From: Clostridiales bacterium
Lineage (GTDB): Bacteria; Bacillota; Clostridia; Christensenellales; Pumilibacteraceae
Direction: 5' to 3'
Assembly (NCBI GenBank): GCA_022508425.1
Contig: JAFLVF010000002.1
Location: 1-59,930 of the forward strand
DNA: 59,930 bases
The notes beneath the pieces are model-generated. The model saw only the letters and a list, made by a program, of their open reading frames with translations, did no database searches and was not told the DNA's origin. The translations under genes were made by a program, and so were the position numbers. This document shows, piece by piece, positions 1 through 59,930 of this stretch (positions are counted from its first letter, which is position 1; each line of letters opens with the position of its first letter).

Positions 1-259
1 CAGGACGCCGGCTAACTACCGGTGAAGGCGACTTCAAGGAAAGTGCAACAGAAAACAACAGCCGCAAGGCAATGGTGAAAAGGTGAGGTAAGAGCTCACC
101 GTCGGAGCGGCAACGCCCCGAGCAGTGTAAACCCCGTCCGGTGCAAGATATAAGGATTAAGGCTGTCCGCCGCCCTTTAGAATCGCTCGACCTATACGGC
201 AACGTATAGGCTAGATAGATAACCGTCACAACAAAATTCGGCTTACGGGTCATTCTCGC
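1..259 (+). ncRNA. rnpB: RNase P RNA, 3' portion (5' end outside window)
   Basis: This is the RNA subunit of RNase P, the ribozyme that trims the 5' leader from tRNA precursors. The stretch has the conserved bacterial core order: GGAAAGTGCAACAGAAA near 38-55, GGTGAAAAGGTGAGGTAAGAG near 73-95, the GAGCAGTGTAAACCCC segment near 119-135, GGTGCAAGAT near 140, and CTAGATAGATAACCG followed by ACAAAATTCGGCTTACGGGTC at the 3' end. These are the usual P4-side and 3' helices of the family. The 5' third is cut off by the window edge. A strong terminator follows immediately. The exact 3' end is inferred. Confidence 0.95.
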
Positions 260-294
260 GTCCGCAGATCAACAATATCTGCGGACATTTTTTT
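260..294 (+). terminator. Intrinsic terminator of rnpB
   Basis: A perfect 10-bp stem (260-269 with 277-286) with a 7-base loop is followed by seven T residues at 288-294. It has no T tract in the reverse direction, so it should not terminate sigK transcription. Confidence 0.93.
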
Positions 295-311
295 GCCGAA
301 TTGAATAATTG

Positions 312-995
312 TTATTTTATTGCACGGGTGATTTTTTCTATCGCCTTTTTCTCTATGCGCGACACGTACGAGCGAGATATGCCCAGTTTCTTCCCGACGT
401 CCGACTGCGTGTGCGCTGTGCCGTCGGCAAAGCCGTAGCGAAGCGAAATCACCGTGTGTTCCGTTTCGTCCAAGACGTCGCCCATAACCGACTTTATCTT
501 GTCGGCGACGGCGTGGTTTTCGATCAGCTCATAGCTGTCGCCGGGTTGGGGGATGACGTCCATCAGCGCGATATCGTTGCCGTCTTTGTCGGAGCCGACG
601 GGATCGTGTAGGCTTAAAACGCCGCGGTGTTTCTTGTTGGCGCGTATGTACATCAATATTTCGTTCTCTATACACTTTGCGGCATAAGTGGTAAGCTGAC
701 AGCACTTGCTTTTCTCAAATGTTTCGATACCTTTGATAAGCCCGATAGTGCCTACGCTGATCAGATCGTCCGCCTCGCCGGCGTTGTTGTATTTCTTGAC
801 GATGTGTGCGACGAGCCTAAGGTTGTGTCTTACGAGTATGTCGAACGCGTCGCGGTCGCCTTTACTGCGGTACAGCTCGAGATACCGCGCTTCTTCTTCC
901 TGCGTCAGTGGTTTCGGAAACGATCCGTTGTTGTTTACAAACGACGTAAAGAAGAATATGCGCGATAAAAACGCCATAAATGTTTCGAATATCAT
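312..995 (-). CDS. sigK: RNA polymerase sporulation sigma factor, sigma-K
   Basis: Sigma factor of the sigma-70 group that directs late mother-cell transcription (coat, cortex, germination genes). The protein is 227 residues. It has a hydrophobic N-terminal stretch (about residues 1-18, rich in Phe and Leu) resembling the pro-sequence of pro-sigma-K. This is followed by the family-typical GSFPKPL, HNLRLVAHIVKKY (region 2.1), DLISVGTIGLIKGIE (regions 2.2-2.3) and TYAAKCIENEILM (region 2.4). A C-terminal helix-turn-helix, GISRSYVSRIEKKA, lies near residues 205-218. I chose the ATG at 995 because GGAGA sits 7 bases upstream. A start at 1085 would add 30 residues with no ribosome site. The gene is intact, not split by a skin-type element. 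It runs opposite to its neighbours and has a sigma-E-like promoter upstream. Confidence 0.93.
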   Translation of the reverse strand: MIFETFMAFLSRIFFFTSFVNNNGSFPKPLTQEEEARYLELYRSKGDRDAFDILVRHNLRLVAHIVKKYNNAGEADDLISVGTIGLIKGIETFEKSKCCQLTTYAAKCIENEILMYIRANKKHRGVLSLHDPVGSDKDGNDIALMDVIPQPGDSYELIENHAVADKIKSVMGDVLDETEHTVISLRYGFADGTAHTQSDVGKKLGISRSYVSRIEKKAIEKITRAIK

Positions 996-1026
996 AGCCC
1001 AATCTCCATATTTGTCTTGAGTTTCC

Positions 1027-1054
1027 ATTATATGCGGAAATTTGTCGAATTTTG
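1027..1054 (-). promoter_or_regulatory. Sigma-E-like promoter of sigK
   Basis: Reading the minus strand, CATATAAT (1034-1027) is one base from the sigma-E -10 consensus CATACAAT. It is preceded at 13 bases by CAAAATT (1054-1048) as a weak -35. Transcription would start about 25 bases before the sigK ATG. In Bacillus, sigK is known to be made by sigma-E RNA polymerase, which fits. The -35 match is poor, and the same bases contain TATAAT, so a sigma-A reading is possible. Confidence 0.4.
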
Positions 1055-1091
1055 CCTGTCCGCTTAATTTAATATCAAGGCGCAAATACTC

Positions 1092-1120
1092 TTGCCAAAT
1101 GCGAAAAAGTTTGTTACAAT
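1092..1120 (+). promoter_or_regulatory. Sigma-A promoter for the 1163-5312 gene group
   Basis: TTGCCA (1092-1097) and TACAAT (1115-1120) are separated by 17 bases, with transcription predicted to start near 1127. It faces away from the sigK promoter, so the two units are divergent. Confidence 0.7.
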
Positions 1121-1162
1121 ATATCGCGACAGAGTATAAAAGGGAGCTTAGGCAGATAAATC

Positions 1163-2689
1163 GTGTATTTTTTATCTCAAAACGGAGTTTCGTCGGTAGT
1201 GTCCGACGTGATAGTAATAGTTTTCCTCGCGCTTATGACTGTGGCGAGCATTGTAGGCGCGGTCGTGTTTCTGTGTAAGTTCGTTTCGGACGAAAACGAC
1301 GTTGTGCACAAGAAGAGCATACTTGCCGTTATACTTGCCGTCGGGTTCGTGTTGCGCATAGTGTTCGCCATGTGCGTCAGGGGCTACCGCGGCGACTACA
1401 AGGTGTTTTCGAATATGTTCGCGCATCTTGAGGCTAACGGCGTAGGCTCGTACTACAACGGCGACGCGTCGGTAGTGTTATATCCGACGGTATATTTCGT
1501 CTATCTTATATTCGGCGGCTTGTCAAACGTAATGGGATTGTCCGACTTCGCGCTCGGCATGCAATTCATGATCAAGCTTCCGCTGATTATCGCGGACGTT
1601 CTCGCAGCGTTCGCCGTATACAAAATCGCAAGCAAGTATTTTAACCGCAAAGTCGCATATGCGTTGTGCGCCTTTGTTTCCGTCAGTCCCGTTTTCTTTA
1701 TCGGCTCGAGCATATGGACAACGCCCATTGTATTTACCGTTATGCTCGCGTGCTTTGCCTGCTATTTCATGGCCAGGCGCAACTACGGCGCGACTATTGC
1801 CTTTGCCTTTGCCTCGGCATACTCGAGCAAAGAGGGAATATATATCTTCGTCGCCGTCGCAGTGTTCTCGATATATCATTTCGTGCGCGCGATACAAAAG
1901 ATAAGAATCGACAAGCCTGACGGCAAGGACATCCGCACGGCCGACTACAACGCCGTTTACGCAGTTCCCGCTTCGTTCGTGCTGTCATTCGTCGGCGCGT
2001 ATTTGATCAGCCTGTTTATGACGGCGAAGTTCAGCCTCAATCCTTTCGTGTATATCTACGAATTTACCATCGAGCCGTTGCTGAGCTGGCAGTATTTTAC
2101 GTACAACGGTCTATCGGTGTATTCTGTGTTCAACCGCAACGGCGCATCGCCCGTGCCGCGCTTCCCGACGGGGGTGTTCTTCGGAATATTCTTCGCTATC
2201 ATTATCGCCGTAGTATGCGTCGTGTATTTTACAAAACGCAACCGCGCTACCATGGTCATGCTTGCGGCATACTCGGTGTTTACTATGCAAACATACTATC
2301 CCGACTCGACTGCGATAAGCATGCAAAGTGCGCTTTTGCTCCTCGTCGCGGCGTATGCGCTCGTCAAGGACAAGCGGCTGTTGTCCGTCCTGTTCGTCAC
2401 CGGCCTTGCTCTTGTGATAAATTCGCTGTCTGTGCTCGGCAATGCGGGGTATCTAAACAACCTTGCCGACTACAGTTTTGCGGGCGATAGCTATACCGGC
2501 TCGACTCTTATGAGCGGCGGCATGAGCGCAGTGACAATCGTTTGCTCGGTGCTGACAGTGCTTGCGCATCTATACTTTACCGTTGTGGCAATAAGCGTGG
2601 GCATGACGGGGCAGAAAAAACAACTTTTGCCCGCCGACGGAATATCGGCAAGCGTCAAAGCGTTTTTCCATAGGAGTAATGCGGACTGA
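1163..2689 (+). CDS. Polytopic membrane protein, GT-C glycosyltransferase-like
   Basis: A 508-residue protein with about ten or more hydrophobic segments spread along its length (first at residues 11-37, then 49-70, and so on). The first extracytoplasmic loop contains RGYRGDYKVFSNMF, with a conserved-looking Asp after the first membrane spans. The next segment has YPTVYFVYL. This layout resembles lipid-phosphate-sugar-using GT-C enzymes (the dolichyl-phosphate-mannose transferase type). I recognise the fold class but not a substrate. The start is a GTG; AGGGAG lies 16 bases upstream and a weaker AGGCAG is closer, so the start is uncertain. The stop overlaps the comM start by one base, so the two are probably translated together, although this gene is not part of the usual comM-dprA-topA order. 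Confidence 0.6.
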   Translation: MYFLSQNGVSSVVSDVIVIVFLALMTVASIVGAVVFLCKFVSDENDVVHKKSILAVILAVGFVLRIVFAMCVRGYRGDYKVFSNMFAHLEANGVGSYYNGDASVVLYPTVYFVYLIFGGLSNVMGLSDFALGMQFMIKLPLIIADVLAAFAVYKIASKYFNRKVAYALCAFVSVSPVFFIGSSIWTTPIVFTVMLACFACYFMARRNYGATIAFAFASAYSSKEGIYIFVAVAVFSIYHFVRAIQKIRIDKPDGKDIRTADYNAVYAVPASFVLSFVGAYLISLFMTAKFSLNPFVYIYEFTIEPLLSWQYFTYNGLSVYSVFNRNGASPVPRFPTGVFFGIFFAIIIAVVCVVYFTKRNRATMVMLAAYSVFTMQTYYPDSTAISMQSALLLLVAAYALVKDKRLLSVLFVTGLALVINSLSVLGNAGYLNNLADYSFAGDSYTGSTLMSGGMSAVTIVCSVLTVLAHLYFTVVAISVGMTGQKKQLLPADGISASVKAFFHRSNAD

Positions 2690-4233
2690 TGTTGTCACGA
2701 ATCAAGAGCTACGCGCTTAACGGACTTGACGGTTACGGTGTGATTGCCGAAGTCGATATACAGCAAGGGTCGCCCAATATCGACATAGTCGGCTTGCCGG
2801 ACGCCGCCGTCAAAGAGGCCAAAGAGCGCGTGCGCTCGGCCGTCAAAAACAGCGGCTACTTCTTTTCGCCGCACAAAATAACGATCAATCTCGCGCCCGC
2901 CCATACCAAGAAGGCGGGCCCCGCTTTTGACCTTGCCATTGCGCTCGGTGCGCTCGTTGCGACAGAGCAGGCCGGAGCTGCGCACGGTATTCCGCTTCGG
3001 TATGCCGACGAGTATGTTTTCTTGGGCGAGCTGTCATTGTCAGGCGAAGTGCGCAACGTTAACGGCATCATGCCTATATTGATTTCGGCGCGCGAGAACG
3101 GATGTAAGAAGATAGTAATTCCATTCGGCAACGCGAATGAAGCTAAGTACATACGCGGTATAGACGTATATTGCGTGAAAACACTGCGCGACGCCGTAGA
3201 TATCATCAATGGCACAAGCTGTATCGAGCCAATCGAGAAAAGCGATATCATTCTCGACCCCAAATCCCATGCGGTCGAGGACTTAAAATACGTAAAAGGG
3301 CAGTATTCCGCCAAGCGCGCGCTCGAAATAGCCGCGGCCGGCGGGCATAATATCATCATGGTAGGGCCTCCGGGCGGCGGCAAAACAATGCTTGCAAAGT
3401 GTATACCCGGCATACTTCCCGACATGACCGAGCAAGAAGCGCTCGAAACTACCAAGATTCACTCTGTCGCCGGTATACTCGACAGTGATGTGGGAATTGT
3501 CGCGAGCAGACCGTTTCGCAGTCCGCACCACACGGCAAGCAAAATCGCTCTTACGGGCGGCGGTGCCAATTCGCATCCCGGCGAAGTCAGTTATGCGCAC
3601 AACGGCGTACTATTCCTCGACGAATTGCCCGAATATCCGCGCGGTGTGCTCGAAATATTGCGTCAACCGCTCGAGGACAACGTCATTACGGTTTCGCGCG
3701 CGGCGGGATCGGTGGAATATCCGGCAAGCTTTATGCTCGTCGCGAGCATGAATCCTTGTCCCTGCGGCTATCACGGATCGGCATTGCGCCCTTGCACGTG
3801 CACGCCGTCGCAGATACAGAAATACATGTCGCGCATATCGGGGCCGCTCCTCGATAGGATAGACCTTCATATCAAGGTGGACGAGGTGCATTACAACGAA
3901 TTATCGTCGGGCGATTTGGCGGAAAGTTCGGCGGCGGTGAAAGAGCGCGTAAACGCGGCGCGAAAAATACAGACGGCGCGATACAAAGGCACCGGGATAT
4001 TCTGTAACGCGCGCATGACGAGCGCGATGATCAAGCGCTATTGCGTGCTCGACGGCAAATCCGCTTCGGCGCTGGCCGACGCGTACGAAAAGCTCGGACT
4101 GTCGGCACGCGCCTACACCCGTATACTCAAGGTTGCGCGTACGATTGCCGATCTTGCCGGTTCGGAAAATATCGAGAGCGCGCACATAAAAGAAGCGGTC
4201 ATGTACCGTTCGATTGACAAGGCGGTGCAATAG
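2689..4233 (+). CDS. comM: YifB/ComM family Mg-chelatase-like AAA+ ATPase
   Basis: A 514-residue AAA+ protein of the YifB/ComM family. In naturally competent bacteria ComM is a branch-migration helicase that helps integrate incoming DNA; in Firmicutes its role is less clear. The N-terminal domain begins with the typical MLSRIKSYALNGLDGY and GLPDAAVKEAKERVRSA. Walker A GPPGGGKT is at about residues 226-233. It is followed by RPFRSPHHTAS, the Walker B-like LFLDELPEY, the cysteine-rich NPCPCGYHG...CTCTP loop and SGPLLDRIDLH. AGGAG lies 12 bases before the ATG. It overlaps its upstream neighbour by one base and dprA by one base, consistent with a DNA-processing operon. Confidence 0.93.
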   Translation: MLSRIKSYALNGLDGYGVIAEVDIQQGSPNIDIVGLPDAAVKEAKERVRSAVKNSGYFFSPHKITINLAPAHTKKAGPAFDLAIALGALVATEQAGAAHGIPLRYADEYVFLGELSLSGEVRNVNGIMPILISARENGCKKIVIPFGNANEAKYIRGIDVYCVKTLRDAVDIINGTSCIEPIEKSDIILDPKSHAVEDLKYVKGQYSAKRALEIAAAGGHNIIMVGPPGGGKTMLAKCIPGILPDMTEQEALETTKIHSVAGILDSDVGIVASRPFRSPHHTASKIALTGGGANSHPGEVSYAHNGVLFLDELPEYPRGVLEILRQPLEDNVITVSRAAGSVEYPASFMLVASMNPCPCGYHGSALRPCTCTPSQIQKYMSRISGPLLDRIDLHIKVDEVHYNELSSGDLAESSAAVKERVNAARKIQTARYKGTGIFCNARMTSAMIKRYCVLDGKSASALADAYEKLGLSARAYTRILKVARTIADLAGSENIESAHIKEAVMYRSIDKAVQ

Positions 4234-5312
4234 TGATATTGTCAGACCTGTATCTGTGGCTGTCGTACTCGCATTTGCAGACCTCCACTATAAATCGTTT
4301 GCTCGACCAAATGACGGTAGAACAGCTGTGGGACGCGGTCGATTCCGACAGCTCTAAAAAGTTTTCGCTGAGCGACAAGACTTTGAGCGTGTTGCGCCGC
4401 ACAAAGAGCGAGGAGTTTATAGAGCGCGCCAAGCAGTATTTATCTGTCAACCATATCGAGTACGTTACGCGCGCAGACCCTATTTTTCCCGAGAAGCTTT
4501 TGCAACGCAACGTCAATCCGCCGGTAGTGCTGTACTACCGCGGCAACCTCGACATAGCGAGGAAGAAGTGCCTTGCCGTTGTAGGTACGCGCCACGCCAC
4601 GCAGTACGGCAAGTATGCCGTCAACAAGATCGTGCCCGAATTGACGGGCAAGTTTACTATAGTCAGCGGGCTTGCGACGGGCATTGACGGCTACGCGCAC
4701 ACTGCCGCGCTCGACGCGGGCGGCGACACGATAGCGGTGTTGGGTAGCGGACTGTTTACGGTTACACCGGCCTCGCATGCCCGGCTATTCGATACGATAT
4801 GCAAGCGCGGACTAGTGCTTAGCGAATACACGCCCGATACGCATGCGTCCGTTTACACTTTTCCGCAGCGCAACCGCATTATCAGCGGACTTTGCGACGG
4901 TACGCTCGTCGTCGAAGCTTCACAAAAGAGCGGCTCGCTCATCACGGCCGACTTCGCGCTCGAGCAAGACCGCGACGTGTTCGCAGTGCCGGGCGATATC
5001 GACAAACCGCGCTCGTTCGGCACAAACTCTCTGATTGCCCAAGGCGCGACGGCAGTAACGTCGGCTAAAGATATACTTGATTTTTACGGTATGAAGTCCG
5101 ACTCGTCGGGCAAAAAGATGATAGAGCTCGATTTCGGTCAACAGCACGTATTGGATATTTTGTCCGACAGCGAGAAGACGTTCGACGCGCTCGTCGAATC
5201 AAGCGGAATGAGCATAAGCGCGCTTAACGCGGCATTGTCGTCTCTAATCGGGTACGGAATGGTCCACGAAACTGCAAACAACGTGTACTGCGCAGACAAA
5301 GACAAGGACTAA
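4233..5312 (+). CDS. dprA: DNA processing protein DprA/Smf
   Basis: A 359-residue DprA. It binds incoming single-stranded DNA and loads RecA during transformation; it is also kept in many bacteria not known to be competent. An N-terminal helical region (1-70) precedes the Rossmann-like DprA domain. That domain contains AVVGTRHATQYG (about 112-123), VSGLATGIDGYAHTAAL (about 142-158), FPQRNRIISGL and SGSLITADFALEQ. A small C-terminal winged-helix region (about 300-350) is also present. The GTG start shares its first G with the comM stop codon. It is followed by a 37-base gap and topA, the order seen as smf-topA-gid in Bacillus. Confidence 0.95.
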   Translation: MILSDLYLWLSYSHLQTSTINRLLDQMTVEQLWDAVDSDSSKKFSLSDKTLSVLRRTKSEEFIERAKQYLSVNHIEYVTRADPIFPEKLLQRNVNPPVVLYYRGNLDIARKKCLAVVGTRHATQYGKYAVNKIVPELTGKFTIVSGLATGIDGYAHTAALDAGGDTIAVLGSGLFTVTPASHARLFDTICKRGLVLSEYTPDTHASVYTFPQRNRIISGLCDGTLVVEASQKSGSLITADFALEQDRDVFAVPGDIDKPRSFGTNSLIAQGATAVTSAKDILDFYGMKSDSSGKKMIELDFGQQHVLDILSDSEKTFDALVESSGMSISALNAALSSLIGYGMVHETANNVYCADKDKD

Positions 5313-5349
5313 TGACAGCGAAATTTGTTTTGTATCAAGGAGAATTAGC

Positions 5350-7605
5350 ATGAATCTCGTAATTATAGAAGGCGTAGGCAAGCTCGAAACGGTGCAAAAG
5401 TATCTCGGCAAGGGGTATAAGGTTTTCGCTACGGGCGGGCATGTGCGCGACCTGCCGCAAAAGCGGCTCGCCGTCGACGTAAACAAGGACTTCGAGCCCA
5501 CTTATGTCGTACTCGACGACAAGAAAAAGACAGTCGACAGCCTCAAAGCCGCCGCGCGTTCCGCTGACAATATCCTGCTCGCAACCGACCCCGACCGCGA
5601 GGGCGAAGCGATTTCGTGGCATGTAGCGACCCTTCTCGACATTCCCGAGGACGCACCGGTCAGAATAGAGTTTAACGAGATCAGCAAAACGGCCGTTCAA
5701 AACGCGCTGTCTCATCCGCGCGTAATCGACAAAAACCTCGTCGACGCACAGCAAGCGCGGCGAGTGCTCGACAGGCTTGTCGGGTACAAGGTTTCGCCCA
5801 TTCTTTGCACGAAGATACAGAGCAAGCTTAGCGCGGGACGCGTTCAGTCTGTAACGCTGCGACTTGTCGTCGAGCGCGAGAAGGAGATCAGAGCGTTCGT
5901 TCCCGAGGAATATTGGACGTTCTTTGCGGAGCTCAATACGGCCGGAAAAGAGGGCGTAAGGGCCGCGCTCGTAAGCCACAAAGACGAGAAGCTGAAACCC
6001 ACGAGCGAGTCACAGGTCGACAAAATCAAATCCGACCTTAAAGGCGCGGTATACACCGTCACGGGCGTAAAGAAGAGCATCACGCACGCGCACCCGTATG
6101 CGCCGTTTATCACGTCGACCATGCAACAAGACGCGATGAACAAGCTCGGCATGAGTCTAAAGCAGACGTCGTCGGCGGCACAAACGCTGTACGAAGGGGT
6201 AGATATCCCCGGCGAGGGCAAGGTTGCGCTTATCACATATATCCGTACGGACTCGACGCGCGTGTCGAAAGAAGCCATTGCCATGGCGCGCGATTATATA
6301 GCCGATAACTTCGGCGATAAATATCTTCCCGATAAACCGAATTATTACGCTTCCAAAAAGAGCGCGCAAGACGCGCACGAGGCGATACGTCCGATTTCGC
6401 TCGACAGAACGCCGGCAAGCGTTAAGGCGCACCTTAACAAGTATCAATATCAGTTGTACGATCTGATTTATAAGCGCTTTCTCGCAAGCCAAATGGCGGA
6501 CGCTGACTACAATTCCGTTTCCGTCGACATCACGGCTAACGATTACGGATTTCACATCACGGGCAGAACGCCTATCTTCGACGGTTTTACCAAGGTGTAT
6601 GCGGTAGACCGTATCGACAAAGAGTCGGGCAAGGACGAAATGGTCAAACTGCCCGAAATGCAAGTTGGCGACAGGCTTGATTTTGTGAGGTTTGACTGCG
6701 AGCAGAAGTTTACAAAGCCGCCCGCACGCTACACCGAAGCGAGCCTTGTCAAGGCGATGGAGGAGCGCGGCATAGGCAGACCCGCGACTTACAGCCCGAC
6801 GGTCAATCTGCTGTTTACGCGCAAGTACGTCGTTCGCGACGGCCGCGCCATTGCGCCGACAGAGCTGGGCGAAAAGGTGACGGAAATGCTGATTATGTAT
6901 TTCCCGAGCTTTATGAGCGTAGATTTCACGGCGAAAATGGAGGACGAGCTCGACGGGATAGAGGACGGAGGCGTGCGCTGGCAGAACGTTATAAAAGGCT
7001 TTTACGGCCCGTTCGAGGACAGTATCAAGGCGGCACGCGCGGACGACTTCACGCTTAAGACGCCCGACGAGGAGACAGACTACGTTTGCGAGAAATGCGG
7101 CGCGAAAATGGTGATTAAGAACGGCAGGTTCGGCAAGTTCCTCGCGTGCTCTGATTATCCTAAGTGCAAGAATACCAAAAACTTAGACGAGGACGGAAAT
7201 ATCGCAGAGCCCGAGCCCGTAGAGGTTTCGGATACCGTGTGCGAGAAGTGCGGCGCGAAAATGGTGGTTAAGACCGGCAAATACGGCAAGTTTCTCGCAT
7301 GCCCCAACTATCCAAAGTGCAAAAATATCGTCAGCCTCGACAAAAAGCCGGAAGAGGTCGACGACAGGCCGCTTCCGCCGTGCCCCAAGTGCGGCAAGCT
7401 ACTCAAAAAGATTACTACGCGCCGTTCGACTTTCTACGGTTGCACGGGCTATCCCGACTGCAACTTCACTTTGTCGGCGCGTCCTAACGGCGAGAAATGC
7501 CCGCAGTGCGGCTCGCTTCTCGTCGAGAAGTCGGGCAAGAACGGCGATTATATCAAGTGCTCGAACAAGACGTGCAATTACAAGCGTAACGGCGAAAAAC
7601 AATGA
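5350..7605 (+). CDS. topA: DNA topoisomerase I (type IA)
   Basis: A 751-residue type IA topoisomerase that relaxes negative supercoils. The N-terminal TOPRIM domain contains VIIEGVGKLETVQKYL and ATDPDREGEAISWH. The active-site Tyr is Tyr297 in ITYIRTDSTR. GIGRPATYSP marks domain IV. The C-terminal end carries four zinc-ribbon units (from about residues 578, 634, 678 and 715). The first two are near-identical (CEKCGAKMV...GKFLAC), suggesting a recent internal duplication. GGAG lies 7 bases before the ATG. The stop overlaps the trmFO start as ATGA. The CDS is complete and otherwise typical. Confidence 0.97.
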   Translation: MNLVIIEGVGKLETVQKYLGKGYKVFATGGHVRDLPQKRLAVDVNKDFEPTYVVLDDKKKTVDSLKAAARSADNILLATDPDREGEAISWHVATLLDIPEDAPVRIEFNEISKTAVQNALSHPRVIDKNLVDAQQARRVLDRLVGYKVSPILCTKIQSKLSAGRVQSVTLRLVVEREKEIRAFVPEEYWTFFAELNTAGKEGVRAALVSHKDEKLKPTSESQVDKIKSDLKGAVYTVTGVKKSITHAHPYAPFITSTMQQDAMNKLGMSLKQTSSAAQTLYEGVDIPGEGKVALITYIRTDSTRVSKEAIAMARDYIADNFGDKYLPDKPNYYASKKSAQDAHEAIRPISLDRTPASVKAHLNKYQYQLYDLIYKRFLASQMADADYNSVSVDITANDYGFHITGRTPIFDGFTKVYAVDRIDKESGKDEMVKLPEMQVGDRLDFVRFDCEQKFTKPPARYTEASLVKAMEERGIGRPATYSPTVNLLFTRKYVVRDGRAIAPTELGEKVTEMLIMYFPSFMSVDFTAKMEDELDGIEDGGVRWQNVIKGFYGPFEDSIKAARADDFTLKTPDEETDYVCEKCGAKMVIKNGRFGKFLACSDYPKCKNTKNLDEDGNIAEPEPVEVSDTVCEKCGAKMVVKTGKYGKFLACPNYPKCKNIVSLDKKPEEVDDRPLPPCPKCGKLLKKITTRRSTFYGCTGYPDCNFTLSARPNGEKCPQCGSLLVEKSGKNGDYIKCSNKTCNYKRNGEKQ

Positions 7606-8876
7606 CGGTAGACGTAATAGGCGGCGGACTCAGCGGCTGTGAAGCCGCGCTGTATCTGTCCGCGCACGGCATAAACGTGCGGTTGATAGAAGCAAAACCT
7701 ATCTGGCGTTCGGCGGCGCACAAGAGCGACCGCTTTGCCGAGATAGTTTGTTCCAATTCGCTCAAGAGCACGGTGGAAACGACTGCAAGCGGCGTACTCA
7801 AACAAGAGCTTGCCGAGCTAGATTGTCGACTGCTCAAAATAGCGTACGACTGCGCCGTGCCGGCGGGCAGTGCGCTCGCCGTTGACCGCGACGAGTTTTC
7901 TTCGCGAGTCACCCAATTGATAAACAGCCGAAGTAATATCGAAATAGTCCATGCGATAGCGGATAGATTGGACGAGTCCCGCCCGACGATTGTTTGCGCG
8001 GGACCTGTTTGTCATGACGCGCTCACAAAAGAAATAGAGCGGCTGACGGGCAGTACGTTAGCATTCTTCGACGCCGCCGCGCCTATAATCACCGCGGATT
8101 GCGTCGATATGGAGCACGCCTTTTTCGGCGCGCGGTACGGCAAGGGCGGCGATGATTACCTCAATTGCCCGATGAACAAAGAGCAGTACCTCGAATTCTA
8201 CAATGCGCTTATATCGGCGGAGCGCGCAGTCGACGAGATTTCGTGTGGTGTGTTCGAAGGGTGCATGCCTGTAGAAGTCATGGCTTCGCGCGGCGAGGAT
8301 GCGCTTAGATACGGACCGCTACGGCCTGTGGGATTTCGCGACGCGGGCAAACCGTATGCCGTGCTTCAATTGCGGCGAGAGAACGCCGCGTCGACGTTAT
8401 ATAATCTCGTCGGGTTTCAAACAAACCTCAAGTTCGGCGAGCAGAGAAGGGTTTTCTCGCTCATTCCCGCGCTACACGACATAGAAATTGTGCGGTACGG
8501 CGTAATGCACAGAAACACGTTTATCAACGCGCCGCAAGCTATCGACGAAGATCTAAGCCTCAAAAAAGCTAAGAATATATTTATTGCCGGGCAGTTATGC
8601 GGGGTTGAGGGGTATGTCGAGAGCATTGCAACGGGGCTGATCGCCGCAATCAACGTCGAAAGAATGATAACGGGAAAAGACACTGTTGTACCGCCGGAAG
8701 AAACGATTATCGGCGCACTGCTAAGATACATATCGGCGCCGCATTCGAATTTCCAGCCTATGAACGCTAATTTCGGAATCTTACCGCCCGTTACGGCGAA
8801 AAAGGCGGACAGAAAGCGTTTTTACGGCGAGCGAAGCAAATGCGCGATGGATAATTGGCTCAAAATGTTGTTATAA
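7602..8876 (+). CDS. trmFO: FAD-dependent tRNA m5U54 methyltransferase TrmFO
   Basis: A 424-residue enzyme that uses methylenetetrahydrofolate and FADH2 to make 5-methyluridine at position 54 of tRNA. The N-terminal dinucleotide motif is VIGGGLSGCEAALYL (about residues 5-19). SDRFAEIVCSNSLKS is the family signature. C-terminal hallmarks include PVGFRDAGKPYAVLQLRREN, NLVGFQTNLKFGEQ and FIAGQLCGVEGYVES. It overlaps topA by four bases. In Bacillus the next gene would be xerC/codV; here it is missing and the repeat-bearing leader of hslV follows directly. Confidence 0.95.
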   Translation: MTVDVIGGGLSGCEAALYLSAHGINVRLIEAKPIWRSAAHKSDRFAEIVCSNSLKSTVETTASGVLKQELAELDCRLLKIAYDCAVPAGSALAVDRDEFSSRVTQLINSRSNIEIVHAIADRLDESRPTIVCAGPVCHDALTKEIERLTGSTLAFFDAAAPIITADCVDMEHAFFGARYGKGGDDYLNCPMNKEQYLEFYNALISAERAVDEISCGVFEGCMPVEVMASRGEDALRYGPLRPVGFRDAGKPYAVLQLRRENAASTLYNLVGFQTNLKFGEQRRVFSLIPALHDIEIVRYGVMHRNTFINAPQAIDEDLSLKKAKNIFIAGQLCGVEGYVESIATGLIAAINVERMITGKDTVVPPEETIIGALLRYISAPHSNFQPMNANFGILPPVTAKKADRKRFYGERSKCAMDNWLKMLL

Positions 8877-8880
8877 TTAT

Positions 8881-8909
8881 TTGTCAACTTTATTTCATTG
8901 TGTTATAAT
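8881..8909 (+). promoter_or_regulatory. Sigma-A promoter of hslVU
   Basis: TTGTCA (8881-8886) and TATAAT (8904-8909) are separated by 17 bases. Transcription should start near 8916, giving an untranslated leader of about 165 bases that is almost entirely the structured repeat described next. Confidence 0.82.
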
Positions 8910-9049
8910 ATACGCAGTAACGATTGCGCGATGCAATCGTGGCGCTGATAGCGCCCGCGCAGTACGCGCGACAGCCTGTATTGAATCACGGCGCGAAAAT
9001 GCCCTTACGAGTAAGCATTTTTTGCTTGTGGTTAATATTGAAAATCACA
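8899..9049 (+). repeat. Structured dispersed repeat, copy A (hslVU leader)
   Basis: This stretch matches a second copy at 37448-37547. Shared blocks are the -10 box with following bases (TGTGTTATAATATAYGCAG), a hairpin at 8920-8940 (ACGATTGC pairing GCAATCGT), a second hairpin at 8996-9021 (AAAATGC, a CC bulge, TTAC, then GTAA and GCATTTT), CTTGTG, TTAATAT and a terminal AATCACA. The outer ends are imperfect inverted repeats. Copy A carries about 49 extra bases between two GGCGC repeats. These contain two more palindromes (8941-8955 and 8956-8970). It may be a miniature mobile element or a conserved RNA leader. Confidence 0.75.
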
Positions 9050-9079
9050 CAATAATTGTGTTATGAGAGGTATTGTTTT

Positions 9080-9613
9080 ATGAAACTCGAAGGCACGACC
9101 ATTATCGGCGTAAGAAAGAACGGTCAGACCGTAATAGCGGGCGACGGGCAGGTCACGCAAAACCAGCAGGTCGTCATGAAGAGCAATGCCAAGAAGGTGC
9201 GGCGCATATACAACGACAGCGTCATTTTGGGCTTTGCGGGCTCGGTCGCCGATGCGTTCACGCTAAGCGAGCGGTTTGAAGAAATGCTCAACAAGTATTC
9301 GGGCAATCTCATGCGCGCGGCCGTTGAGCTTGCAATGCTTTGGCGCGGCGACAGAACGCTCCGTCAGCTCGAGGCGCTCATGATAGTAGCCGACAAGAAC
9401 GAAATGTATATCGTGTCGGGCAGCGGCGACGTTATCGAGCCCGAGTACGGCGTTTGCGCGATAGGTTCCGGCGGAAACTATGCGCTCGCGGCAGGAAGAG
9501 CACTGCTCGAAAATACCGACATGACGGCGGAGCAGATAGCGCGCGAGGCGATGAGATTGGCGTCGGATATCTGTATATTCACCAACTCCAACATCGTAGT
9601 AGAGGTGGCGTAA
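9080..9613 (+). CDS. hslV: HslV (ClpQ) peptidase subunit
   Basis: A 177-residue proteolytic subunit of the HslUV protease, a two-part proteasome-like machine for damaged or regulatory proteins. It has [37 protein letters not shown] and [14 protein letters not shown]. The mature catalytic Thr would be Thr6 of MKLEGTTII, so a five-residue leader must be removed, or Thr follows an atypical propeptide; enteric HslV has Thr right after Met. I chose the ATG at 9080 because GAGAGG lies 9 bases upstream and homology begins there; the open frame itself extends to 9056. The stop overlaps the hslU start by one base. Confidence 0.95.
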
Positions 9614-10929
9614 TGAACTTGACACCCAAACAGATAGTAGCCGAGCTCGACAGATACATCATAGGGCAAAACAAGGCAAAGCGCGCCGTCGCAATCGCTC
9701 TCAGGAACAGATACCGCAGAAGCAAGCTGTCGGAGGCCGTGCGCGAGGAAATCACGCCCAAGAATATTATCATGAAAGGCCCGACGGGCGTCGGTAAGAC
9801 CGAGATTGCGCGCCGTCTTGCCAAAATAGTGCGCGCTCCCTTTATCAAGGTGGAGGCTACCAAGTACACAGAGGTCGGCTACGTCGGGCGCGACGTGGAG
9901 TCGATGATACGCGACCTTGCGGAAACCGCCGTTCATCTCGTCAAAGAAGAGCAAATGGCGGTCGTCGAGCACAAAGCCCGCGAGTTTGCAGAGAACAAGA
10001 TAATCGACGCATTAGTCAAAGCACGCAAGAAGAACACGCCCGACCTGTCCGAAAATCTTATCAGAAATCAAGTGGTTGAAGAGCTCCATGCGGGCAAGCT
10101 CAATAAAATCACCGTAGAGGTCGAGGTGGCGGAGCGGCCGCCGCAGCTCGAGGCCATGCACGGCATGAGCATAGACATCAATCTCAACGACATGCTCGGC
10201 GGCATCATTCCCCAGCGCAAGAAGAAGCGCAAGGTCACCATAGAAGAAGCGCTCGCCATATACATGGAAGAAGAGAGCGAGAGACTGCTCGACATGGACG
10301 CCATCAAGTCGGAAGGTGTTCGGCGCGCGCAGGAAGAGGGCATAATCTTTATCGACGAGATAGACAAGATAGCTCACCGTCAGGGCTCCGGCGGCGGAAT
10401 GGACGTTTCGCGAGAGGGCGTTCAGCGCGACATCCTGCCCATAGTCGAAGGCTGTACAGTCATGACCAAGTACGGCGCAATCAAGACCGACTATATACTC
10501 TTTATCGCGGCGGGAGCGTTCCAGATTTCCAATGTTACAGACCTTATTCCCGAGCTTCAAGGCCGTTTCCCCATACGCGTCGACCTCGAGTCGCTCACGT
10601 TCGACGATTTTGTACGGATATTCACCGAGCCCGAAAATGCAGTCACTCGTCAGTACGCCGCTATGCTGTCGGTGGAAAATATCAATCTGACTTTCACGCC
10701 CGAGGCTATCGAGGAGATGAGCCGCGTCGCCGTCATGGAGAACGAGACGGGCGAGGATATAGGTGCGCGCAGGCTTTACACCATCATGGAAAGTCTGCTC
10801 GAGGATATCAACTTCAACGCCGACGGCAACAACCCGATGGTCATCGACGTAGTGGTGGACAAGGCGTACGTCGCCGAGCATCTCGCAAAAGAGATTTCGG
10901 CGCACGACCTCAAGAAATATATATTGTAA
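9613..10929 (+). CDS. hslU: HslU (ClpY) ATPase subunit
   Basis: A 438-residue AAA+ unfoldase that feeds substrates to HslV. It begins with [19 protein letters not shown]. Walker A GPTGVGKT is at residues 56-63. The family signature YTEVGYVGRDVESM follows. The variable I-domain (about 110-230) comes next, then Walker B IIFIDEIDK at about 244-252 and the sensor region NETGEDIGARRLYT. The protein ends in KKYIL; the C-terminal tail of HslU normally docks into HslV. The open frame extends upstream into hslV, but the ATG at 9613 overlapping the hslV stop is the natural start. No codY follows, unlike Bacillus. Confidence 0.96.
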   Translation: MNLTPKQIVAELDRYIIGQNKAKRAVAIALRNRYRRSKLSEAVREEITPKNIIMKGPTGVGKTEIARRLAKIVRAPFIKVEATKYTEVGYVGRDVESMIRDLAETAVHLVKEEQMAVVEHKAREFAENKIIDALVKARKKNTPDLSENLIRNQVVEELHAGKLNKITVEVEVAERPPQLEAMHGMSIDINLNDMLGGIIPQRKKKRKVTIEEALAIYMEEESERLLDMDAIKSEGVRRAQEEGIIFIDEIDKIAHRQGSGGGMDVSREGVQRDILPIVEGCTVMTKYGAIKTDYILFIAAGAFQISNVTDLIPELQGRFPIRVDLESLTFDDFVRIFTEPENAVTRQYAAMLSVENINLTFTPEAIEEMSRVAVMENETGEDIGARRLYTIMESLLEDINFNADGNNPMVIDVVVDKAYVAEHLAKEISAHDLKKYIL

Positions 10930-10933
10930 GTTT

Positions 10934-12181
10934 ATGATAAACATACCCAAAGGCACAAAGGATATGCTGCCGTCCGACAGCTACAAGTGGGACGAGGTAG
11001 AGCGTGCGGCAAGAAAGGTCGCCGGACTGTACAACGCGAAGAAGATTCGCACTCCGGTGTTTGAGAGCGCCGATCTTTTCTTGCGTTCTATCGGCGACAG
11101 CACTGATATAGTCAACAAGGAAATGTACGTATTTACCGACAAGGGCGGCCGCACTATGGCGCTCCGTCCGGAAGGTACTGCGGGCGTCGTGCGGTCGTTT
11201 ATCGAGAACAACCTCGGCGAAACTCTTCCCGTCAAGACGTACTATATCGAATCAATCTACCGTTACGAACAGCCGCAGGCGGGCAGATACAGGGAACATC
11301 ATCAGTTCGGCACCGAGTTTTTCGGCAGTGAGAGGCCCGAATTCGACGTGGAAGTGCTGTGCATGGCGCATGACTTCTTGCACGAGGTCGGCTTTACCGA
11401 AATATGCGCCGAGATAAACTCGATAGGCTGTCCGACGTGCCGCGCCGAGTACAACAAGGCGCTTCGCGAGTTCCTCTCGAGTGTAAACGACAAAATTTGC
11501 TCGGATTGCAAGCGCCGCGCGGTTACAAACCCGCTCCGTGCGCTCGATTGCAAGGTCCCGTCGTGCAAGGAAATTTACAAGAATGCGCCCAAGATAAACG
11601 AATATCTGTGCGACGATTGTAAATCTCATCACGCCGCCGTGCTAAGCGGGCTCAATGCGGCGGGTATAGCTTATAAAGAAAACCCCGAGTTAGTCCGTGG
11701 GCTCGATTATTATACGCGCACAGTGTTTGAGTTTGTCGGCGATCATCTTACGGTGCTCGGCGGCGGGCGGTACGACGGCTTGGTCGAGCAATTGGGCGGC
11801 AAGAAAGTTCCGTGCGTAGGCTTCGGTTGCGGAATAGAACGGCTCATCGACGCGGCGGAAACGAGCGGGATAGTATTCAAAAAGCCTGTGCCCGATGTGT
11901 ATGTCGCGGCGCAGTGCGACACGGCGAGAGCGGAATGCGGGAATATCGTGCGCATACTTCGCTCGGGCGGAATAAGCGCCGAATGCGATTTGATGGGCAA
12001 GAGCTTGAAAGCGCAGTTCAAGTACGCGGACCGCGCCGGGTACAAGTATGTCGTCACAATAGGCGAGAGCGAACTGATCGGCGGCGTTTACAATGTCAAG
12101 CGCATGGCAGACGGCGCGATATACCAAATTCATAAAGACAGTGTTTTACGCGATACGGAGGATGTTTTATGTCAAAAATAG
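10934..12181 (+). CDS. hisS: Histidyl-tRNA synthetase
   Basis: A 415-residue class II synthetase charging tRNA-His. Visible motifs are PKGTKDMLP at the N-terminus, motif 2 in IYRYEQPQAGRYREHHQFG, the HisRS-specific LVRGLDYYTRTVFEF, and motif 3 CVGFGCGIERL. A C-terminal anticodon-binding domain follows (about 325-415). It starts 4 bases after hslU with no clear Shine-Dalgarno site. There is no T-box in front. The end overlaps aspS by 13 bases. The hisS-aspS pairing is common in Firmicutes. Confidence 0.96.
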   Translation: MINIPKGTKDMLPSDSYKWDEVERAARKVAGLYNAKKIRTPVFESADLFLRSIGDSTDIVNKEMYVFTDKGGRTMALRPEGTAGVVRSFIENNLGETLPVKTYYIESIYRYEQPQAGRYREHHQFGTEFFGSERPEFDVEVLCMAHDFLHEVGFTEICAEINSIGCPTCRAEYNKALREFLSSVNDKICSDCKRRAVTNPLRALDCKVPSCKEIYKNAPKINEYLCDDCKSHHAAVLSGLNAAGIAYKENPELVRGLDYYTRTVFEFVGDHLTVLGGGRYDGLVEQLGGKKVPCVGFGCGIERLIDAAETSGIVFKKPVPDVYVAAQCDTARAECGNIVRILRSGGISAECDLMGKSLKAQFKYADRAGYKYVVTIGESELIGGVYNVKRMADGAIYQIHKDSVLRDTEDVLCQK

Positions 12182-13962
12182 GCGAAAGAACACATTATTG
12201 TACCGAACTTACAGTTGACGATATCGGCAAAGAGGTTATCGTCAAGGGCTGGGCGGCAAAACGCCGCGACTTGGGCGGGCTTATATTTGTAGACCTGCGA
12301 GACCGCACGGGTTTATTGCAGATAGTTTTCGACGCGTCGGCGACCGCCGATTTCGCGCTCGCAGAGAAGGTGCGCAGCGAATACGTGCTCGCAATCAAGG
12401 GTAAGCTTCGCCACCGCAGCGAGGACAGAATCAATCCCAAACTCAAGACGGGTATGATAGAGGTGCTTTGCACGTCGGCGGAGATTCTTGCCGACGCGGA
12501 CACCCCGCCGTTTGCAATCGAGGACGCCGATTCGGTCAACGAGATGATTCGGCTCAAATACCGTTATATCGACCTTAGGACGGACGGCATGGTCGAGCGC
12601 ATGAGACTTAAGAGCGATATCATGCACGTCACGCGCAACTACTTCCATAAGAACGGATTTTGGGAGGTGGAGACGCCGTACCTCGGCAAATCAACGCCTG
12701 AGGGCGCGCGCGACTACCTTGTTCCGTCCCGCGTCAAGAATGGATCGTTCTACGCACTTCCGCAGTCGCCGCAGTTGTACAAGCAATTGCTTATGATAGG
12801 CGGCGTTGACAGGTACTATCAGATAGCGCGGTGCTTCCGCGACGAGGACCTCAGAGCTAACCGTCAGCCCGAGTTTACGCAGATAGACATGGAAATGTCG
12901 TTCGTAAACCAGGAGCAGGTTATGGACATGACGTACGGGCTTATCCGCGAGGTATTCAAAAAGTGCGGTGGCGTCAAGTTGCCCAAGAATATCCGCAAAA
13001 TGCCGTATGACGAGGCGATGGCGCGGTTCGGATCGGACAAGCCCGACACGCGGTTCGGCCTCGAGCTTATCGACATATCGGACATTGCCAAAGGCTGCGG
13101 TTTTCAGGTATTCGAGCGCGCAGTGGCTAATAAAGGCGGAAGCGTGCGCATGATAAACGCGAAAGGCTTTGTCAAAGAGGATGACCTCATACTTTCGCGC
13201 CGCGACATCGACGCATTGGGCGAATTTGTCAAGACGTACAAGGCGAAGGGCTTGGCGTGGATTTCGGTGCGTAAGAACGGCGAGTTGCTGTCGTCTATCA
13301 CCAAGTTTATGTCCAAAGAGACGGTGGACGCGATACTTTCACGCGCCAACGCAGAGGCGGGCGACCTGTTGTTGTTTGTCGCCGACAGGAACGATATAGT
13401 ATTCAAGACTCTCGGCGCGCTTCGTCTCCACCTTGCCGAAATAGGCAACCTCATCGACAAGAGCAAGTTCGACGTATTGTGGGTTGTCGATTTCCCCATG
13501 TTCGAGTGGTCGGACGAAGAGAATCGATTTGTCGCCCAGCATCATCCATTTACAATGCCACACGAGAGCGATATCGAGTTCTTGGAAAGCGATCCGGGCA
13601 GAGTCCGTGCCGCGGCGTACGATCTTGTCATCAACGGTGAGGAATCGGGCGGCGGCAGTATAAGAATACACGACAGAGCTTTGCAAAAGCGCATATTCAA
13701 TATTTTGGGCTTTACCGACGAGCAGATAGAGGAGCGTTTCGGCTTCTTCGTCAATGCGTTCAAGTACGGCGCACCGCCGCACGGTGGGCTTGCGTTCGGG
13801 CTGGATAGGCTCGTGATGATGCTTGCGCACACTGACAATATCAAGGACGTAATCGCGTTCCCCAAGATTCAAAACGCGTCCGACGTAATGACGCAAGCGC
13901 CTACGCCCGTCGACAAGAAGCAGACCGAAGAATTAGGGCTCAAAGTCGTAGAAAAGATTTGA
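12169..13962 (+). CDS. aspS: Aspartyl-tRNA synthetase
   Basis: A 597-residue bacterial-type class II synthetase. The N-terminal OB-fold anticodon domain (about 1-110) includes [22 protein letters not shown]. Catalytic motifs include [22 protein letters not shown] (motif 2 region) and [13 protein letters not shown] (motif 3). The bacterial insertion domain lies between (about 290-420). GGAGG lies 7 bases before the ATG, so translation starts independently inside the end of hisS. The sequence alone does not tell whether the enzyme is discriminating or also charges tRNA-Asn. Confidence 0.96.
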
Positions 13963-13966
13963 GCGC

Positions 13967-15619
13967 ATGATTGAAGAGTGCGTCGTAAAGCGTGTGCATC
14001 GCGGCTACGCTTATATAGAGCTAAACCGCACCGAAGCGTGCGACAATTGCAAGTTGTGCGCTTTTAACAACCGAAAATCGCTCGTCGTTCCGGCAAAATG
14101 CAATGTAGCCGACGTGACGGTAGGCTCGCGTGTGATTGCCGAGATGCCGACGGAATCGGTCGGCGCGGCGCCGCTGCTCATATACGCCATACCGATAATA
14201 TTACTGTTTGTCGGGGCGCTGATAGGACTGCTCGGCAGCGTAATACTGCAGATATCTCTTGCGGCGGCGGGATTGGTCTTAGGGCTTGCGGCGGCATTCG
14301 TAATAGATAGAATTTACCGAAAAAAAGCGGGAGTTATCCCGACGATAACGGCAATACTCACTAACCACGACAAGGAGAATGATATGGATCTCGATAGCTT
14401 GAAAGAAATAGAAAATGTCGATCCCGAGCTTGCCAAGAGCATGAGAGGCGAGCTCAACCGCCAGCGTTCGAAGATAGAGCTTATCGCGAGCGAGAACTTC
14501 GTTTCGAAGGCGGTGCTCCAAGCGGCGGGCTCGCATCTGACCAACAAGTATGCCGAAGGGTATCCTTCCAAGCGGTATTACGGCGGTTGCGAGTACGTAG
14601 ACGAGGTGGAATCGCTCGCTATCGAGCGAGCAAAAGCGCTGTTCGGCGCAGATCACGCCAACGTTCAGCCGCACTGCGGCGCCAATGCCAACCACGCCGC
14701 GTTCTATGCCGTGCTCGAGCCGGGAGATACTTTCATGGGTATGAACTTAGCGCACGGCGGGCATTTGACGCACGGGTCCAAGGTCAATTATTCGGGAAGA
14801 TTCTACAATGTCGTGCCTTACGGCGTCGACGAGAATACGGAGACTATCGATTATAACGAAGTCGAAAGGATTGCGAAAGAGGTTAAACCCAAGCTCATTC
14901 TTGCAGGTGCTTCGGCGTATCCGCGCAAGATAGACTTTAAGGCGTTCCGCGATATTGCCGACAAGGTGGGTGCGGTGCTCATGGTAGACATGGCGCACAT
15001 CGCCGGCTTGGTCGCGGCCGGATTGCACGAAAATCCGGTGCCGTACGCCGACATCGTCACTACGACAACGCACAAGACCCTTCGCGGTCCGCGCGGAGGC
15101 ATGATACTTTGCAAAGAGCAGTACGCCAAGGCGATAGACAAAGCGATTTTTCCGGGCACGCAGGGCGGCCCGCTCGAGCATATCATCGCTGCAAAAGCGG
15201 TCGCATTGAAAGAAGCTGCGTCAGCCGAGTTCAAGCAGTACGCAAAACAAATCGTACTCAATGCCAAAGCAATTGAACAACAGTTGACCTCGCGCGGAAT
15301 AAAACTCGTTTCAGGCGGCACCGACAATCATTTACTGCTCATCAAGCTCGACGGCGTTACGGGGAAAGAGCTTGAAACACTTCTCGACGAGTGCAATATC
15401 ACCGTCAACAAGAACGCTATTCCGTTTGATCCGCTTCCGCCGTCAAAGACGTCCGGCATACGCATAGGCACGCCTGCCGTCACAACGCGCGGCATGAAAG
15501 AAGGCGAGATGAAGATTATTGCCGACTGCATCGCCGACGCGATATCTAAGGGCGAAAGCGCCAAGCCGGAAATCTTGTCGCGCGTTAAAAAACTTACAGA
15601 TACATTCAAGCTGTACTGA
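13967..15619 (+). CDS. RseC-like membrane domain in frame with serine hydroxymethyltransferase
   Basis: The open frame is 550 codons. Residues 1-139 are an RseC/MucC-type protein. It has a cysteine cluster (Cys25, Cys28, Cys31 in ACDNCKLC), a small soluble part and two membrane spans (about 68-90 and 94-113), ending in [18 protein letters not shown]. RseC proteins usually stop about here. Instead the frame continues through NHDKEND into a full-length GlyA. AAGGAG with a 6-base spacing precedes the GlyA ATG at 14384, so both a fusion and a separate GlyA could be made. RseC relatives act with Rnf-type redox complexes; a role here is unknown. No strong Shine-Dalgarno site precedes 13967. A sequencing error in the seven-A run near 14322 is possible but would give an atypical C-terminus. 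Confidence 0.7.
14384..15619 (+). CDS. glyA: Serine hydroxymethyltransferase (internal start)
   Basis: A 411-residue PLP enzyme that interconverts serine and glycine, with tetrahydrofolate as the one-carbon acceptor. This length is normal for bacterial GlyA. Motifs are [56 protein letters not shown] and the PLP-lysine site [15 protein letters not shown]-terminally it has [11 protein letters not shown] and [14 protein letters not shown]. The AAGGAG at 14372-14377 spaced 6 bases from this ATG strongly suggests that free GlyA is made. It supplies one-carbon units that folD and trmFO also use. The same frame is open back to 13967. Confidence 0.95.
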
Positions 15620-15635
15620 TAGATATAATTTAATC

Positions 15636-15653
15636 ACCTAATAGATTATAGGT
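15636..15653 (+). promoter_or_regulatory. Imperfect palindrome, possible Rrf2 operator
   Basis: ACCTAATAGATTATAGGT has five matched outer pairs around a mismatched centre (six of nine pairs in all). It ends 6 bases before the -35 box of the Rrf2 gene. Rrf2-family regulators commonly bind dyads at their own promoters, so autoregulation is inferred from position only. Confidence 0.4.
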
Positions 15654-15659
15654 AATTAC

Positions 15660-15688
15660 TTGACATATATTTATAGCTATGGCATAAT
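15660..15688 (+). promoter_or_regulatory. Sigma-A promoter of the Rrf2-iscS unit
   Basis: A perfect TTGACA (15660-15665) and CATAAT (15683-15688) are separated by 17 bases. The leader is about 20 bases with GAGGAG ahead of the ATG. Confidence 0.82.
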
Positions 15689-15715
15689 ACGGGAAAAACT
15701 TTTCGAGGAGAAAAT

Positions 15716-16162
15716 ATGCGGTTATCTACGCGTGCGACATACGGAATGCGGCTGTGCTTTATGCTCACTTTGGCCAAAGAGCCGCTAAGCGCGTCGCAGT
15801 TGGTTAAGCAGACGGACGTCGGCATAAAATATCTCGAACAGCTTCTCGCCATGCTCAAAAAGGGCGGAATAGTGCGCGCTTATAGGGGTAAGACCGGTGG
15901 GTATGTGTTGGCGCGCGAAGCGAAAGATATTACGCTCAAGGATATGCTCGAAGCTCTCGACGACGGGTTTGACGCGCCGCAATGCGTGTTCGGCATGTGT
16001 GACGACGCGTATTGTCCCAACCGCAACGTGCTTAGCAAGCTAAACGACGAAATAAACCGCGCACTGTCGAGCGTGACGCTGTTCGACATGGTCAACGATC
16101 ATAGGCGTAACAACTGTAATATTGCGGACGACAAGTCCGATTCGGATAATAATGACGATTGA
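15716..16162 (+). CDS. Rrf2 family (IscR/CymR-like) transcriptional regulator
   Basis: A 148-residue winged-helix regulator. It starts with MRLSTRATYGMRL. The helix-turn-helix region LSASQLVKQTDVGIKYLEQLL (about 24-44) is followed by the Rrf2 wing YRGKTGGYVLAREA. Three cysteines, Cys90, Cys95 and Cys100, have the spacing expected for binding an iron-sulfur cluster as in IscR; CymR lacks them. The C-terminal tail is acidic (DDKSDSDNNDD). It overlaps iscS by 11 bases, so it probably controls iron-sulfur or cysteine metabolism and its own operon. In Bacillus, cymR likewise precedes a cysteine desulfurase near hisS-aspS. Confidence 0.88.
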   Translation: MRLSTRATYGMRLCFMLTLAKEPLSASQLVKQTDVGIKYLEQLLAMLKKGGIVRAYRGKTGGYVLAREAKDITLKDMLEALDDGFDAPQCVFGMCDDAYCPNRNVLSKLNDEINRALSSVTLFDMVNDHRRNNCNIADDKSDSDNNDD

Positions 16163-17270
16163 CGGTATTTATCTCGATTATGCGGCAACGACTCCCGTCG
16201 ACGGCCAAGCGTTTGACGAGGCTTTACCGTACTATAAAGAGGTGTTTTACAACCCCTCGTCGGCGCATGCATTCGGTAACGCCGCGTCCGTTGCGCTCGA
16301 GCACGCGAGGATAAGGGTTGCCAAGGCTGTCAATGCCGAGCCCGACGAAATATACTTCAATTCGGGCGGCACCGAGGGTGTAAATCAAGCACTTCTTGGT
16401 TCCCAAGCGTTTGTCGGCGGCAAAAACAGATTGATAGTTTCCGCAATAGAACACGACAGCGTGCGAGCCTGCGCAGACGTTTTGCGCTCGCGAGGTGTAA
16501 CGGTAGATACGGTAATGCCCAATCGCGGCGGCATAATCACGCCGGAAGCGTTAAAAGACTGTATAACAGACAAGGCGGCAATGGTAGCCGTGATGACGGT
16601 AAACAATCAGACGGGCGCCGTTCAGCCTATAAAAGAGCTTGCCGATATTGCACACGAACACGGCGCGCTGTTCTTTACCGATGCGGTGCAGGCGGTCAAT
16701 ACGGTCGGCATAGACGTAAAACAAACAGACGCCGATATCGTGTGCGCTTCGGGACATAAATTTTACGCGCCAAAAGGCGTGGGATTCTTTTACGCTAAGC
16801 GTGGCGTGAAATTTAATGCTATGATAGTAGGCGGAGGGCAGGAGCGAGGTTTGCGCGCCGGCACGCAAAACGTACCTGCCATTGTAGCTCTTGCCGCCGC
16901 AATCGAGAAGGCGAATAATATTCGCGCCGAGTACAATGCCAATGTTCATGCGGTAAGACATGCGTTTCTGTCAAATCTCAAGCTTGGCAAGCCCGTCGAT
17001 GTCGAAAACGGCACGGACGATATAGTGTCCGTTGTCTTCGACGGCGTCAACGGTGGGCGGCTTGCCGTAGCGCTGTCCATGCGCGGTGTGTGCTGTTCGG
17101 TAGGTTCTGCATGTTCGGCGGGCTCCGCTACGCCTCCGCCTACGTTAATTGCAATGGGGGTGAATAACGCCGACTGCGCAATCAGGTTTTCTTTCGGCAG
17201 AGATACGGACATAGAAAAAGCAATCCGTGCCGCACAGATTGTAAACGACACGGTGGAATCGCTTTTGTAA
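16152..17270 (+). CDS. iscS: Cysteine desulfurase (NifS/IscS family)
   Basis: A 372-residue PLP enzyme that takes sulfur from cysteine for iron-sulfur clusters and tRNA thiolation. It begins with IYLDYAATTPV. It contains FNSGGTEGVNQALLG, FTDAVQAVNT, the PLP lysine in ASGHKFYAPKGVGF, and RAGTQNVP. The persulfide-forming loop is CCSVGSACSAGS near residues 315-326. The ATG at 16152 fits homology; there is no strong ribosome site, and translation is probably coupled to the Rrf2 gene it overlaps. No iscU follows here. Confidence 0.93.
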   Translation: MTIDGIYLDYAATTPVDGQAFDEALPYYKEVFYNPSSAHAFGNAASVALEHARIRVAKAVNAEPDEIYFNSGGTEGVNQALLGSQAFVGGKNRLIVSAIEHDSVRACADVLRSRGVTVDTVMPNRGGIITPEALKDCITDKAAMVAVMTVNNQTGAVQPIKELADIAHEHGALFFTDAVQAVNTVGIDVKQTDADIVCASGHKFYAPKGVGFFYAKRGVKFNAMIVGGGQERGLRAGTQNVPAIVALAAAIEKANNIRAEYNANVHAVRHAFLSNLKLGKPVDVENGTDDIVSVVFDGVNGGRLAVALSMRGVCCSVGSACSAGSATPPPTLIAMGVNNADCAIRFSFGRDTDIEKAIRAAQIVNDTVESLL

Positions 17271-17301
17271 TTATGTTTTTGGTGAAGATAGGCTTGCGGA
17301 C

Positions 17302-17442
17302 TTAATCGTCCGAGCCGTCTGTCTGCTGAAGCTCCTTCGCGCATTTCAACACTTTCTCGGGCAATTGCTTGTCCTCCATCTTCTTGAAAGCAAGTGCGCC
17401 GGCGATTGCGCCGATTGTCATACCGAATAAAAGTCGTTTCAT
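17302..17442 (-). CDS. Small membrane-anchored protein of unknown function, 46 residues
   Basis: The minus strand encodes 46 residues starting MKRLLFGMTIGAIAGALAFK, with one Gly/Ala-rich membrane helix (about 4-19). A charged tail follows (KKMEDKQLPEKVLKCAKELQ) and the end is acidic, TDGSDD. A perfect GGAGGAAATT precedes the ATG, the strongest evidence that it is real. The layout resembles small YtxH-like proteins, but I do not recognise a family. It lies opposite iscS and ruvX, filling most of the 296-base gap between them. No convincing promoter or terminator was found for it. Confidence 0.65.
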   Translation of the reverse strand: MKRLLFGMTIGAIAGALAFKKMEDKQLPEKVLKCAKELQQTDGSDD

Positions 17443-17560
17443 AATTTCCTCCGTATATTTATCTTGTCTGACAGTACATTTAATTATGCGGACGCGGCTG
17501 CTTAAAGTAAAAATCTTAAAAATTTTTGTTAAAACACTGTTAATTTTTCAATAAGTATGT

Positions 17561-17566
17561 TACAAT
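17561..17566 (+). promoter_or_regulatory. Extended -10 promoter of ruvX
   Basis: TATGTTACAAT contains an extended -10 (TGT before TACAAT at 17561-17566). No good -35 is present. It directly abuts the ATG at 17567, and the in-frame GTG at 17573 is exactly six bases downstream. Transcription would therefore begin at about the start codon, so the mRNA may be leaderless with GTG as the real start. Confidence 0.55.
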
Positions 17567-18469
17567 ATGGCGGTGTGCAAGGATTGTAAAGATGCAAATT
17601 CGGGAGCAATTCCGCCGACCGGCAAGCTGATAGGCGTTGACTTCGGGCTAAAGCGAGTGGGACTTGCGGAATGCGACACGAATAGAATACTAGCAACGCC
17701 TATGCCTGCGTATCACACGAAATCGATGCGCGACACGATTGACTACATCGCCGATGTCGCCAAGGACAAGCAGGCTGTGGGTATTGTTGTCGGGCTTCCG
17801 CTCAACCTAGACGGCAGCGAATCGGTGCAGTCCGGACGGGCGAGGGCGTTGAGCCGCAATCTCGAAAAAGTGACCGGACTTCCGACCGAGCTTGTCGACG
17901 AGCGCCTGACCACGGTAGAAGCGGACGAATTGCTCTCCCAAGCCGGCGTAAAGAAGTCGGATAGAGCCAAATATATAGACAGCATGTCGGCACAGGTCAT
18001 TTTACAGGGTTATATAGAAAATAAAAATATATCACGGAGTTTCATCATGGCAGAAAAGAACGAAAAAGATGTCGAATTGATCGACGAGGACGAAGTAATC
18101 ACGCTTTTCGACGACGAGGGTAAGCCCGTCAATTTCTACGAAGTTGCGTGTATCGAGTACAAAAACGAGTTCTACGCGCTCATGCAGCCCGTCGAGCCGC
18201 TCGAGGGCATGGAAGAGGACGAGGCGCTTATTTTCAAGGTCAAAGAAGAGGACGAAGAGAATGACGTATTCGAGCCCGTTACCGACGAGAGCATACTCGA
18301 AGCGGTGTTTAACGAGTATCTCAACGCCGTCGCCGAGGCCGAAGCCGGCGAGTGCAAAGAATGCAAGCATTTCGTCGACAACGAGTGCGACTGCGAGAAG
18401 GACGATTGCTGTGAGTGCGACGAGCATTGCGCATGCAGCGAGCATCATCACTGCGATTGCTGCGACTGA
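17567..18469 (+). CDS. ruvX: RuvX/YqgF Holliday-junction resolvase-like domain in frame with a DUF1292 domain
   Basis: The open frame is 300 codons. Residues about 20-152 are a RuvX/YqgF RNase-H-fold nuclease, in other bacteria tied to 16S rRNA 5'-end processing. It shows GVDFGLKRVGLAE with Asp25, VGLPLNLDGSE, VDERLTT and SMSAQVILQGYI. The domain should stop there, but the frame continues through ENKNISRSFI into a DUF1292 (YrzB-type) protein at residue 161. An extra N-terminus with Cys4 and Cys7 precedes the RuvX fold. In Bacillus, yrrK and yrzB are adjacent separate genes, so this is a stop-codon loss between neighbours. GGAG sits 7 bases before the internal ATG at 18047. A one-base change in the A-rich run at 18018-18027 would restore a TAA. 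Confidence 0.8.
   Translation: MAVCKDCKDANSGAIPPTGKLIGVDFGLKRVGLAECDTNRILATPMPAYHTKSMRDTIDYIADVAKDKQAVGIVVGLPLNLDGSESVQSGRARALSRNLEKVTGLPTELVDERLTTVEADELLSQAGVKKSDRAKYIDSMSAQVILQGYIENKNISRSFIMAEKNEKDVELIDEDEVITLFDDEGKPVNFYEVACIEYKNEFYALMQPVEPLEGMEEDEALIFKVKEEDEENDVFEPVTDESILEAVFNEYLNAVAEAEAGECKECKHFVDNECDCEKDDCCECDEHCACSEHHHCDCCD
18047..18469 (+). CDS. DUF1292 (UPF0473/YrzB-like) protein with Cys-rich tail (internal start)
   Basis: A 140-residue protein if translated from its own ATG, which has GGAG at 7-base spacing. The N-terminal 90 residues are the acidic DUF1292 domain (EVITLFDDEGKPVNFYEVA, FYALMQPVEPLEG). Its function is unknown; it is conserved next to ruvX in Firmicutes. The last 40 residues are unusual: about a dozen cysteines in CKECK, CDCEK, CCECDEHCAC and CDCC plus several histidines, a likely metal-binding tail. 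Such a tail is not part of the usual short DUF1292 protein as I know it. Confidence 0.8.
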   Translation: MAEKNEKDVELIDEDEVITLFDDEGKPVNFYEVACIEYKNEFYALMQPVEPLEGMEEDEALIFKVKEEDEENDVFEPVTDESILEAVFNEYLNAVAEAEAGECKECKHFVDNECDCEKDDCCECDEHCACSEHHHCDCCD

Positions 18470-18540
18470 TAATCGGGGCAGATAAAAGCGAGAAATTTAT
18501 CAAAAAGTATGTAAAGTGCGCAAAAACAAGGCAAAAAAGG

Positions 18541-18569
18541 TTGCGTAAATAATCATACTGTGTTATAAT
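18541..18569 (+). promoter_or_regulatory. Sigma-A promoter of rpsB-tsf
   Basis: TTGCGT (18541-18546) and TATAAT (18564-18569) are separated by 17 bases. It starts a leader of about 80 bases before rpsB. Confidence 0.78.
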
Positions 18570-18582
18570 TATTTCAACTACT

Positions 18583-18641
18583 CACTCGAGCGTTTTTTCT
18601 GTGCGCCGTTAAATATTTTCTGGCGGCGTATGCTCGGGGTG
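18583..18641 (+). promoter_or_regulatory. Structured rpsB leader RNA
   Basis: The outer arm CACTCGAGC (18583-18591) pairs with 18632-18641 (one G.U and one bulged G). An inner arm GCGCCG (18603-18608) pairs with CGGCGT (18624-18629). The GGAG ribosome site follows 6 bases later. S2 commonly represses its own mRNA in bacteria; that this leader does so is inferred from position and structure. Confidence 0.5.
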
Positions 18642-18656
18642 GTAAACGGAGAAATC

Positions 18657-19493
18657 ATGGCAAACATCATTACAATGAAACAGCTTCTCGAAGCGGGCGT
18701 TCACTTTGGTCATCCCACGCGCAAGTGGAATCCCAAAATGAAAAAGTACATCTACGTAGCGCGTAACGACATCTACATCATCAACCTCGAAAAGACGGTC
18801 GAGATGATAGACAAGGCTTACACGTTCGTCAAGGATATTGCCGCCGAGGGAAAATCCATTCTCTTCGTCGGCACGAAGAAGCAGGCGCAAGAGGCGATAG
18901 CGCAGGAAGCGCAGAAGTGCGGCATGTACTATGTAAAGTCGCGCTGGCTGGGCGGCACGCTAACCAATTTCCAGACCATTCGGTCGCGCGTGGAGCGGCT
19001 CAACAAGCTCAATCTCATGGAGAAGATGAACGAGTTTGCGCTTCTTCCCAAGAAGGAAGTTTTGCAGCTCAAGGCCGAGCGTGACAAGCTCGAGGAGAAT
19101 TTGGGCGGCATCAAGGATATGCGTTCGCTTCCCGGTGCACTGTTCGTAGTCGATCCCAAGAAGGAGCACAACGCCGTTCTCGAAGCGCGCAAGCTCCACA
19201 TTCCCATCGTCGCAATAGTCGACACCAACTGCGATCCCGACGAAATCGATTATGTCATACCCGGAAATGACGACGCTATCCGCGCAATCAAGCTTATAGC
19301 CGGCGCTATGGCGGACGCCGTTATCGAGGCGCGCGAGGGCGAAGAAGGACTTGCGGCACGCCGCGCAGTCGAAGCGCAAATGCGCTCCGAAGCGGAAGAG
19401 GCGGCAAAAGCTTCGGTCGAAGTGGTCGAAGAGCCCGCTACGCAGGAGCAACTCGAGACTCTTGTCGAGACGACGGAAGCGGCCCAAAACTAA
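18657..19493 (+). CDS. rpsB: 30S ribosomal protein S2
   Basis: A 278-residue S2. It has [24 protein letters not shown] at the N-terminus, [38 protein letters not shown], and [26 protein letters not shown] long Glu/Ala-rich C-terminal tail (about 235-278) exceeds the core fold. I chose the ATG at 18657 because of the GGAG just upstream and homology; the frame is open to 18630. It is followed by tsf after 51 AT-rich bases, the standard rpsB-tsf operon. Confidence 0.97.
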
Positions 19494-19544
19494 TAAATAT
19501 TTTTTCGCTACAAATTTTAAATAATAATTTATAAGAGGTAATTT

Positions 19545-20480
19545 ATGGAAATTACGGCAAAAGACGTTGCAAAATTGCGTGATATAACCGGCGTCGGCAT
19601 GATGGCGTGCAAAAAAGCGCTTGTAGCTACCGACGGCGATATCGATAAAGCATGTGAATATCTTCGCGAACAGGGCATGGCAGTCGCCGCCAAGAAGGCG
19701 TCTCGCATTGCCGCCGAGGGTGCGGCGTGGGCGCACATTTCTCCCGACAAGCACACCGGCGCGCTCGTGGAAATCAACTGCGAGTCCGACTTCGTCGCCA
19801 AGAGCGATGTGTTCGTAGCCGTGTGCAACACGGTAGCAAAAGCGGCTGTGGAATCGGGCGTCGAGGACGTGGACAAGCTTAAAGCGGTCAAGACCCCCGA
19901 AGGCACCGTCGAAGAGGTAATCACGACGGCCACGGCCAAGACGGGCGAGAAGATTTCGCTTCGCCGCGTAACCGTTTTGACGGGCAAGGACGTTGTAGAA
20001 GAAGCCTACATCCACATGGGCGGCAAGATGGGTACGCTCGTAGAGATCAAGGCAGAGGGCGTCAACGACGGAAATATCGAAGAAGTAGTCGCTATGGCGC
20101 ACGATGTTGCAATGCACATCGCGGCCTTCCAGCCTCCCTACATTCGCAAAGAGGACGTTCCGCAAGATCAGATCGAGCATGAGCGCAGCATTATCAAGCA
20201 ACAGCTCGCCAACGACCCGAAAAACAGCAAGAAGCCGGAGCACATCATCGCAACGATTGCCGAGAACAAGCTGGGCAAGTTCTTCGAAGAGAATTGCTTG
20301 TTGTATCAAGCGTTTGCAAAGGATCCGTCAATCACAGTCGAACAGCTCGTTGCTTCCACAGCGAAGAAGACGGGCACCAAGCTCGACGTCGCGCGTTTTG
20401 CAAAATACGTCATGGGCGAAGGCATCGAGAAGCGCACCGACAACCTCGCGGAAGAGGTAGCCAAGCTCGCCAATAAATAA
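19545..20480 (+). CDS. tsf: Elongation factor Ts
   Basis: A 311-residue guanine nucleotide exchange factor for EF-Tu. The N-terminal UBA-like domain has VAKLRDITGVGMMACKKAL and GDIDKACEYLREQGM. It is followed by VEINCESDFVAKSDVF, the EF-Tu-contacting core, and HIGGKMGTLVEI-type repeats (here HMGGKMGTLVEI). AGAGG lies 8 bases ahead of the ATG. It is the last gene before a strong terminator. Confidence 0.97.
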   Translation: MEITAKDVAKLRDITGVGMMACKKALVATDGDIDKACEYLREQGMAVAAKKASRIAAEGAAWAHISPDKHTGALVEINCESDFVAKSDVFVAVCNTVAKAAVESGVEDVDKLKAVKTPEGTVEEVITTATAKTGEKISLRRVTVLTGKDVVEEAYIHMGGKMGTLVEIKAEGVNDGNIEEVVAMAHDVAMHIAAFQPPYIRKEDVPQDQIEHERSIIKQQLANDPKNSKKPEHIIATIAENKLGKFFEENCLLYQAFAKDPSITVEQLVASTAKKTGTKLDVARFAKYVMGEGIEKRTDNLAEEVAKLANK

Positions 20481-20486
20481 TGAAAT

Positions 20487-20516
20487 AATCGGCTTATCCA
20501 TTTAAGCCGATTTTTT
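20487..20516 (+). terminator. Intrinsic terminator after tsf
   Basis: A perfect 10-bp stem AATCGGCTTA (20487-20496) with TAAGCCGATT (20503-20512), a 6-base loop and a run of six T. Confidence 0.93.
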
Positions 20517-20564
20517 CGAATAAGAAAACATTTTATTGCGTAACGGCCCGTTAACTTAAACTAT

Positions 20565-21334
<770 letters not shown>

Positions 21335-21335
<1 letters not shown>

Positions 21336-21374
21336 AAAGGAGACTCTGCATAAGCGACGCTGACTTGTGAAGAG
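21335..21374 (+). promoter_or_regulatory. Structured frr leader sharing a motif with pyrH
   Basis: The sequence at 21336-21360 repeats the pyrH leader motif (22 of 25 bases). It folds as CTCT (21344-21347) with AGAG (21371-21374) and CATAAG (21349-21354) with CTTGTG (21364-21369), a 9-base loop and a one-base internal mismatch. The frr ribosome site AAGGAG follows at 21385-21390. Confidence 0.55.
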
Positions 21375-21395
21375 ACTTCAAAAAAAGGAGATATC

Positions 21396-21959
21396 ATGCA
21401 AAACGAAATTTTGATAGAGCAGTCGAACAAAATCGACGACAAGCTCAATAAGGTTATCGACCACCTCAAGACCGAATTCAACGCTATGCGCGCAGGCCGC
21501 GCCAATCCGGTTGTACTAAGCCGCGTTATGGTGGATTACTACGGCATGCAGACGCCTATCAACCAGATGGCCAACATTCAGGTCACAGACGCGCGCACGC
21601 TTACCGTGTCGCTATATGACGTTTCCGCTGTCAAAGAGGCGAAGAAAGCTATTATTGCCGCCGATCTCGGGCTCAATCCCGTCGACGACGGTAAGGTCAT
21701 CAGACTCTCGTTCCCGCAGCTTACAGAGGAACGGCGCAAGGATCTGATTAAGCAGGTCAGAAAAATCGGCGAGGACAGTAAAGTCGCGCTCCGCAACGAA
21801 CGCCGTGACGCGCTCGACGTCGGCAAGAAGCTCAAGAAAGAGGTTTCCGAGGACGAAATCGCCGAGTACGAAAAGTTAATACAAAAGAAGCTCGACGGAG
21901 CGATAGAGAAAGTCGACAAGCTCGTCAAGGAAAAGGAAAGCGATCTCCTTGAAATCTGA
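21396..21959 (+). CDS. frr: Ribosome recycling factor
   Basis: A 187-residue factor that splits post-termination ribosomes with EF-G. It has the three-helix-bundle sequence, with VIDHLKTEFNAMRAGRANP, ANIQVTDARTLTVSLYD, and GKVIRLSFPQLTEERRKDL. The C-terminal helix is RRDALDVGKKLKKE. AAGGAG lies 5 bases before the ATG. The end overlaps uppS by 11 bases. Confidence 0.97.
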   Translation: MQNEILIEQSNKIDDKLNKVIDHLKTEFNAMRAGRANPVVLSRVMVDYYGMQTPINQMANIQVTDARTLTVSLYDVSAVKEAKKAIIAADLGLNPVDDGKVIRLSFPQLTEERRKDLIKQVRKIGEDSKVALRNERRDALDVGKKLKKEVSEDEIAEYEKLIQKKLDGAIEKVDKLVKEKESDLLEI

Positions 21960-22647
21960 CGATAAAATTCCCGAACGTATACCAAAACACATCGGGATAA
22001 TCATGGACGGCAACGGGCGGTGGGCGTCTAGGCGCCTATTGCCGCGCACGGCAGGACACCGCGAGGGCGTAAAGAACATTACGCCCGTTGTTTCGGCGGC
22101 GCTCAATTCGGGCGTAAGAGCGGTCACTCTGTACGCTTTCTCGTCCGAGAACAAGAATCGTCCCAAGGACGAGGTAGATTCGCTCGTCGATTTGATCAGA
22201 AAACGTCTCAAGCCTATGACGCGCGAGCTATTGGAGCGCGGTGCGCGAGTTGCGTTTTCCGGCGATACAGAATATTTTCCCGACGACGTCAGAGCGATAA
22301 TGCACGACATAGAGCAAGAGCGCACGGATGCAAACGCACAGGTAGTCAATATCGCGCTCAATTACGGCGGCAGATCGGAGATAGCACGTGCGGCCAAGCT
22401 CGCGTCGGAGCACGGCGAAATCAACGAAGAAACGATTGAAAAAAACCTTTATACCGCGCAACTTCCCGAGCTTGATATGATAGTCAGGACGGGCGGGGAA
22501 ATGCGGTTGAGCAATTTTATGTTATATCAAGCGGCGTACAGCGAACTCTTCTTTACGGACACGCTGTGGCCCGACTTTTCGGAAGATGAATTGATTGGCA
22601 TGATTGCCGAATTCGGCAAACGCGTCAGGCGGTTCGGAAAACTATGA
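21949..22647 (+). CDS. uppS: Isoprenyl (undecaprenyl) diphosphate synthase
   Basis: A 232-residue cis-prenyltransferase that makes the lipid carrier for peptidoglycan. It has the family start PKHIGIIMDGNGRWAS (catalytic Asp in MDGNGRW), TLYAFSSENKNRP, and NIALNYGGRSEIARA. The C-terminal block is DMIVRTGGEMRLSNFMLYQAAYSELFF; many family members have SGE or GGE here. The start is a TTG inside frr, the only upstream start that keeps the N-terminal motif; AAGGAAAG lies 9 bases upstream. It overlaps cdsA by four bases. Confidence 0.95.
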   Translation: MKSDDKIPERIPKHIGIIMDGNGRWASRRLLPRTAGHREGVKNITPVVSAALNSGVRAVTLYAFSSENKNRPKDEVDSLVDLIRKRLKPMTRELLERGARVAFSGDTEYFPDDVRAIMHDIEQERTDANAQVVNIALNYGGRSEIARAAKLASEHGEINEETIEKNLYTAQLPELDMIVRTGGEMRLSNFMLYQAAYSELFFTDTLWPDFSEDELIGMIAEFGKRVRRFGKL

Positions 22648-23531
22648 AAACAAGAGTAATTACCGGTGCATTCATATTTGTTTTCTACGTGGCGGTGCTT
22701 TTGCTGTCCATGTATGTTCACCCGATATTCTTCGACGTGTTCGTATTTTTGCTTGCGCTTTTCGGAACGTACGAAATGACAAGGGCGGTGTCTAACGCGT
22801 TCAGCCCACCGATTTTCGTGATTGATTTGATAGCGACGGTGCTTTCGTTCGGAGCATTTTGGTTTGGGCATTACTACTTCGGTTCCAACAGTTCGGGACT
22901 AAGCGCGTTTTTCGTAGTTCTTGTACTGATGATCATCGTTACTATGATAGTAACGGCGGTCTCCAAAACTTACGTTAAGGGCAATGCGGTATCAACAGTG
23001 CTCGTAATGATGTATCCGCTGACGTTGTTGATGTTCTCGGCAGGGCTCAATGCTTTCGCGTCGCCGTACCGCAATGCGGGAATTTGTCTGATGTTTGTGG
23101 TCCCCGCGTTTACGGATGTTGCGGCGTACCTTGTCGGAAGTACGGTCAGAGGCCCCAAACTCTGCCCGAAGATTAGCCCCAACAAGACAATTTCCGGCGC
23201 GATAGGCGGTCTTGTGGGCGGCATACTCGGCGCCGGGCTGGTGTTGCTCTTTACCTATATCGCGGACGCCAATTATATTAATCTACTTGGATTGCAAATG
23301 CTGACCGATCACTGGTGGTCTACGATAGTCAACTTAATCATGCTCGGACTGTTCGGCTCGCTGTTCGACCAACTCGGCGATTTGTTTGCTTCGTTTATCA
23401 AGCGCAGATCGGGCATAAAAGACTTTTCGCACATACTTCCGGGTCACGGCGGGATACTCGACCGCGTTGACGGCATGATGTTCTGCGGCGTATTCTTCTA
23501 CATGTATTTTGCGGTGATGATTTTGGTATGA
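22644..23531 (+). CDS. cdsA: Phosphatidate cytidylyltransferase
   Basis: A 295-residue integral membrane enzyme making CDP-diacylglycerol from phosphatidate and CTP. It has about eight hydrophobic segments. The C-terminal CdsA signature region is present: GPKLCPKISPNKTISGAIGG (about 170-190) and later SLFDQLGDLFASFIKRRSGIKDFSHILPGHGGILDRVDGMMF (about 238-280), with the Asp residues of the active site. Start and stop overlap uppS and dxr as ATGA, so the set is tightly coupled. Confidence 0.95.
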   Translation: MKTRVITGAFIFVFYVAVLLLSMYVHPIFFDVFVFLLALFGTYEMTRAVSNAFSPPIFVIDLIATVLSFGAFWFGHYYFGSNSSGLSAFFVVLVLMIIVTMIVTAVSKTYVKGNAVSTVLVMMYPLTLLMFSAGLNAFASPYRNAGICLMFVVPAFTDVAAYLVGSTVRGPKLCPKISPNKTISGAIGGLVGGILGAGLVLLFTYIADANYINLLGLQMLTDHWWSTIVNLIMLGLFGSLFDQLGDLFASFIKRRSGIKDFSHILPGHGGILDRVDGMMFCGVFFYMYFAVMILV

Positions 23532-24652
23532 AGAAGATTGCACTTCTCGGTTGCACAGGTTCGATAGGCACGCAAACGCTCGATATTGTAAGGGCGCGGC
23601 GTGACGAGTATAAGGTGAGCGCGCTCATGTGCGGGTCAAACGCAGACGCGCTCATTCGTTATGCAAAAGAATTCGATTGCACGCTGTTGGGCATTGCCGA
23701 CGAAGCAAAGCGCGGTTATGTAGCGAGCGCGCTGCCTTCCGCCACCGTGCATGCAGGAGAAAAAGCTCTCGAGATTTTGGCTGCGAGCGACGCGGATATT
23801 GTAGTCGTCGCAGTCGTCGGCATGATAGGATTGAAAGCTGTGCTTGCCGCGCTCGACGCAGGCAAGACGGTGGCACTTGCCAACAAAGAATCGCTCGTAG
23901 CGGGCGGCGCGGCGGTCAAAGAGAAGTTAAAGCACGGCGGCAAAATCCACCCGATAGATTCGGAGCATTCTGCGGTGTGGCAGTGCTTGCGCGGCGAAAG
24001 CAATTTCAAGCGCATAGTTTTGACGGCGAGCGGCGGACCGTTCTACAATTCGAATATAGATTTAAGCACGGTCACACCCGAGCAGGCGACAGCTCATCCC
24101 AATTGGAAGATGGGCAAGAAGATTTCGGTCGACAGTGCGACGATGATGAACAAGGGCCTCGAGATAATTGAAGCGCGCTGGCTGTTCGACACTGAGAATA
24201 TCGATTACGTCATTCATCCCGAGAGTGTTGTACACTCTTTTGTGGAGTTTGACGACGGCTCTATCAAGGCGCAGGCGGGGAGCGCCGATATGCGCTTGCC
24301 TATACAGTACGCGCTCGACTATCCGCGCCATGTTGTGCGCGAATACAAGCCGCTCGATTTGCCGCTCAACCTTAGGTTTTTCGCTCCCGACGAGGCGCGT
24401 TTTCCGGCGCCTAAGCTTGCAAAATCCGCACTTGATATCGGTGGCGACGCATGCGTAATACTCAACGCCGCCAACGAAGCGGCCGTCAGACTGTTCTTGG
24501 AAAGAAAAATCAAATTTACGCAGATAATACAAATCGTGGAAGATGCGATGAACGAAGAGCGGATTGACGGCGCGGGCGGTGCAAACGTCGATAAAATATT
24601 CGCCACGCATAAGCGCGTTTACGATAAAATATATTATCGGTATAACAAGTAA
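23528..24652 (+). CDS. dxr: 1-deoxy-D-xylulose 5-phosphate reductoisomerase
   Basis: A 374-residue NADPH enzyme and the second step of the MEP isoprenoid pathway. The NADPH motif LLGCTGSIGTQTLDI is at residues 5-19. VALANKESLVAGG and the metal/substrate site PIDSEHSAVWQCL (about 138-150) follow, then ASGGPF and MNKGLEIIEARWLF. It also contains HPESVVHSFVEF. The four-base overlap with cdsA gives translational coupling. Pathway partners dxs, ispG and ispA are also in this window. Confidence 0.97.
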   Translation: MKKIALLGCTGSIGTQTLDIVRARRDEYKVSALMCGSNADALIRYAKEFDCTLLGIADEAKRGYVASALPSATVHAGEKALEILAASDADIVVVAVVGMIGLKAVLAALDAGKTVALANKESLVAGGAAVKEKLKHGGKIHPIDSEHSAVWQCLRGESNFKRIVLTASGGPFYNSNIDLSTVTPEQATAHPNWKMGKKISVDSATMMNKGLEIIEARWLFDTENIDYVIHPESVVHSFVEFDDGSIKAQAGSADMRLPIQYALDYPRHVVREYKPLDLPLNLRFFAPDEARFPAPKLAKSALDIGGDACVILNAANEAAVRLFLERKIKFTQIIQIVEDAMNEERIDGAGGANVDKIFATHKRVYDKIYYRYNK

Positions 24653-24669
24653 TCGGTTAAGAGGGTGTT

Positions 24670-25902
24670 TTGGAATATTTCGGTTTTATAATCTTATCGA
24701 TTGTAATTTTGCTCGTCATGGTGCTGATACACGAGGCGGGGCATTATACGGCCGCCAAAATTCTCGGCTTTACAGTCAACGAGTTTTCCGTGGGCTTCGG
24801 TCCCAAAATATTCCAGAAGCGCCGTAGGAACGGCGAATTGTTCTCGTTGAGGATGTTGCCGCTCGGCGGATATTGCGCATTTTTGGGCGAGGACGAAGAG
24901 ACGGAGGCAGAAAAAGCGGAAAAATCCGGCAATAACGTGAGCGCTGACTCCGCTGTCGCCGACGACGGTACGCAGTCGAAAGACAACGATCTGCTGTCGT
25001 ATGTAATGAAGGCGAAGATTGACGAGGAGAAGAAAGAACGTGCCGCGGCAAAACCCGTCGAATCGGAGCCTGTTCGGCTTGACAAGGACGGGAATCCGGC
25101 AAAGACGTTCAACGAGCACGCGCCGTGGAAGCGCATTATAGTTTTGCTCGGCGGCGTGCTGTTTAACTTCTTGTCGGCGTTTATATTTTCGCTCATTTTT
25201 ATTTGGGCGGTCGGATATGCCGTGCCGTGCATAGATACCGTGTACTCGGCACCCGACGGAACACCGTACTGCAATTTGCGCAAGGGAGACGTCATTCTCG
25301 CCGTCGACGGCAAGCAGATTTCGGTGCTGAAATCTTTTTCCGATTTGTGCGCCGACGTCGCGGATGGGCGGACGGTTGTTCTGAAGGTCGACAGAGCCGG
25401 CGAGGTAATTGAGATTCCGGTAACGCGGCAAGAAATTACGATAACGGACGACGACGGCAAAACGTCTACTTATATGGGTTTCGGGGTAGTGTCGCACAGC
25501 GAATTCGTCGGAAACAACGCCGGCACGGCGTTCAAATACTGCGTGCCGTACACGTTCAAGCTGTCTTGGGCGATACTCGGGTCGTTCGGAGGGCTGTTTA
25601 CGGGCAAAGTGGCCGTTACGGATATGTCGGGGCCTGTCGGGTCGATAAAGCTGATGGCGGACGTTTCGCTTGCCGACGCGAGGAATATTCTCATACTTTT
25701 GCCGTTGTTGGCTAGCAATCTTGCGATATTCAATCTTTTGCCGTTCCCTGCGCTCGACGGCGCGCGAATAGTTTTTACCACGATAGAGTGGATTAGAAAG
25801 AAACCGATAAACAGAAACGTCGAGGCGATGATCAATTTTGTGGGAATCATCGTGCTGTTGCTGTTTGTTTTGGTGATTGACATTTTGTCGTTCGTGTTGT
25901 AG
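24670..25902 (+). CDS. rseP: Site-2 intramembrane metalloprotease RseP/RasP
   Basis: A 410-residue zinc protease that cuts anti-sigma factors and signal-peptide remnants in the membrane. The HEAGH motif in the first span is His21, Glu22, His25. A central PDZ domain (about 175-275) precedes the last spans, with NLLPFPALDGARI carrying the third metal ligand. Unusual: about 75 residues between the first two spans (about 72-150) are acidic and Lys-rich, with EDEETEAEKAEK and DDGTQSKDNDLLSYV, longer than the short loop I expect. The start is TTG with GAGGG upstream. The stop lies 9 bases before ispG, and the ispG promoter sits inside its end. Confidence 0.92.
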   Translation: MEYFGFIILSIVILLVMVLIHEAGHYTAAKILGFTVNEFSVGFGPKIFQKRRRNGELFSLRMLPLGGYCAFLGEDEETEAEKAEKSGNNVSADSAVADDGTQSKDNDLLSYVMKAKIDEEKKERAAAKPVESEPVRLDKDGNPAKTFNEHAPWKRIIVLLGGVLFNFLSAFIFSLIFIWAVGYAVPCIDTVYSAPDGTPYCNLRKGDVILAVDGKQISVLKSFSDLCADVADGRTVVLKVDRAGEVIEIPVTRQEITITDDDGKTSTYMGFGVVSHSEFVGNNAGTAFKYCVPYTFKLSWAILGSFGGLFTGKVAVTDMSGPVGSIKLMADVSLADARNILILLPLLASNLAIFNLLPFPALDGARIVFTTIEWIRKKPINRNVEAMINFVGIIVLLLFVLVIDILSFVL

Positions 25903-25905
25903 AAT
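25877..25905 (+). promoter_or_regulatory. Sigma-A promoter of ispG (leaderless)
   Basis: A perfect TTGACA (25877-25882) and TAGAAT (25900-25905) are separated by 17 bases, inside the end of rseP. The ispG ATG lies exactly 6 bases after the -10, so transcription should start at or next to the ATG. No Shine-Dalgarno site is present. Confidence 0.68.
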
Positions 25906-25911
25906 AGGCGT

Positions 25912-26958
25912 ATGACAAGACAAGTTAGGATAAAAAACATCGTCATCGGCGGCGGCAATAAGATTGCCGTTCAGTCGATGACCAATACCGATACTCTCGA
26001 TACGGAAGCTACAATCAAGCAGCTCGGTGCGCTTCAATCGGCCGGGTGCGATATAGCGCGCCTTGCCGTGTCGAGCGAGAGGGAAGTCGACGCATCGAAA
26101 GCGTATATCGGCAAGTTCGATATGCCGCTTGTTGCCGATATCCAGTTCGATTACAGGCTCGCCGTCAAGTGCTGTGAAATAGGCTTTGACAAAATTCGTT
26201 TCAATCCCGGCAACATAGGCGACGAGAGCAAGGTCAAAATTCTCGTGGACGCGGCAAAATCTCATAACGTGCCCATTCGCATAGGCGTAAATACAGGCTC
26301 GCTCGAGGACGAGTTCAAATCCATGCCGAAAAGCGACGCGCTTGTAAACAGCGCTATCAAGCATGTAAGGCTGCTTGAGAAGTTCGGTTTTTACGATACA
26401 GTCATTTCGGTCAAATCATCCGACGTCAAGACCATGGTCGACGCATATCGAAAGCTGTCCGACACCGTCGACTACCCGTTACATATCGGCGTGACGGAGA
26501 GCGGCGCGGACGAGCGCGGATTAGTGCGCTCGGCGATTGGTATAGGCGCGCTGTTGATGGACGGAATAGGCGACACATTGCGCGTATCGCTGTCCGGCGA
26601 TCCCGTAAAGGAAGTTGAGGCTGCGAAGCTGATTTTGCAAGAGAGCGGAGTCGACAAGAATTTCTGCGAAATAATCTCATGCCCGACATGCTCGCGCTGT
26701 AAGTACGATCTGAAATCGATTGTGGACGAGCTAAAGGCTAAGACGGCGCACGTCACGACTCCTGTCAAGATGGCAGTAATGGGCTGTGTGGTAAACGGCC
26801 CGGGCGAAGCGGCCGACGCAGACTTCGGCTGTGCGGGCGGCGGTGCCGGCAAGGCGGCGATCTTCGTACACGGCAAGGTCGTCAAGACGGTAGAGTATTC
26901 GCAAGTGTTGCCCGAGCTTCTCGCGCTTACCGAACAAAAGATAAAGGGCAGTTTGTAA
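25912..26958 (+). CDS. ispG: (E)-4-hydroxy-3-methylbut-2-enyl-diphosphate synthase
   Basis: A 348-residue iron-sulfur enzyme, the penultimate step of the MEP pathway. The N-terminal barrel has IGGGNKIAVQSMTNTDT and PLVADIQFDYRLAV. FNPGNIGDESKV and RIGVNTGSLEDEF follow. The C-terminal cluster-binding part has SCPTCSRCKYDL and MGCVVNGPGEAADADFGCAGG. Iron-sulfur assembly by iscS supports it. It has its own promoter and probably a leaderless mRNA. Confidence 0.95.
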   Translation: MTRQVRIKNIVIGGGNKIAVQSMTNTDTLDTEATIKQLGALQSAGCDIARLAVSSEREVDASKAYIGKFDMPLVADIQFDYRLAVKCCEIGFDKIRFNPGNIGDESKVKILVDAAKSHNVPIRIGVNTGSLEDEFKSMPKSDALVNSAIKHVRLLEKFGFYDTVISVKSSDVKTMVDAYRKLSDTVDYPLHIGVTESGADERGLVRSAIGIGALLMDGIGDTLRVSLSGDPVKEVEAAKLILQESGVDKNFCEIISCPTCSRCKYDLKSIVDELKAKTAHVTTPVKMAVMGCVVNGPGEAADADFGCAGGGAGKAAIFVHGKVVKTVEYSQVLPELLALTEQKIKGSL

Positions 26959-26963
26959 TAAGC

Positions 26964-28460
26964 ATGAATAAGATATATACGCAAATCAACGAGAAAACAG
27001 GCGGCAAATTTTCTCACGTTCGCTTTCCACACGTAGAGCTGGCGGACGGAAAAGTGACTGTGACGGTTGCCTGTGCCGCAGACAACATCGACGGCGTAAA
27101 ATCGTGCGCCGACGAGATAAAGAAGCTTATAAAGCAAATCTGCGCCTTTAACGCGCCTGTTTTTCTTGATTTTGCCGTAATCGAGCATACTCCGCGCGCA
27201 TTGCGCGACAATGTTGTAGCGTTTGTCGGCAAGTTCCCGTTTGCTTCGTCAATTGCCGACAAGATAACGGCGCCAAGCGGCACGAGCGTTAGGCTCGAAA
27301 TGCACAGGAGCATGTACGAGCTGGCGCAAGACGAATTTTTCGATAGGCTGGACGAGCATTTGAAGAATTGCTTCTTGTTGCCTATATCCGTCGAGACCGA
27401 GATTACCGAGTACACTCCGCCGCAGGAAAAGGCCGTCAAGAAAACGGTTAGATCTACGTACACTGTTTCCGACGTCGTGCCGCTGTCGTGCGACAATGCG
27501 GGCGTTTTTGCGCTCGAGGCAAAAGCCGCGGGCGCGGTCGACGGGTACGGAGAGAATATCACCGTTTGCGGCGTGCTCGTGATGGCAACCGAATTTATGA
27601 GCAAGGGCGGCGGCGCCAAAAGGTCGCGACCTTATGAGAAATTTTTGCTCTGCGACGGAGAGCAGATATTGCAGTGCAGATTTTTTCCGCACGGCGATTG
27701 TTTGATAGTGAAGGCAGACTTGCTCGGGAAAGTAGTCTGCGTCGTCGGCGACGCCCAAGTGGAGCGCGGGCGCGGCGGCGAGGTGTCGCTGACGGCAAAG
27801 GAAATCGCTACATGCTCTGCGCAGGGGATAGGGGAGCTCAAGCCGTTTGCGGCACCTAATGCTTATGCTACGGTATCGCCCAAGCCGTACGAAGAATATG
27901 TGCAGGCGAGCCTGTTCGGCGGGGAGGATGATATTCCGCAGTCGCTGAAATGCAGCTTTGTCGCATTCGACTTCGAGACGACAGGTCTGTCAATCGATTA
28001 CGACATGCCGACAGAGCTCGGCGCGGTAAAAATAGTCGACGGTGTGATAACCGAAACGTTCCACACAATGATAGACCCGTGCAGACCTATACCCGAGATC
28101 GTATCGCAAAAGACCGGTATCACCGACGATATGGTCAAGGGTCAGCCTCGCTTCGAGGACGTTTTGCCCGACTTTTTTAAGTTTTGCGAGGGTAGCGCTC
28201 TCATCGGACATAATATAGCGTTCGATTTTCCATTCCTCATCAAGCACGGCAATCGACACGGAATATCGTTTGCGAAAAAGCGCACGTTCGACACGCTCGG
28301 CATGGCGCCGCGTGCAATCCCCGGTATTGACACCCTTACTCTCGACAATGTGCTTGAAAATCTAGGGCTTACCAACGACAATGCCCACCGCGCATTGTCC
28401 GACGCTACTGCGACTGCCAAGGCCTTTATCGCGATGTCTAAACTTATCGCGAAACAGTAG
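26964..28460 (+). CDS. PolC-related protein: N-terminal and OB-like parts plus DEDDh exonuclease, no polymerase domain
   Basis: This 498-residue protein occupies the place of the replicative polymerase gene polC, between ispG and rimP. Residues about 1-160 resemble the PolC N-terminal domain. Residues about 200-290 look like an OB-fold (ENITVCGVLVMATEF, then LIVKADLLGKVVCVVGD). Residues about 328-495 are a complete 3'-5' exonuclease with all five DEDDh residues: Asp336, Glu338 (AFDFETTG), Asp421 (HNIAFDF), His475 and Asp480 (NAHRALSDA). PolC is normally about 1,400 residues with PHP, palm and finger domains after and around the exonuclease; none is present. The frame is clean and ends in a normal stop. 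It could be a stand-alone proofreading subunit or a separate nuclease. No clear ribosome site precedes the ATG. Confidence 0.8.
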   Translation: MNKIYTQINEKTGGKFSHVRFPHVELADGKVTVTVACAADNIDGVKSCADEIKKLIKQICAFNAPVFLDFAVIEHTPRALRDNVVAFVGKFPFASSIADKITAPSGTSVRLEMHRSMYELAQDEFFDRLDEHLKNCFLLPISVETEITEYTPPQEKAVKKTVRSTYTVSDVVPLSCDNAGVFALEAKAAGAVDGYGENITVCGVLVMATEFMSKGGGAKRSRPYEKFLLCDGEQILQCRFFPHGDCLIVKADLLGKVVCVVGDAQVERGRGGEVSLTAKEIATCSAQGIGELKPFAAPNAYATVSPKPYEEYVQASLFGGEDDIPQSLKCSFVAFDFETTGLSIDYDMPTELGAVKIVDGVITETFHTMIDPCRPIPEIVSQKTGITDDMVKGQPRFEDVLPDFFKFCEGSALIGHNIAFDFPFLIKHGNRHGISFAKKRTFDTLGMAPRAIPGIDTLTLDNVLENLGLTNDNAHRALSDATATAKAFIAMSKLIAKQ

Positions 28461-28514
28461 CTAAAAAAGACAAAAAGATTTACGGAAATTTTTCTCAAAA
28501 TATTTCAAAAGCGC

Positions 28515-28543
28515 TTGCAATTTGAAATATAAATTGTTATAAT
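28515..28543 (+). promoter_or_regulatory. Sigma-A promoter of the rimP-nusA-infB operon
   Basis: TTGCAA (28515-28520) and TATAAT (28538-28543) are separated by 17 bases. Transcription should start near 28550, giving a leader of about 74 bases. Confidence 0.8.
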
Positions 28544-28568
28544 AATTACAGTAGCATTAGTTTGAGTA

Positions 28569-28592
28569 TGAGAGTGGGTTCGCCCGCTCTCA
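28569..28592 (+). promoter_or_regulatory. Hairpin in the rimP leader
   Basis: A 10-bp stem, TGAGAGTGGG (28569-28578) with CCCGCTCTCA (28583-28592), is closed by a TTCG loop and contains one G.U pair. It lacks a T tract, so it is not a simple terminator. It lies 20 bases upstream of the GGAGG site. RimP-NusA leaders are structured in several bacteria; a regulatory role here is inferred. Confidence 0.55.
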
Positions 28593-28623
28593 ATTGCTGT
28601 TAGGGACTTTTCGGAGGATAAGT

Positions 28624-29097
28624 ATCAATAGCGTAATTGAAAAGGCTAAGCCTACTATATCGGCGGTGCTCGACGAGCTCGGTTACGAGCTTGTCGATTT
28701 GGAGTACAAAACTCTGTACGGCGACAAACACCTCATTGTATACATCGCACGCGAGGGCGGAATCAGCCTCGACGATTGCGAGAAGGTGTCTAACGCTTTG
28801 GATAAGCCGCTTGACTCGCTCGATCCGACGGGAAACAGTCCGTACTGCCTCGACGTTTCGTCGCCCGGACTCGACCGCCCGTTCAAGACCCGTCGCGACT
28901 ACGAGCGCAATTTCGGAGAGCAGGTGGAAATCAAGCTTTACGCGCCGCTCGATCCGACTAAATCTAAGGACAAACTCGTTGTCGGTACGCTCGTCGGTTA
29001 TGACGAAACGGGCGTTACGGTCGAAACCGACGGCGGGGAGCAAGTGATAGAGCACAACAAAATAGCTCTCGCTCGGCCGTATGTGGATTTTTCATAG
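28624..29097 (+). CDS. rimP: Ribosome maturation factor RimP (apparent ATC start)
   Basis: A 157-residue RimP needed for 30S subunit assembly. From residue 2 it reads NSVIEKAKPTISAVLDELGYELVD, the normal RimP N-terminus. The core LDVSSPGLDRPFKTRRDYERNFGE follows, then the C-terminal SH3-like part (about 90-157). GGAGG (28613-28617) is followed after 6 bases by ATC in the right frame. No ATG, GTG or TTG lies between the ribosome site and the conserved region. The only conventional start is a TTG at 28594, upstream of the Shine-Dalgarno site and lacking its own. I therefore prefer the ATC start, a rare codon known from infC and pcnB style regulation (AUU there). Confidence 0.85.
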   Translation: MNSVIEKAKPTISAVLDELGYELVDLEYKTLYGDKHLIVYIAREGGISLDDCEKVSNALDKPLDSLDPTGNSPYCLDVSSPGLDRPFKTRRDYERNFGEQVEIKLYAPLDPTKSKDKLVVGTLVGYDETGVTVETDGGEQVIEHNKIALARPYVDFS

Positions 29098-29175
29098 TTT
29101 GTTCATCAATAATGCGGTGCTTTACCGCGAATACAATAGTTTTTACCACTTATGACAGGAGGTCATGACAAAGAA

Positions 29176-30324
29176 ATGGCAAAGAAGAACACGACGATGG
29201 CGCTTCAAGCAGAGTTTTACGACGCGCTTTCCGATCTCGAAGCTGAAAAGGGTATCACCAAAGAGGTGTTTATCGACGCGCTCGAGGACGCGCTCGAGAG
29301 CGCGTACAAGAAGCAGTACGGCGTCGCTAAGCAGATCAAGATAATCCTTATGCCCGAAACTAAGACTTTCAATATTTACACTTGTCAGCGCGTTGTAGAG
29401 GCAGTGGAGGACAAAGAGACCGAAATCAGCCTCGAGGACGCTCGACTTATCGACAAAAAGTACAAGGTGGGTGACGACATTTACGGTGCTGTCGACGCCA
29501 ATGATTTCGGGCGCATCGTCGCGCAGATGGCCAAACAGATAGTTACGCAGAAGCTTCGCGCCGTCGAGAGCGAGAAAGCGTACAGCGAGCTGTCAGAGAA
29601 GGAAGAGGAGCTCGTCACGTGCGTTGTTCACCGTATCGACGGCAAGAACGTTTGCGTAGAAATACAAAAGCTGGAGGCGGTGCTTTATCCCAAAGATCAG
29701 TTGCCCGGCGACAAGTTCAAGGTGGGCGACAAAATCAAAGTTTTCGTCCGCGGAATCAAGGTCGGCTCGCGCGGTCCGCAGGTGCTTGTCACGCGTACTG
29801 CGCCCGGCTTTATCAAGAAGCTGTTCGAGCTCGAAGTGCCCGAGATTGCGAGTGGCGTTGTTACTATCAAAAATATAGTCCGCGAAGCAGGCTTGCGCAC
29901 GAAGATGGCTGTTTACGCCAACGATTCGAGCGTGGACGCCGTCGGTGCTTGCGTCGGTAACCGTGGCTCACGCGTCAACGGCATCATCTCGGAAGTCGGC
30001 GGCGAGAAGATAGACATTATCCCGTGGCATGAGGACCCGCTCGAATTCATAGCGCGCGCGCTTTTGCCCGCCAAGGTCGTTATGGTCGAGGCCAAAGAGG
30101 ACGAGCATTCGGCTAAGGTAGTCGTCATGGACGATCAGCTAAGTCTTGCAATCGGGCGCGAGGGCGTCAATGCGCGGCTTGCCGCCAAGCTGACAGGCTG
30201 GAAGATAGACATTAAGCCGTATTCGACAATGAAAAACGAGGTCAAAGCGGCAACCGAACGCGCCGAGCAAATGGGTAGCGACAATTTCGACGTTTTGGAA
30301 GAAGATTTAGGCGAATTAGACTGA
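29176..30324 (+). CDS. nusA: Transcription termination/antitermination factor NusA
   Basis: A 382-residue NusA that binds RNA polymerase and nascent RNA. The N-terminal polymerase-binding domain (DALSDLEAEKGITKEVFIDAL) is followed by an S1 domain (about 130-195) with DQLPGDKFKVGDKIKVFV. KH1 and KH2 come next, with VGACVGNRGSRVNGIISE, GEKIDIIPWHEDPLEFIARAL and LAIGREGVNARLAAKLTGWKIDI. AGGAGG lies 13 bases upstream of this ATG. An ATG at 29152 is upstream of that site and one at 29197 would also fit, so the start is uncertain by a few codons. Confidence 0.96.
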   Translation: MAKKNTTMALQAEFYDALSDLEAEKGITKEVFIDALEDALESAYKKQYGVAKQIKIILMPETKTFNIYTCQRVVEAVEDKETEISLEDARLIDKKYKVGDDIYGAVDANDFGRIVAQMAKQIVTQKLRAVESEKAYSELSEKEEELVTCVVHRIDGKNVCVEIQKLEAVLYPKDQLPGDKFKVGDKIKVFVRGIKVGSRGPQVLVTRTAPGFIKKLFELEVPEIASGVVTIKNIVREAGLRTKMAVYANDSSVDAVGACVGNRGSRVNGIISEVGGEKIDIIPWHEDPLEFIARALLPAKVVMVEAKEDEHSAKVVVMDDQLSLAIGREGVNARLAAKLTGWKIDIKPYSTMKNEVKAATERAEQMGSDNFDVLEEDLGELD

Positions 30325-30327
30325 TAG

Positions 30328-30600
30328 ATGAAACACATTCCGCAAAGAACATGCGTCGTTTGCCGCAAAACGCGCGACAAATACGATCTTATTCGATTGG
30401 TCAAGCACTCGGACGGCACGATTGTGTTAGACCTTGACGGGAAAGAGCAAGGCAGGGGCGCATATATATGTTCGGACGGAGATTGCGCGGATCGGGCTGT
30501 TAAGAAAAAATTGCTCAACCGTGCGTTCAAAGCCAATATCGGCAGTGAAGAGTACGACACACTCGAGAAAGCTTTTTCGGAGTTGAGGAGCGGTGAATAG
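30328..30600 (+). CDS. ylxR: YlxR (DUF448) family RNA-binding protein
   Basis: A 90-residue protein with the family start RTCVVCRKTRDKYDLIRLV and the loop GKEQGRGAYIC. It is conserved between nusA and infB in Firmicutes and proposed to bind RNA. Cysteine pairs (Cys9 and Cys12) are visible. It overlaps ylxQ by eight bases. Confidence 0.92.
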   Translation: MKHIPQRTCVVCRKTRDKYDLIRLVKHSDGTIVLDLDGKEQGRGAYICSDGDCADRAVKKKLLNRAFKANIGSEEYDTLEKAFSELRSGE

Positions 30601-30940
30601 TTTGGACAAAGATACTTCAACCGACAAGTTCGCCGCAATGGTCGGATTTGCAAAGCGCGCCGGCAAGATGATTTACGGCTACGACGAGCTAAAGCGCAAT
30701 CGCAAATGCAAGGTGCTCGCCGTCTCGAATATCGAGTGCGGAAACATTATGTCAAACATGAAAGCGTTGTCCGTCAGATACAATATCCCGCTCGTCGCGG
30801 TAGAAGATATGGCGGCGCTGGTAGGAAGCAACTGTAAAGCGTTCGGCATCACGGACGGCAATATGGCAAAGGCAATGATAGAATACTGCCGCGGCGGTAA
30901 AACGCCGAGGTACAAAGTGATAGCGGTAACGGAGGTATAG
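30593..30940 (+). CDS. ylxQ: L7Ae/YlxQ-type RNA-binding protein
   Basis: A 115-residue L7Ae-fold protein (FAAMVGFAKRAGKMIYGYDEL, KALSVRYNIPLVAVEDMAALVG) typical of the position between ylxR and infB. L7Ae proteins bind kink-turn RNA. The start is a GTG inside the end of ylxR, with GAGGAG 6 bases upstream. A later start is possible because the first dozen residues are not conserved. Confidence 0.88.
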   Translation: MNSLDKDTSTDKFAAMVGFAKRAGKMIYGYDELKRNRKCKVLAVSNIECGNIMSNMKALSVRYNIPLVAVEDMAALVGSNCKAFGITDGNMAKAMIEYCRGGKTPRYKVIAVTEV

Positions 30941-30945
30941 TAAAC

Positions 30946-33522
30946 TTGGAAAATACCGAAACCAATGTGAATAAGAACGAAGAGTCGTCCAATTTCAAGA
31001 AGCTTCACGCTCTTGTCGACGACGGCGCATTCTCGACGCTGTATAAGCGCGTCGAGGAGATACGTAAGCGCGCGGAAAAGCTGTACAACCATGAGCGTTC
31101 GCGCTATTTGGCTATGCGCGACGAGCGCCTTCGCGCGGAAGAAGCGGAGCGCCAAGAGCAGGAAATGCTTCGCCGTGCCGAGGAGCAACGTGCCGTAGCT
31201 GACAGCGCGCCCGTCGAGGCGCAGACTGTAGCCGACGTCGCCGATACCGTTGAATCGGTCGACAGCGGCGCGACGGCTGCCGAAGTTCCGACTGTCGAGA
31301 GTAACTCGGTGACGGAAAGCGGAGTTCAACAGGCTTCGGCTAATAACACTGCCGCACCCGAATCGGTGACGCGGACGGCCATTCCCAGCTATATAAGAGG
31401 CGTTGTCAAGCACACCGTGCGTCCGACCGAGACAAAACCGCGCCAGGATACTCGTCGCGACAAGCCCACAGGCGCCCGTCCCGCTTCGGGCAACGCTCAA
31501 CGCTCGTCGCAATCGGGCGGAATGTCGCGCGGTCCGATTATCGCGCCCAAGTTCGAGGTCCCTACGACATCGCGCAAGCGTGGCGAGCAAGCAAAGAAAC
31601 AGCAAAACGTCAAGTCCGACGACAAGCGGCAGATGAACAAGCGCATGCTTATTCGCAAAGGGTATATTCAAGAGAATATCAGCGAAGAGCGCATGGGCAC
31701 TCGCAAGCTCAAGAACAAGAAGGTCAATAAGGTACTGCCGTTTACTCCAATCAAGATAGAAAACGCGGTCATCACCACCGAAAATCTTACGGTCAAGATT
31801 TTGTCCGAGAAGATAGGCAAGACCGCGCAGGAGATAATCAAACAGCTCATGGAGCTTGGCATTATGACTACAATCAACTCGGTAGTCGATTTCCCGACCA
31901 TGCAGCTCGTCGCCGACGCGCTCGGCGTCAATATTGAGCTCAAGCTCGAAAAGACGAAAGAAGAGGAGCTTAAAGAGCTCCACGCAGAGCCCGATCCCGA
32001 GGATAGTCTCGTCAAGCGCCCGCCGATTGTCACCGTCATGGGTCACGTCGACCACGGCAAGACATCGCTCCTCGACGCTATCAGAAAGACCGCCGTTGCC
32101 AAAGGCGAAGCTGGCGGAATTACCCAGCATATCGGCGCGTACTCCGTAGACGTAAACAACGAGAAAATCACATTCCTCGACACGCCCGGACACGAGGCGT
32201 TTACCGAAATGCGTCGGCGCGGCGCCAACGTTACAGACGTTGCGGTGCTCATCGTCGCAGCGGACGACGGCGTCATGCCGCAGACGATAGAAGCTATCAA
32301 TCACGCAAAAGCGGCCGATGTTCCCATCGTTGTCGCGGCCAACAAGATAGACAAGGACGGGGCCAATCTCGACCGTATCAAACAACAACTCGCCGAGCAT
32401 GATTTGTTGTGCGAGGAATGGGGCGGCGACGTTCCCGTCATTCCCATTTCCGCCAAGCAGAATATCGGTATCGACAAACTGCTTGAAAACATCATTTTCC
32501 GCGCGGAAATGCTCGAGCTTCGCGCCAATCCCAACAGGGGTGCGCGCGGCTATGTCGTAGAAGCGCGCCTTGACAAGGGCAAGGGCCCTATCGCGACGGT
32601 CATTGTTCAAAACGGTACGCTCAAAGTCGGCGACTATATCGTTTCGGGCACAACTTACGGGCGTGTGCGCTCGCTCACCGACGACAAGGGCAAGAACATC
32701 AAGTCTGCGCCCCCGTCTATGCCCGTGGCGGTCAACGGTCTTGCGCAAGTTCCTGCGGCAGGCGACCTGCTCGTAACCGTCGAGAACGAGAAGATGGCGC
32801 GCCAGGTAATCGAAGAGCGCGCGGCGCGTGCCAAGAACGAAATGCTCTCCGACACTCCCACGGCCAATCTCGAGGACGCGTTCAAAAAGCTCACCGACGA
32901 GAAGACAAAGGATATCAAAGTGCTTATCAAGGCGGACGTTCAGGGCTCGAGCGAAGCAGTTGCAGACGCGATCGGCAAGCTTGCGCTCGAAGATATCCGC
33001 GTGACGGTTGTTCACAGTGGTGTGGGCGCTATAAGTCAATCCGACGTCATGATGGCGGAGGTCGCACACGCCGATATCATAGGCTTCAACGTCAAGCCGG
33101 ACAACGACGCAAAGCTTGCGGCGGAGCGAAACGGCATCAAGATCAAGCTGTACAACGTCATATACGAGGCTATCGACGACATTCAAGAGCAAATGCAAGA
33201 CATGCTTGCGCCCAAGTTTGTCGAGCGTAGCACGGGTAAAGCGATTGTCAGAACTACCTTCCGCGTCAGCGGCGTAGGTATTGTCGCGGGTAGCTATGTG
33301 CAGAGCGGCAAGATAGTTCGCGGCGGAAAAGCCAAGCTGTCGCGCGGCGGTAAGGTTATTTACGAGGGCGATATTACAGGCCTTAAGCGGTTCAAAGACG
33401 ACGCCAAGGAAGTTACTATCGGGCTTGAATGCGGTATCGCAATCGGCGACTTTACAGACTATTTGGAAGACGACGTAATCGAGTGCTTCGTCATGGAAAA
33501 GGAAACAAAGGACAACAAGTGA
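30946..33522 (+). CDS. infB: Translation initiation factor IF-2
   Basis: An 858-residue GTPase that brings fMet-tRNA to the 30S subunit. The N-terminal third (about 1-270) is charged and low in complexity, with long Glu/Arg/Ala runs, as usual for the family. G1 GHVDHGKTS is at about residues 366-374, G3 DTPGHEAF and G4 NKID follow, then domains II-IV through to [11 protein letters not shown]. The start is TTG with GGAGG 11 bases upstream. The stop overlaps the rbfA GTG start as GTGA. Confidence 0.97.
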
Positions 33523-33875
33523 GAGCGGAAAGTCACAGATCGGAGCGTGTGGCGAGCGTAATTAAGCGCGCGGTATCCGTCATAGTCGAATCGGAGATAT
33601 CCGACCCGCGCGTGTACGGCGTTACAGTCGCGGACGTTGCGGTCACGCGCGACTTGAAGTACGCGACGGTATTTGTGTACATCGACGGCGACAATACGGA
33701 CGTGTTGTCGGCGTTGAGCGGTACGGCGGGTTTTGTTAGACGTAAACTTTCCGAAATGCTCAGCGAGATGCGGTATATTCCGCAAATCAAATTCGAGCTT
33801 GACAAGACGCGGTCGTATTACGAGCGCATAGACAATGTAATCAAGAGGATTCACGAGGATGACGGCTCTAACTGA
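33519..33875 (+). CDS. rbfA: Ribosome-binding factor A
   Basis: A 118-residue cold-shock and 30S maturation factor with a KH-like fold. It reads RSERVASVIKRAVSVIVESEISDPRV near the N-terminus, VTRDLKYATVFVYIDGD, and IPQIKFELDKTRSYYERIDNVI. The frame is open further upstream, but the GTG overlapping the infB stop fits the family length. The end overlaps nrnA by 17 bases. Confidence 0.94.
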   Translation: MRAESHRSERVASVIKRAVSVIVESEISDPRVYGVTVADVAVTRDLKYATVFVYIDGDNTDVLSALSGTAGFVRRKLSEMLSEMRYIPQIKFELDKTRSYYERIDNVIKRIHEDDGSN

Positions 33876-34857
33876 CAACAACTCCGTCGATTGCGGTAAA
33901 ACTGATACGGACAAAATAATCGACGCAATCAACAGCGCCAAAACAGTGCTTGTTTGCGGACATGTTCGTCCCGACGGGGATTGCGTAAGCTCCGCGCTTG
34001 CCATGAAAGCGCTTTGCGAGAAGCTCGGAAAACAAGTGGACGCCGTGTGTGATTTGGACAACGACAAGCCGGACAACCTCTCGCATTTGCGCGGTTTCGA
34101 GCAATTCGGCACGGCTAGTTTAGAGTATTACGACTTGTTTATAGCGGTTGACTGCGCGACGGCAAAGCGGTTGGGCAGATTTAAGCAATATCTCGATGAC
34201 GCGGCGTTTTCCGTCAATATAGATCATCATCCGACCAACGAACGGTACGGAAAAATCAACCATATCGAGCCGGACGCGTCGAGCACTTGTGCCATTATTT
34301 TCGGATTGTTCGAACAAAGCGGGCTGATAGACAAGGATATCGCAACCGCACTGTATACGGGTCTTTCTACCGATACAGGGCATTTTATGCATTCCAATAC
34401 CGATTCCAAGGTGTTCGGCATAGCGGAGAAACTGACCGAATACGGGCTCGATGTCGGCTCAATCAATAACTCTTTGTATTGTTCAAAGAGCTATTCGCGC
34501 GTCAAGCTCACGGCGCGCGTGTTGGATAGTATCAAGCTTTATGGTGACGGCGAAATCGCGCTCATGACAATAACGCAAAAGGATCTCAAATCGTGCGGAT
34601 GTAAGTCCGACGACACGGAGGGCCTTATCGATTATGCCTCGAGTATTCGCGGCGTAAAGATTGCAATTGCGATATGCGAGCAGGTTGGCGGCGGACAGTT
34701 CCGCGTGTCGTTGCGTTCTAAATCTGCCGACGTCGCGGCCGTTGCGCAAACATTCGGCGGCGGCGGACACAAACTTGCGGCGGGTTGTATCATTTTCGGC
34801 GCCAAAGACTTCGTCGAAAAGAAGATTGTAGAGGCGGCGACCGCGGCGCTCAAATGA
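33859..34857 (+). CDS. nrnA: Bifunctional oligoribonuclease / pAp phosphatase NrnA (DHH family)
   Basis: A 332-residue DHH/DHHA1 phosphoesterase that degrades nanoRNAs and dephosphorylates pAp. It has VCGHVRPDGDCVSSALAM, the AVDCAT block, NIDHHPTNERYG, and GLSTDTGHFMHSNT. The C-terminal DHHA1 part ends in the signature FGGGGHKLAAG (about 301-311). Its place between rbfA and truB is common in Clostridia. It overlaps rbfA and, as ATGA, truB. Confidence 0.93.
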   Translation: MTALTDNNSVDCGKTDTDKIIDAINSAKTVLVCGHVRPDGDCVSSALAMKALCEKLGKQVDAVCDLDNDKPDNLSHLRGFEQFGTASLEYYDLFIAVDCATAKRLGRFKQYLDDAAFSVNIDHHPTNERYGKINHIEPDASSTCAIIFGLFEQSGLIDKDIATALYTGLSTDTGHFMHSNTDSKVFGIAEKLTEYGLDVGSINNSLYCSKSYSRVKLTARVLDSIKLYGDGEIALMTITQKDLKSCGCKSDDTEGLIDYASSIRGVKIAIAICEQVGGGQFRVSLRSKSADVAAVAQTFGGGGHKLAAGCIIFGAKDFVEKKIVEAATAALK

Positions 34858-35711
34858 TAAACGGACTGTTGAATCTGTATAAGCCGTCCGGAATGTCGTC
34901 CGCGCAGGCGGTAGGCAAGGTCAAGAAGATTTTCGGACCTCTCGGCCAAAAGACGGTCGGGCACATGGGCACTCTCGATCCGATGGCGGAGGGCGTACTG
35001 TTAGTCGGCGTCGGCAAGGCGGCAAGATTGTTTAATTACCTCGCCGGGCATAAAAAGCAGTATATAGCAAAATTCACATTCGGCTACGAGACTGATACGC
35101 TCGACAAGCTGGGCGCCACGGTGCACACGACGTCGGATATTCCGTCTATCGACGCGGTGGAACACGCGATGCAATCCATCGTCGGTACGATTGAGCAAAT
35201 CCCTCCCGCGTACAGCGCAAAGCATGTAGACGGCAACCGCGCATACGATCTCGCAAGGCGTGGAAAAGTCGTTGAGCTCAATCCGGTCACAGTTCACATA
35301 TACGATACCGAAATTGTGTGCCAGCCGCGTATGAATGAGATAGTAGTCAAGATCGATTGCTCGTCGGGCACATATATCCGCTCAATCTGTCGCGACGTCG
35401 GGCGCATGTGCGGGTCGTTGGCGACGCTTGAGTATCTTCAGCGCACGAGAGTGGGAAGTTTCTGCGTAGAAAATGCCGTTACGCTCGAAAATCTCGATAT
35501 CCTCAAGGAAAATGCGCTTATTCCGACGCATTCGGTAATAGATTTACCGCGTTACGATGTACCGGCGGAACTTAAATCCGATCTCGACAACGGAAGGAAA
35601 ATACAATTTTCCAGTCCCGGCGAATACAAGATATTTTGCGCCGACGAGTTGTACGGCATAGGCAGCGAAGTAAACGGCGTACTCAAGATTATCACTTATC
35701 TTAAGGATTAG
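34854..35711 (+). CDS. truB: tRNA pseudouridine 55 synthase
   Basis: A 285-residue enzyme making pseudouridine 55 in the tRNA T loop. N-terminal LNLYKPSGMSSAQAV and GHMGTLDPMAEGVLLV carry the catalytic Asp in GTLDP. KQYIAKFTFGYETDTLD, IPPAYSAKHVDGNRAYDLAR and CSSGTYIRSICRDVG follow. The ATG at 34854 overlapping the nrnA stop is the correct start; the frame is open further upstream. It modifies U55 next to the U54 target of TrmFO. Confidence 0.96.
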   Translation: MINGLLNLYKPSGMSSAQAVGKVKKIFGPLGQKTVGHMGTLDPMAEGVLLVGVGKAARLFNYLAGHKKQYIAKFTFGYETDTLDKLGATVHTTSDIPSIDAVEHAMQSIVGTIEQIPPAYSAKHVDGNRAYDLARRGKVVELNPVTVHIYDTEIVCQPRMNEIVVKIDCSSGTYIRSICRDVGRMCGSLATLEYLQRTRVGSFCVENAVTLENLDILKENALIPTHSVIDLPRYDVPAELKSDLDNGRKIQFSSPGEYKIFCADELYGIGSEVNGVLKIITYLKD

Positions 35712-35715
35712 TATT

Positions 35716-36597
35716 ATGGAAGAACTTACAAGGGGAATCGATGTGTGCCTTGCGCTCGGATATTTCGACAGCGTTCACCTCGGGCATAGGCGGCTGATTG
35801 AGACTGCGAGCGATTACGCAAAAGCCAACGGTCTGAAATGCGCCGTCGCTACGTTTACAAACAATGCGTATAAGGTGTTTAATCCGAGTGAAAAAGCGGT
35901 GTATACATATGCCGAGCGTACAGAGCTATTGGACGGTAAGTGCGATTACGTACTGCCCATGCGCTTTGATACGCGGCTGAAAAAAACGACCGCCAAAGAC
36001 TTCCTCGACGGGCTTATGTCGGCGTATTCCGTCAAAGCCGTGGTCTGCGGCTACGATTATCTGTTCGGCGCCGGCGCGGAGGGAGACGCCGAGTTTTTGA
36101 AGTCATATTGCGCTAAGCATGATATTCACTGTATAGTCATGGACAAGTTCGAGCTTAATGGACACCGCGTTTCAACGACGGTTGTAAAAGAATTACTCGC
36201 CGCGGGCAACGTCGAAGAGGCTAATGCTTATCTCGGCGAACCGTTCATGCTGACGGGCAAAGTTGTGCACGGCAGGGGCGCGGGCAGAATGTTCGATATT
36301 CCGACAGCCAACATCAAGGTGCCCAACGACAAACTCTTGCCGTCGGCGGGCGTATATGGCACCGTGTGCGTTGTGGACGGCGCAAAATTTTACGGCGCGA
36401 CAAATATCGGCTCTCGTCCTACGTTCGGGCTCAGCAAGGTCGAAGTGGAAACTATGCTCAAAGATTTCGACGACAATATATACGACAAGCAAATTAAATT
36501 ATATTTCTGCAAATGGCTTAGGGAAGTGCAAAAATTCGACACGCCGGCGCTCTTGTCCAAACAGGTGCACGACGATATCAATTGGAGTGAGAGATGA
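35716..36597 (+). CDS. ribF: Bifunctional riboflavin kinase / FAD synthetase
   Basis: A 293-residue enzyme that makes FMN and then FAD. The N-terminal FAD synthetase nucleotidyltransferase domain has ALGYFDSVHLGHRRLIE (an HxGH motif). The C-terminal riboflavin kinase domain (about 175-290) has GRGAGRMFDIPTANIKV and GVYGTVCVV. AAGGA precedes the ATG. It overlaps the next gene by four bases. TrmFO depends on FAD from this enzyme. Confidence 0.95.
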   Translation: MEELTRGIDVCLALGYFDSVHLGHRRLIETASDYAKANGLKCAVATFTNNAYKVFNPSEKAVYTYAERTELLDGKCDYVLPMRFDTRLKKTTAKDFLDGLMSAYSVKAVVCGYDYLFGAGAEGDAEFLKSYCAKHDIHCIVMDKFELNGHRVSTTVVKELLAAGNVEEANAYLGEPFMLTGKVVHGRGAGRMFDIPTANIKVPNDKLLPSAGVYGTVCVVDGAKFYGATNIGSRPTFGLSKVEVETMLKDFDDNIYDKQIKLYFCKWLREVQKFDTPALLSKQVHDDINWSER

Positions 36598-37433
36598 TAC
36601 GCATAGGTCCGTCCGGCAACAGTGAAGCGTTTTACGCGAGCGGAAGAAAGCACACTTGGCAAGAAGGAGAGTTCTTGCACGGGCTCGGGCTCAACGCGTT
36701 TGAGTACTCGTTCGGGCGCGGTGTATCGATATCCGACGAAACTGCGGCAAAGATCAAGTCGGAGTTTGAAAAATACGACGTGGCAATCAGCGCTCATGCG
36801 CCGTACTACACAAATTTTGCCAATCCCGATCCGGAAATGATCGATAAATCGATCGGATATGTTTTGCAGTCGATAGACGCGTGCAAGAAAATGGGCGGGG
36901 AGAGGGTTGTCGTCCATCCTGCGGCATGCGGCAAGGCGACGCGCATGGACGCCGTGCAAAAGACTAAGGACAATCTCAAGTTGCTATCCGACAGGCTGGG
37001 TGAGAAAGACGGGTTTAAGGTGTGCCTTGAAACTATGGGCAAGCTCAATCAGATAGGGACGGTGGAGGAAGTAGTGGATTTTTGCACGATTGACATACGC
37101 TTTTTTCCGTGCTTTGATTTCGGGCATATCAATTCGTACATGCGCGGCGGCATAAAGACAAAGGCCGACTACAAGCGCATAATTGACTACACCATAGACA
37201 AGCTCGGGTTTGAAAAGGCGTCGCTCATGCACGTGCATTTTTCTAAAATTCAGTACGGCGACAAAGGCGAAATCAGGCATCTGACATTCGAGGATACAAA
37301 ATACGGACCGGAGTACGGCCCGCTTGCCGAGGTTTTCGACGAGTACAAGATGACTCCGTATATAGTTTGCGAGTCCAACGGCACTATGTCGGACGACGCG
37401 CTCGCTATGAAAAAAATGCATAAAAACGCTTAA
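36594..37433 (+). CDS. nfo: AP endonuclease family 2 (endonuclease IV-like)
   Basis: A 279-residue TIM-barrel protein of the endonuclease IV family, which cleaves abasic sites using a zinc cluster. Metal-ligand-type blocks include ISAHAPYYTNFANPD, RVVVHPAACGKATR, KVCLETMGKLNQIGT, CFDFGHINSYMRGG, MHVHFSKIQYGDKGEIRH and IVCESNG. It is close in length to classical Nfo. Its place after ribF is not one I know from Bacillus. It is the last gene of the rimP operon, since a promoter follows. Confidence 0.88.
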   Translation: MIRIGPSGNSEAFYASGRKHTWQEGEFLHGLGLNAFEYSFGRGVSISDETAAKIKSEFEKYDVAISAHAPYYTNFANPDPEMIDKSIGYVLQSIDACKKMGGERVVVHPAACGKATRMDAVQKTKDNLKLLSDRLGEKDGFKVCLETMGKLNQIGTVEEVVDFCTIDIRFFPCFDFGHINSYMRGGIKTKADYKRIIDYTIDKLGFEKASLMHVHFSKIQYGDKGEIRHLTFEDTKYGPEYGPLAEVFDEYKMTPYIVCESNGTMSDDALAMKKMHKNA

Positions 37434-37458
37434 CATCTATGAATTTGTGTGTTATAAT
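37430..37458 (+). promoter_or_regulatory. Sigma-A promoter of the peptidase-efp unit
   Basis: TTAACA (37430-37435) and TATAAT (37453-37458) are separated by 17 bases. The -35 overlaps the stop of the nfo gene. The -10 is the first part of repeat copy B. Confidence 0.7.
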
Positions 37459-37547
37459 ATATGCAGTAACGATTGCAATGCAATCGCGGCGCAAAAATGC
37501 CCTTATAAGTAAGCATTTTCACTTGTGAATTAATATACACAATCACA
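37448..37547 (+). repeat. Structured dispersed repeat, copy B (peptidase-efp leader)
   Basis: This 100-base copy matches 8899-9049 in order and structure: the -10 block, the hairpin CGATTGC with GCAATCG, GGCGC, the hairpin AAAATGC/GCATTTT with the same CC bulge, CTTGTG, TTAATAT and AATCACA. In the second hairpin, TTAC of copy A is TTAT here opposite the same GTAA. A G-C pair therefore becomes G.U, which keeps pairing. The 49-base insert of copy A is absent. Confidence 0.75.
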
Positions 37548-37565
37548 GTCTGGACAGATAATTTT

Positions 37566-38618
37566 ATGAGTTATTCCGATTTGTTTGAAAATAATAAATT
37601 TGACGCGTTTGTCTTGATGGGCGAGTCCAACCGTTTCTACTTTACCAAGTTTGAGACGTCGTTCGGCGCCGTCATTATTACGCGAGATAATCACAATGTG
37701 TTTATTACCGATTTTCGTTACGAAACGGAAGCGCGGCAGCATGTCGATAATTTTGATATCGTGGTTGCGTCGTTCGGCGAATTTTACGGCAAAATATGCG
37801 ACACGCTGACCAAGCTCGGCGTAAAGACGGTAGGGTACGAGGACAGCATGCCGGTCGGCGAATTCAACGAGTTCAAGGCCGCGCTCAAAGGTTTTACTCT
37901 CAAGTCCGCCACAGACATTATCGACATAAAGCGCGCTGTCAAGACCGACGAAGAAATAGGGTTTATCAAAAAGGCACAGTCAATTGCCGAAGCGGCGCTC
38001 AAAAAGTCTATTTCTACCGTCAAAGCAGGCGTGACCGAGCGCGAGCTTATGGCGCTTATCAATTACAACATGGTGCTGATGGGTGCGGAGAAATACTCAT
38101 TCGAAACGATAGTTGCGTTCGGCGCCAACAGCGCACAGCCGCACCATCATCCGTCCGACATAAAGCTTGAGCGCGACGACGTTATTCTCGTCGACATGGG
38201 CGCAAAGTACAACGGCTACTGCTCGGACATGACGCGCACGTTCTGCCTGGGCACGCCCGACAATAGGCTTGTGACAATATACGATATCGTCAAAAAGGCG
38301 CAGGAATATGCTATTGCGCATATCAAAGCGGGCATGACTTGCCACGACGCCGACGCGCTCGCGCGCGAGTACATAGTTTCCAACGGCTACGGCGATAAGT
38401 TCGGACATTCGTTCGGTCACGGCGTGGGTATCGATATCCACGAAGCCCCGCGCGTCGGGTCGGGGGTTGATATCGTGCTCGCTCCCAACATGGTAATAAC
38501 CGCAGAGCCGGGTATTTATATTCCCGAGCTCGGCGGAGTTCGTATTGAAGATATGCTCGTCGTAAAAGAAGGCGGGGTAGAAGACATTACGAGTTACGAC
38601 AAAAAATTCATCATTTAA
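37566..38618 (+). CDS. M24 family Xaa-Pro aminopeptidase (YqhT/PepP-like)
   Basis: A 350-residue metallopeptidase that removes N-terminal residues ahead of proline. The N-terminal creatinase-like domain (about 1-115) precedes the pita-bread fold. Metal ligands are visible in [21 protein letters not shown] (two Asp), [17 protein letters not shown] (His), [11 protein letters not shown] (Glu) and [10 protein letters not shown] (Glu). It lies directly before efp, as yqhT does in Bacillus. The ribosome site is weak. Confidence 0.93.
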
Positions 38619-38631
38619 TTCGGAGGTATTT

Positions 38632-39192
38632 ATGGTATCGGCAGGAGATTTCCGCAAGGGCACAACGTTTGAAATGGACGGCAAGGTTTACACCGTTGTC
38701 GAGTTCCAGCATGTAAAACCGGGCAAGGGTTCGGCGTTCGTCCGCACGAAAATCAAAAACGTTATAACGGGACAAGTTTTGGAAAACACATTCAACCCGT
38801 CCGACAAGTACGAGGAGGCGCACATCGACCGTCGCGAGTATCAGTATTCGTACAACGATGGCGATTTGTACTACTTCATGGATACGGAGACGTTCGACAT
38901 GCTTCCGCTCAACAAGGACGTTTGCGCGGACGCGCTTCGCTTTATCAAGGAAGAGATGAACGTTACCATATCGTCGTACAAGGGCTCTCCGTTCGCTGTC
39001 GATCCGCCCAACTTTGTAGAGCTCGTCGTTGCCGATACCGAAGCGGGTATTCAGGGCGATACGAGCAAGCCCGGCAACAAGCCCGCTACATTGGAGACAG
39101 GCTATAACATCGGCGTTCCTCTGTTTATCAACATCGGCGACAAAATCCGCGTCGATACTCGCACGGGAACATATATGGAGCGCGTCAAATAG
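38632..39192 (+). CDS. efp: Elongation factor P
   Basis: A 186-residue factor that rescues ribosomes at polyproline stretches. It has three OB-like domains, with [20 protein letters not shown] at the N-terminus. Lys32 sits in the loop [12 protein letters not shown], the site that is modified in many bacteria. The EF-P signature [18 protein letters not shown] lies near 142-160. GGAGG precedes the ATG by 7 bases. A terminator follows. Confidence 0.97.
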
Positions 39193-39218
39193 TTTGACGG
39201 CAGTTTAATTTAAGTAAC

Positions 39219-39253
39219 AACACGGCACAGCACAAACGCTATGCCGTGTTTTT
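39219..39253 (+). terminator. Intrinsic terminator after efp
   Basis: A 9-bp stem AACACGGCA (39219-39227) with TGCCGTGTT (39242-39250), with an inner AGC/GCT pairing, is followed by a T run. Confidence 0.9.
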
Positions 39254-39287
39254 GTTTGCATTTATTGTCGATGCACGCATTTTGTCG

Positions 39288-39332
39288 AAAATATACGAAG
39301 CTGTGATAGACGCATATTGCCCGAAATAGAAT
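39288..39332 (+). promoter_or_regulatory. Promoter region of the spoIIIA operon
   Basis: CATATTGC (39313-39320) resembles a sigma-E -10 with an AT-rich AAATATA upstream near 39289. Separately, TAGAAT (39327-39332) lies exactly 6 bases before the spoIIIAA ATG. In Bacillus this operon depends on sigma-E, so the first reading is favoured, but the two cannot be told apart by eye. Confidence 0.4.
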
Positions 39333-39338
39333 GAGGGT

Positions 39339-40250
39339 ATGGAAGTACTGTACAGACTGATCCCCGACGAGTACGCCGACGGCTTAAGGCGGCTTAGCAT
39401 TGGCAGAGTGAGCGAGTTGCGCATAAGGAACCGCATGCCGGTGCGCGTTTGTTACGACGGCGTATATCATTATCTCGGGCGTAGCGGCATTGTCGGCACC
39501 GTCGGACAAGCCATCGTTGCGGGCAGTAACGAAGCGGAGCAGGTGATTATGCGCGCTTGCGGAAGATCGCTGTATACGGTCACCGACACAATCAAGCGCG
39601 GATACGTGTCCGTTGCGGGCGGCATACGAATAGGCGTGTGCGGTACCGGCGTCGCGGACGGCGGAAGGATAAGCGCGGTCAAGGAATTTTCTTCTGTGGA
39701 CATCCGTGTTCCGCACGAAATCAAGGGTTGTGCCGAAACTTTGTACGGAAAACTGTCTGTCGGCGGGCTGAAGAATACTCTCATTGTTTCGCCGCCGAGC
39801 GGCGGAAAAACAACGGTAATCAGAGATCTGTGTCGAATCATATCGGACAGAGGATATAATGTTTTGCTGTGCGACGAGAAGCACGAGATAGCGGCGGTCA
39901 GTTGCGGCGTGCCGACGCTGGATGTCGGCAGGTGCACCGATGTCATTTGCGGGCTTGATAAGAATCATGTAATCAAAGCGGGGATACTCAATCTCCGTCC
40001 CGACGTAATCATTACGGACGAGCTGTTCGGCGACGACACCGAGATAGTGACGTATGTGGCATATTGCGGCGTGACGATCATATCGACCGCGCACGCAACG
40101 GATATTGACGAGCTTGTCTCTAAGCCGGACTACGAACAACTGCTGAACAAGCGCGTATTCTCGCGTTTTGCGGTGATATCGCCGCCGCCGTTACGCACTA
40201 TCGCCGTTTACGACGACAGCATTCTCGTTTCAGGAAGGAATGCCGTATGA
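39339..40250 (+). CDS. spoIIIAA: Stage III sporulation protein AA (ATPase)
   Basis: A 303-residue cytoplasmic ATPase related to secretion ATPases that powers the SpoIIIA-SpoIIQ feeding-tube complex between mother cell and forespore. Walker A is SPPSGGKTTVIRDL at about residues 149-162. A Walker B-like DVIITDELF follows, and FGIRIGV-type VAGGIRIGVCGTGV precedes. It heads an eight-gene operon with overlapping or closely spaced frames. Confidence 0.95.
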   Translation: MEVLYRLIPDEYADGLRRLSIGRVSELRIRNRMPVRVCYDGVYHYLGRSGIVGTVGQAIVAGSNEAEQVIMRACGRSLYTVTDTIKRGYVSVAGGIRIGVCGTGVADGGRISAVKEFSSVDIRVPHEIKGCAETLYGKLSVGGLKNTLIVSPPSGGKTTVIRDLCRIISDRGYNVLLCDEKHEIAAVSCGVPTLDVGRCTDVICGLDKNHVIKAGILNLRPDVIITDELFGDDTEIVTYVAYCGVTIISTAHATDIDELVSKPDYEQLLNKRVFSRFAVISPPPLRTIAVYDDSILVSGRNAV

Positions 40251-40732
40251 GCATAAAGATTTTGGCGGTGTTTGTCTTTACCGCAATCGGCACGGCGGTC
40301 GGTTACGCCGTGATGCGCACATACAAGCGCAATCTGTCGTATATGCGCGCGGTGTGCGAACTGATTGCCGATCTCAAGCGCAATATCTCGTATAAGCGCG
40401 ACGGAGCTGTAAACATTCTGTCGGGCTATACGTCGTCAGACGACAGGCTAAACGGCAATATCAAAGAATATTTGGCGTATGCGACGTCGAAGAGCGGGGA
40501 GCTAAGCATCAGCAAAGGCTTCTTGCCGCAGGACGCGTACAAACAAGTCGTAGGTCTATTCTCGTCGCTCGGCGCGTCTGACGACGTCGGGCAGTTAAAC
40601 GAGCTTAAGCTGTACGAGGACGCATTCTCGGCGCTTAAGAATTCCGCCGAGGAAAAGTCCGATAAGTACGGAGCATTGTCCGTCAAACTCGGCTTTTTGT
40701 TCGGATTGGCAGTCGGTATATTATTTTTGTAG
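40247..40732 (+). CDS. spoIIIAB: Stage III sporulation protein AB
   Basis: A 161-residue protein with an N-terminal membrane helix (about 4-20) and a C-terminal one (about 145-160). Between them lies a helical region resembling GspF-type secretion proteins. It overlaps spoIIIAA as ATGA. Identification rests mainly on operon position, length and membrane layout, with moderate sequence likeness (YMRAVCELIADLKRNISYKR). Confidence 0.88.
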   Translation: MSIKILAVFVFTAIGTAVGYAVMRTYKRNLSYMRAVCELIADLKRNISYKRDGAVNILSGYTSSDDRLNGNIKEYLAYATSKSGELSISKGFLPQDAYKQVVGLFSSLGASDDVGQLNELKLYEDAFSALKNSAEEKSDKYGALSVKLGFLFGLAVGILFL

Positions 40733-40738
40733 GCGAAT

Positions 40739-40936
40739 ATGGGCGTTGATATTATTTTCAAGATAGCCGCCGTAGGACTTATAACGGCGATAATCAATCA
40801 AATATTGAAAAAGGCCGACAAGGACGAGATAGCGACAATCGTCACTCTTGCCGGGCTTGTGATAGTGCTAATCATGATTATCAATATGATAGGACAGCTT
40901 TTCGATACGCTCAAGAGCGTGTTCGGCATGTATTAG
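40739..40936 (+). CDS. spoIIIAC: Stage III sporulation protein AC
   Basis: A 65-residue protein with two membrane helices (about 4-22 and 32-55) and the linking IINQILKKADKDEIATIVTLAG, which is characteristic of SpoIIIAC. It is the expected length and lies between spoIIIAB and spoIIIAD. Confidence 0.92.
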   Translation: MGVDIIFKIAAVGLITAIINQILKKADKDEIATIVTLAGLVIVLIMIINMIGQLFDTLKSVFGMY

Positions 40937-40939
40937 CGT

Positions 40940-41326
40940 ATGGAGATATTTCGGATAGCGGCTGTTGCGCTGATAACGGCGTTTTGCGCAATCCTGCTCC
41001 GCGACATAAAAAGCGAACTTTCCGTCATGGTCGCATTCGCGGGCGGATTGATTGTACTGCTGTCCGTAGTCAACTATTTCGCAGGAATTTTCTCGGTCAT
41101 ATCGTCCATAGCAAAACGCGCGGGACTTGCGACGTCGGTCGTGACGTTGCTGTTCAAGGTGATAGCGGTCGGGTACATAGCCGAGTTTTCGTCGTCCATG
41201 ATAGACGAGGCGGGGTTGCCGTCGCTCGCCGACAAGGTGACATTAGCGGCAAAGCTGATTATCGTTTCGTCCTCACTGCCGACGGTCGTTAAGCTGTTCG
41301 AGTTTATTGCGGGTATGCTGTCATGA
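40940..41326 (+). CDS. spoIIIAD: Stage III sporulation protein AD
   Basis: A 128-residue membrane protein with three or four hydrophobic helices. The C-terminal half has KVIAVGYIAEFSSSMIDEAGLPSLADKV, the SpoIIIAD hallmark. It begins 4 bases after spoIIIAC and overlaps spoIIIAE by four bases. Confidence 0.92.
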   Translation: MEIFRIAAVALITAFCAILLRDIKSELSVMVAFAGGLIVLLSVVNYFAGIFSVISSIAKRAGLATSVVTLLFKVIAVGYIAEFSSSMIDEAGLPSLADKVTLAAKLIIVSSSLPTVVKLFEFIAGMLS

Positions 41327-42570
41327 GTAAAACGATACGTATCATAGCGCTGTCATTTGCTATTGCCGTGCTGTCGGCAATATTCAATGTTTCGGTAAGC
41401 ATGAATGCACACGGCGACGGCAATACGATAGGTAAATGCGGATTGACTGCCGTGCGGCGCGGCGACGACAACGGTGAAGGTGAGAGCATAACCGGAAGTG
41501 TGGACGAGTTGCTCGACAATCTCGATCTAAGCGGATTGCAGGGATTGGTAAATTCGCTCGGAGCGGACGGGCTTAAAGTTTTCGGCTTCTCGGACATAGC
41601 CGATCGCATCAGCGCCGTCGCCAACGGCGAATTCGAGAATGATTTCGGCGGGATAGTGTCGTATGTGCTTGCGCTTGTGGGAGCCAATATATTCGAATAC
41701 ATGCCCATGATGCTGTCAGTACTCGCCATCATCTTGGCATACAATTTGTTAAATTCCATTAAAGGCAAATACGCTTCCGAATCTATCGAGCGCGTTGTGT
41801 ATTTCGCAACCGGCGCGCTCGCTATCAGCCTGATAGTAGGCTATTTCTCGTCAATACTCGCCACAGCCGTCAAATTCGCGGCGTCGGTGAGAACGCAAGT
41901 CCAGACGGTTGCGCCCATACTTCTTACGCTTATGACTGCGGCGGGCGCGACGTCGAGCGCAGGGGTATATACGCCTACTATAGCAATTCTCGGCAACGGC
42001 ATGACGAGCGCGGTGACATATCTTGTTTTTCCCGCTCTCTTGATGGCGCTTGTATTCGATATAATCGGATCGATTTCAACATCAGTCAAGCTCGACAAAA
42101 CGGTGGAGTTTTTTCGCTCTGCGTGCAAATGGTTTTTGGGCTCCGCCTTTTTCCTGTTCGTAACGGTAATAGGCATATCGGGCATCACGGCGTCCGTGCG
42201 CGATGGAATCACTGTAAGGGCGGCGAGGTTTGCGGTGTCAAAGTACGTGCCGGTAATAGGCGGGTATCTGTCGCAGGGGTTTGATTTCATTATGGCGGGC
42301 AACGTGCTCATAAAAAACGCCGTAGGCTCGAGCGCGGTTGTGCTTATAGTGCTGCTCGTTACCCCTATATTGTCAAAGCTCGTGATTTTTACGCTCACGC
42401 TCAAGCTGACGGCGGCAATTGCCGAGCCGCTCGGCGGCGACAGATTTTGCGGAGTATTGACGAGCGTTGCCAAAACCTCGTCCATGATAGCGACGGCTGT
42501 GGTGGCGCTGACGGTGATGTACGTGCTGTTTCTTGCAATGATTATCTGTACGGGGAATATCGGACTGTGA
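41323..42570 (+). CDS. spoIIIAE: Stage III sporulation protein AE
   Basis: A 415-residue polytopic membrane protein with an N-terminal signal-like helix, a soluble stretch to about residue 115, and six to eight membrane spans. It is the largest membrane member of the SpoIIIA complex. Family likeness is seen in TSAGVYTPTIAILGNGMTS-type sequence (SSAGVYTPTIAILGNG) and AVGSSAVVLIVLLVTPILSKL. It overlaps spoIIIAF as GTGA. Confidence 0.93.
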   Translation: MSKTIRIIALSFAIAVLSAIFNVSVSMNAHGDGNTIGKCGLTAVRRGDDNGEGESITGSVDELLDNLDLSGLQGLVNSLGADGLKVFGFSDIADRISAVANGEFENDFGGIVSYVLALVGANIFEYMPMMLSVLAIILAYNLLNSIKGKYASESIERVVYFATGALAISLIVGYFSSILATAVKFAASVRTQVQTVAPILLTLMTAAGATSSAGVYTPTIAILGNGMTSAVTYLVFPALLMALVFDIIGSISTSVKLDKTVEFFRSACKWFLGSAFFLFVTVIGISGITASVRDGITVRAARFAVSKYVPVIGGYLSQGFDFIMAGNVLIKNAVGSSAVVLIVLLVTPILSKLVIFTLTLKLTAAIAEPLGGDRFCGVLTSVAKTSSMIATAVVALTVMYVLFLAMIICTGNIGL

Positions 42571-43061
42571 GTAGTTTTGCGTCTTGGGGCCTTACTATAC
42601 TCGGGCTGGCGGTAGTCATGACGATTGCCGAAATGCTCCTTCCGAGCGGCAAGCTCAAGCGCGTTATTCGCTCGGTATTTGCTACAATCACCGCGCTGTG
42701 CATTATCACGCCCATTCCGACATTGTTGAAAAGCTTGGGCGCAAAGATCGACGGAATAACGTTTGACAAAGACATTGATATAACGGACAGCGAGTATCTT
42801 GACTATATCGACGGGAGAAAGAAGAGTATTATCGAGCGCGGCGCAATCGAATATCTGGCGACAAAGGGCATAGAAGGCGTCAACATAGAGGTCGAACTTG
42901 ACAGCAGCGGTTACGGCGTTAAATGTGCGCGAGTGGATTTTTCGAAATTTCCGAATATAGGTATTACGCAAGACGGCGAGCATATAAATAAGAGTGAAAT
43001 AATTCTATTGATTGCCGAATACTTTGGCGTCGGCAAGGAGGCGATTATGACATATGGGTAA
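42567..43061 (+). CDS. spoIIIAF: Stage III sporulation protein AF
   Basis: A 164-residue protein with two N-terminal membrane helices (about 8-26 and 36-55) and a soluble C-terminal ring-forming-type domain (INIEVELDSSGYGVKCARVDF region). I chose the GTG at 42567 that overlaps the spoIIIAE stop; the frame is open earlier but that part is antisense-like filler. It overlaps spoIIIAG by eight bases. Confidence 0.88.
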   Translation: MSSFASWGLTILGLAVVMTIAEMLLPSGKLKRVIRSVFATITALCIITPIPTLLKSLGAKIDGITFDKDIDITDSEYLDYIDGRKKSIIERGAIEYLATKGIEGVNIEVELDSSGYGVKCARVDFSKFPNIGITQDGEHINKSEIILLIAEYFGVGKEAIMTYG

Positions 43062-43476
43062 AATAAGCGACATTATAGGGCGAATCAAGAAGGTAAAACA
43101 CATAGAGATAATAGCGATTGCGGCGGTAGCGGCTGTTGTTCTTGCGGTATACTTTTGTTGTGTTTCGTGCCAAAACAACGACAGCCCACAAGCATACGCA
43201 ATACCCGATGACGCCGATTACTGCACTTCGATACAGCTTCAGCTCGAAAACGCAATATCGAAAATCTCCGGCGTGGGCGACGCATATGTCGTCATCAACT
43301 GGGACAAGAGTGTGGCAACGTCCTTTTCGGGCGGAGTGGAAAACCCGAAGGCGACGGGCGCAATAGTCGTTTGCGACGGCGGCAACAGCACTAAAGTCAA
43401 ACTTGACGTGATATATGCCGTTTCCACACTGTTAGACTTACATCCCGAGAAAATTATAGTTTATCCAAAATCATAA
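43054..43476 (+). CDS. spoIIIAG: Stage III sporulation protein AG
   Basis: A 140-residue protein, shorter than the roughly 230-residue Bacillus protein. It has one membrane helix (about 19-37) and a ring-building domain starting LQLQLENAISKISGVGDAYVVI. SpoIIIAG forms a large ring in the intermembrane space. The usual insertion within the ring domain appears reduced. Confidence 0.88.
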   Translation: MGKISDIIGRIKKVKHIEIIAIAAVAAVVLAVYFCCVSCQNNDSPQAYAIPDDADYCTSIQLQLENAISKISGVGDAYVVINWDKSVATSFSGGVENPKATGAIVVCDGGNSTKVKLDVIYAVSTLLDLHPEKIIVYPKS

Positions 43477-43488
43477 CAGGAGGCTTTT

Positions 43489-43971
43489 ATGAGCAAAACC
43501 AAAAAAATAATCATTCTGTGCGGTATGGTAGCATTATTGGTGCTGACAGGCTGTCTGAACTACTTCCTCAACCGTACGGACAAGACGGACGCCGCCAATG
43601 CGGACAACACGCTGACGTACAGCGACTATTTCGAATCCTCTCATGCCGACCGCTCGCAGTCGCGTTCGGAGACGGTTATGTACTACGAGGCAATCATAGA
43701 GAGCGAGGCTTCGAGCGCCGAGGCCAAGGCCAACGCCGAGGCGGAGCTTGCCACCCTCATAGCCAACATGGAGACCGAACAGCGCCTCGAAACTCTTATC
43801 AAGGCGCTTGGCTACGAAGACTGCATCGTCACCGTAGGCGCGGAAAACATCAACGTTGTGCTCAAATCGGGCGCGATGACCGAGCAAGAGGTCGCACAGG
43901 TCCTCGACATCGTTTTGTCGGAGACTAACAAAATCGCGGCTAATGTGAGGATTAAACCGATCGAAGCATAA
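43489..43971 (+). CDS. spoIIIAH: Stage III sporulation protein AH
   Basis: A 160-residue protein with one N-terminal helix (about 7-26) and a C-terminal EscJ-like domain (about 75-158, LATLIANMETEQRLETLIKALGYEDCIV). It binds SpoIIQ across the septum. The helix ends in LVLTGCLNYF, where clostridial relatives often have Gly-Tyr-Leu-Asn; the Cys creates a lipobox-like LTGC. AGGAGG precedes the ATG. It is the last gene of the operon, followed by a terminator. Confidence 0.9.
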   Translation: MSKTKKIIILCGMVALLVLTGCLNYFLNRTDKTDAANADNTLTYSDYFESSHADRSQSRSETVMYYEAIIESEASSAEAKANAEAELATLIANMETEQRLETLIKALGYEDCIVTVGAENINVVLKSGAMTEQEVAQVLDIVLSETNKIAANVRIKPIEA

Positions 43972-43989
43972 TTCGCCGCTTATCGAGGG

Positions 43990-44024
43990 CGGGCATACCG
44001 ATTTTGCGGTATGCCCGTTTTTTT
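43990..44024 (+). terminator. Intrinsic terminator of the spoIIIA operon
   Basis: A perfect 10-bp stem CGGGCATACC (43990-43999) with GGTATGCCCG (44008-44017) and seven T residues. Confidence 0.95.
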
Positions 44025-44045
44025 GTTTTAGATGTTTATAAAGGC

Positions 44046-44074
44046 TTGATTTTGGCGCAATTTAATGGTATAAT
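44046..44074 (+). promoter_or_regulatory. Sigma-A promoter of the Asp23-nusB group
   Basis: TTGATT (44046-44051) and TATAAT (44069-44074) are separated by 17 bases, followed by AAAGGAG before the ATG at 44104. Confidence 0.8.
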
Positions 44075-44103
44075 AGATTCGGTAAAAAAGAAAGGAGTGG
44101 TTT

Positions 44104-44415
44104 ATGGCCGCAAAGCGAAACAATTCATCTTCGGGCGACGTGACGTATGGCAGTCACGTGTTGCGTTCGATTATTCGTTTAGCTGCGCAGGAGATCAGCG
44201 GAGTGGAATCTGTGTACGGCAGAGGCGTGCGTATTTACGTGCGCGACGAAACGGTTGATGCCGACGTCAATATCGAGGTTGACAGCGAGGTCAGCTGTTC
44301 GGATATAGCTTACAAGGTCCAGGACAATATCAAAAAGAACGTGGAGACTGCGACCTTTTACAAGATGGGTGTGATCAACGTCAATATTATTGCGGTGCGG
44401 TTTTCCAAGCATTAA
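44104..44415 (+). CDS. Asp23/Gls24 family protein (YqhY-like)
   Basis: A 103-residue Asp23-domain protein (GSHVLRSIIRLAAQEISGVESVYGRGVRIYV, then DVNIEVDSEVSCSDIAYKVQDNIKKNVE). In Bacillus, yqhY occupies the same place before nusB and is linked to lipid metabolism and cell-envelope balance; the biochemical role is unknown. A second Asp23 protein is at 56963. The accBC genes found upstream of it in Bacillus are missing here. Confidence 0.9.
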   Translation: MAAKRNNSSSGDVTYGSHVLRSIIRLAAQEISGVESVYGRGVRIYVRDETVDADVNIEVDSEVSCSDIAYKVQDNIKKNVETATFYKMGVINVNIIAVRFSKH

Positions 44416-44472
44416 ATTATTCGTGGAACGCTTTTTGTTCCTATTTACTGTTTTACGTTAAGGAGAAATTTC

Positions 44473-44874
44473 ATGAAGAGGCGCGAAGCGCGCGAGATTG
44501 CGTTCCGATTGACTTACGAAATGATTATGACAGGCGAGTACAACAGCGAAACGCGCGACGAACTGCTTGTCGGAGCGGACGGCGATTCGCGTAATTTTGT
44601 GCTCGGTATAATTAACGGTGTTGCCGAAAACAAAACAAAGCTGGACGAGGTTATATCCGAGTATGCGCACGGCTACGAGCTCGATCGCATTTACAAGACA
44701 GACCTTGCAGCGCTGTATGTTGCGACATACGAAATATTGTTCACCGAAGTGCCGACGGCTGTAGCCATCAACGAGGCGGTAGAGATAGTCAAGGCATATT
44801 CCGATTCGCAGAGTTTCTCGTTTGTAAACGGAATACTCGCGTCGGTAGTCAAAAAGTACGGGGCGAGAACTTGA
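44473..44874 (+). CDS. nusB: Transcription antitermination factor NusB
   Basis: A 133-residue all-helical NusB that binds boxA RNA with S10 in rRNA antitermination. It has MKRREAREIAFRLTYEM, LDRIYKTDLAALYVATYEIL, VPTAVAINEAVEIVKAYS and FVNGILASVV. AAGGAG precedes the ATG by 8 bases. Confidence 0.95.
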   Translation: MKRREAREIAFRLTYEMIMTGEYNSETRDELLVGADGDSRNFVLGIINGVAENKTKLDEVISEYAHGYELDRIYKTDLAALYVATYEILFTEVPTAVAINEAVEIVKAYSDSQSFSFVNGILASVVKKYGART

Positions 44875-44875
44875 T

Positions 44876-45724
44876 ATGGCGGAAATTATAGACGGAAAAG
44901 CGCTCGCCGCGAAAATCAAACGGGAAATCAAAGCAAAAGCCGAGGCTTTTGAGTTTAAGCATGGGCGAAAAGTAGGGTTGGCCGTAGTCAAGGTGGGCGA
45001 CGACCAGGCCTCTGCCGTATATGTCAGAAACAAAATAAAAGCTTGTGATGAGTGCGGCGTAAGGTCTATAGAGCATTTCCTAAAGCATGACACGCAAGAA
45101 CGCGAGCTGTTGGAACTAATCGATTCTCTAAACGCCGACGAGACGGTCGACGGCATACTCGTTCAGCTTCCGTTACCCAAACAGATAGATTCAAAATCGG
45201 TCTTGTCGCGTATTTCGCCCGACAAGGACGCGGACGGATTTCATGCCGTAAATGCGGGCAAGCTATTCTTAGGCGACAATCCGCGGTTTGTAGCGTGTAC
45301 GCCGCGCGGAATAATCGAGCTGATCAAATCAACAGGCGTCTGTATCGCGGGCAAACACGCCGTCGTCGTCGGGCGGTCGAATATTGTGGGCAAGCCGATT
45401 TCGTCGCTGTTGCTAAGCTACGACGCGACGGTTACCGTCTGTCACAGCAAGACAAAGGCTTTAGCCGATTTCACGCGTCAAGCGGACATTTTGGTCGCCG
45501 CAATCGGCAAAGCAAAGTTTATCACTGCCGATATGATTAAGCCCGGGGCCGTAGTCATCGACGTCGGAATGAACCGCGACGAGGCCGGCAAGCTGTGCGG
45601 CGACGTGGACTTCGACAAGGCAAAGGACGTTGCGGGGTATATCACGCCCGTGCCCGGCGGAGTGGGGCCAATGACAATAGCCATGCTGCTTTCCAACACT
45701 GTCGACGGAGCGGCACATGAATAG
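44876..45724 (+). CDS. folD: Methylenetetrahydrofolate dehydrogenase / cyclohydrolase
   Basis: A 282-residue bifunctional enzyme that interconverts 5,10-methylene- and 10-formyl-tetrahydrofolate. Motifs: VGDDQASAVYVRNKIKACDE with the catalytic Lys, VDGILVQLPLPKQID, SPDKDADGFHAVNAGKL, VVVGRSNIVGKPISSLLL and VTPVPGGVGPMTIAML (here ITPVPGGVGPMTIAML). It uses the one-carbon product of GlyA. It overlaps xseA by eight bases. Confidence 0.97.
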   Translation: MAEIIDGKALAAKIKREIKAKAEAFEFKHGRKVGLAVVKVGDDQASAVYVRNKIKACDECGVRSIEHFLKHDTQERELLELIDSLNADETVDGILVQLPLPKQIDSKSVLSRISPDKDADGFHAVNAGKLFLGDNPRFVACTPRGIIELIKSTGVCIAGKHAVVVGRSNIVGKPISSLLLSYDATVTVCHSKTKALADFTRQADILVAAIGKAKFITADMIKPGAVVIDVGMNRDEAGKLCGDVDFDKAKDVAGYITPVPGGVGPMTIAMLLSNTVDGAAHE

Positions 45725-46985
45725 GGAGATGAGTGTCGCGAAGCTCGCGGCATATCTGAAGGGCGTTTTCGACGACGAGGAATTATTGCACGACGTGACG
45801 CTTGTCGGCGAGGTGTCCGACATCTCGTATTCGGATAAGCACACGTTTTTGGTCTTGTGCGAGGGCGAGTTTTCGGTTAGGTGCGTACATTTCTTCTCGC
45901 GCGACGCCGTCGAAAAGGGCGAGAAGCTACGGTTGAGGGGCAGTGTGGCGTTTTACGCGGCACGCGGCTCGGTGTCGTTTACCTACAGCGAATACACCAA
46001 GTGCGGCGACGGTGAGAGAAACGCCAACCTTGCCGCCGTCAAGCAGAAATTGGCCGCCGCCGGATATTTCGAGAATAGGCCCAAGCTCGGGAAATATATT
46101 ACCGACGTCGTGGCTGTGACCAGCCCGGACGGCGCGGCAATACGCGATTTCGTGCGAGTGGTGCACGACAAGGCGCCGTTTGTCAAGATTCACGTGTATC
46201 CCGTCAAGGTGCAGGGCGTCGGCGCGGGCGACGGAATAGCGCGCGCAATAAAGAACATTCAGGATATCAAAACAGACGCGATAGTAATTTGTCGCGGCGG
46301 CGGAAGCGACGAAGATCTCAATGCCTTCAATGACGAGGGACTAGCCACGGCCGTCGCGCTGTCGCGCATTCCCGTGATTTCGGCAGTAGGACACGAGGTA
46401 GACTATACGCTATGCGATTTCTGCGCAGGTACTCGCGCCGGAACGCCGTCCATTGCCGGCGAAATAGTCAGTGCGCACGCTGCTTCGCTTGTTTACGACA
46501 TCGCTTCGTCGCTCGTTCGAGGATATTCGGCACTCGAACAAAAGCTTAAGAGCAATAAACTCGCGACAGAGCGCGTTTGCACTGCAATCGCTCATTCGGC
46601 TAAGAGCCGTATAGAAAACGGCCGTCATGCAATCGAAACGGCGCTTCGTCGCGGATATTATGCGTTAAACTCCAAGTATTCGGCGTCGTACGGCGAGTTG
46701 ATAGGGGCGGCTGCCAGGCTAAAGATAACCGCGACGCGCATGCTCGATATCAAGCGGGGCGAGGCAGAGAAATTATCGTCGGTGCTGTCGGCGGTCGATC
46801 CGCGCAGGATTATCAAATCGGGTTTTGCGGCGGTGGAATCGGGCGGCAAGCGTGTTACGTCCGCTTCGGCGTTGCGTGTGACCGACGAAATACAATTGAC
46901 ATTTTCGGACGGAAGCGCTACTGCGGTAGTTAAGTCCGTAAAATCGGGAGATAATAATGGAAATAAAGACGACGGAAAAGATTGA
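45717..46985 (+). CDS. xseA: Exodeoxyribonuclease VII large subunit
   Basis: A 422-residue subunit of the single-strand exonuclease VII. An N-terminal OB-fold (LVGEVSDISYSDKHTFLVL and so on) is followed by VVAVTSPDGAAIRDF, VKVQGVGAGDGIARAI, ICRGGGSDEDLNAFNDE, PVISAVGHEVDYTLCDFCAGTRAGTPS and a long coiled-coil region (about 255-350). This is normal length for Firmicutes. It overlaps xseB. Confidence 0.95.
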   Translation: MNREMSVAKLAAYLKGVFDDEELLHDVTLVGEVSDISYSDKHTFLVLCEGEFSVRCVHFFSRDAVEKGEKLRLRGSVAFYAARGSVSFTYSEYTKCGDGERNANLAAVKQKLAAAGYFENRPKLGKYITDVVAVTSPDGAAIRDFVRVVHDKAPFVKIHVYPVKVQGVGAGDGIARAIKNIQDIKTDAIVICRGGGSDEDLNAFNDEGLATAVALSRIPVISAVGHEVDYTLCDFCAGTRAGTPSIAGEIVSAHAASLVYDIASSLVRGYSALEQKLKSNKLATERVCTAIAHSAKSRIENGRHAIETALRRGYYALNSKYSASYGELIGAAARLKITATRMLDIKRGEAEKLSSVLSAVDPRRIIKSGFAAVESGGKRVTSASALRVTDEIQLTFSDGSATAVVKSVKSGDNNGNKDDGKD

Positions 46986-47199
46986 AAAAATGAATTACGA
47001 ATCAAAGATTAACGAACTTCAGACAATACTCGGCAAGATCGAGTCGGCGGACGTGCCGCTCCAAGAGGGCATGAAGCTGTTCGAAGACGGATTGACGCTT
47101 GCAAAAGATTGCCTCGACACGCTTGACAGGGCGCAAGCCGAAATCGAAGGATTGAAGAACGAGCTCGATATTATACTGTCTAAGCACGCGTCTGAATAA
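46957..47199 (+). CDS. xseB: Exodeoxyribonuclease VII small subunit
   Basis: An 80-residue partner of XseA. It contains YESKINELQTILGKIESADVPLQEGMKLFEDGLTLAKDC. GGGAG lies 6 bases before the ATG at 46957, so the gene begins inside xseA with a 29-base overlap. Met12 at 46990 would also match the usual length but lacks a good site. Confidence 0.93.
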   Translation: MEIKTTEKIEKMNYESKINELQTILGKIESADVPLQEGMKLFEDGLTLAKDCLDTLDRAQAEIEGLKNELDIILSKHASE

Positions 47200-47211
47200 C
47201 GGAGTCAACAC

Positions 47212-48135
47212 ATGGGACAACTATTCGATACGCGAATGGCCGAATGGCGCGAGCAGATTGACAGTTGCTTGCATACAATAATTTCCGAGACGGCATATCC
47301 GGACGATTTCAAGGAGATTTTGGAATACGCCGTTTTTCCGGGTGGAAAGAGATTGCGCCCCATATTGTTTTTGGAATGGCACAGCCTTTACGCGCCGCCC
47401 AATGAGGAATCGTTGAAGTTTGCGTGCGCGTTTGAGTTGTTCCATTGCTACACGCTTATACATGACGATATGCCGTGTATGGACAACGACGATATTCGCC
47501 GCGGCAAGCCTACAGTGCACAAGAAGTACGGCGAGGGCAAAGCTCTTCTTGCGGGCGACGCACTACTCGATTTGGCGTACATGACGATGTATTCGGCGGC
47601 CTATGCTGTCGGCAAGCTCAAAAACATTCAGGCGTTTATGCTTAGCGGCGACATGGGCGTGATAAGAGGTCAGTATCTCGATATGTACGGCAAAGCCGAG
47701 CATATCAACAATCTCTTGGGCGACGTATACATGTTCAAGACGGCTTCGCTGATAGCGTCCGCTTGCAAAATGGGCTATCTGTTCATGAGCGATATGCCCG
47801 AAGAGGAATACCGCGCGCCGTTTATTCAGCATATTATAGACAGATTGTTTATTCCCAATCCGGACAAATACAAAGAACAGCGCGTTTCGCTTGCCGCAGG
47901 GGCGGGAATGTTCGGCATACTGTTCGGCGTGGCGTTTCAGATCTATGACGACATTTCGGAATACGTCGCCGGCGAGAAGGCCGACAGCGCAAATGTGTTC
48001 GATTTCTTGCCGCTCGACGAAGCTAAGGAATTGCTCAACACCTATCTCAATGACGCTGTTGCGCAACTGAATCGCGAGTATAACGGCGACACATCGTATC
48101 TCAAACAATTGGTGGAAAAGTTTATTATCGTGTAG
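47212..48135 (+). CDS. ispA: Polyprenyl (farnesyl-type) diphosphate synthase
   Basis: A 307-residue trans-prenyltransferase. The first Asp-rich motif is in LIHDDMPCMDNDDIRRGKPT (about 84-103) and the second in FQIYDDISEYVAGEK (about 243-257). GGKRLRPIL is near the N-terminus. It combines IPP and DMAPP from the MEP pathway into farnesyl diphosphate, the substrate for UppS. GGAG precedes the ATG by 8 bases. Exact product chain length cannot be read from sequence alone. Confidence 0.92.
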   Translation: MGQLFDTRMAEWREQIDSCLHTIISETAYPDDFKEILEYAVFPGGKRLRPILFLEWHSLYAPPNEESLKFACAFELFHCYTLIHDDMPCMDNDDIRRGKPTVHKKYGEGKALLAGDALLDLAYMTMYSAAYAVGKLKNIQAFMLSGDMGVIRGQYLDMYGKAEHINNLLGDVYMFKTASLIASACKMGYLFMSDMPEEEYRAPFIQHIIDRLFIPNPDKYKEQRVSLAAGAGMFGILFGVAFQIYDDISEYVAGEKADSANVFDFLPLDEAKELLNTYLNDAVAQLNREYNGDTSYLKQLVEKFIIV

Positions 48136-48139
48136 TGTG

Positions 48140-49981
48140 ATGAATTACGAGGATATCAAATCGCCGATAGAATTAAAGCGGCTGGATATTTCGGAATTAC
48201 GCGGGGTGGCAGATTATCTGCGCAGTCGCATTATTTCCGCTGTTCAAGTGAGCGGCGGGCATTTATCGTCCAATCTCGGCACGGTCGAGCTGACGGTAGC
48301 GTTACATTACGTATTCGACTGTCCGCACGACAAAATTATATTCGACGTAGGACATCAGTCATACGCGCATAAAATCTTAACGGGGCGTGGCGACAAGTTC
48401 GATAAACTTCGCAAAAACGACGGTATTTCGGGTTTTCCCAAGCCCGACGAGAGCGAATATGACGCATTTTGCGCAGGGCATGCATCGACGTCTCTATCTG
48501 TTGCGCTCGGGTTTGCCGAAGCGGCTAAAGCAAAAGGCGAGGATATGCGCGCGGTCGCCGTAATAGGCGACGGCGCACTTACGGGTGGTATGGCGTACGA
48601 GGCCATGAACTGCATCGGCTCGTCGCGTCTGCCGGTAATGATTGTCCTTAACGACAACGACATGTCAATCAGCCGCAACGTCGGCGCGATGAGCAATTAT
48701 CTGACGCGCCTTCGCGTGAGCAAGAAATACGCCCGTATCAAGAACGAAATCAAGCGCGCGGTGGAAACAATTCCGCTGTTCGGCGACGGTGCGCTACATC
48801 TACTCGACAAGGGCAAGAAATTCTTCAAGCGGTTTGTGCTGTCTAATAAGATTTTCGAATCCATGGGAATCAGTTATTACGGTCCGTTTGACGGTCACAA
48901 TATAAAAGAGCTGGTCGAGGTCTTTTCGCGGGCGAAACATTACGACAAGCCGGTGCTCGTGCATGTGGTTACCGACAAAGGTCACGGGCTTAGCAGTGCG
49001 GCGGGCGACCCCGAGCATTCGCACGGTATTGCCGCGATAGACGCAGGCAATGAGAAAAGCTTTTCCAAGATTTTCGGCGATTTTCTGTCAGACGCCGCGA
49101 AACAAGACGATTCTATTATGGCCGTGACAGCGGCCATGGCCATAGGTACGGGGTTGGAGGGTTTTTCCAAAACATTCCCTGACAAGTTCCGCGACGTAGG
49201 TATAGCGGAAGAGCATGCCGTCACATACTGCGCCGCGCTTGCCGCCGCCGGTATGAAACCGTATTTCGGCGTATATTCGACGTTTTTACAGCGCGGATTC
49301 GACCAGCTTGTGCACGATGTCGGGATAGGCGGTTATCCCGTTAAGCTGTGCATAGACCGCGCCGGTGCGATTGGCTCGGACGGCGTTACGCATCAAGGCT
49401 TGTTCGACCTTAGCTATCTGTCGCTCATTCCCAACATGACGGTAATGTGCCCGACAGACGGCAACGAGCTGAAGTCCATGCTCGAATTTTCGCTCGATTT
49501 TGACAAGCCGCTTGCAATTCGCTATCCCAAGACTTACGACGTCGAGCGCGAGCACGAGAACGTCGTGTTCGGCAAGTGGGAGTATATTTTATCGGAGAAG
49601 TCGGACGTATACGTATTGTGCGTCGGTGGGCGCGCGCTAAACGTTGCCGAGCGTGCGGCAACGATAGAAAAACAAAGAAACGAGAGAAAGCACGTCAGAT
49701 TCAATATCATAAACGCGCGGTTTGTAAAACCTCTCGATACCGAGCTGTTGCAATCTATCAACAAGAGCGGAAACATTATAATTACGGTAGAGGATAACAG
49801 TGTGCGCGGAGGTTTCGGCGAAAGCGTGCTGTCCTATCTCAACGGCATAGGTAAAAAGGCTTCTGTCGGAATAATGGCGTTTCCCGACGAGTTTATCGAC
49901 AATCGTGATGTCGCGGATTCGTTCGTGCAGGCGGGGATAACGAGCGAAAAATTGATCGAGCTTGTGAAAAAACTTGACTAA
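48140..49981 (+). CDS. dxs: 1-deoxy-D-xylulose-5-phosphate synthase
   Basis: A 613-residue thiamine-diphosphate enzyme that starts the MEP pathway. It has GGHLSSNLGTVELTVALHYVF, DVGHQSYAHKILTGR, the TPP motif GDGALTGGMAYEAMN, FRDVGIAEEHAVTYCAALA and AIGSDGVTHQGLFDLSYL. The C-terminal domain begins near residue 480. A GTG one codon earlier (48137) is an alternative start. No clear ribosome site is seen; it lies right after the ispA stop. Confidence 0.97.
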   Translation: MNYEDIKSPIELKRLDISELRGVADYLRSRIISAVQVSGGHLSSNLGTVELTVALHYVFDCPHDKIIFDVGHQSYAHKILTGRGDKFDKLRKNDGISGFPKPDESEYDAFCAGHASTSLSVALGFAEAAKAKGEDMRAVAVIGDGALTGGMAYEAMNCIGSSRLPVMIVLNDNDMSISRNVGAMSNYLTRLRVSKKYARIKNEIKRAVETIPLFGDGALHLLDKGKKFFKRFVLSNKIFESMGISYYGPFDGHNIKELVEVFSRAKHYDKPVLVHVVTDKGHGLSSAAGDPEHSHGIAAIDAGNEKSFSKIFGDFLSDAAKQDDSIMAVTAAMAIGTGLEGFSKTFPDKFRDVGIAEEHAVTYCAALAAAGMKPYFGVYSTFLQRGFDQLVHDVGIGGYPVKLCIDRAGAIGSDGVTHQGLFDLSYLSLIPNMTVMCPTDGNELKSMLEFSLDFDKPLAIRYPKTYDVEREHENVVFGKWEYILSEKSDVYVLCVGGRALNVAERAATIEKQRNERKHVRFNIINARFVKPLDTELLQSINKSGNIIITVEDNSVRGGFGESVLSYLNGIGKKASVGIMAFPDEFIDNRDVADSFVQAGITSEKLIELVKKLD

Positions 49982-50001
49982 TCGGAAAATCGGAGTATAA
50001 T
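49974..50001 (+). promoter_or_regulatory. Sigma-A promoter of nadK-recN (leaderless)
   Basis: TTGACT (49974-49979) and TATAAT (49996-50001) are separated by 16 bases, overlapping the dxs stop. The nadK ATG lies exactly 6 bases after the -10 and has no Shine-Dalgarno site, so the transcript should begin at the ATG. Confidence 0.7.
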
Positions 50002-50007
50002 GACGGT

Positions 50008-50811
50008 ATGAAAATCGGTGTGTATTGCAATGCGCATAAAGATCCCGACGGAAAAGCATGCGACGAAATATTTTCGGTCGCTAAGGCCAAAGGGATAACT
50101 GCCGAGCGGTTTAACGAGGCGGGCGAGTACGATCTTGTCGTTTCAATAGGGGGCGACGGTACTATTTTGCGTGTTGCGAAGTCTTGCGCCGTGACGGGCG
50201 CGCCCATACTCGGCGTAAATAAGGGCACTGTCGGTTTTCTAACAGAGACGGAGCCGGACGGATTCTCGGAGGCGCTTGACAAATTCTTATCTAGACAATA
50301 CATACTCGAGAGGCGCGCACTGCTCGATACCGAAGTGCACGGCAAGCATTACTATGCGCTAAACGACGCGGTCGTCATGCGCAACAGCGGCGGGCGCATG
50401 ATCAATATGGATATCAAGGTGTCGGACGCGCTTATCGACAGCTTTGCGTGCGACGGATATATAGCTTGTACGCCGACGGGGTCTACCGCATACTCTTTGT
50501 CCGCGGGCGGCTCGGTGATTGCACCAAATACGCCGGTGATTGCGCTTACCCCTATCAATCCGCATACATTGAGGACGCGTCCCGTAGTCGTCGGCTCGTT
50601 TGAAAAGATAACCATGGTGTATAAGGGCTCGGCGTCCGGCGACAATCACGCATCTTTGTACATCGACGGCGAGGAGCAAGAAGCACTTGACCCGGGCGAC
50701 GCCGTCACCGTCACGGGTTGGGACAGGAGCGCGATGTTTGTGCGGTTCGGGTCCAAGAGCTTCTATTCGCGGCTGCTCGGCAAGCTCAATTCTTGGTCGG
50801 CGGGTGAGTGA
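50008..50811 (+). CDS. nadK: NAD kinase
   Basis: A 267-residue kinase making NADP. The nucleotide-binding VVSIGGDGTILRVAKS is at about residues 45-60. GVNKGTVGFLTE and CDGYIACTPTGSTAYSLSAGGSVI follow. In Bacillus relatives the dxs-recN interval holds tlyA and argR; here only nadK is present. It overlaps recN by four bases. Confidence 0.96.
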   Translation: MKIGVYCNAHKDPDGKACDEIFSVAKAKGITAERFNEAGEYDLVVSIGGDGTILRVAKSCAVTGAPILGVNKGTVGFLTETEPDGFSEALDKFLSRQYILERRALLDTEVHGKHYYALNDAVVMRNSGGRMINMDIKVSDALIDSFACDGYIACTPTGSTAYSLSAGGSVIAPNTPVIALTPINPHTLRTRPVVVGSFEKITMVYKGSASGDNHASLYIDGEEQEALDPGDAVTVTGWDRSAMFVRFGSKSFYSRLLGKLNSWSAGE

Positions 50812-52496
50812 TGCTAAAGAAGATTACGATAAATAATCTCGCACTTATAAAAAATCTCGAAATTGAGTTTGACGGCAATCTCAATATTTTTTCGGGTGAG
50901 ACAGGTGCCGGAAAATCGATAATAGTCGACTCGCTCATGTTGCTTATCGGCGCGCGGTACGACAAAACATTGCTCAAATACGGCGAGGAAAAAGGTTTTG
51001 TCGAGGGCGTGTTCGAGTGCGATTGCACGATAGCGGAGAGCTTTGGGATAGACTGCGAGGACGGAATACTTATCGTATCGCGCAAGTTCTTTAAGGACGG
51101 CAGAAACGAGATACGCGTCAACGGGAAGCAGATTACCACGTCAATGTTGCGCGAAATTATGTCGTCGTACGTTGATATTTACGGTCAGAACGAATATCAG
51201 TCGCTGTTGAAAGTGTCCGAACAGCGCAAATTGCTTGATTACTACGTGTTCGGCAAAGATGTTACGCCGCTTACAAAACAGCGCGAATTGTACAATGAAT
51301 ACAAGAAATTGCGCGCCGATATGCTGTCTTTGGGCGACGAGCGTGCGCGCGCGCAGAGAATAGATATCTTGGAATATCAGATCGGCGAGATTGAGCGCGT
51401 CGACGTCAAAGACGGCGAGGAACAGTCGCTCGTCGACAGACGGCACGTGTTGATGTCCGCAGAGCGTATTAAGAACGCACTCGGCGGTTGCTATGCCGCG
51501 CTCGAAGCGGATGAGGGCGCAGGATCGTCGGTGTCCGAAGCGCTTAGGGATTTAGCACAGATATCCTCGCTTGACAGCAGCTATCAAGCACTGTACGACA
51601 GACTGCGGTCTGTATCGATCGAGCTTGACGACATCACGGAGAGCGTCAAAGACGGCATCGACCGTTTTGGCGACAGCGACGCCGAGCTCGACAAGATAGA
51701 AGCGCGGCTCGAGAAGATTCGTGCAATCAAGTCCAAGTACGGCGCGTTCGACGCCATGACCAAGTTTTTGGCAAGTGCAAAGCACGAGCTCGAGCGCCTT
51801 CGCGGCGGCGAGGAGGAATACGCCGAATTATGCAAGCGCGAAGCGAAGCTGAAAACCGAGCTGTTTTCGTCGTGCGACGCTTTGTCCGATATGAGGAGGA
51901 AAGGCGCAGTAACGATGGCCAAGCGCATTGTCGACGAGCTGGCCGATCTCGGCATGGCGGGGTCAAAGTTCGAAGCGGTGTTTTCGGACAAGCCGGATAT
52001 CGACAATTTTACGGGCAAGGTCGATTCTACGGGTTTTGACGAGTGCGAGTTCTTCCTAAGCCCCAATTTGGGTCAGCCGCTAATGCCGCTGAGTAAAATC
52101 ATATCGGGCGGCGAGATGTCGAGATTTATGCTGTCAGTCAAACTGATTACAGGCGATCTCGGCGGAATAGATACGATGATATTCGACGAGATAGACACCG
52201 GTATAAGCGGCGCCGTGGGCTTGAGCGTCGCAAAGAAGCTGTGCAAGCTGTCGCGCAACCGTCAAGTGTTGTGCGTTACGCATCTACCGCAGATAGCCGC
52301 AATGGCGGATTCCCATTTCTTTATCGAAAAGCATGACGAGGGCGACGAAACGGTGACGACAGTTACGCCGCTCGACCGACACGGCAAGGTGGGCGAGATA
52401 GCGAGACTGTCCGGCACCAAGGACGTTTCGGCAACTTCGATTAAGAACGCAGAAGAGATGAAGGATTGGAGCGATAAATTTAAGGCCGATTTATAG
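50808..52496 (+). CDS. recN: DNA repair protein RecN
   Basis: A 562-residue SMC-like ATPase for double-strand break repair. Walker A is FSGETGAGKSIIVDSLMLLIG at about residues 26-46. Long coiled coils lie at about 150-215 and 265-360. The signature ISGGEMSRFMLSVKL and Walker B MIFDEIDTGISG are in the C-terminal half, followed by VLCVTHLPQIAAMADSHF. A terminator follows. Confidence 0.96.
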   Translation: MMLKKITINNLALIKNLEIEFDGNLNIFSGETGAGKSIIVDSLMLLIGARYDKTLLKYGEEKGFVEGVFECDCTIAESFGIDCEDGILIVSRKFFKDGRNEIRVNGKQITTSMLREIMSSYVDIYGQNEYQSLLKVSEQRKLLDYYVFGKDVTPLTKQRELYNEYKKLRADMLSLGDERARAQRIDILEYQIGEIERVDVKDGEEQSLVDRRHVLMSAERIKNALGGCYAALEADEGAGSSVSEALRDLAQISSLDSSYQALYDRLRSVSIELDDITESVKDGIDRFGDSDAELDKIEARLEKIRAIKSKYGAFDAMTKFLASAKHELERLRGGEEEYAELCKREAKLKTELFSSCDALSDMRRKGAVTMAKRIVDELADLGMAGSKFEAVFSDKPDIDNFTGKVDSTGFDECEFFLSPNLGQPLMPLSKIISGGEMSRFMLSVKLITGDLGGIDTMIFDEIDTGISGAVGLSVAKKLCKLSRNRQVLCVTHLPQIAAMADSHFFIEKHDEGDETVTTVTPLDRHGKVGEIARLSGTKDVSATSIKNAEEMKDWSDKFKADL

Positions 52497-52513
52497 AATA
52501 TAGCAGCGAATAG

Positions 52514-52547
52514 AGTCTGTAAAGCACAATGTTTTACAGGCTTTTTT
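52514..52547 (+). terminator. Intrinsic terminator after recN
   Basis: A 10-bp stem AGTCTGTAAA (52514-52523) with TTTACAGGCT (52533-52542), with one G.U pair, followed by a six-T run. Confidence 0.88.
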
Positions 52548-52667
52548 ATTTTGTGGTATTGAATACGACAAGGTATATAGAACAAAAGCATACATTGTCG
52601 TAACAAAATCGAAGAATCAATCCGATATTGGGATAAAATTCGACATGGCGCAAACACTATTGACGTT

Positions 52668-53651
52668 ATGAAAAAATTGCGCTTGATTTTATGCTTACTT
52701 ATCGCCGTGCTGTTATGCGCGGCATATCCCGTGCAGGCGTATGCCGAGACAACCGACGAGCAGGTGTATATCGGAGGGTTTCAGGTAGGTATTGCGCTCG
52801 ACGTCGGAGGCGCGCTCGTCGAAGAGGTGACGGGCGTCAATACCGAGTACGGCGTTGCCAAGGTGGACGGAATACAAAAAGGCGATATAATAACCAAGGT
52901 AAACGGCGGGCAAATCAAGTCGGTTGACGATATACGCGAGTATCTGACAGCGGAGCGCGCCGAGATCGAACTGCTTCGCAGCGGAAAGAATATTACGGTG
53001 ACGGTTGTGCCGATAATCGAGCAGTACACCAATTCGCCGCGGCTCGGCATCAAGATCAAGGACAAAATCTACGGAATAGGCACGGTAACGTACGTCGACA
53101 AGAACGGCGGGTATGCCGCTCTCGGGCATGAAATTTACGATGCGGAGACCGATACGCACTTTATCGGCGCGACGGGTAAGCTGCACGCGTGCAAGATTTT
53201 GGGTATAAAGAAGAGCGTAAAGGACGAGGCGGGCGCTATTCTTGCTTCGATAGTCGGCGACAGCGACTACGGCACTATCACATGCAGCAACAATTTCGGA
53301 ATTGCGGGTAAGTACACTGCCGAAATACCGAGCACGGATATGGCGTACATCAGCTCGAAGTCCGAAATCAAGCCGGGCGCGGCGCAAATCAGGACGAGTA
53401 TAGACGGCAATCCCAAGTATTACGATATCGAGATAGTCAAGGCGTCCACCAAAGGCGTGCGGCGAGAGAAGAGCATTGTATTTCGCGTGACCGACAAGGA
53501 GCTGATAGACAAGACGGGTGGAATACTGCGCGGCATGAGCGGTTCGCCGATATTGCAGAACGGGAAATTAGTCGGCGCGGTGACGCACGTGTTTTTGAAC
53601 GACCCTACGCGCGGCTACGGCCTGGCCGTCGAACACATGAACAAAAATTAG
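52668..53651 (+). CDS. spoIVB: SpoIVB peptidase (S55), sigma-K checkpoint protease
   Basis: A 327-residue serine protease secreted by the forespore that triggers pro-sigma-K processing. The N-terminal signal segment is at about 1-25. A PDZ domain (about 55-115) follows. The catalytic region has His154 in ALGHEIYD and Ser293 in RGMSGSPIL; VTHVFLNDPTRGYG is the family C-terminus. It is shorter than the roughly 425-residue Bacillus protein but keeps all parts. Its target pathway matches the sigK gene in this window. The long 5' gap (171 bases) has a CATACATT that resembles a sporulation -10 box, with no good -35. No spo0A follows, although spo0A usually does. Confidence 0.95.
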   Translation: MKKLRLILCLLIAVLLCAAYPVQAYAETTDEQVYIGGFQVGIALDVGGALVEEVTGVNTEYGVAKVDGIQKGDIITKVNGGQIKSVDDIREYLTAERAEIELLRSGKNITVTVVPIIEQYTNSPRLGIKIKDKIYGIGTVTYVDKNGGYAALGHEIYDAETDTHFIGATGKLHACKILGIKKSVKDEAGAILASIVGDSDYGTITCSNNFGIAGKYTAEIPSTDMAYISSKSEIKPGAAQIRTSIDGNPKYYDIEIVKASTKGVRREKSIVFRVTDKELIDKTGGILRGMSGSPILQNGKLVGAVTHVFLNDPTRGYGLAVEHMNKN

Positions 53652-53728
53652 CCGAAGTATATTTATAATCAAGTATTGAAGCATAGCATACAACGGCCGT
53701 AACTTTTAATGTTATAGTTCTATTTTGT

Positions 53729-53757
53729 GAATATCGGCGGAATTTGTCGCATATTGT
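53729..53757 (+). promoter_or_regulatory. Sigma-E-like promoter of the spoIIM-like gene
   Basis: GAATATC (53729-53735) and CATATTGT (53750-53757) are 14 bases apart, resembling sigma-E elements. The ATG lies 6 bases after the -10-like box and no ribosome site is present. Confidence 0.4.
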
Positions 53758-53763
53758 TCTATT

Positions 53764-54384
53764 ATGCGACGCTCGTATGTAATTTCCGATTATTTCTATA
53801 ACCTCGTTTATAAAATCAGGCGCAATCGCGTAGCGGTGATTGTATATGCGCTGTCATGCGCCGTATTTCTCGTCATCGGCATTGCCGTCGGCGTCAAAAT
53901 CGCCGAGAAGAGCGATTACTTCCTGCAAAACCGCGCGCCGATATTTATTTATCTTCGCGGAGAGTCGGGCGGTGCTACGTTTTTCTTTATCGACATGCTG
54001 TTGTCGCTGTTGTACGCCGTGTTCTGCGCGGCGCTGTTCTTTACGAAAGCGACGGCCGTGCTGTCCTTCGCGCCTTGTTTGTATAAGTCATATGCGCTAG
54101 GTCTGCACGTAAGCGTAATAATCGGCGTGTTCTCGGTGCCGGCCCTTCCCATGCTGTTTATATTTTTCGTTCCGATAACACTAATTCAGATTTGCATATA
54201 CTGCATTTTGTCGTACAGGTGCTTGGCTTTCTCGGCGCTATGCGGTCGGTGCATGCCGTCCAAGCCGGACATAAAAGTTTACGCCAAGTCGTGCATACCG
54301 TTTCTTTTGGTCGTAGCCGTAGGGTCGCTGTTGAAGGTGATAGCGGTAGCTTTCTTCGGGTCGGCGCTTATCGGCGTGGTTTAG
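53764..54384 (+). CDS. Polytopic membrane protein, probable SpoIIM
   Basis: A 206-residue protein with about five hydrophobic segments (about 24-44, 71-96, 109-130, 133-155 and 181-203) and a positively charged N-terminus. The part KSYALGLHVSVIIGVF, then FFVPITLIQICIYCILSYRCLAFS, follows the pattern of SpoIIM (a GF-type helix followed by a Pro-containing helix ending AFS). SpoIIM acts with SpoIID and SpoIIP in forespore engulfment. In Bacillus and Clostridium, spoIIM lies between spoIVB/spo0A and dacF, exactly this place, and the length fits (about 214). Sequence identity is weak, so this is synteny-supported inference. Confidence 0.6.
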   Translation: MRRSYVISDYFYNLVYKIRRNRVAVIVYALSCAVFLVIGIAVGVKIAEKSDYFLQNRAPIFIYLRGESGGATFFFIDMLLSLLYAVFCAALFFTKATAVLSFAPCLYKSYALGLHVSVIIGVFSVPALPMLFIFFVPITLIQICIYCILSYRCLAFSALCGRCMPSKPDIKVYAKSCIPFLLVVAVGSLLKVIAVAFFGSALIGVV

Positions 54385-54445
54385 CGAATATTTATCTTGT
54401 GCAGTAGACAAAATACATTATATACCAATACTTTCGGAGGAAAGA

Positions 54446-55609
54446 ATGAACAAAAAACTAATGATAGGCATTGCCGCGCTGTTGACGGCGCTGTTCGTGT
54501 TCGTGCCGCTGGGCTCGGCGACAATGCGCGTTGCTGGCGCAGAAAGTACCGACCTCGCCAAGACGGCCAAGGCGGCGATAATGTTAGACGCCGATACCGG
54601 CACCGTTGTTTTCGAGAAAAACGTAGAGGACAGGCTTCCCATAGCGAGCATGGTCAAAATAATGACGCTCGCCATAGCGTTTGACGAGATAGACAAGCGC
54701 GATATACCGCTTGACACCATTGTGACCGTATCCGAAAACGCCGCGTCGATGGGCGGGTCGCAGGCTTTCTTGGACGCCAACGGGGCATATCGCTTAGACG
54801 AGTTGCTCAAGTCGATTGTAGTAGCGTCGGCAAACGATTCGTGCGTGGCGGTGGCGGAGTATCTGTACGGCTCGGTCGATATGTTCGTCGCGGAGATGAA
54901 CGAACGCGCCAAGGCCTGGGGCATGGAAAATACGGCGTTTTCCAACTGCACCGGATTGCCTAAAGACGGACAGTATTGCTGTGCAAAGGACGTGGCGGTG
55001 ATGTTCGGCAAGCTCATGCCGCACGAAGAATTCTTCGAATACGCCAAGGTGTGGATGTACGACTTCGAGCACCCGAGCGGACGAACGACATCGCTTACCA
55101 ACACCAACAAGCTGGTCAGATTCTACGACGGTTGCGACGGCGGCAAGACGGGATATACCGACGCGGCGCGCTCATGCGTCACCGTCACGGCCAAGCGCGG
55201 CGACACCCGACTGATCTGTTGCGTGATCGGCGCCGAAAACTCGAAAACGCGCAACAAAGAAGTTTCCGAACTTCTTAATTACGGCTTTGCCAACTACTGC
55301 ACAAAGACCGCCGTCAACGTCGGCGACGTTGTCGGATCGTTCCCTGTGGCTAACGGCAAGTGCGGTGAGATCGAGGCGAAGGCGGGCGAGAGCGTCAAGG
55401 TTTTCGTCAAGTCGAGCGACAATCCCGATATCACTACCGAGCACGTAGTCGGAACAATCAAGGCGCCGGTCAAAGCGGGCGACGTGATAGGCGAGCTCAC
55501 CGTCAAGGTGGACGGCAACGCGTACAAGACCATACCGCTAGTCGCCGCAAGCGATTGTGCGAAGAAGGGGTACAAAGATATCGTCGACGATTTTATCGAC
55601 AAGTGGTAA
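54446..55609 (+). CDS. dacF: D-alanyl-D-alanine carboxypeptidase (DacF-like, S11)
   Basis: A 387-residue low-molecular-weight penicillin-binding protein that trims peptidoglycan stem peptides. It has a signal peptide (about 1-31). Active-site motifs are SxxK at Ser68-Lys71 (IASMVKIM), SAN at 128-130 (VASANDSC) and KTG at 234-236 (GGKTGYTD). A C-terminal beta-rich domain (about 280-365) follows, but I see no clear C-terminal amphipathic anchor. GGAGG precedes the ATG. In Bacillus, dacF lies at this locus and is made in the forespore; here spoIIAA does not follow. Confidence 0.93.
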   Translation: MNKKLMIGIAALLTALFVFVPLGSATMRVAGAESTDLAKTAKAAIMLDADTGTVVFEKNVEDRLPIASMVKIMTLAIAFDEIDKRDIPLDTIVTVSENAASMGGSQAFLDANGAYRLDELLKSIVVASANDSCVAVAEYLYGSVDMFVAEMNERAKAWGMENTAFSNCTGLPKDGQYCCAKDVAVMFGKLMPHEEFFEYAKVWMYDFEHPSGRTTSLTNTNKLVRFYDGCDGGKTGYTDAARSCVTVTAKRGDTRLICCVIGAENSKTRNKEVSELLNYGFANYCTKTAVNVGDVVGSFPVANGKCGEIEAKAGESVKVFVKSSDNPDITTEHVVGTIKAPVKAGDVIGELTVKVDGNAYKTIPLVAASDCAKKGYKDIVDDFIDKW

Positions 55610-55659
55610 TAATTATTCGGCAAGCTTTTACGCTTGTCGATACATAGCCGTCTATTCTG

Positions 55660-55688
55660 TTGACTGAAATTGCGCGGTGTGGTAAAAT
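55660..55688 (+). promoter_or_regulatory. Sigma-A promoter of rpe (leaderless)
   Basis: TTGACT (55660-55665) and TAAAAT (55683-55688) are separated by 17 bases. The rpe ATG lies exactly 6 bases after the -10 with no Shine-Dalgarno site. Confidence 0.7.
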
Positions 55689-55694
55689 ATACCC

Positions 55695-56345
55695 ATGAAA
55701 CAGACGATAATTGCGCCGTCGATACTTAGCGGCAACTTCGCGTCGTTAGGCGACGAAGTCAGGAACATGACGGAAATAGGCGCCGACTGGATACACGTCG
55801 ACGTAATGGACGGGGTTTTCGTACCCAATCTGACTTTCGGATTTAAGATGATAAAGGACCTTAGGCCGTTGTCTAAGCTGTTTTTCGACGTGCATTTGAT
55901 GATAACAGAGCCGTCGCGCTATGTCGAAAGGTTTGTACAGTCGGGCGCCGATCTCGTATCATTCCACGTCGAGGCGGAAAAGGATATATCCGGCACTCTC
56001 GACAAGATAAGAAACGCGGGCTGTAAGTGCGGGCTGGTAATCAATCCCGATACACCTGTGGACAGCTTTGCGCCGTACGTCGACAAAGTCGATTTGATGC
56101 TCGTTATGTCGGTATTTCCCGGCTTCGGCGGGCAAAAGTTTATCGACGGCTCGCTCGAGCGCATAGCTGTAGCCAAGTCGATGCGCGACAAGGCCGGGGC
56201 CAATGCGTTGATCGAGGTTGACGGCGGGGTAAATGTCGAAAACGCCGCCGACATCATTGCCGCGGGCGCGGACATCCTCGTCGCCGGAAACGCCGTATTC
56301 GGTGCGCCGGATAGGAAGGAAGCGATAAGGCTGCTAAGAAATTAG
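55695..56345 (+). CDS. rpe: Ribulose-phosphate 3-epimerase
   Basis: A 216-residue TIM-barrel enzyme of the pentose phosphate pathway. It has IIAPSILSGNFASLGDEV, WIHVDVMDGVFVPNLTFG, FDVHLMI, LVMSVFPGFGGQKFI and IEVDGGVNVENAADII. It heads the rpe-spoVM-rpmB order also found in Bacillus, where thiN sits in between; here that gene is missing. Probably leaderless. Confidence 0.96.
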   Translation: MKQTIIAPSILSGNFASLGDEVRNMTEIGADWIHVDVMDGVFVPNLTFGFKMIKDLRPLSKLFFDVHLMITEPSRYVERFVQSGADLVSFHVEAEKDISGTLDKIRNAGCKCGLVINPDTPVDSFAPYVDKVDLMLVMSVFPGFGGQKFIDGSLERIAVAKSMRDKAGANALIEVDGGVNVENAADIIAAGADILVAGNAVFGAPDRKEAIRLLRN

Positions 56346-56353
56346 TCGCGCGT

Positions 56354-56386
56354 CCTCCCGATAGCGCATATATATAGTATGGGAGG
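56354..56386 (+). promoter_or_regulatory. Hairpin that can hide the spoVM ribosome site
   Basis: CCTCCC (56354-56359) is an exact complement of the spoVM Shine-Dalgarno site GGGAGG (56381-56386), with further ATA/TAT pairing inside. The AT-rich loop contains CATATATA, a possible sporulation -10. If transcription starts upstream of 56354 the site would be sequestered; if from within the loop it would be free. Confidence 0.45.
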
Positions 56387-56391
56387 TAGCC

Positions 56392-56466
56392 ATGTCGAAG
56401 ATCATCTGCATTAAATGCCCTAAGATATTGGGGAAGTTTCTCGGGTTATTCAAAAAGAAAAATTAA
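56392..56466 (+). CDS. spoVM: Stage V sporulation protein M (24 residues)
   Basis: A tiny amphipathic protein that in Bacillus marks the curved forespore membrane and anchors SpoIVA for coat assembly. The encoded 24 residues contain IKCPKILGKFLG, matching the Bacillus SpoVM core IKLPKFLGG, including the conserved Pro and the Lys/Leu/Gly pattern, and end in a KKKN basic tail. GGGAGG lies 5 bases before the ATG. Its position between rpe and rpmB is the same as in Bacillus. A bidirectional terminator follows. Confidence 0.88.
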   Translation: MSKIICIKCPKILGKFLGLFKKKN

Positions 56467-56522
56467 ATTTCGATAGCCCTGCGACCTACGCGTTTAGGCC
56501 GAATACATAAAAAACAAAAAAT

Positions 56523-56562
56523 AAATCCGAAGCGAACAGAAAGTTCGTTTCGGATTTTTTTT
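56523..56562 (+). terminator. Bidirectional terminator between spoVM and rpmB
   Basis: A 15-bp stem (56523-56537 with 56543-56557, one G.U pair) with a 5-base loop is followed by eight T on the plus strand. On the minus strand an interrupted T tract follows, so it can end both converging transcripts. Confidence 0.92.
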
Positions 56563-56588
56563 GTAAAATCAAATAGACGATATCAGCG

Positions 56589-56780
56589 TCAGTCGTTTTC
56601 CTGCTTCTTAGCGGTACGCAGGCAGCGCGTGCATACATACTCGTGTTTGACCTTGCCGTCAACCTCGGTAGTGACCTTGTGGACATTAGCTTCGAAGCTG
56701 CGTTTTGTCTTTCTGTGCGAGTGACTGACGTTATTTCCGGAAACTTTGCCTTTGCCGCAAATAGAACAAACTCTGCTCAT
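56589..56780 (-). CDS. rpmB: 50S ribosomal protein L28
   Basis: A 63-residue L28 with two Cys pairs, CSICGKGKVSGNNVSHSHRKTKR at the N-terminus and VCTRCLRTAKK near the C-terminus. This is the zinc-binding form of the protein. GGAGGG precedes the ATG by 7 bases on the minus strand. It faces the plus-strand genes, as rpmB often does next to yloU-yloV. Confidence 0.96.
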   Translation of the reverse strand: MSRVCSICGKGKVSGNNVSHSHRKTKRSFEANVHKVTTEVDGKVKHEYVCTRCLRTAKKQEND

Positions 56781-56809
56781 GTTTAACCCTCCGTCGATAT
56801 TTCTTGTAC

Positions 56810-56838
56810 ATTATACCGCTTTTGCGCCCATTTAGCAA
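56810..56838 (-). promoter_or_regulatory. Sigma-A promoter of rpmB
   Basis: On the minus strand, TTGCTA (56838-56833) and TATAAT (56815-56810) are separated by 17 bases. Confidence 0.78.
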
Positions 56839-56888
56839 CCGAAATGGGGGTATTTTTAACAAAAATTTCAAAAAATAAGTGAAATCTC

Positions 56889-56917
56889 TTGCAAAAATGT
56901 GCCGAATAGGTTAAAAT
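56889..56917 (+). promoter_or_regulatory. Sigma-A promoter of the Asp23-fakA-recG group
   Basis: TTGCAA (56889-56894) and TAAAAT (56912-56917) are separated by 17 bases, diverging from the rpmB promoter. Confidence 0.75.
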
Positions 56918-56962
56918 ATTAGTGTATATTTCATATACTTAATTAACTTTTGGGAGCACAAT

Positions 56963-57313
56963 TTGAGCGTTCACACCTCCAACGCCTACGGCAGAATAAC
57001 AGTGACAGAGGATTCGATAGCACAAGTCGCCGCCGATACCGCATTGGACTGTTACGGAGTTGTCGACCTCGTTTCCAAAACCTTTTCCGACAACCTGTCG
57101 GACCTGTTCAGACGCAAGCGTCTGTCGCGCGGTGTCAATGTCTATACCAACGGCGACAGAATTTTCATAGACCTATACGTAATAATCAAATACGGCTTGT
57201 CCATCGACGCCGTTGCACAGTCGCTGAAGAAGGCTGTCAAGTACCGTGCCGAGCATTTTTCGGGTATGGTCGTCGATACGATAAACGTTCACGTAGTGGG
57301 TATCAAGGTATAG
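56963..57313 (+). CDS. Asp23/Gls24 family protein (YloU-like)
   Basis: A 116-residue Asp23-domain protein (NAYGRITVTEDSIAQVAADTALDCYGVVDLV, then GVNVYTNGDRIFIDLYVIIKYG and VVDTINVHVVGIKV). In Bacillus, yloU sits in the same place before yloV (fakA); its role is unknown. The start is TTG, supported by GGGAG 6 bases upstream. It is the second Asp23 paralogue in the window. Confidence 0.9.
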   Translation: MSVHTSNAYGRITVTEDSIAQVAADTALDCYGVVDLVSKTFSDNLSDLFRRKRLSRGVNVYTNGDRIFIDLYVIIKYGLSIDAVAQSLKKAVKYRAEHFSGMVVDTINVHVVGIKV

Positions 57314-57355
57314 ACCGCGCGGGCGTTCCCGAGTGTAAGTTCATAGGAGAAAGAA

Positions 57356-59002
57356 ATGCAAAAATCAATCAACGGCGCGACCTTCCGTAAGATGATTCTC
57401 AACGGGTCGAAGCTTCTCGACTCGAACAAGGTTCACGTCAACGAACTCAATGTTTTCCCCGTTCCCGACGGCGATACGGGTACTAATATGTCAATGACAA
57501 TGCTCTCCGCGTCTCGCGAGGTGAGCGCTTGTTCCACCAACAATATGCATGAACTTTGCGACGCTGTCGCAAAAGGTGCGCTTCGCGGCGCACGCGGCAA
57601 CAGCGGCGTAATATTAAGCCAGATACTCAAGGGCATGACATCGGTTCTTGCCACCACCAACGAAATCACAGCCAAGACGTTTGCCAAAGCTTTTGCGGCA
57701 GGCACAGAAGTAGCTTACAAAGCGGTTACAAAACCCAAAGAGGGCACCATACTTACAGTCATACGCGCCATATCGGAATCGGCGGAGAAGGCGGCCAAGA
57801 AGAACGTCGAGCTCAAAGACTTCTTCCAGACAGTTATCGACGCCGGCGAGGCGATGCTCCGCCAAACGCCCGAGATGTTGCCCGTGCTCAAGAAAGCGGG
57901 CGTCGTCGACGCGGGTGGCAGAGGCCTTCTTATATTGCTCCAAGGCTTTTTGAACGTGCTGTTGGGCGTCAAGGAAGAAAACTTCGACTTTGACGACAGC
58001 TACAAGGCCACGTCGTCGAGCGACAATCCGTACGATGAGCAGGCGCATTTCAACTACAACGATCTTGCCGAGATAGAATACACATACTGCACCGAATTCT
58101 TTATCGTCCATATTTATAAGAAGACTACGGAGGCCGATATCGATCTGTTCCGCGAGAAGCTTATGAACATAGGCGACTGCGTGCTCGTCATAGGCGACCT
58201 CAACATGGTCAAGGTGCATGTGCATTCCAATTGTCCGGGACAGGTGCTTACTTACGCGCTCGAGCTCGGCGAATTGGACAGGGTCAAGATAGAGAATATG
58301 CTCGAGCAAAACCGCGAGCTGAAGGCACAACAGCAAGAGGATCTCAAGCCTTTCGGGCTTGTGTCGGTGTGCGCCGGCGACGGGCTTACCGCTATATTCA
58401 AAGACCTTCTCGTCGACAACGTAATAGAGGGCGGACAGACAATGAATCCGTCTGCCGACGATATTGCCAAGGCTTGCGATGCGGTCAAGGCGAGCGACGT
58501 GTTCGTTTTCCCCAACAACAAGAATATCATCCTTGCCGCCAATCAGGCAAAGGCGCTAAGCAAGCGTAAGATTCACGTAATTCCCACCTGCAATATCCCG
58601 CAGGGCTTTTCGGCGGTGCTCGCGTTCAATCCCAACGACACGGTTGACGGCAACGTCAAGAACATGACGGAGGCCATGGCTTCTGTCAAGTCGGGCTCGG
58701 TTACTTACGCCGTTCGTACCACGCAGATAGGCAATTTCGACCTCAAAGAGGGCGATATAATCGGTATTGACGCAAAAGATATCGTCGCTAAGGGCGACAG
58801 CGTCAACACCGTTACCGAACAACTGATTGACAGCATGATGGACGACGATGTCAGCTGTATTTCGCTGTATTTCGGTAACGACGTCAAAGAAGAGGATGCA
58901 AACGCCATCGCCGCGGATATCACCAAGAAATACCGCGACTGCGACGTAGACGTGCATTACGGCGGTCAGCCTCTGTATTACTTCTTGGTTTCTCTCGAAT
59001 AA
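57356..59002 (+). CDS. fakA: Fatty acid kinase subunit FakA (YloV, DAK domain)
   Basis: A 548-residue protein with an N-terminal DhaL-type kinase domain (about 1-200): NELNVFPVPDGDTGTNMSMTM binds ATP-metal, and GARGNSGVILSQILKG follows. Middle and C-terminal domains (about 245-548) are those of FakA, which phosphorylates fatty acids held by a FakB protein. GGAG precedes the ATG. No fakB is in the window. A terminator follows, then recG. Confidence 0.93.
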   Translation: MQKSINGATFRKMILNGSKLLDSNKVHVNELNVFPVPDGDTGTNMSMTMLSASREVSACSTNNMHELCDAVAKGALRGARGNSGVILSQILKGMTSVLATTNEITAKTFAKAFAAGTEVAYKAVTKPKEGTILTVIRAISESAEKAAKKNVELKDFFQTVIDAGEAMLRQTPEMLPVLKKAGVVDAGGRGLLILLQGFLNVLLGVKEENFDFDDSYKATSSSDNPYDEQAHFNYNDLAEIEYTYCTEFFIVHIYKKTTEADIDLFREKLMNIGDCVLVIGDLNMVKVHVHSNCPGQVLTYALELGELDRVKIENMLEQNRELKAQQQEDLKPFGLVSVCAGDGLTAIFKDLLVDNVIEGGQTMNPSADDIAKACDAVKASDVFVFPNNKNIILAANQAKALSKRKIHVIPTCNIPQGFSAVLAFNPNDTVDGNVKNMTEAMASVKSGSVTYAVRTTQIGNFDLKEGDIIGIDAKDIVAKGDSVNTVTEQLIDSMMDDDVSCISLYFGNDVKEEDANAIAADITKKYRDCDVDVHYGGQPLYYFLVSLE

Positions 59003-59006
59003 TTTC

Positions 59007-59040
59007 AAGTTCGGCGCAACATTGAGTGCGCCGAACTTTT
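59007..59040 (+). terminator. Intrinsic terminator after fakA
   Basis: A perfect 12-bp stem (59007-59018 with 59027-59038), an 8-base loop and a short T tract that is interrupted by G at 59041. Confidence 0.85.
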
Positions 59041-59053
59041 GTATATAACCGTT

Positions 59054-59930
59054 TTGGAACTCAGCGAGATAAAAGGTATCGGAGCAAAGCGCTGTCAAGC
59101 GCTTAACGATGCGGGCATATTCACTCCCGCCGATTTGCTGTTGCGTTTTCCCGATAAATACATATTTACCGACACTTTGCTCGACAACAATTTGCATGAC
59201 GGGCAGGAGATATCGTTTGTCGGCACGGTGACGCGAGAGGCTGTCAGGCAGTTTATAAGACGAGGCATGACTATCGTAAACTGCCATTTCGTAAACAACG
59301 GAATTACTGTCAAATGTTCGTGGTTCAATCAACCTTTTGCGGCGCGGTCGCTGAAGATAGGCGACAAAGTTTACGTCACCGGCAAGGTCAAGCGTTACGG
59401 AAAAGGATATCAGATTACAAACCCGACCACATTGCAGCCGAGAGAGGATGACGGCGAGATAATCCCGCTGTATAAGACGGCCATACCGTCGCGCACATTC
59501 GGCGACGCCGTCAAAACCGCGCTCAACAACGTGCGGATAAACAGCTTTGTTCCCAAGAATGTAGCAAATCGGTTCGGAATAATGCCGCTTACCGAGGCGT
59601 TGTTCGGCGTGCATTTTCCAAAGAGCCGCGAACAACTGTCAAAATGCAGGCGTTCCGTTTCTGTTGAGAATTTGTGTTACGTAATTACAACCTATCGGCT
59701 TGTAAAAGACGATAAGCGTGATTTTACGTACAACGCGGCGCTTGAAATTGTCGATAAATTCAAAAATTCATTGCCGTTTTGCCTGACGGACGATCAAAAT
59801 ACCGCAATTAACGATATTGTTTCTGCTATGCGCTCGGACAAGCTCGTCAACATGCTCGTGCAAGGCGAGGTGGGCAGCGGCAAAACCGTTGTTGCATTAT
59901 GCGCTATGTACTATGCGGCAATGAGCGGAT
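59054..59930 (+). CDS. recG: ATP-dependent DNA helicase RecG, 5' part (runs off window)
   Basis: The first 292 codons of RecG, a branched-DNA helicase that reverses stalled replication forks. The start ELSEIKGIGAKRCQALNDAG is followed by the RecG OB-type wedge (FVGTVTREAVRQF, VYVTGKVKRYG). LPFCLTDDQNTAINDI precedes Walker A GEVGSGKTVVA at about residues 272-282. The frame is open to the window edge with no stop. The start is probably TTG at 59054; a TTG at 59039 is also in frame. TATATA lies 6 bases upstream but no good -35 is seen. The fakA-recG order is as in Bacillus apart from missing genes between. Confidence 0.93.
   Translation, partial: MELSEIKGIGAKRCQALNDAGIFTPADLLLRFPDKYIFTDTLLDNNLHDGQEISFVGTVTREAVRQFIRRGMTIVNCHFVNNGITVKCSWFNQPFAARSLKIGDKVYVTGKVKRYGKGYQITNPTTLQPREDDGEIIPLYKTAIPSRTFGDAVKTALNNVRINSFVPKNVANRFGIMPLTEALFGVHFPKSREQLSKCRRSVSVENLCYVITTYRLVKDDKRDFTYNAALEIVDKFKNSLPFCLTDDQNTAINDIVSAMRSDKLVNMLVQGEVGSGKTVVALCAMYYAAMSG

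Follow-up and report, generated by a model that had tools for sequence, protein, structure and literature searches.

The window, that is, the whole 59,930-nt stretch of DNA analyzed here, carries at the place of polC an open reading frame (ORF) that encodes, judging from profile comparison, the N-terminal region and OB domain of PolC, in the same order, followed by a DEDDh exonuclease, and from which the PHP, palm, and fingers domains and the polymerase active site are all missing. This short form of PolC is not peculiar to the window but clade-wide, which had gone unnoticed in the preliminary description of this DNA. The best reading of the sequence evidence is probably that the protein, the product of a one-time truncation of polC, is an exonuclease tethered to the clamp and acting in trans as a proofreader for DnaE. 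More tentatively, with doubt slightly outweighing confidence, we propose that a single conversion, in the common ancestor of 16 or more families, made polC the gene of a clamp-binding replisome subunit without polymerase, one that would have served first as a trans-proofreader of DnaE and then, in several lineages, as a catalytically dead structural subunit, selection having kept the N-terminal, OB, and clamp-contact parts and not synthesis.

A reading frame with PolC N-terminal and exonuclease domains

The ORF (Table 1) starts 5 nt after the ispG stop codon, and only 133 nt lie between its own stop and the rimP frame, so a polymerase segment cannot fit there. The C terminus of the protein is the end of the exonuclease, and the PHP half is found on neither side of that domain. 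The preliminary description had reported a 498-residue ORF at the polC place near ispG and rimP, lacking PHP, palm, and finger domains and closed by a clean stop, and all of this holds.

Table 1. Features of the short polC locus in the window (residue numbers refer to the short protein)
Feature	Coordinates	Strand	Basis
ispG, upstream neighbor of the short ORF	25912..26958	+	profile searches
PolC-derived polymerase-less protein, 498 aa	26964..28460	+	ATG to TAG, 498 codons
N-terminal region, about residues 1-195, homologous to PolC N-terminal domains	26964..27548	+	hhalign
OB domain, about residues 197-288	27552..27827	+	hhalign and profile match to 3f2b
QASLF (residues 314-318), clamp-binding-type motif of the linker between OB domain and exonuclease	27903..27917	+	sequence
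DEDDh 3'-5' exonuclease domain, residues 330-495 (D336, E338, D421, H475, D480)	27951..28448	+	
rimP, downstream neighbor of the short ORF	28594..29097	+	profile searches

Pfam returned no match at E ≤ 1 for N-terminal domains of the ORF and a weak OB match (E 0.028, below the cut-off); its silence on the N-terminal domains made a profile comparison necessary. A profile of 42 distinct short proteins was aligned with one built from the N-terminal regions of 12 full PolCs of the same order, and the two were colinear over 290 columns (E 3.7e-18). Taken alone, the region before the OB domain matched full PolC at E 4.8e-7 and the OB domain at E 6.5e-14 (hhalign). Controls with the region before the OB domain gave E 0.53-0.88 for five column shuffles, E 0.26 for the reversed profile, and E 0.054-0.8 against alignments of dxr, rseP, ispG, rimP, nusA, infB, and DnaE. 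The OB domain of the short form also matches DnaE weakly (E 6e-5), as expected because DnaE has an OB domain of its own, and a profile search of solved structures placed it on the Geobacillus kaustophilus PolC 3f2b (E 0.0016). In full PolC, the PHP sequence that precedes the exonuclease ends, for example, in GVEAYL or GMEGYL; the short form has a linker instead. The likeness of residues 1-300 to the PolC N-terminal and OB regions, first suggested in the preliminary description, is thus borne out by a comparison with controls, which also rules out an ordinary DnaQ-type nuclease.

The exonuclease was identified as Pfam RNase_T at residues 333-488 (E 8.4e-33). NCBIfam PolC models align over this part of the ORF only (residues 329-496 on model positions 422-589 of 1445), and the score against TIGR01405 (133.8 bits, exonuclease part only) is below the PolC cut-off of 1043 bits. 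When the ORF was compared by phmmer with the sequences of solved structures, the best match was the PolC exonuclease 2p1j (E 3.7e-30), with further matches to full-length PolC 9qpc (4.1e-24) and E. coli epsilon 1j53 (4.7e-11); by these E-values and the accompanying PolC domains, the short-form exonuclease is not nearer to proteobacterial DnaQ than to the PolC exonuclease. The five catalytic residues are invariant in a 27-sequence alignment and all present in 79 of the 81 distinct short proteins of a first collection, from which six identical copies and seven loci had been removed (L061, another exonuclease gene; L124, L134, L138, L159, and L172, pieces of full PolC; L122, a fragment); 19 of the 81 come from the genus of the window, some near-identical, and are thus not independent. 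Among 14 closest pairs, all from that genus and none including the window's own protein, dN/dS was 0.013-0.093 for the exonuclease, 0.084-0.161 for the N-terminal region, and 0.041-0.148 for the OB domain (12 pairs, being undefined in two). The earlier observation of five intact DEDDh residues, and the argument that an intact active site speaks against decay, are supported by the profile comparison, the locus, the residues themselves, and the low dN/dS among relatives.

Examination of the same locus in close relatives, as the preliminary description had advised, recovered the short form at the same place in three sets of relatives. One of ispG, rseP, or dxr lies upstream in 19/19 loci of a 10-kb set, 38/38 of a named set, and 19/19 of the window's genus, and one of rimP, nusA, or infB lies downstream in 17/19, 36/38, and 16/19, respectively. 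Among 20 full-PolC loci examined with 5-kb flanks, an upstream neighbor was recognizable in 17, a downstream neighbor in 10, and both in 9. The short form and full PolC therefore have the upstream side in common, and the downstream side is not retained by every PolC bearer. With recognizable neighbors on both sides of only nine full-PolC loci, the location between ispG and rimP is no strict hallmark of PolC in the order, and strictly conserved gene order as a proof of descent is weakened. Gene order 3' of polC seems variable in the order, ten full-PolC loci (L182, L183, L185, L187, L189, L191, L192, L193, L195, and L197) having no recognized rimP, nusA, or infB in the fetched flank. Elsewhere in the window, positions 13967-15619 of the plus strand encode an RseC/MucC domain (residues 7-125) fused in frame to serine hydroxymethyltransferase (149-522).

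Replicative polymerases and the distribution of the short form

The genome of the window is 1.83 Mb in 150 contigs, 94% complete with 6.6% contamination. A PF07733 search identified a single polymerase, DnaE, in a 1187-aa open frame (contig C86, L001). The PolC model matched only exonucleases and DnaE in this genome, with no PolC polymerase part, and one of the other exonucleases is short and DnaQ-like (189-aa frame, contig C24). The genome search that the preliminary description had called for, covering a full polC, a polymerase-only piece, and dnaE, thus returned only DnaE, and a full polC elsewhere was not found. We extended the polymerase survey to 61 genomes, the window's own and 60 relatives. 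DnaE was the only complete C-family polymerase seen in short-form genomes, three of which (G018, G019, and G034) give an additional match, short and partial, in frames of 323-445 aa. Full-PolC genomes encode both DnaE and PolC, except for one of family f12 (G047, 86% complete) in which only PolC was found. One genome that is 51% complete (G042) gave seven polymerase matches of mixed kinds.

The short form was then placed in its order of Clostridia, which we take to be the Christensenellales of GTDB, using genomes at least 85% complete. PolC exceeded the cut-off in 89 of 296 genomes and did not in 207, of which 200 fall in 16 families (f1, f3, f6, f8, f9, f10, f14, f15, f17, f19, f20, f21, f25, f28, f29, and f30), none of whose genomes exceeds the cut-off. 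The remaining seven (G073, G082, G093, G125, G127, G183, and G317) belong to families otherwise with PolC, some having it split over contigs. Part of the 200 genomes were inspected, and each of the 16 families contains one or more genomes in which the short form was seen, in f21 only as a partial match in a 537-aa frame and in f30 in a 466-aa frame. In the window's genus it is present in 19 of 20 genomes, one copy being in two pieces (G003); the other genome, in 410 contigs, had no match (G008). A scan of named genomes found it, among the matches listed, in Candidatus Coproplasma and Candidatus Gallimonas, which NCBI places in the Clostridia. The carriers are a large group of mostly uncultured Clostridia.

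Across the class, full PolC was found in 108 of 118 genomes, and outside the order in 107 of 112. Two of the five class genomes outside the order without PolC above the cut-off have PolC pieces at contig ends (G403 and G428). The other three were searched for the short form, and none has it: G350 and G419 (f64) gave no match, and G397 (f63) has only short exonucleases. These three are possible independent complete losses of PolC or assembly gaps.

To place the short-form lineages relative to one another, we constructed a phylogenetic tree (FastTree, LG) from up to six flanking proteins of 59 taxa, with missing genes and with f17 left out; midpoint rooting was used, the eight outgroup loci not forming one clade. 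All sampled short-form lineages fell into a single clade (support 1.0, branch 0.205) that adjoins family f11 (0.891) and is nested inside PolC-bearing families. The monophyly of the short-form lineages among PolC bearers indicates one loss.

A clamp-binding-type motif and exonuclease-dead relatives

The short protein of the window has the sequence QASLF between the OB domain and the exonuclease, a feature new here that had gone unnoticed in the preliminary description. Q314 does not vary in the 27-sequence alignment, and F318 hardly does. Among the 81 distinct short proteins, the linker contains the strict motif Qxx[LMF]F in 62 and the loose motif Qxx[LMFIV][FLMYI] in 72, leaving 9 without even the loose form, and Q occupies the aligned motif position in 73. 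Shuffling the linkers 500 times gave a mean of 0.8 and a maximum of 4 for the strict motif and a mean of 7.0 and a maximum of 15 for the loose one, and at the linker place of 48 full PolCs the strict motif occurs in none and the loose motif in 2; chance is ruled out by both comparisons. The last 25 residues of 43 of the 48 full PolCs contain the loose motif, and of the five exceptions three appear truncated within the gene (L157, L168, and L174) and two have a variant at their end (L143 and L146). QxxLF is given as a clamp motif of the DnaE1/PolC kind (PMC3919608), and residues 314-318 of the short protein are an apparent sliding-clamp-binding motif by this resemblance. The DnaE of the window's genome has a clamp motif as well, QMSFF, placed much as in its relatives.

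A broken PHP site in DnaE as the reason for keeping a separate exonuclease was ruled out, since all nine PHP metal ligands are kept in 30 of 30 aligned DnaE sequences, including that of the window's genome. The nine-ligand pattern has been scored as an active PHP proofreader (PMC12926913), and the short-form exonuclease therefore need not be the main proofreader. The DnaE PHP domain of the aligned f1 genomes has an insertion of about 20-40 residues between the TDH and GCE motifs, which is also present in f17 and f19 DnaE and not in that of f10, f20, or f25.

An intact DEDDh set is missing from 22 distinct short proteins of three lineages, f1 genus g8, f17, and f20 (L200, L201, L204, L206, L207, L209, L220-L225, L227-L230, L232, L234-L236, L239, and L240), the alignment of the dead exonuclease domains being uncertain; two f20 members, of genus g95, do have the intact set. 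The 22 proteins are encoded by ORFs of 489-559 aa, and Q occupies the first place of the motif in all of them, its hydrophobic end being often altered. Their locus is kept as well, with ispG upstream in 22/22 and rimP downstream in 19/22. Among their 12 closest pairs, dN/dS was computable in 22 of 36 cells and never exceeded 0.236, dS being high or saturated. Retention of a frame of about 500 aa and of the motif glutamine indicates that catalysis is dispensable in these lineages. It must have been lost on two or more occasions, since the f1 and f20 cases occupy separate positions in the tree. The persistence of the protein in lineages whose exonuclease is dead makes a further, noncatalytic role of short PolC in the replisome likely.

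Proposed role and comparison with known replicases

Sequence and tree indicate the following course of events. In the ancestor of a large clade within the order, a single truncation removed from polC the N-terminal half of the PHP domain together with all that follows the exonuclease. The N-terminal region, the OB domain, and the exonuclease remained in place, the linker between the latter two bearing a clamp-binding-type motif, and DnaE was left as the sole C-family polymerase of the cell. We further suggest that residues 314-318 of the short protein may occupy one of the pockets of the sliding clamp, with DnaE using another through its own motif, and that the N-terminal domains of the short protein perhaps touch the clamp loader. 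Mispaired 3' ends would then be trimmed for DnaE in trans, by analogy with the B. subtilis PolC exonuclease in vitro, and a second, noncatalytic replisome role is likely alongside proofreading. Loss of the polymerase together with retention of a usually intact nuclease and an apparent clamp motif suggests service to DnaE. Of the options raised in the preliminary description, a proofreading subunit working with a DnaE-type polymerase fits best, qualified by the PHP site of DnaE itself and by the exonuclease-dead relatives, which point to a further role.

The strongest rival, although an unlikely one, is a replisome scaffold bound to the clamp and clamp loader, in which the N-terminal region, OB domain, and motif are the retained function and the exonuclease is secondary or optional. 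The 22 exonuclease-dead members that keep the frame, the motif glutamine, and the locus (in f1 a single genus) speak for it, as do the intact PHP site of DnaE and the description of PolC N-terminal subdomains as related to tau domain V (PMC12926913); retention of all five catalytic residues in nearly all of the first collection speaks against it, and so does the stronger constraint on the exonuclease in the window's genus, where its dN/dS is below that of the N-terminal region in 14/14 pairs and below that of the OB domain in 10 of the 12 defined. Less probable still is a clamp-tethered repair exonuclease, engaged in mismatch excision or trimming of Okazaki ends and having little to do with DnaE proofreading. 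Such an enzyme would also be compatible with a clamp motif joined to an exonuclease and with a DnaE that has its own PHP site, but the short protein descends from PolC and has kept the PolC N-terminal domains at the place of polC, both of which point to the replisome, and in B. subtilis DnaE is known to be served by the PolC exonuclease (PMC5627055). Half of a split PolC, the other option raised earlier, would account for an N-terminal half standing alone at the locus and is rejected as highly improbable, since DnaE is the one C-family polymerase found in the window's genome and the only complete one seen in surveyed short-form relatives, and none of the 200 genomes of the 16 families has a PolC match above the cut-off. 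A decaying pseudogene or an assembly artefact, which the fragmented and partly contaminated assembly might suggest, is dismissed with the same firmness on the recurrence of the form in nearly all genomes of the genus and in 16 families, the DEDDh conservation, and dN/dS well below 1 among relatives.

Timinskas and colleagues distinguish three bacterial replicase sets, DnaE1 alone, PolC with DnaE1, and PolC with DnaE3 (PMC3919608). The clostridial set of PolC with DnaE1, in which the PHP sites are described as active (PMC3919608, PMC12926913), was called experimentally uncharacterized, and the question was raised of whether DnaE1 is the normal replicator there, with PolC needed only in specific situations (PMC3919608). 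The short-form clade amounts to a natural experiment on this question, in which the PolC polymerase could be dropped for good and the N-terminal and, usually, the proofreading part were kept. The clade makes the passage from two polymerases to one traceable and supplies a trans-proofreader open to testing, and these Bacillota would by inference lack the target of inhibitors of the PolC polymerase. DnaE1-only Clostridia and exonuclease-lacking PolC have been noted (PMC3919608), and PolC loss has been discussed together with GC content (PMC3774996). The excerpts of PMC3919608 and PMC12926913 available to us contain no mention of a polymerase-lacking PolC, and a title and abstract search, whose coverage stops short of subscription journals and preprints, found no report of one.

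Among the closest known systems is PolC itself, the DNA polymerase III alpha subunit of Bacillota (TIGR01405, NF001688), which has a homologous N-terminal region, OB domain, and DEDDh exonuclease in the same order and at the same locus downstream of ispG. The short form differs in lacking PHP, palm, fingers, and the C-terminal part (498 residues, compared with open frames of 1398-1568 in 12 full PolCs) and in bearing its clamp-type motif in the OB-exonuclease linker, whereas that of PolC is at the C terminus. PolC without the exonuclease insertion, described in some Clostridia and Negativicutes (PMC3919608), likewise separates polymerase from exonuclease and is the mirror image of the short form, the polymerase having stayed and the exonuclease having been lost. 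Our survey contains apparent examples of that type, PolC frames of 1200-1323 aa in which the exonuclease part of the model is unmatched (candidates of 1225-1323 aa in G322, G326, G352, G355, G379, G380, G382, G396, G400, G402, G423, and G424); G322 and G326 have separate short exonucleases beside the exonuclease-skipping PolC. A further genome carries, in addition to a full PolC, a second, partial one (G264:C95:6435-9638; 908 bits, 1091-aa frame).

As a stand-alone DEDDh exonuclease with an adjoining clamp-binding-type motif alongside a DnaE-type replicating enzyme, the short form resembles E. coli DnaQ/epsilon, from which it differs in its PolC origin, its PolC N-terminal and OB domains, and a motif placed before the exonuclease; the clamp-binding motif of epsilon lies after its exonuclease. 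A DnaE-binding tail was not identified in the short form. A kinship with tau domain V has been described for the PolC subdomains NI and NII (PMC12926913). DnaE is stimulated in vitro by PolC deficient in its polymerase (PMC5627055). In B. subtilis, errors made by DnaE are corrected by the PolC exonuclease within a template-DnaE-PolC complex (PMC5627055); this exonuclease acts, as would that of the short form, on a 3' end made by DnaE, but PolC there is full length and the main replicase.
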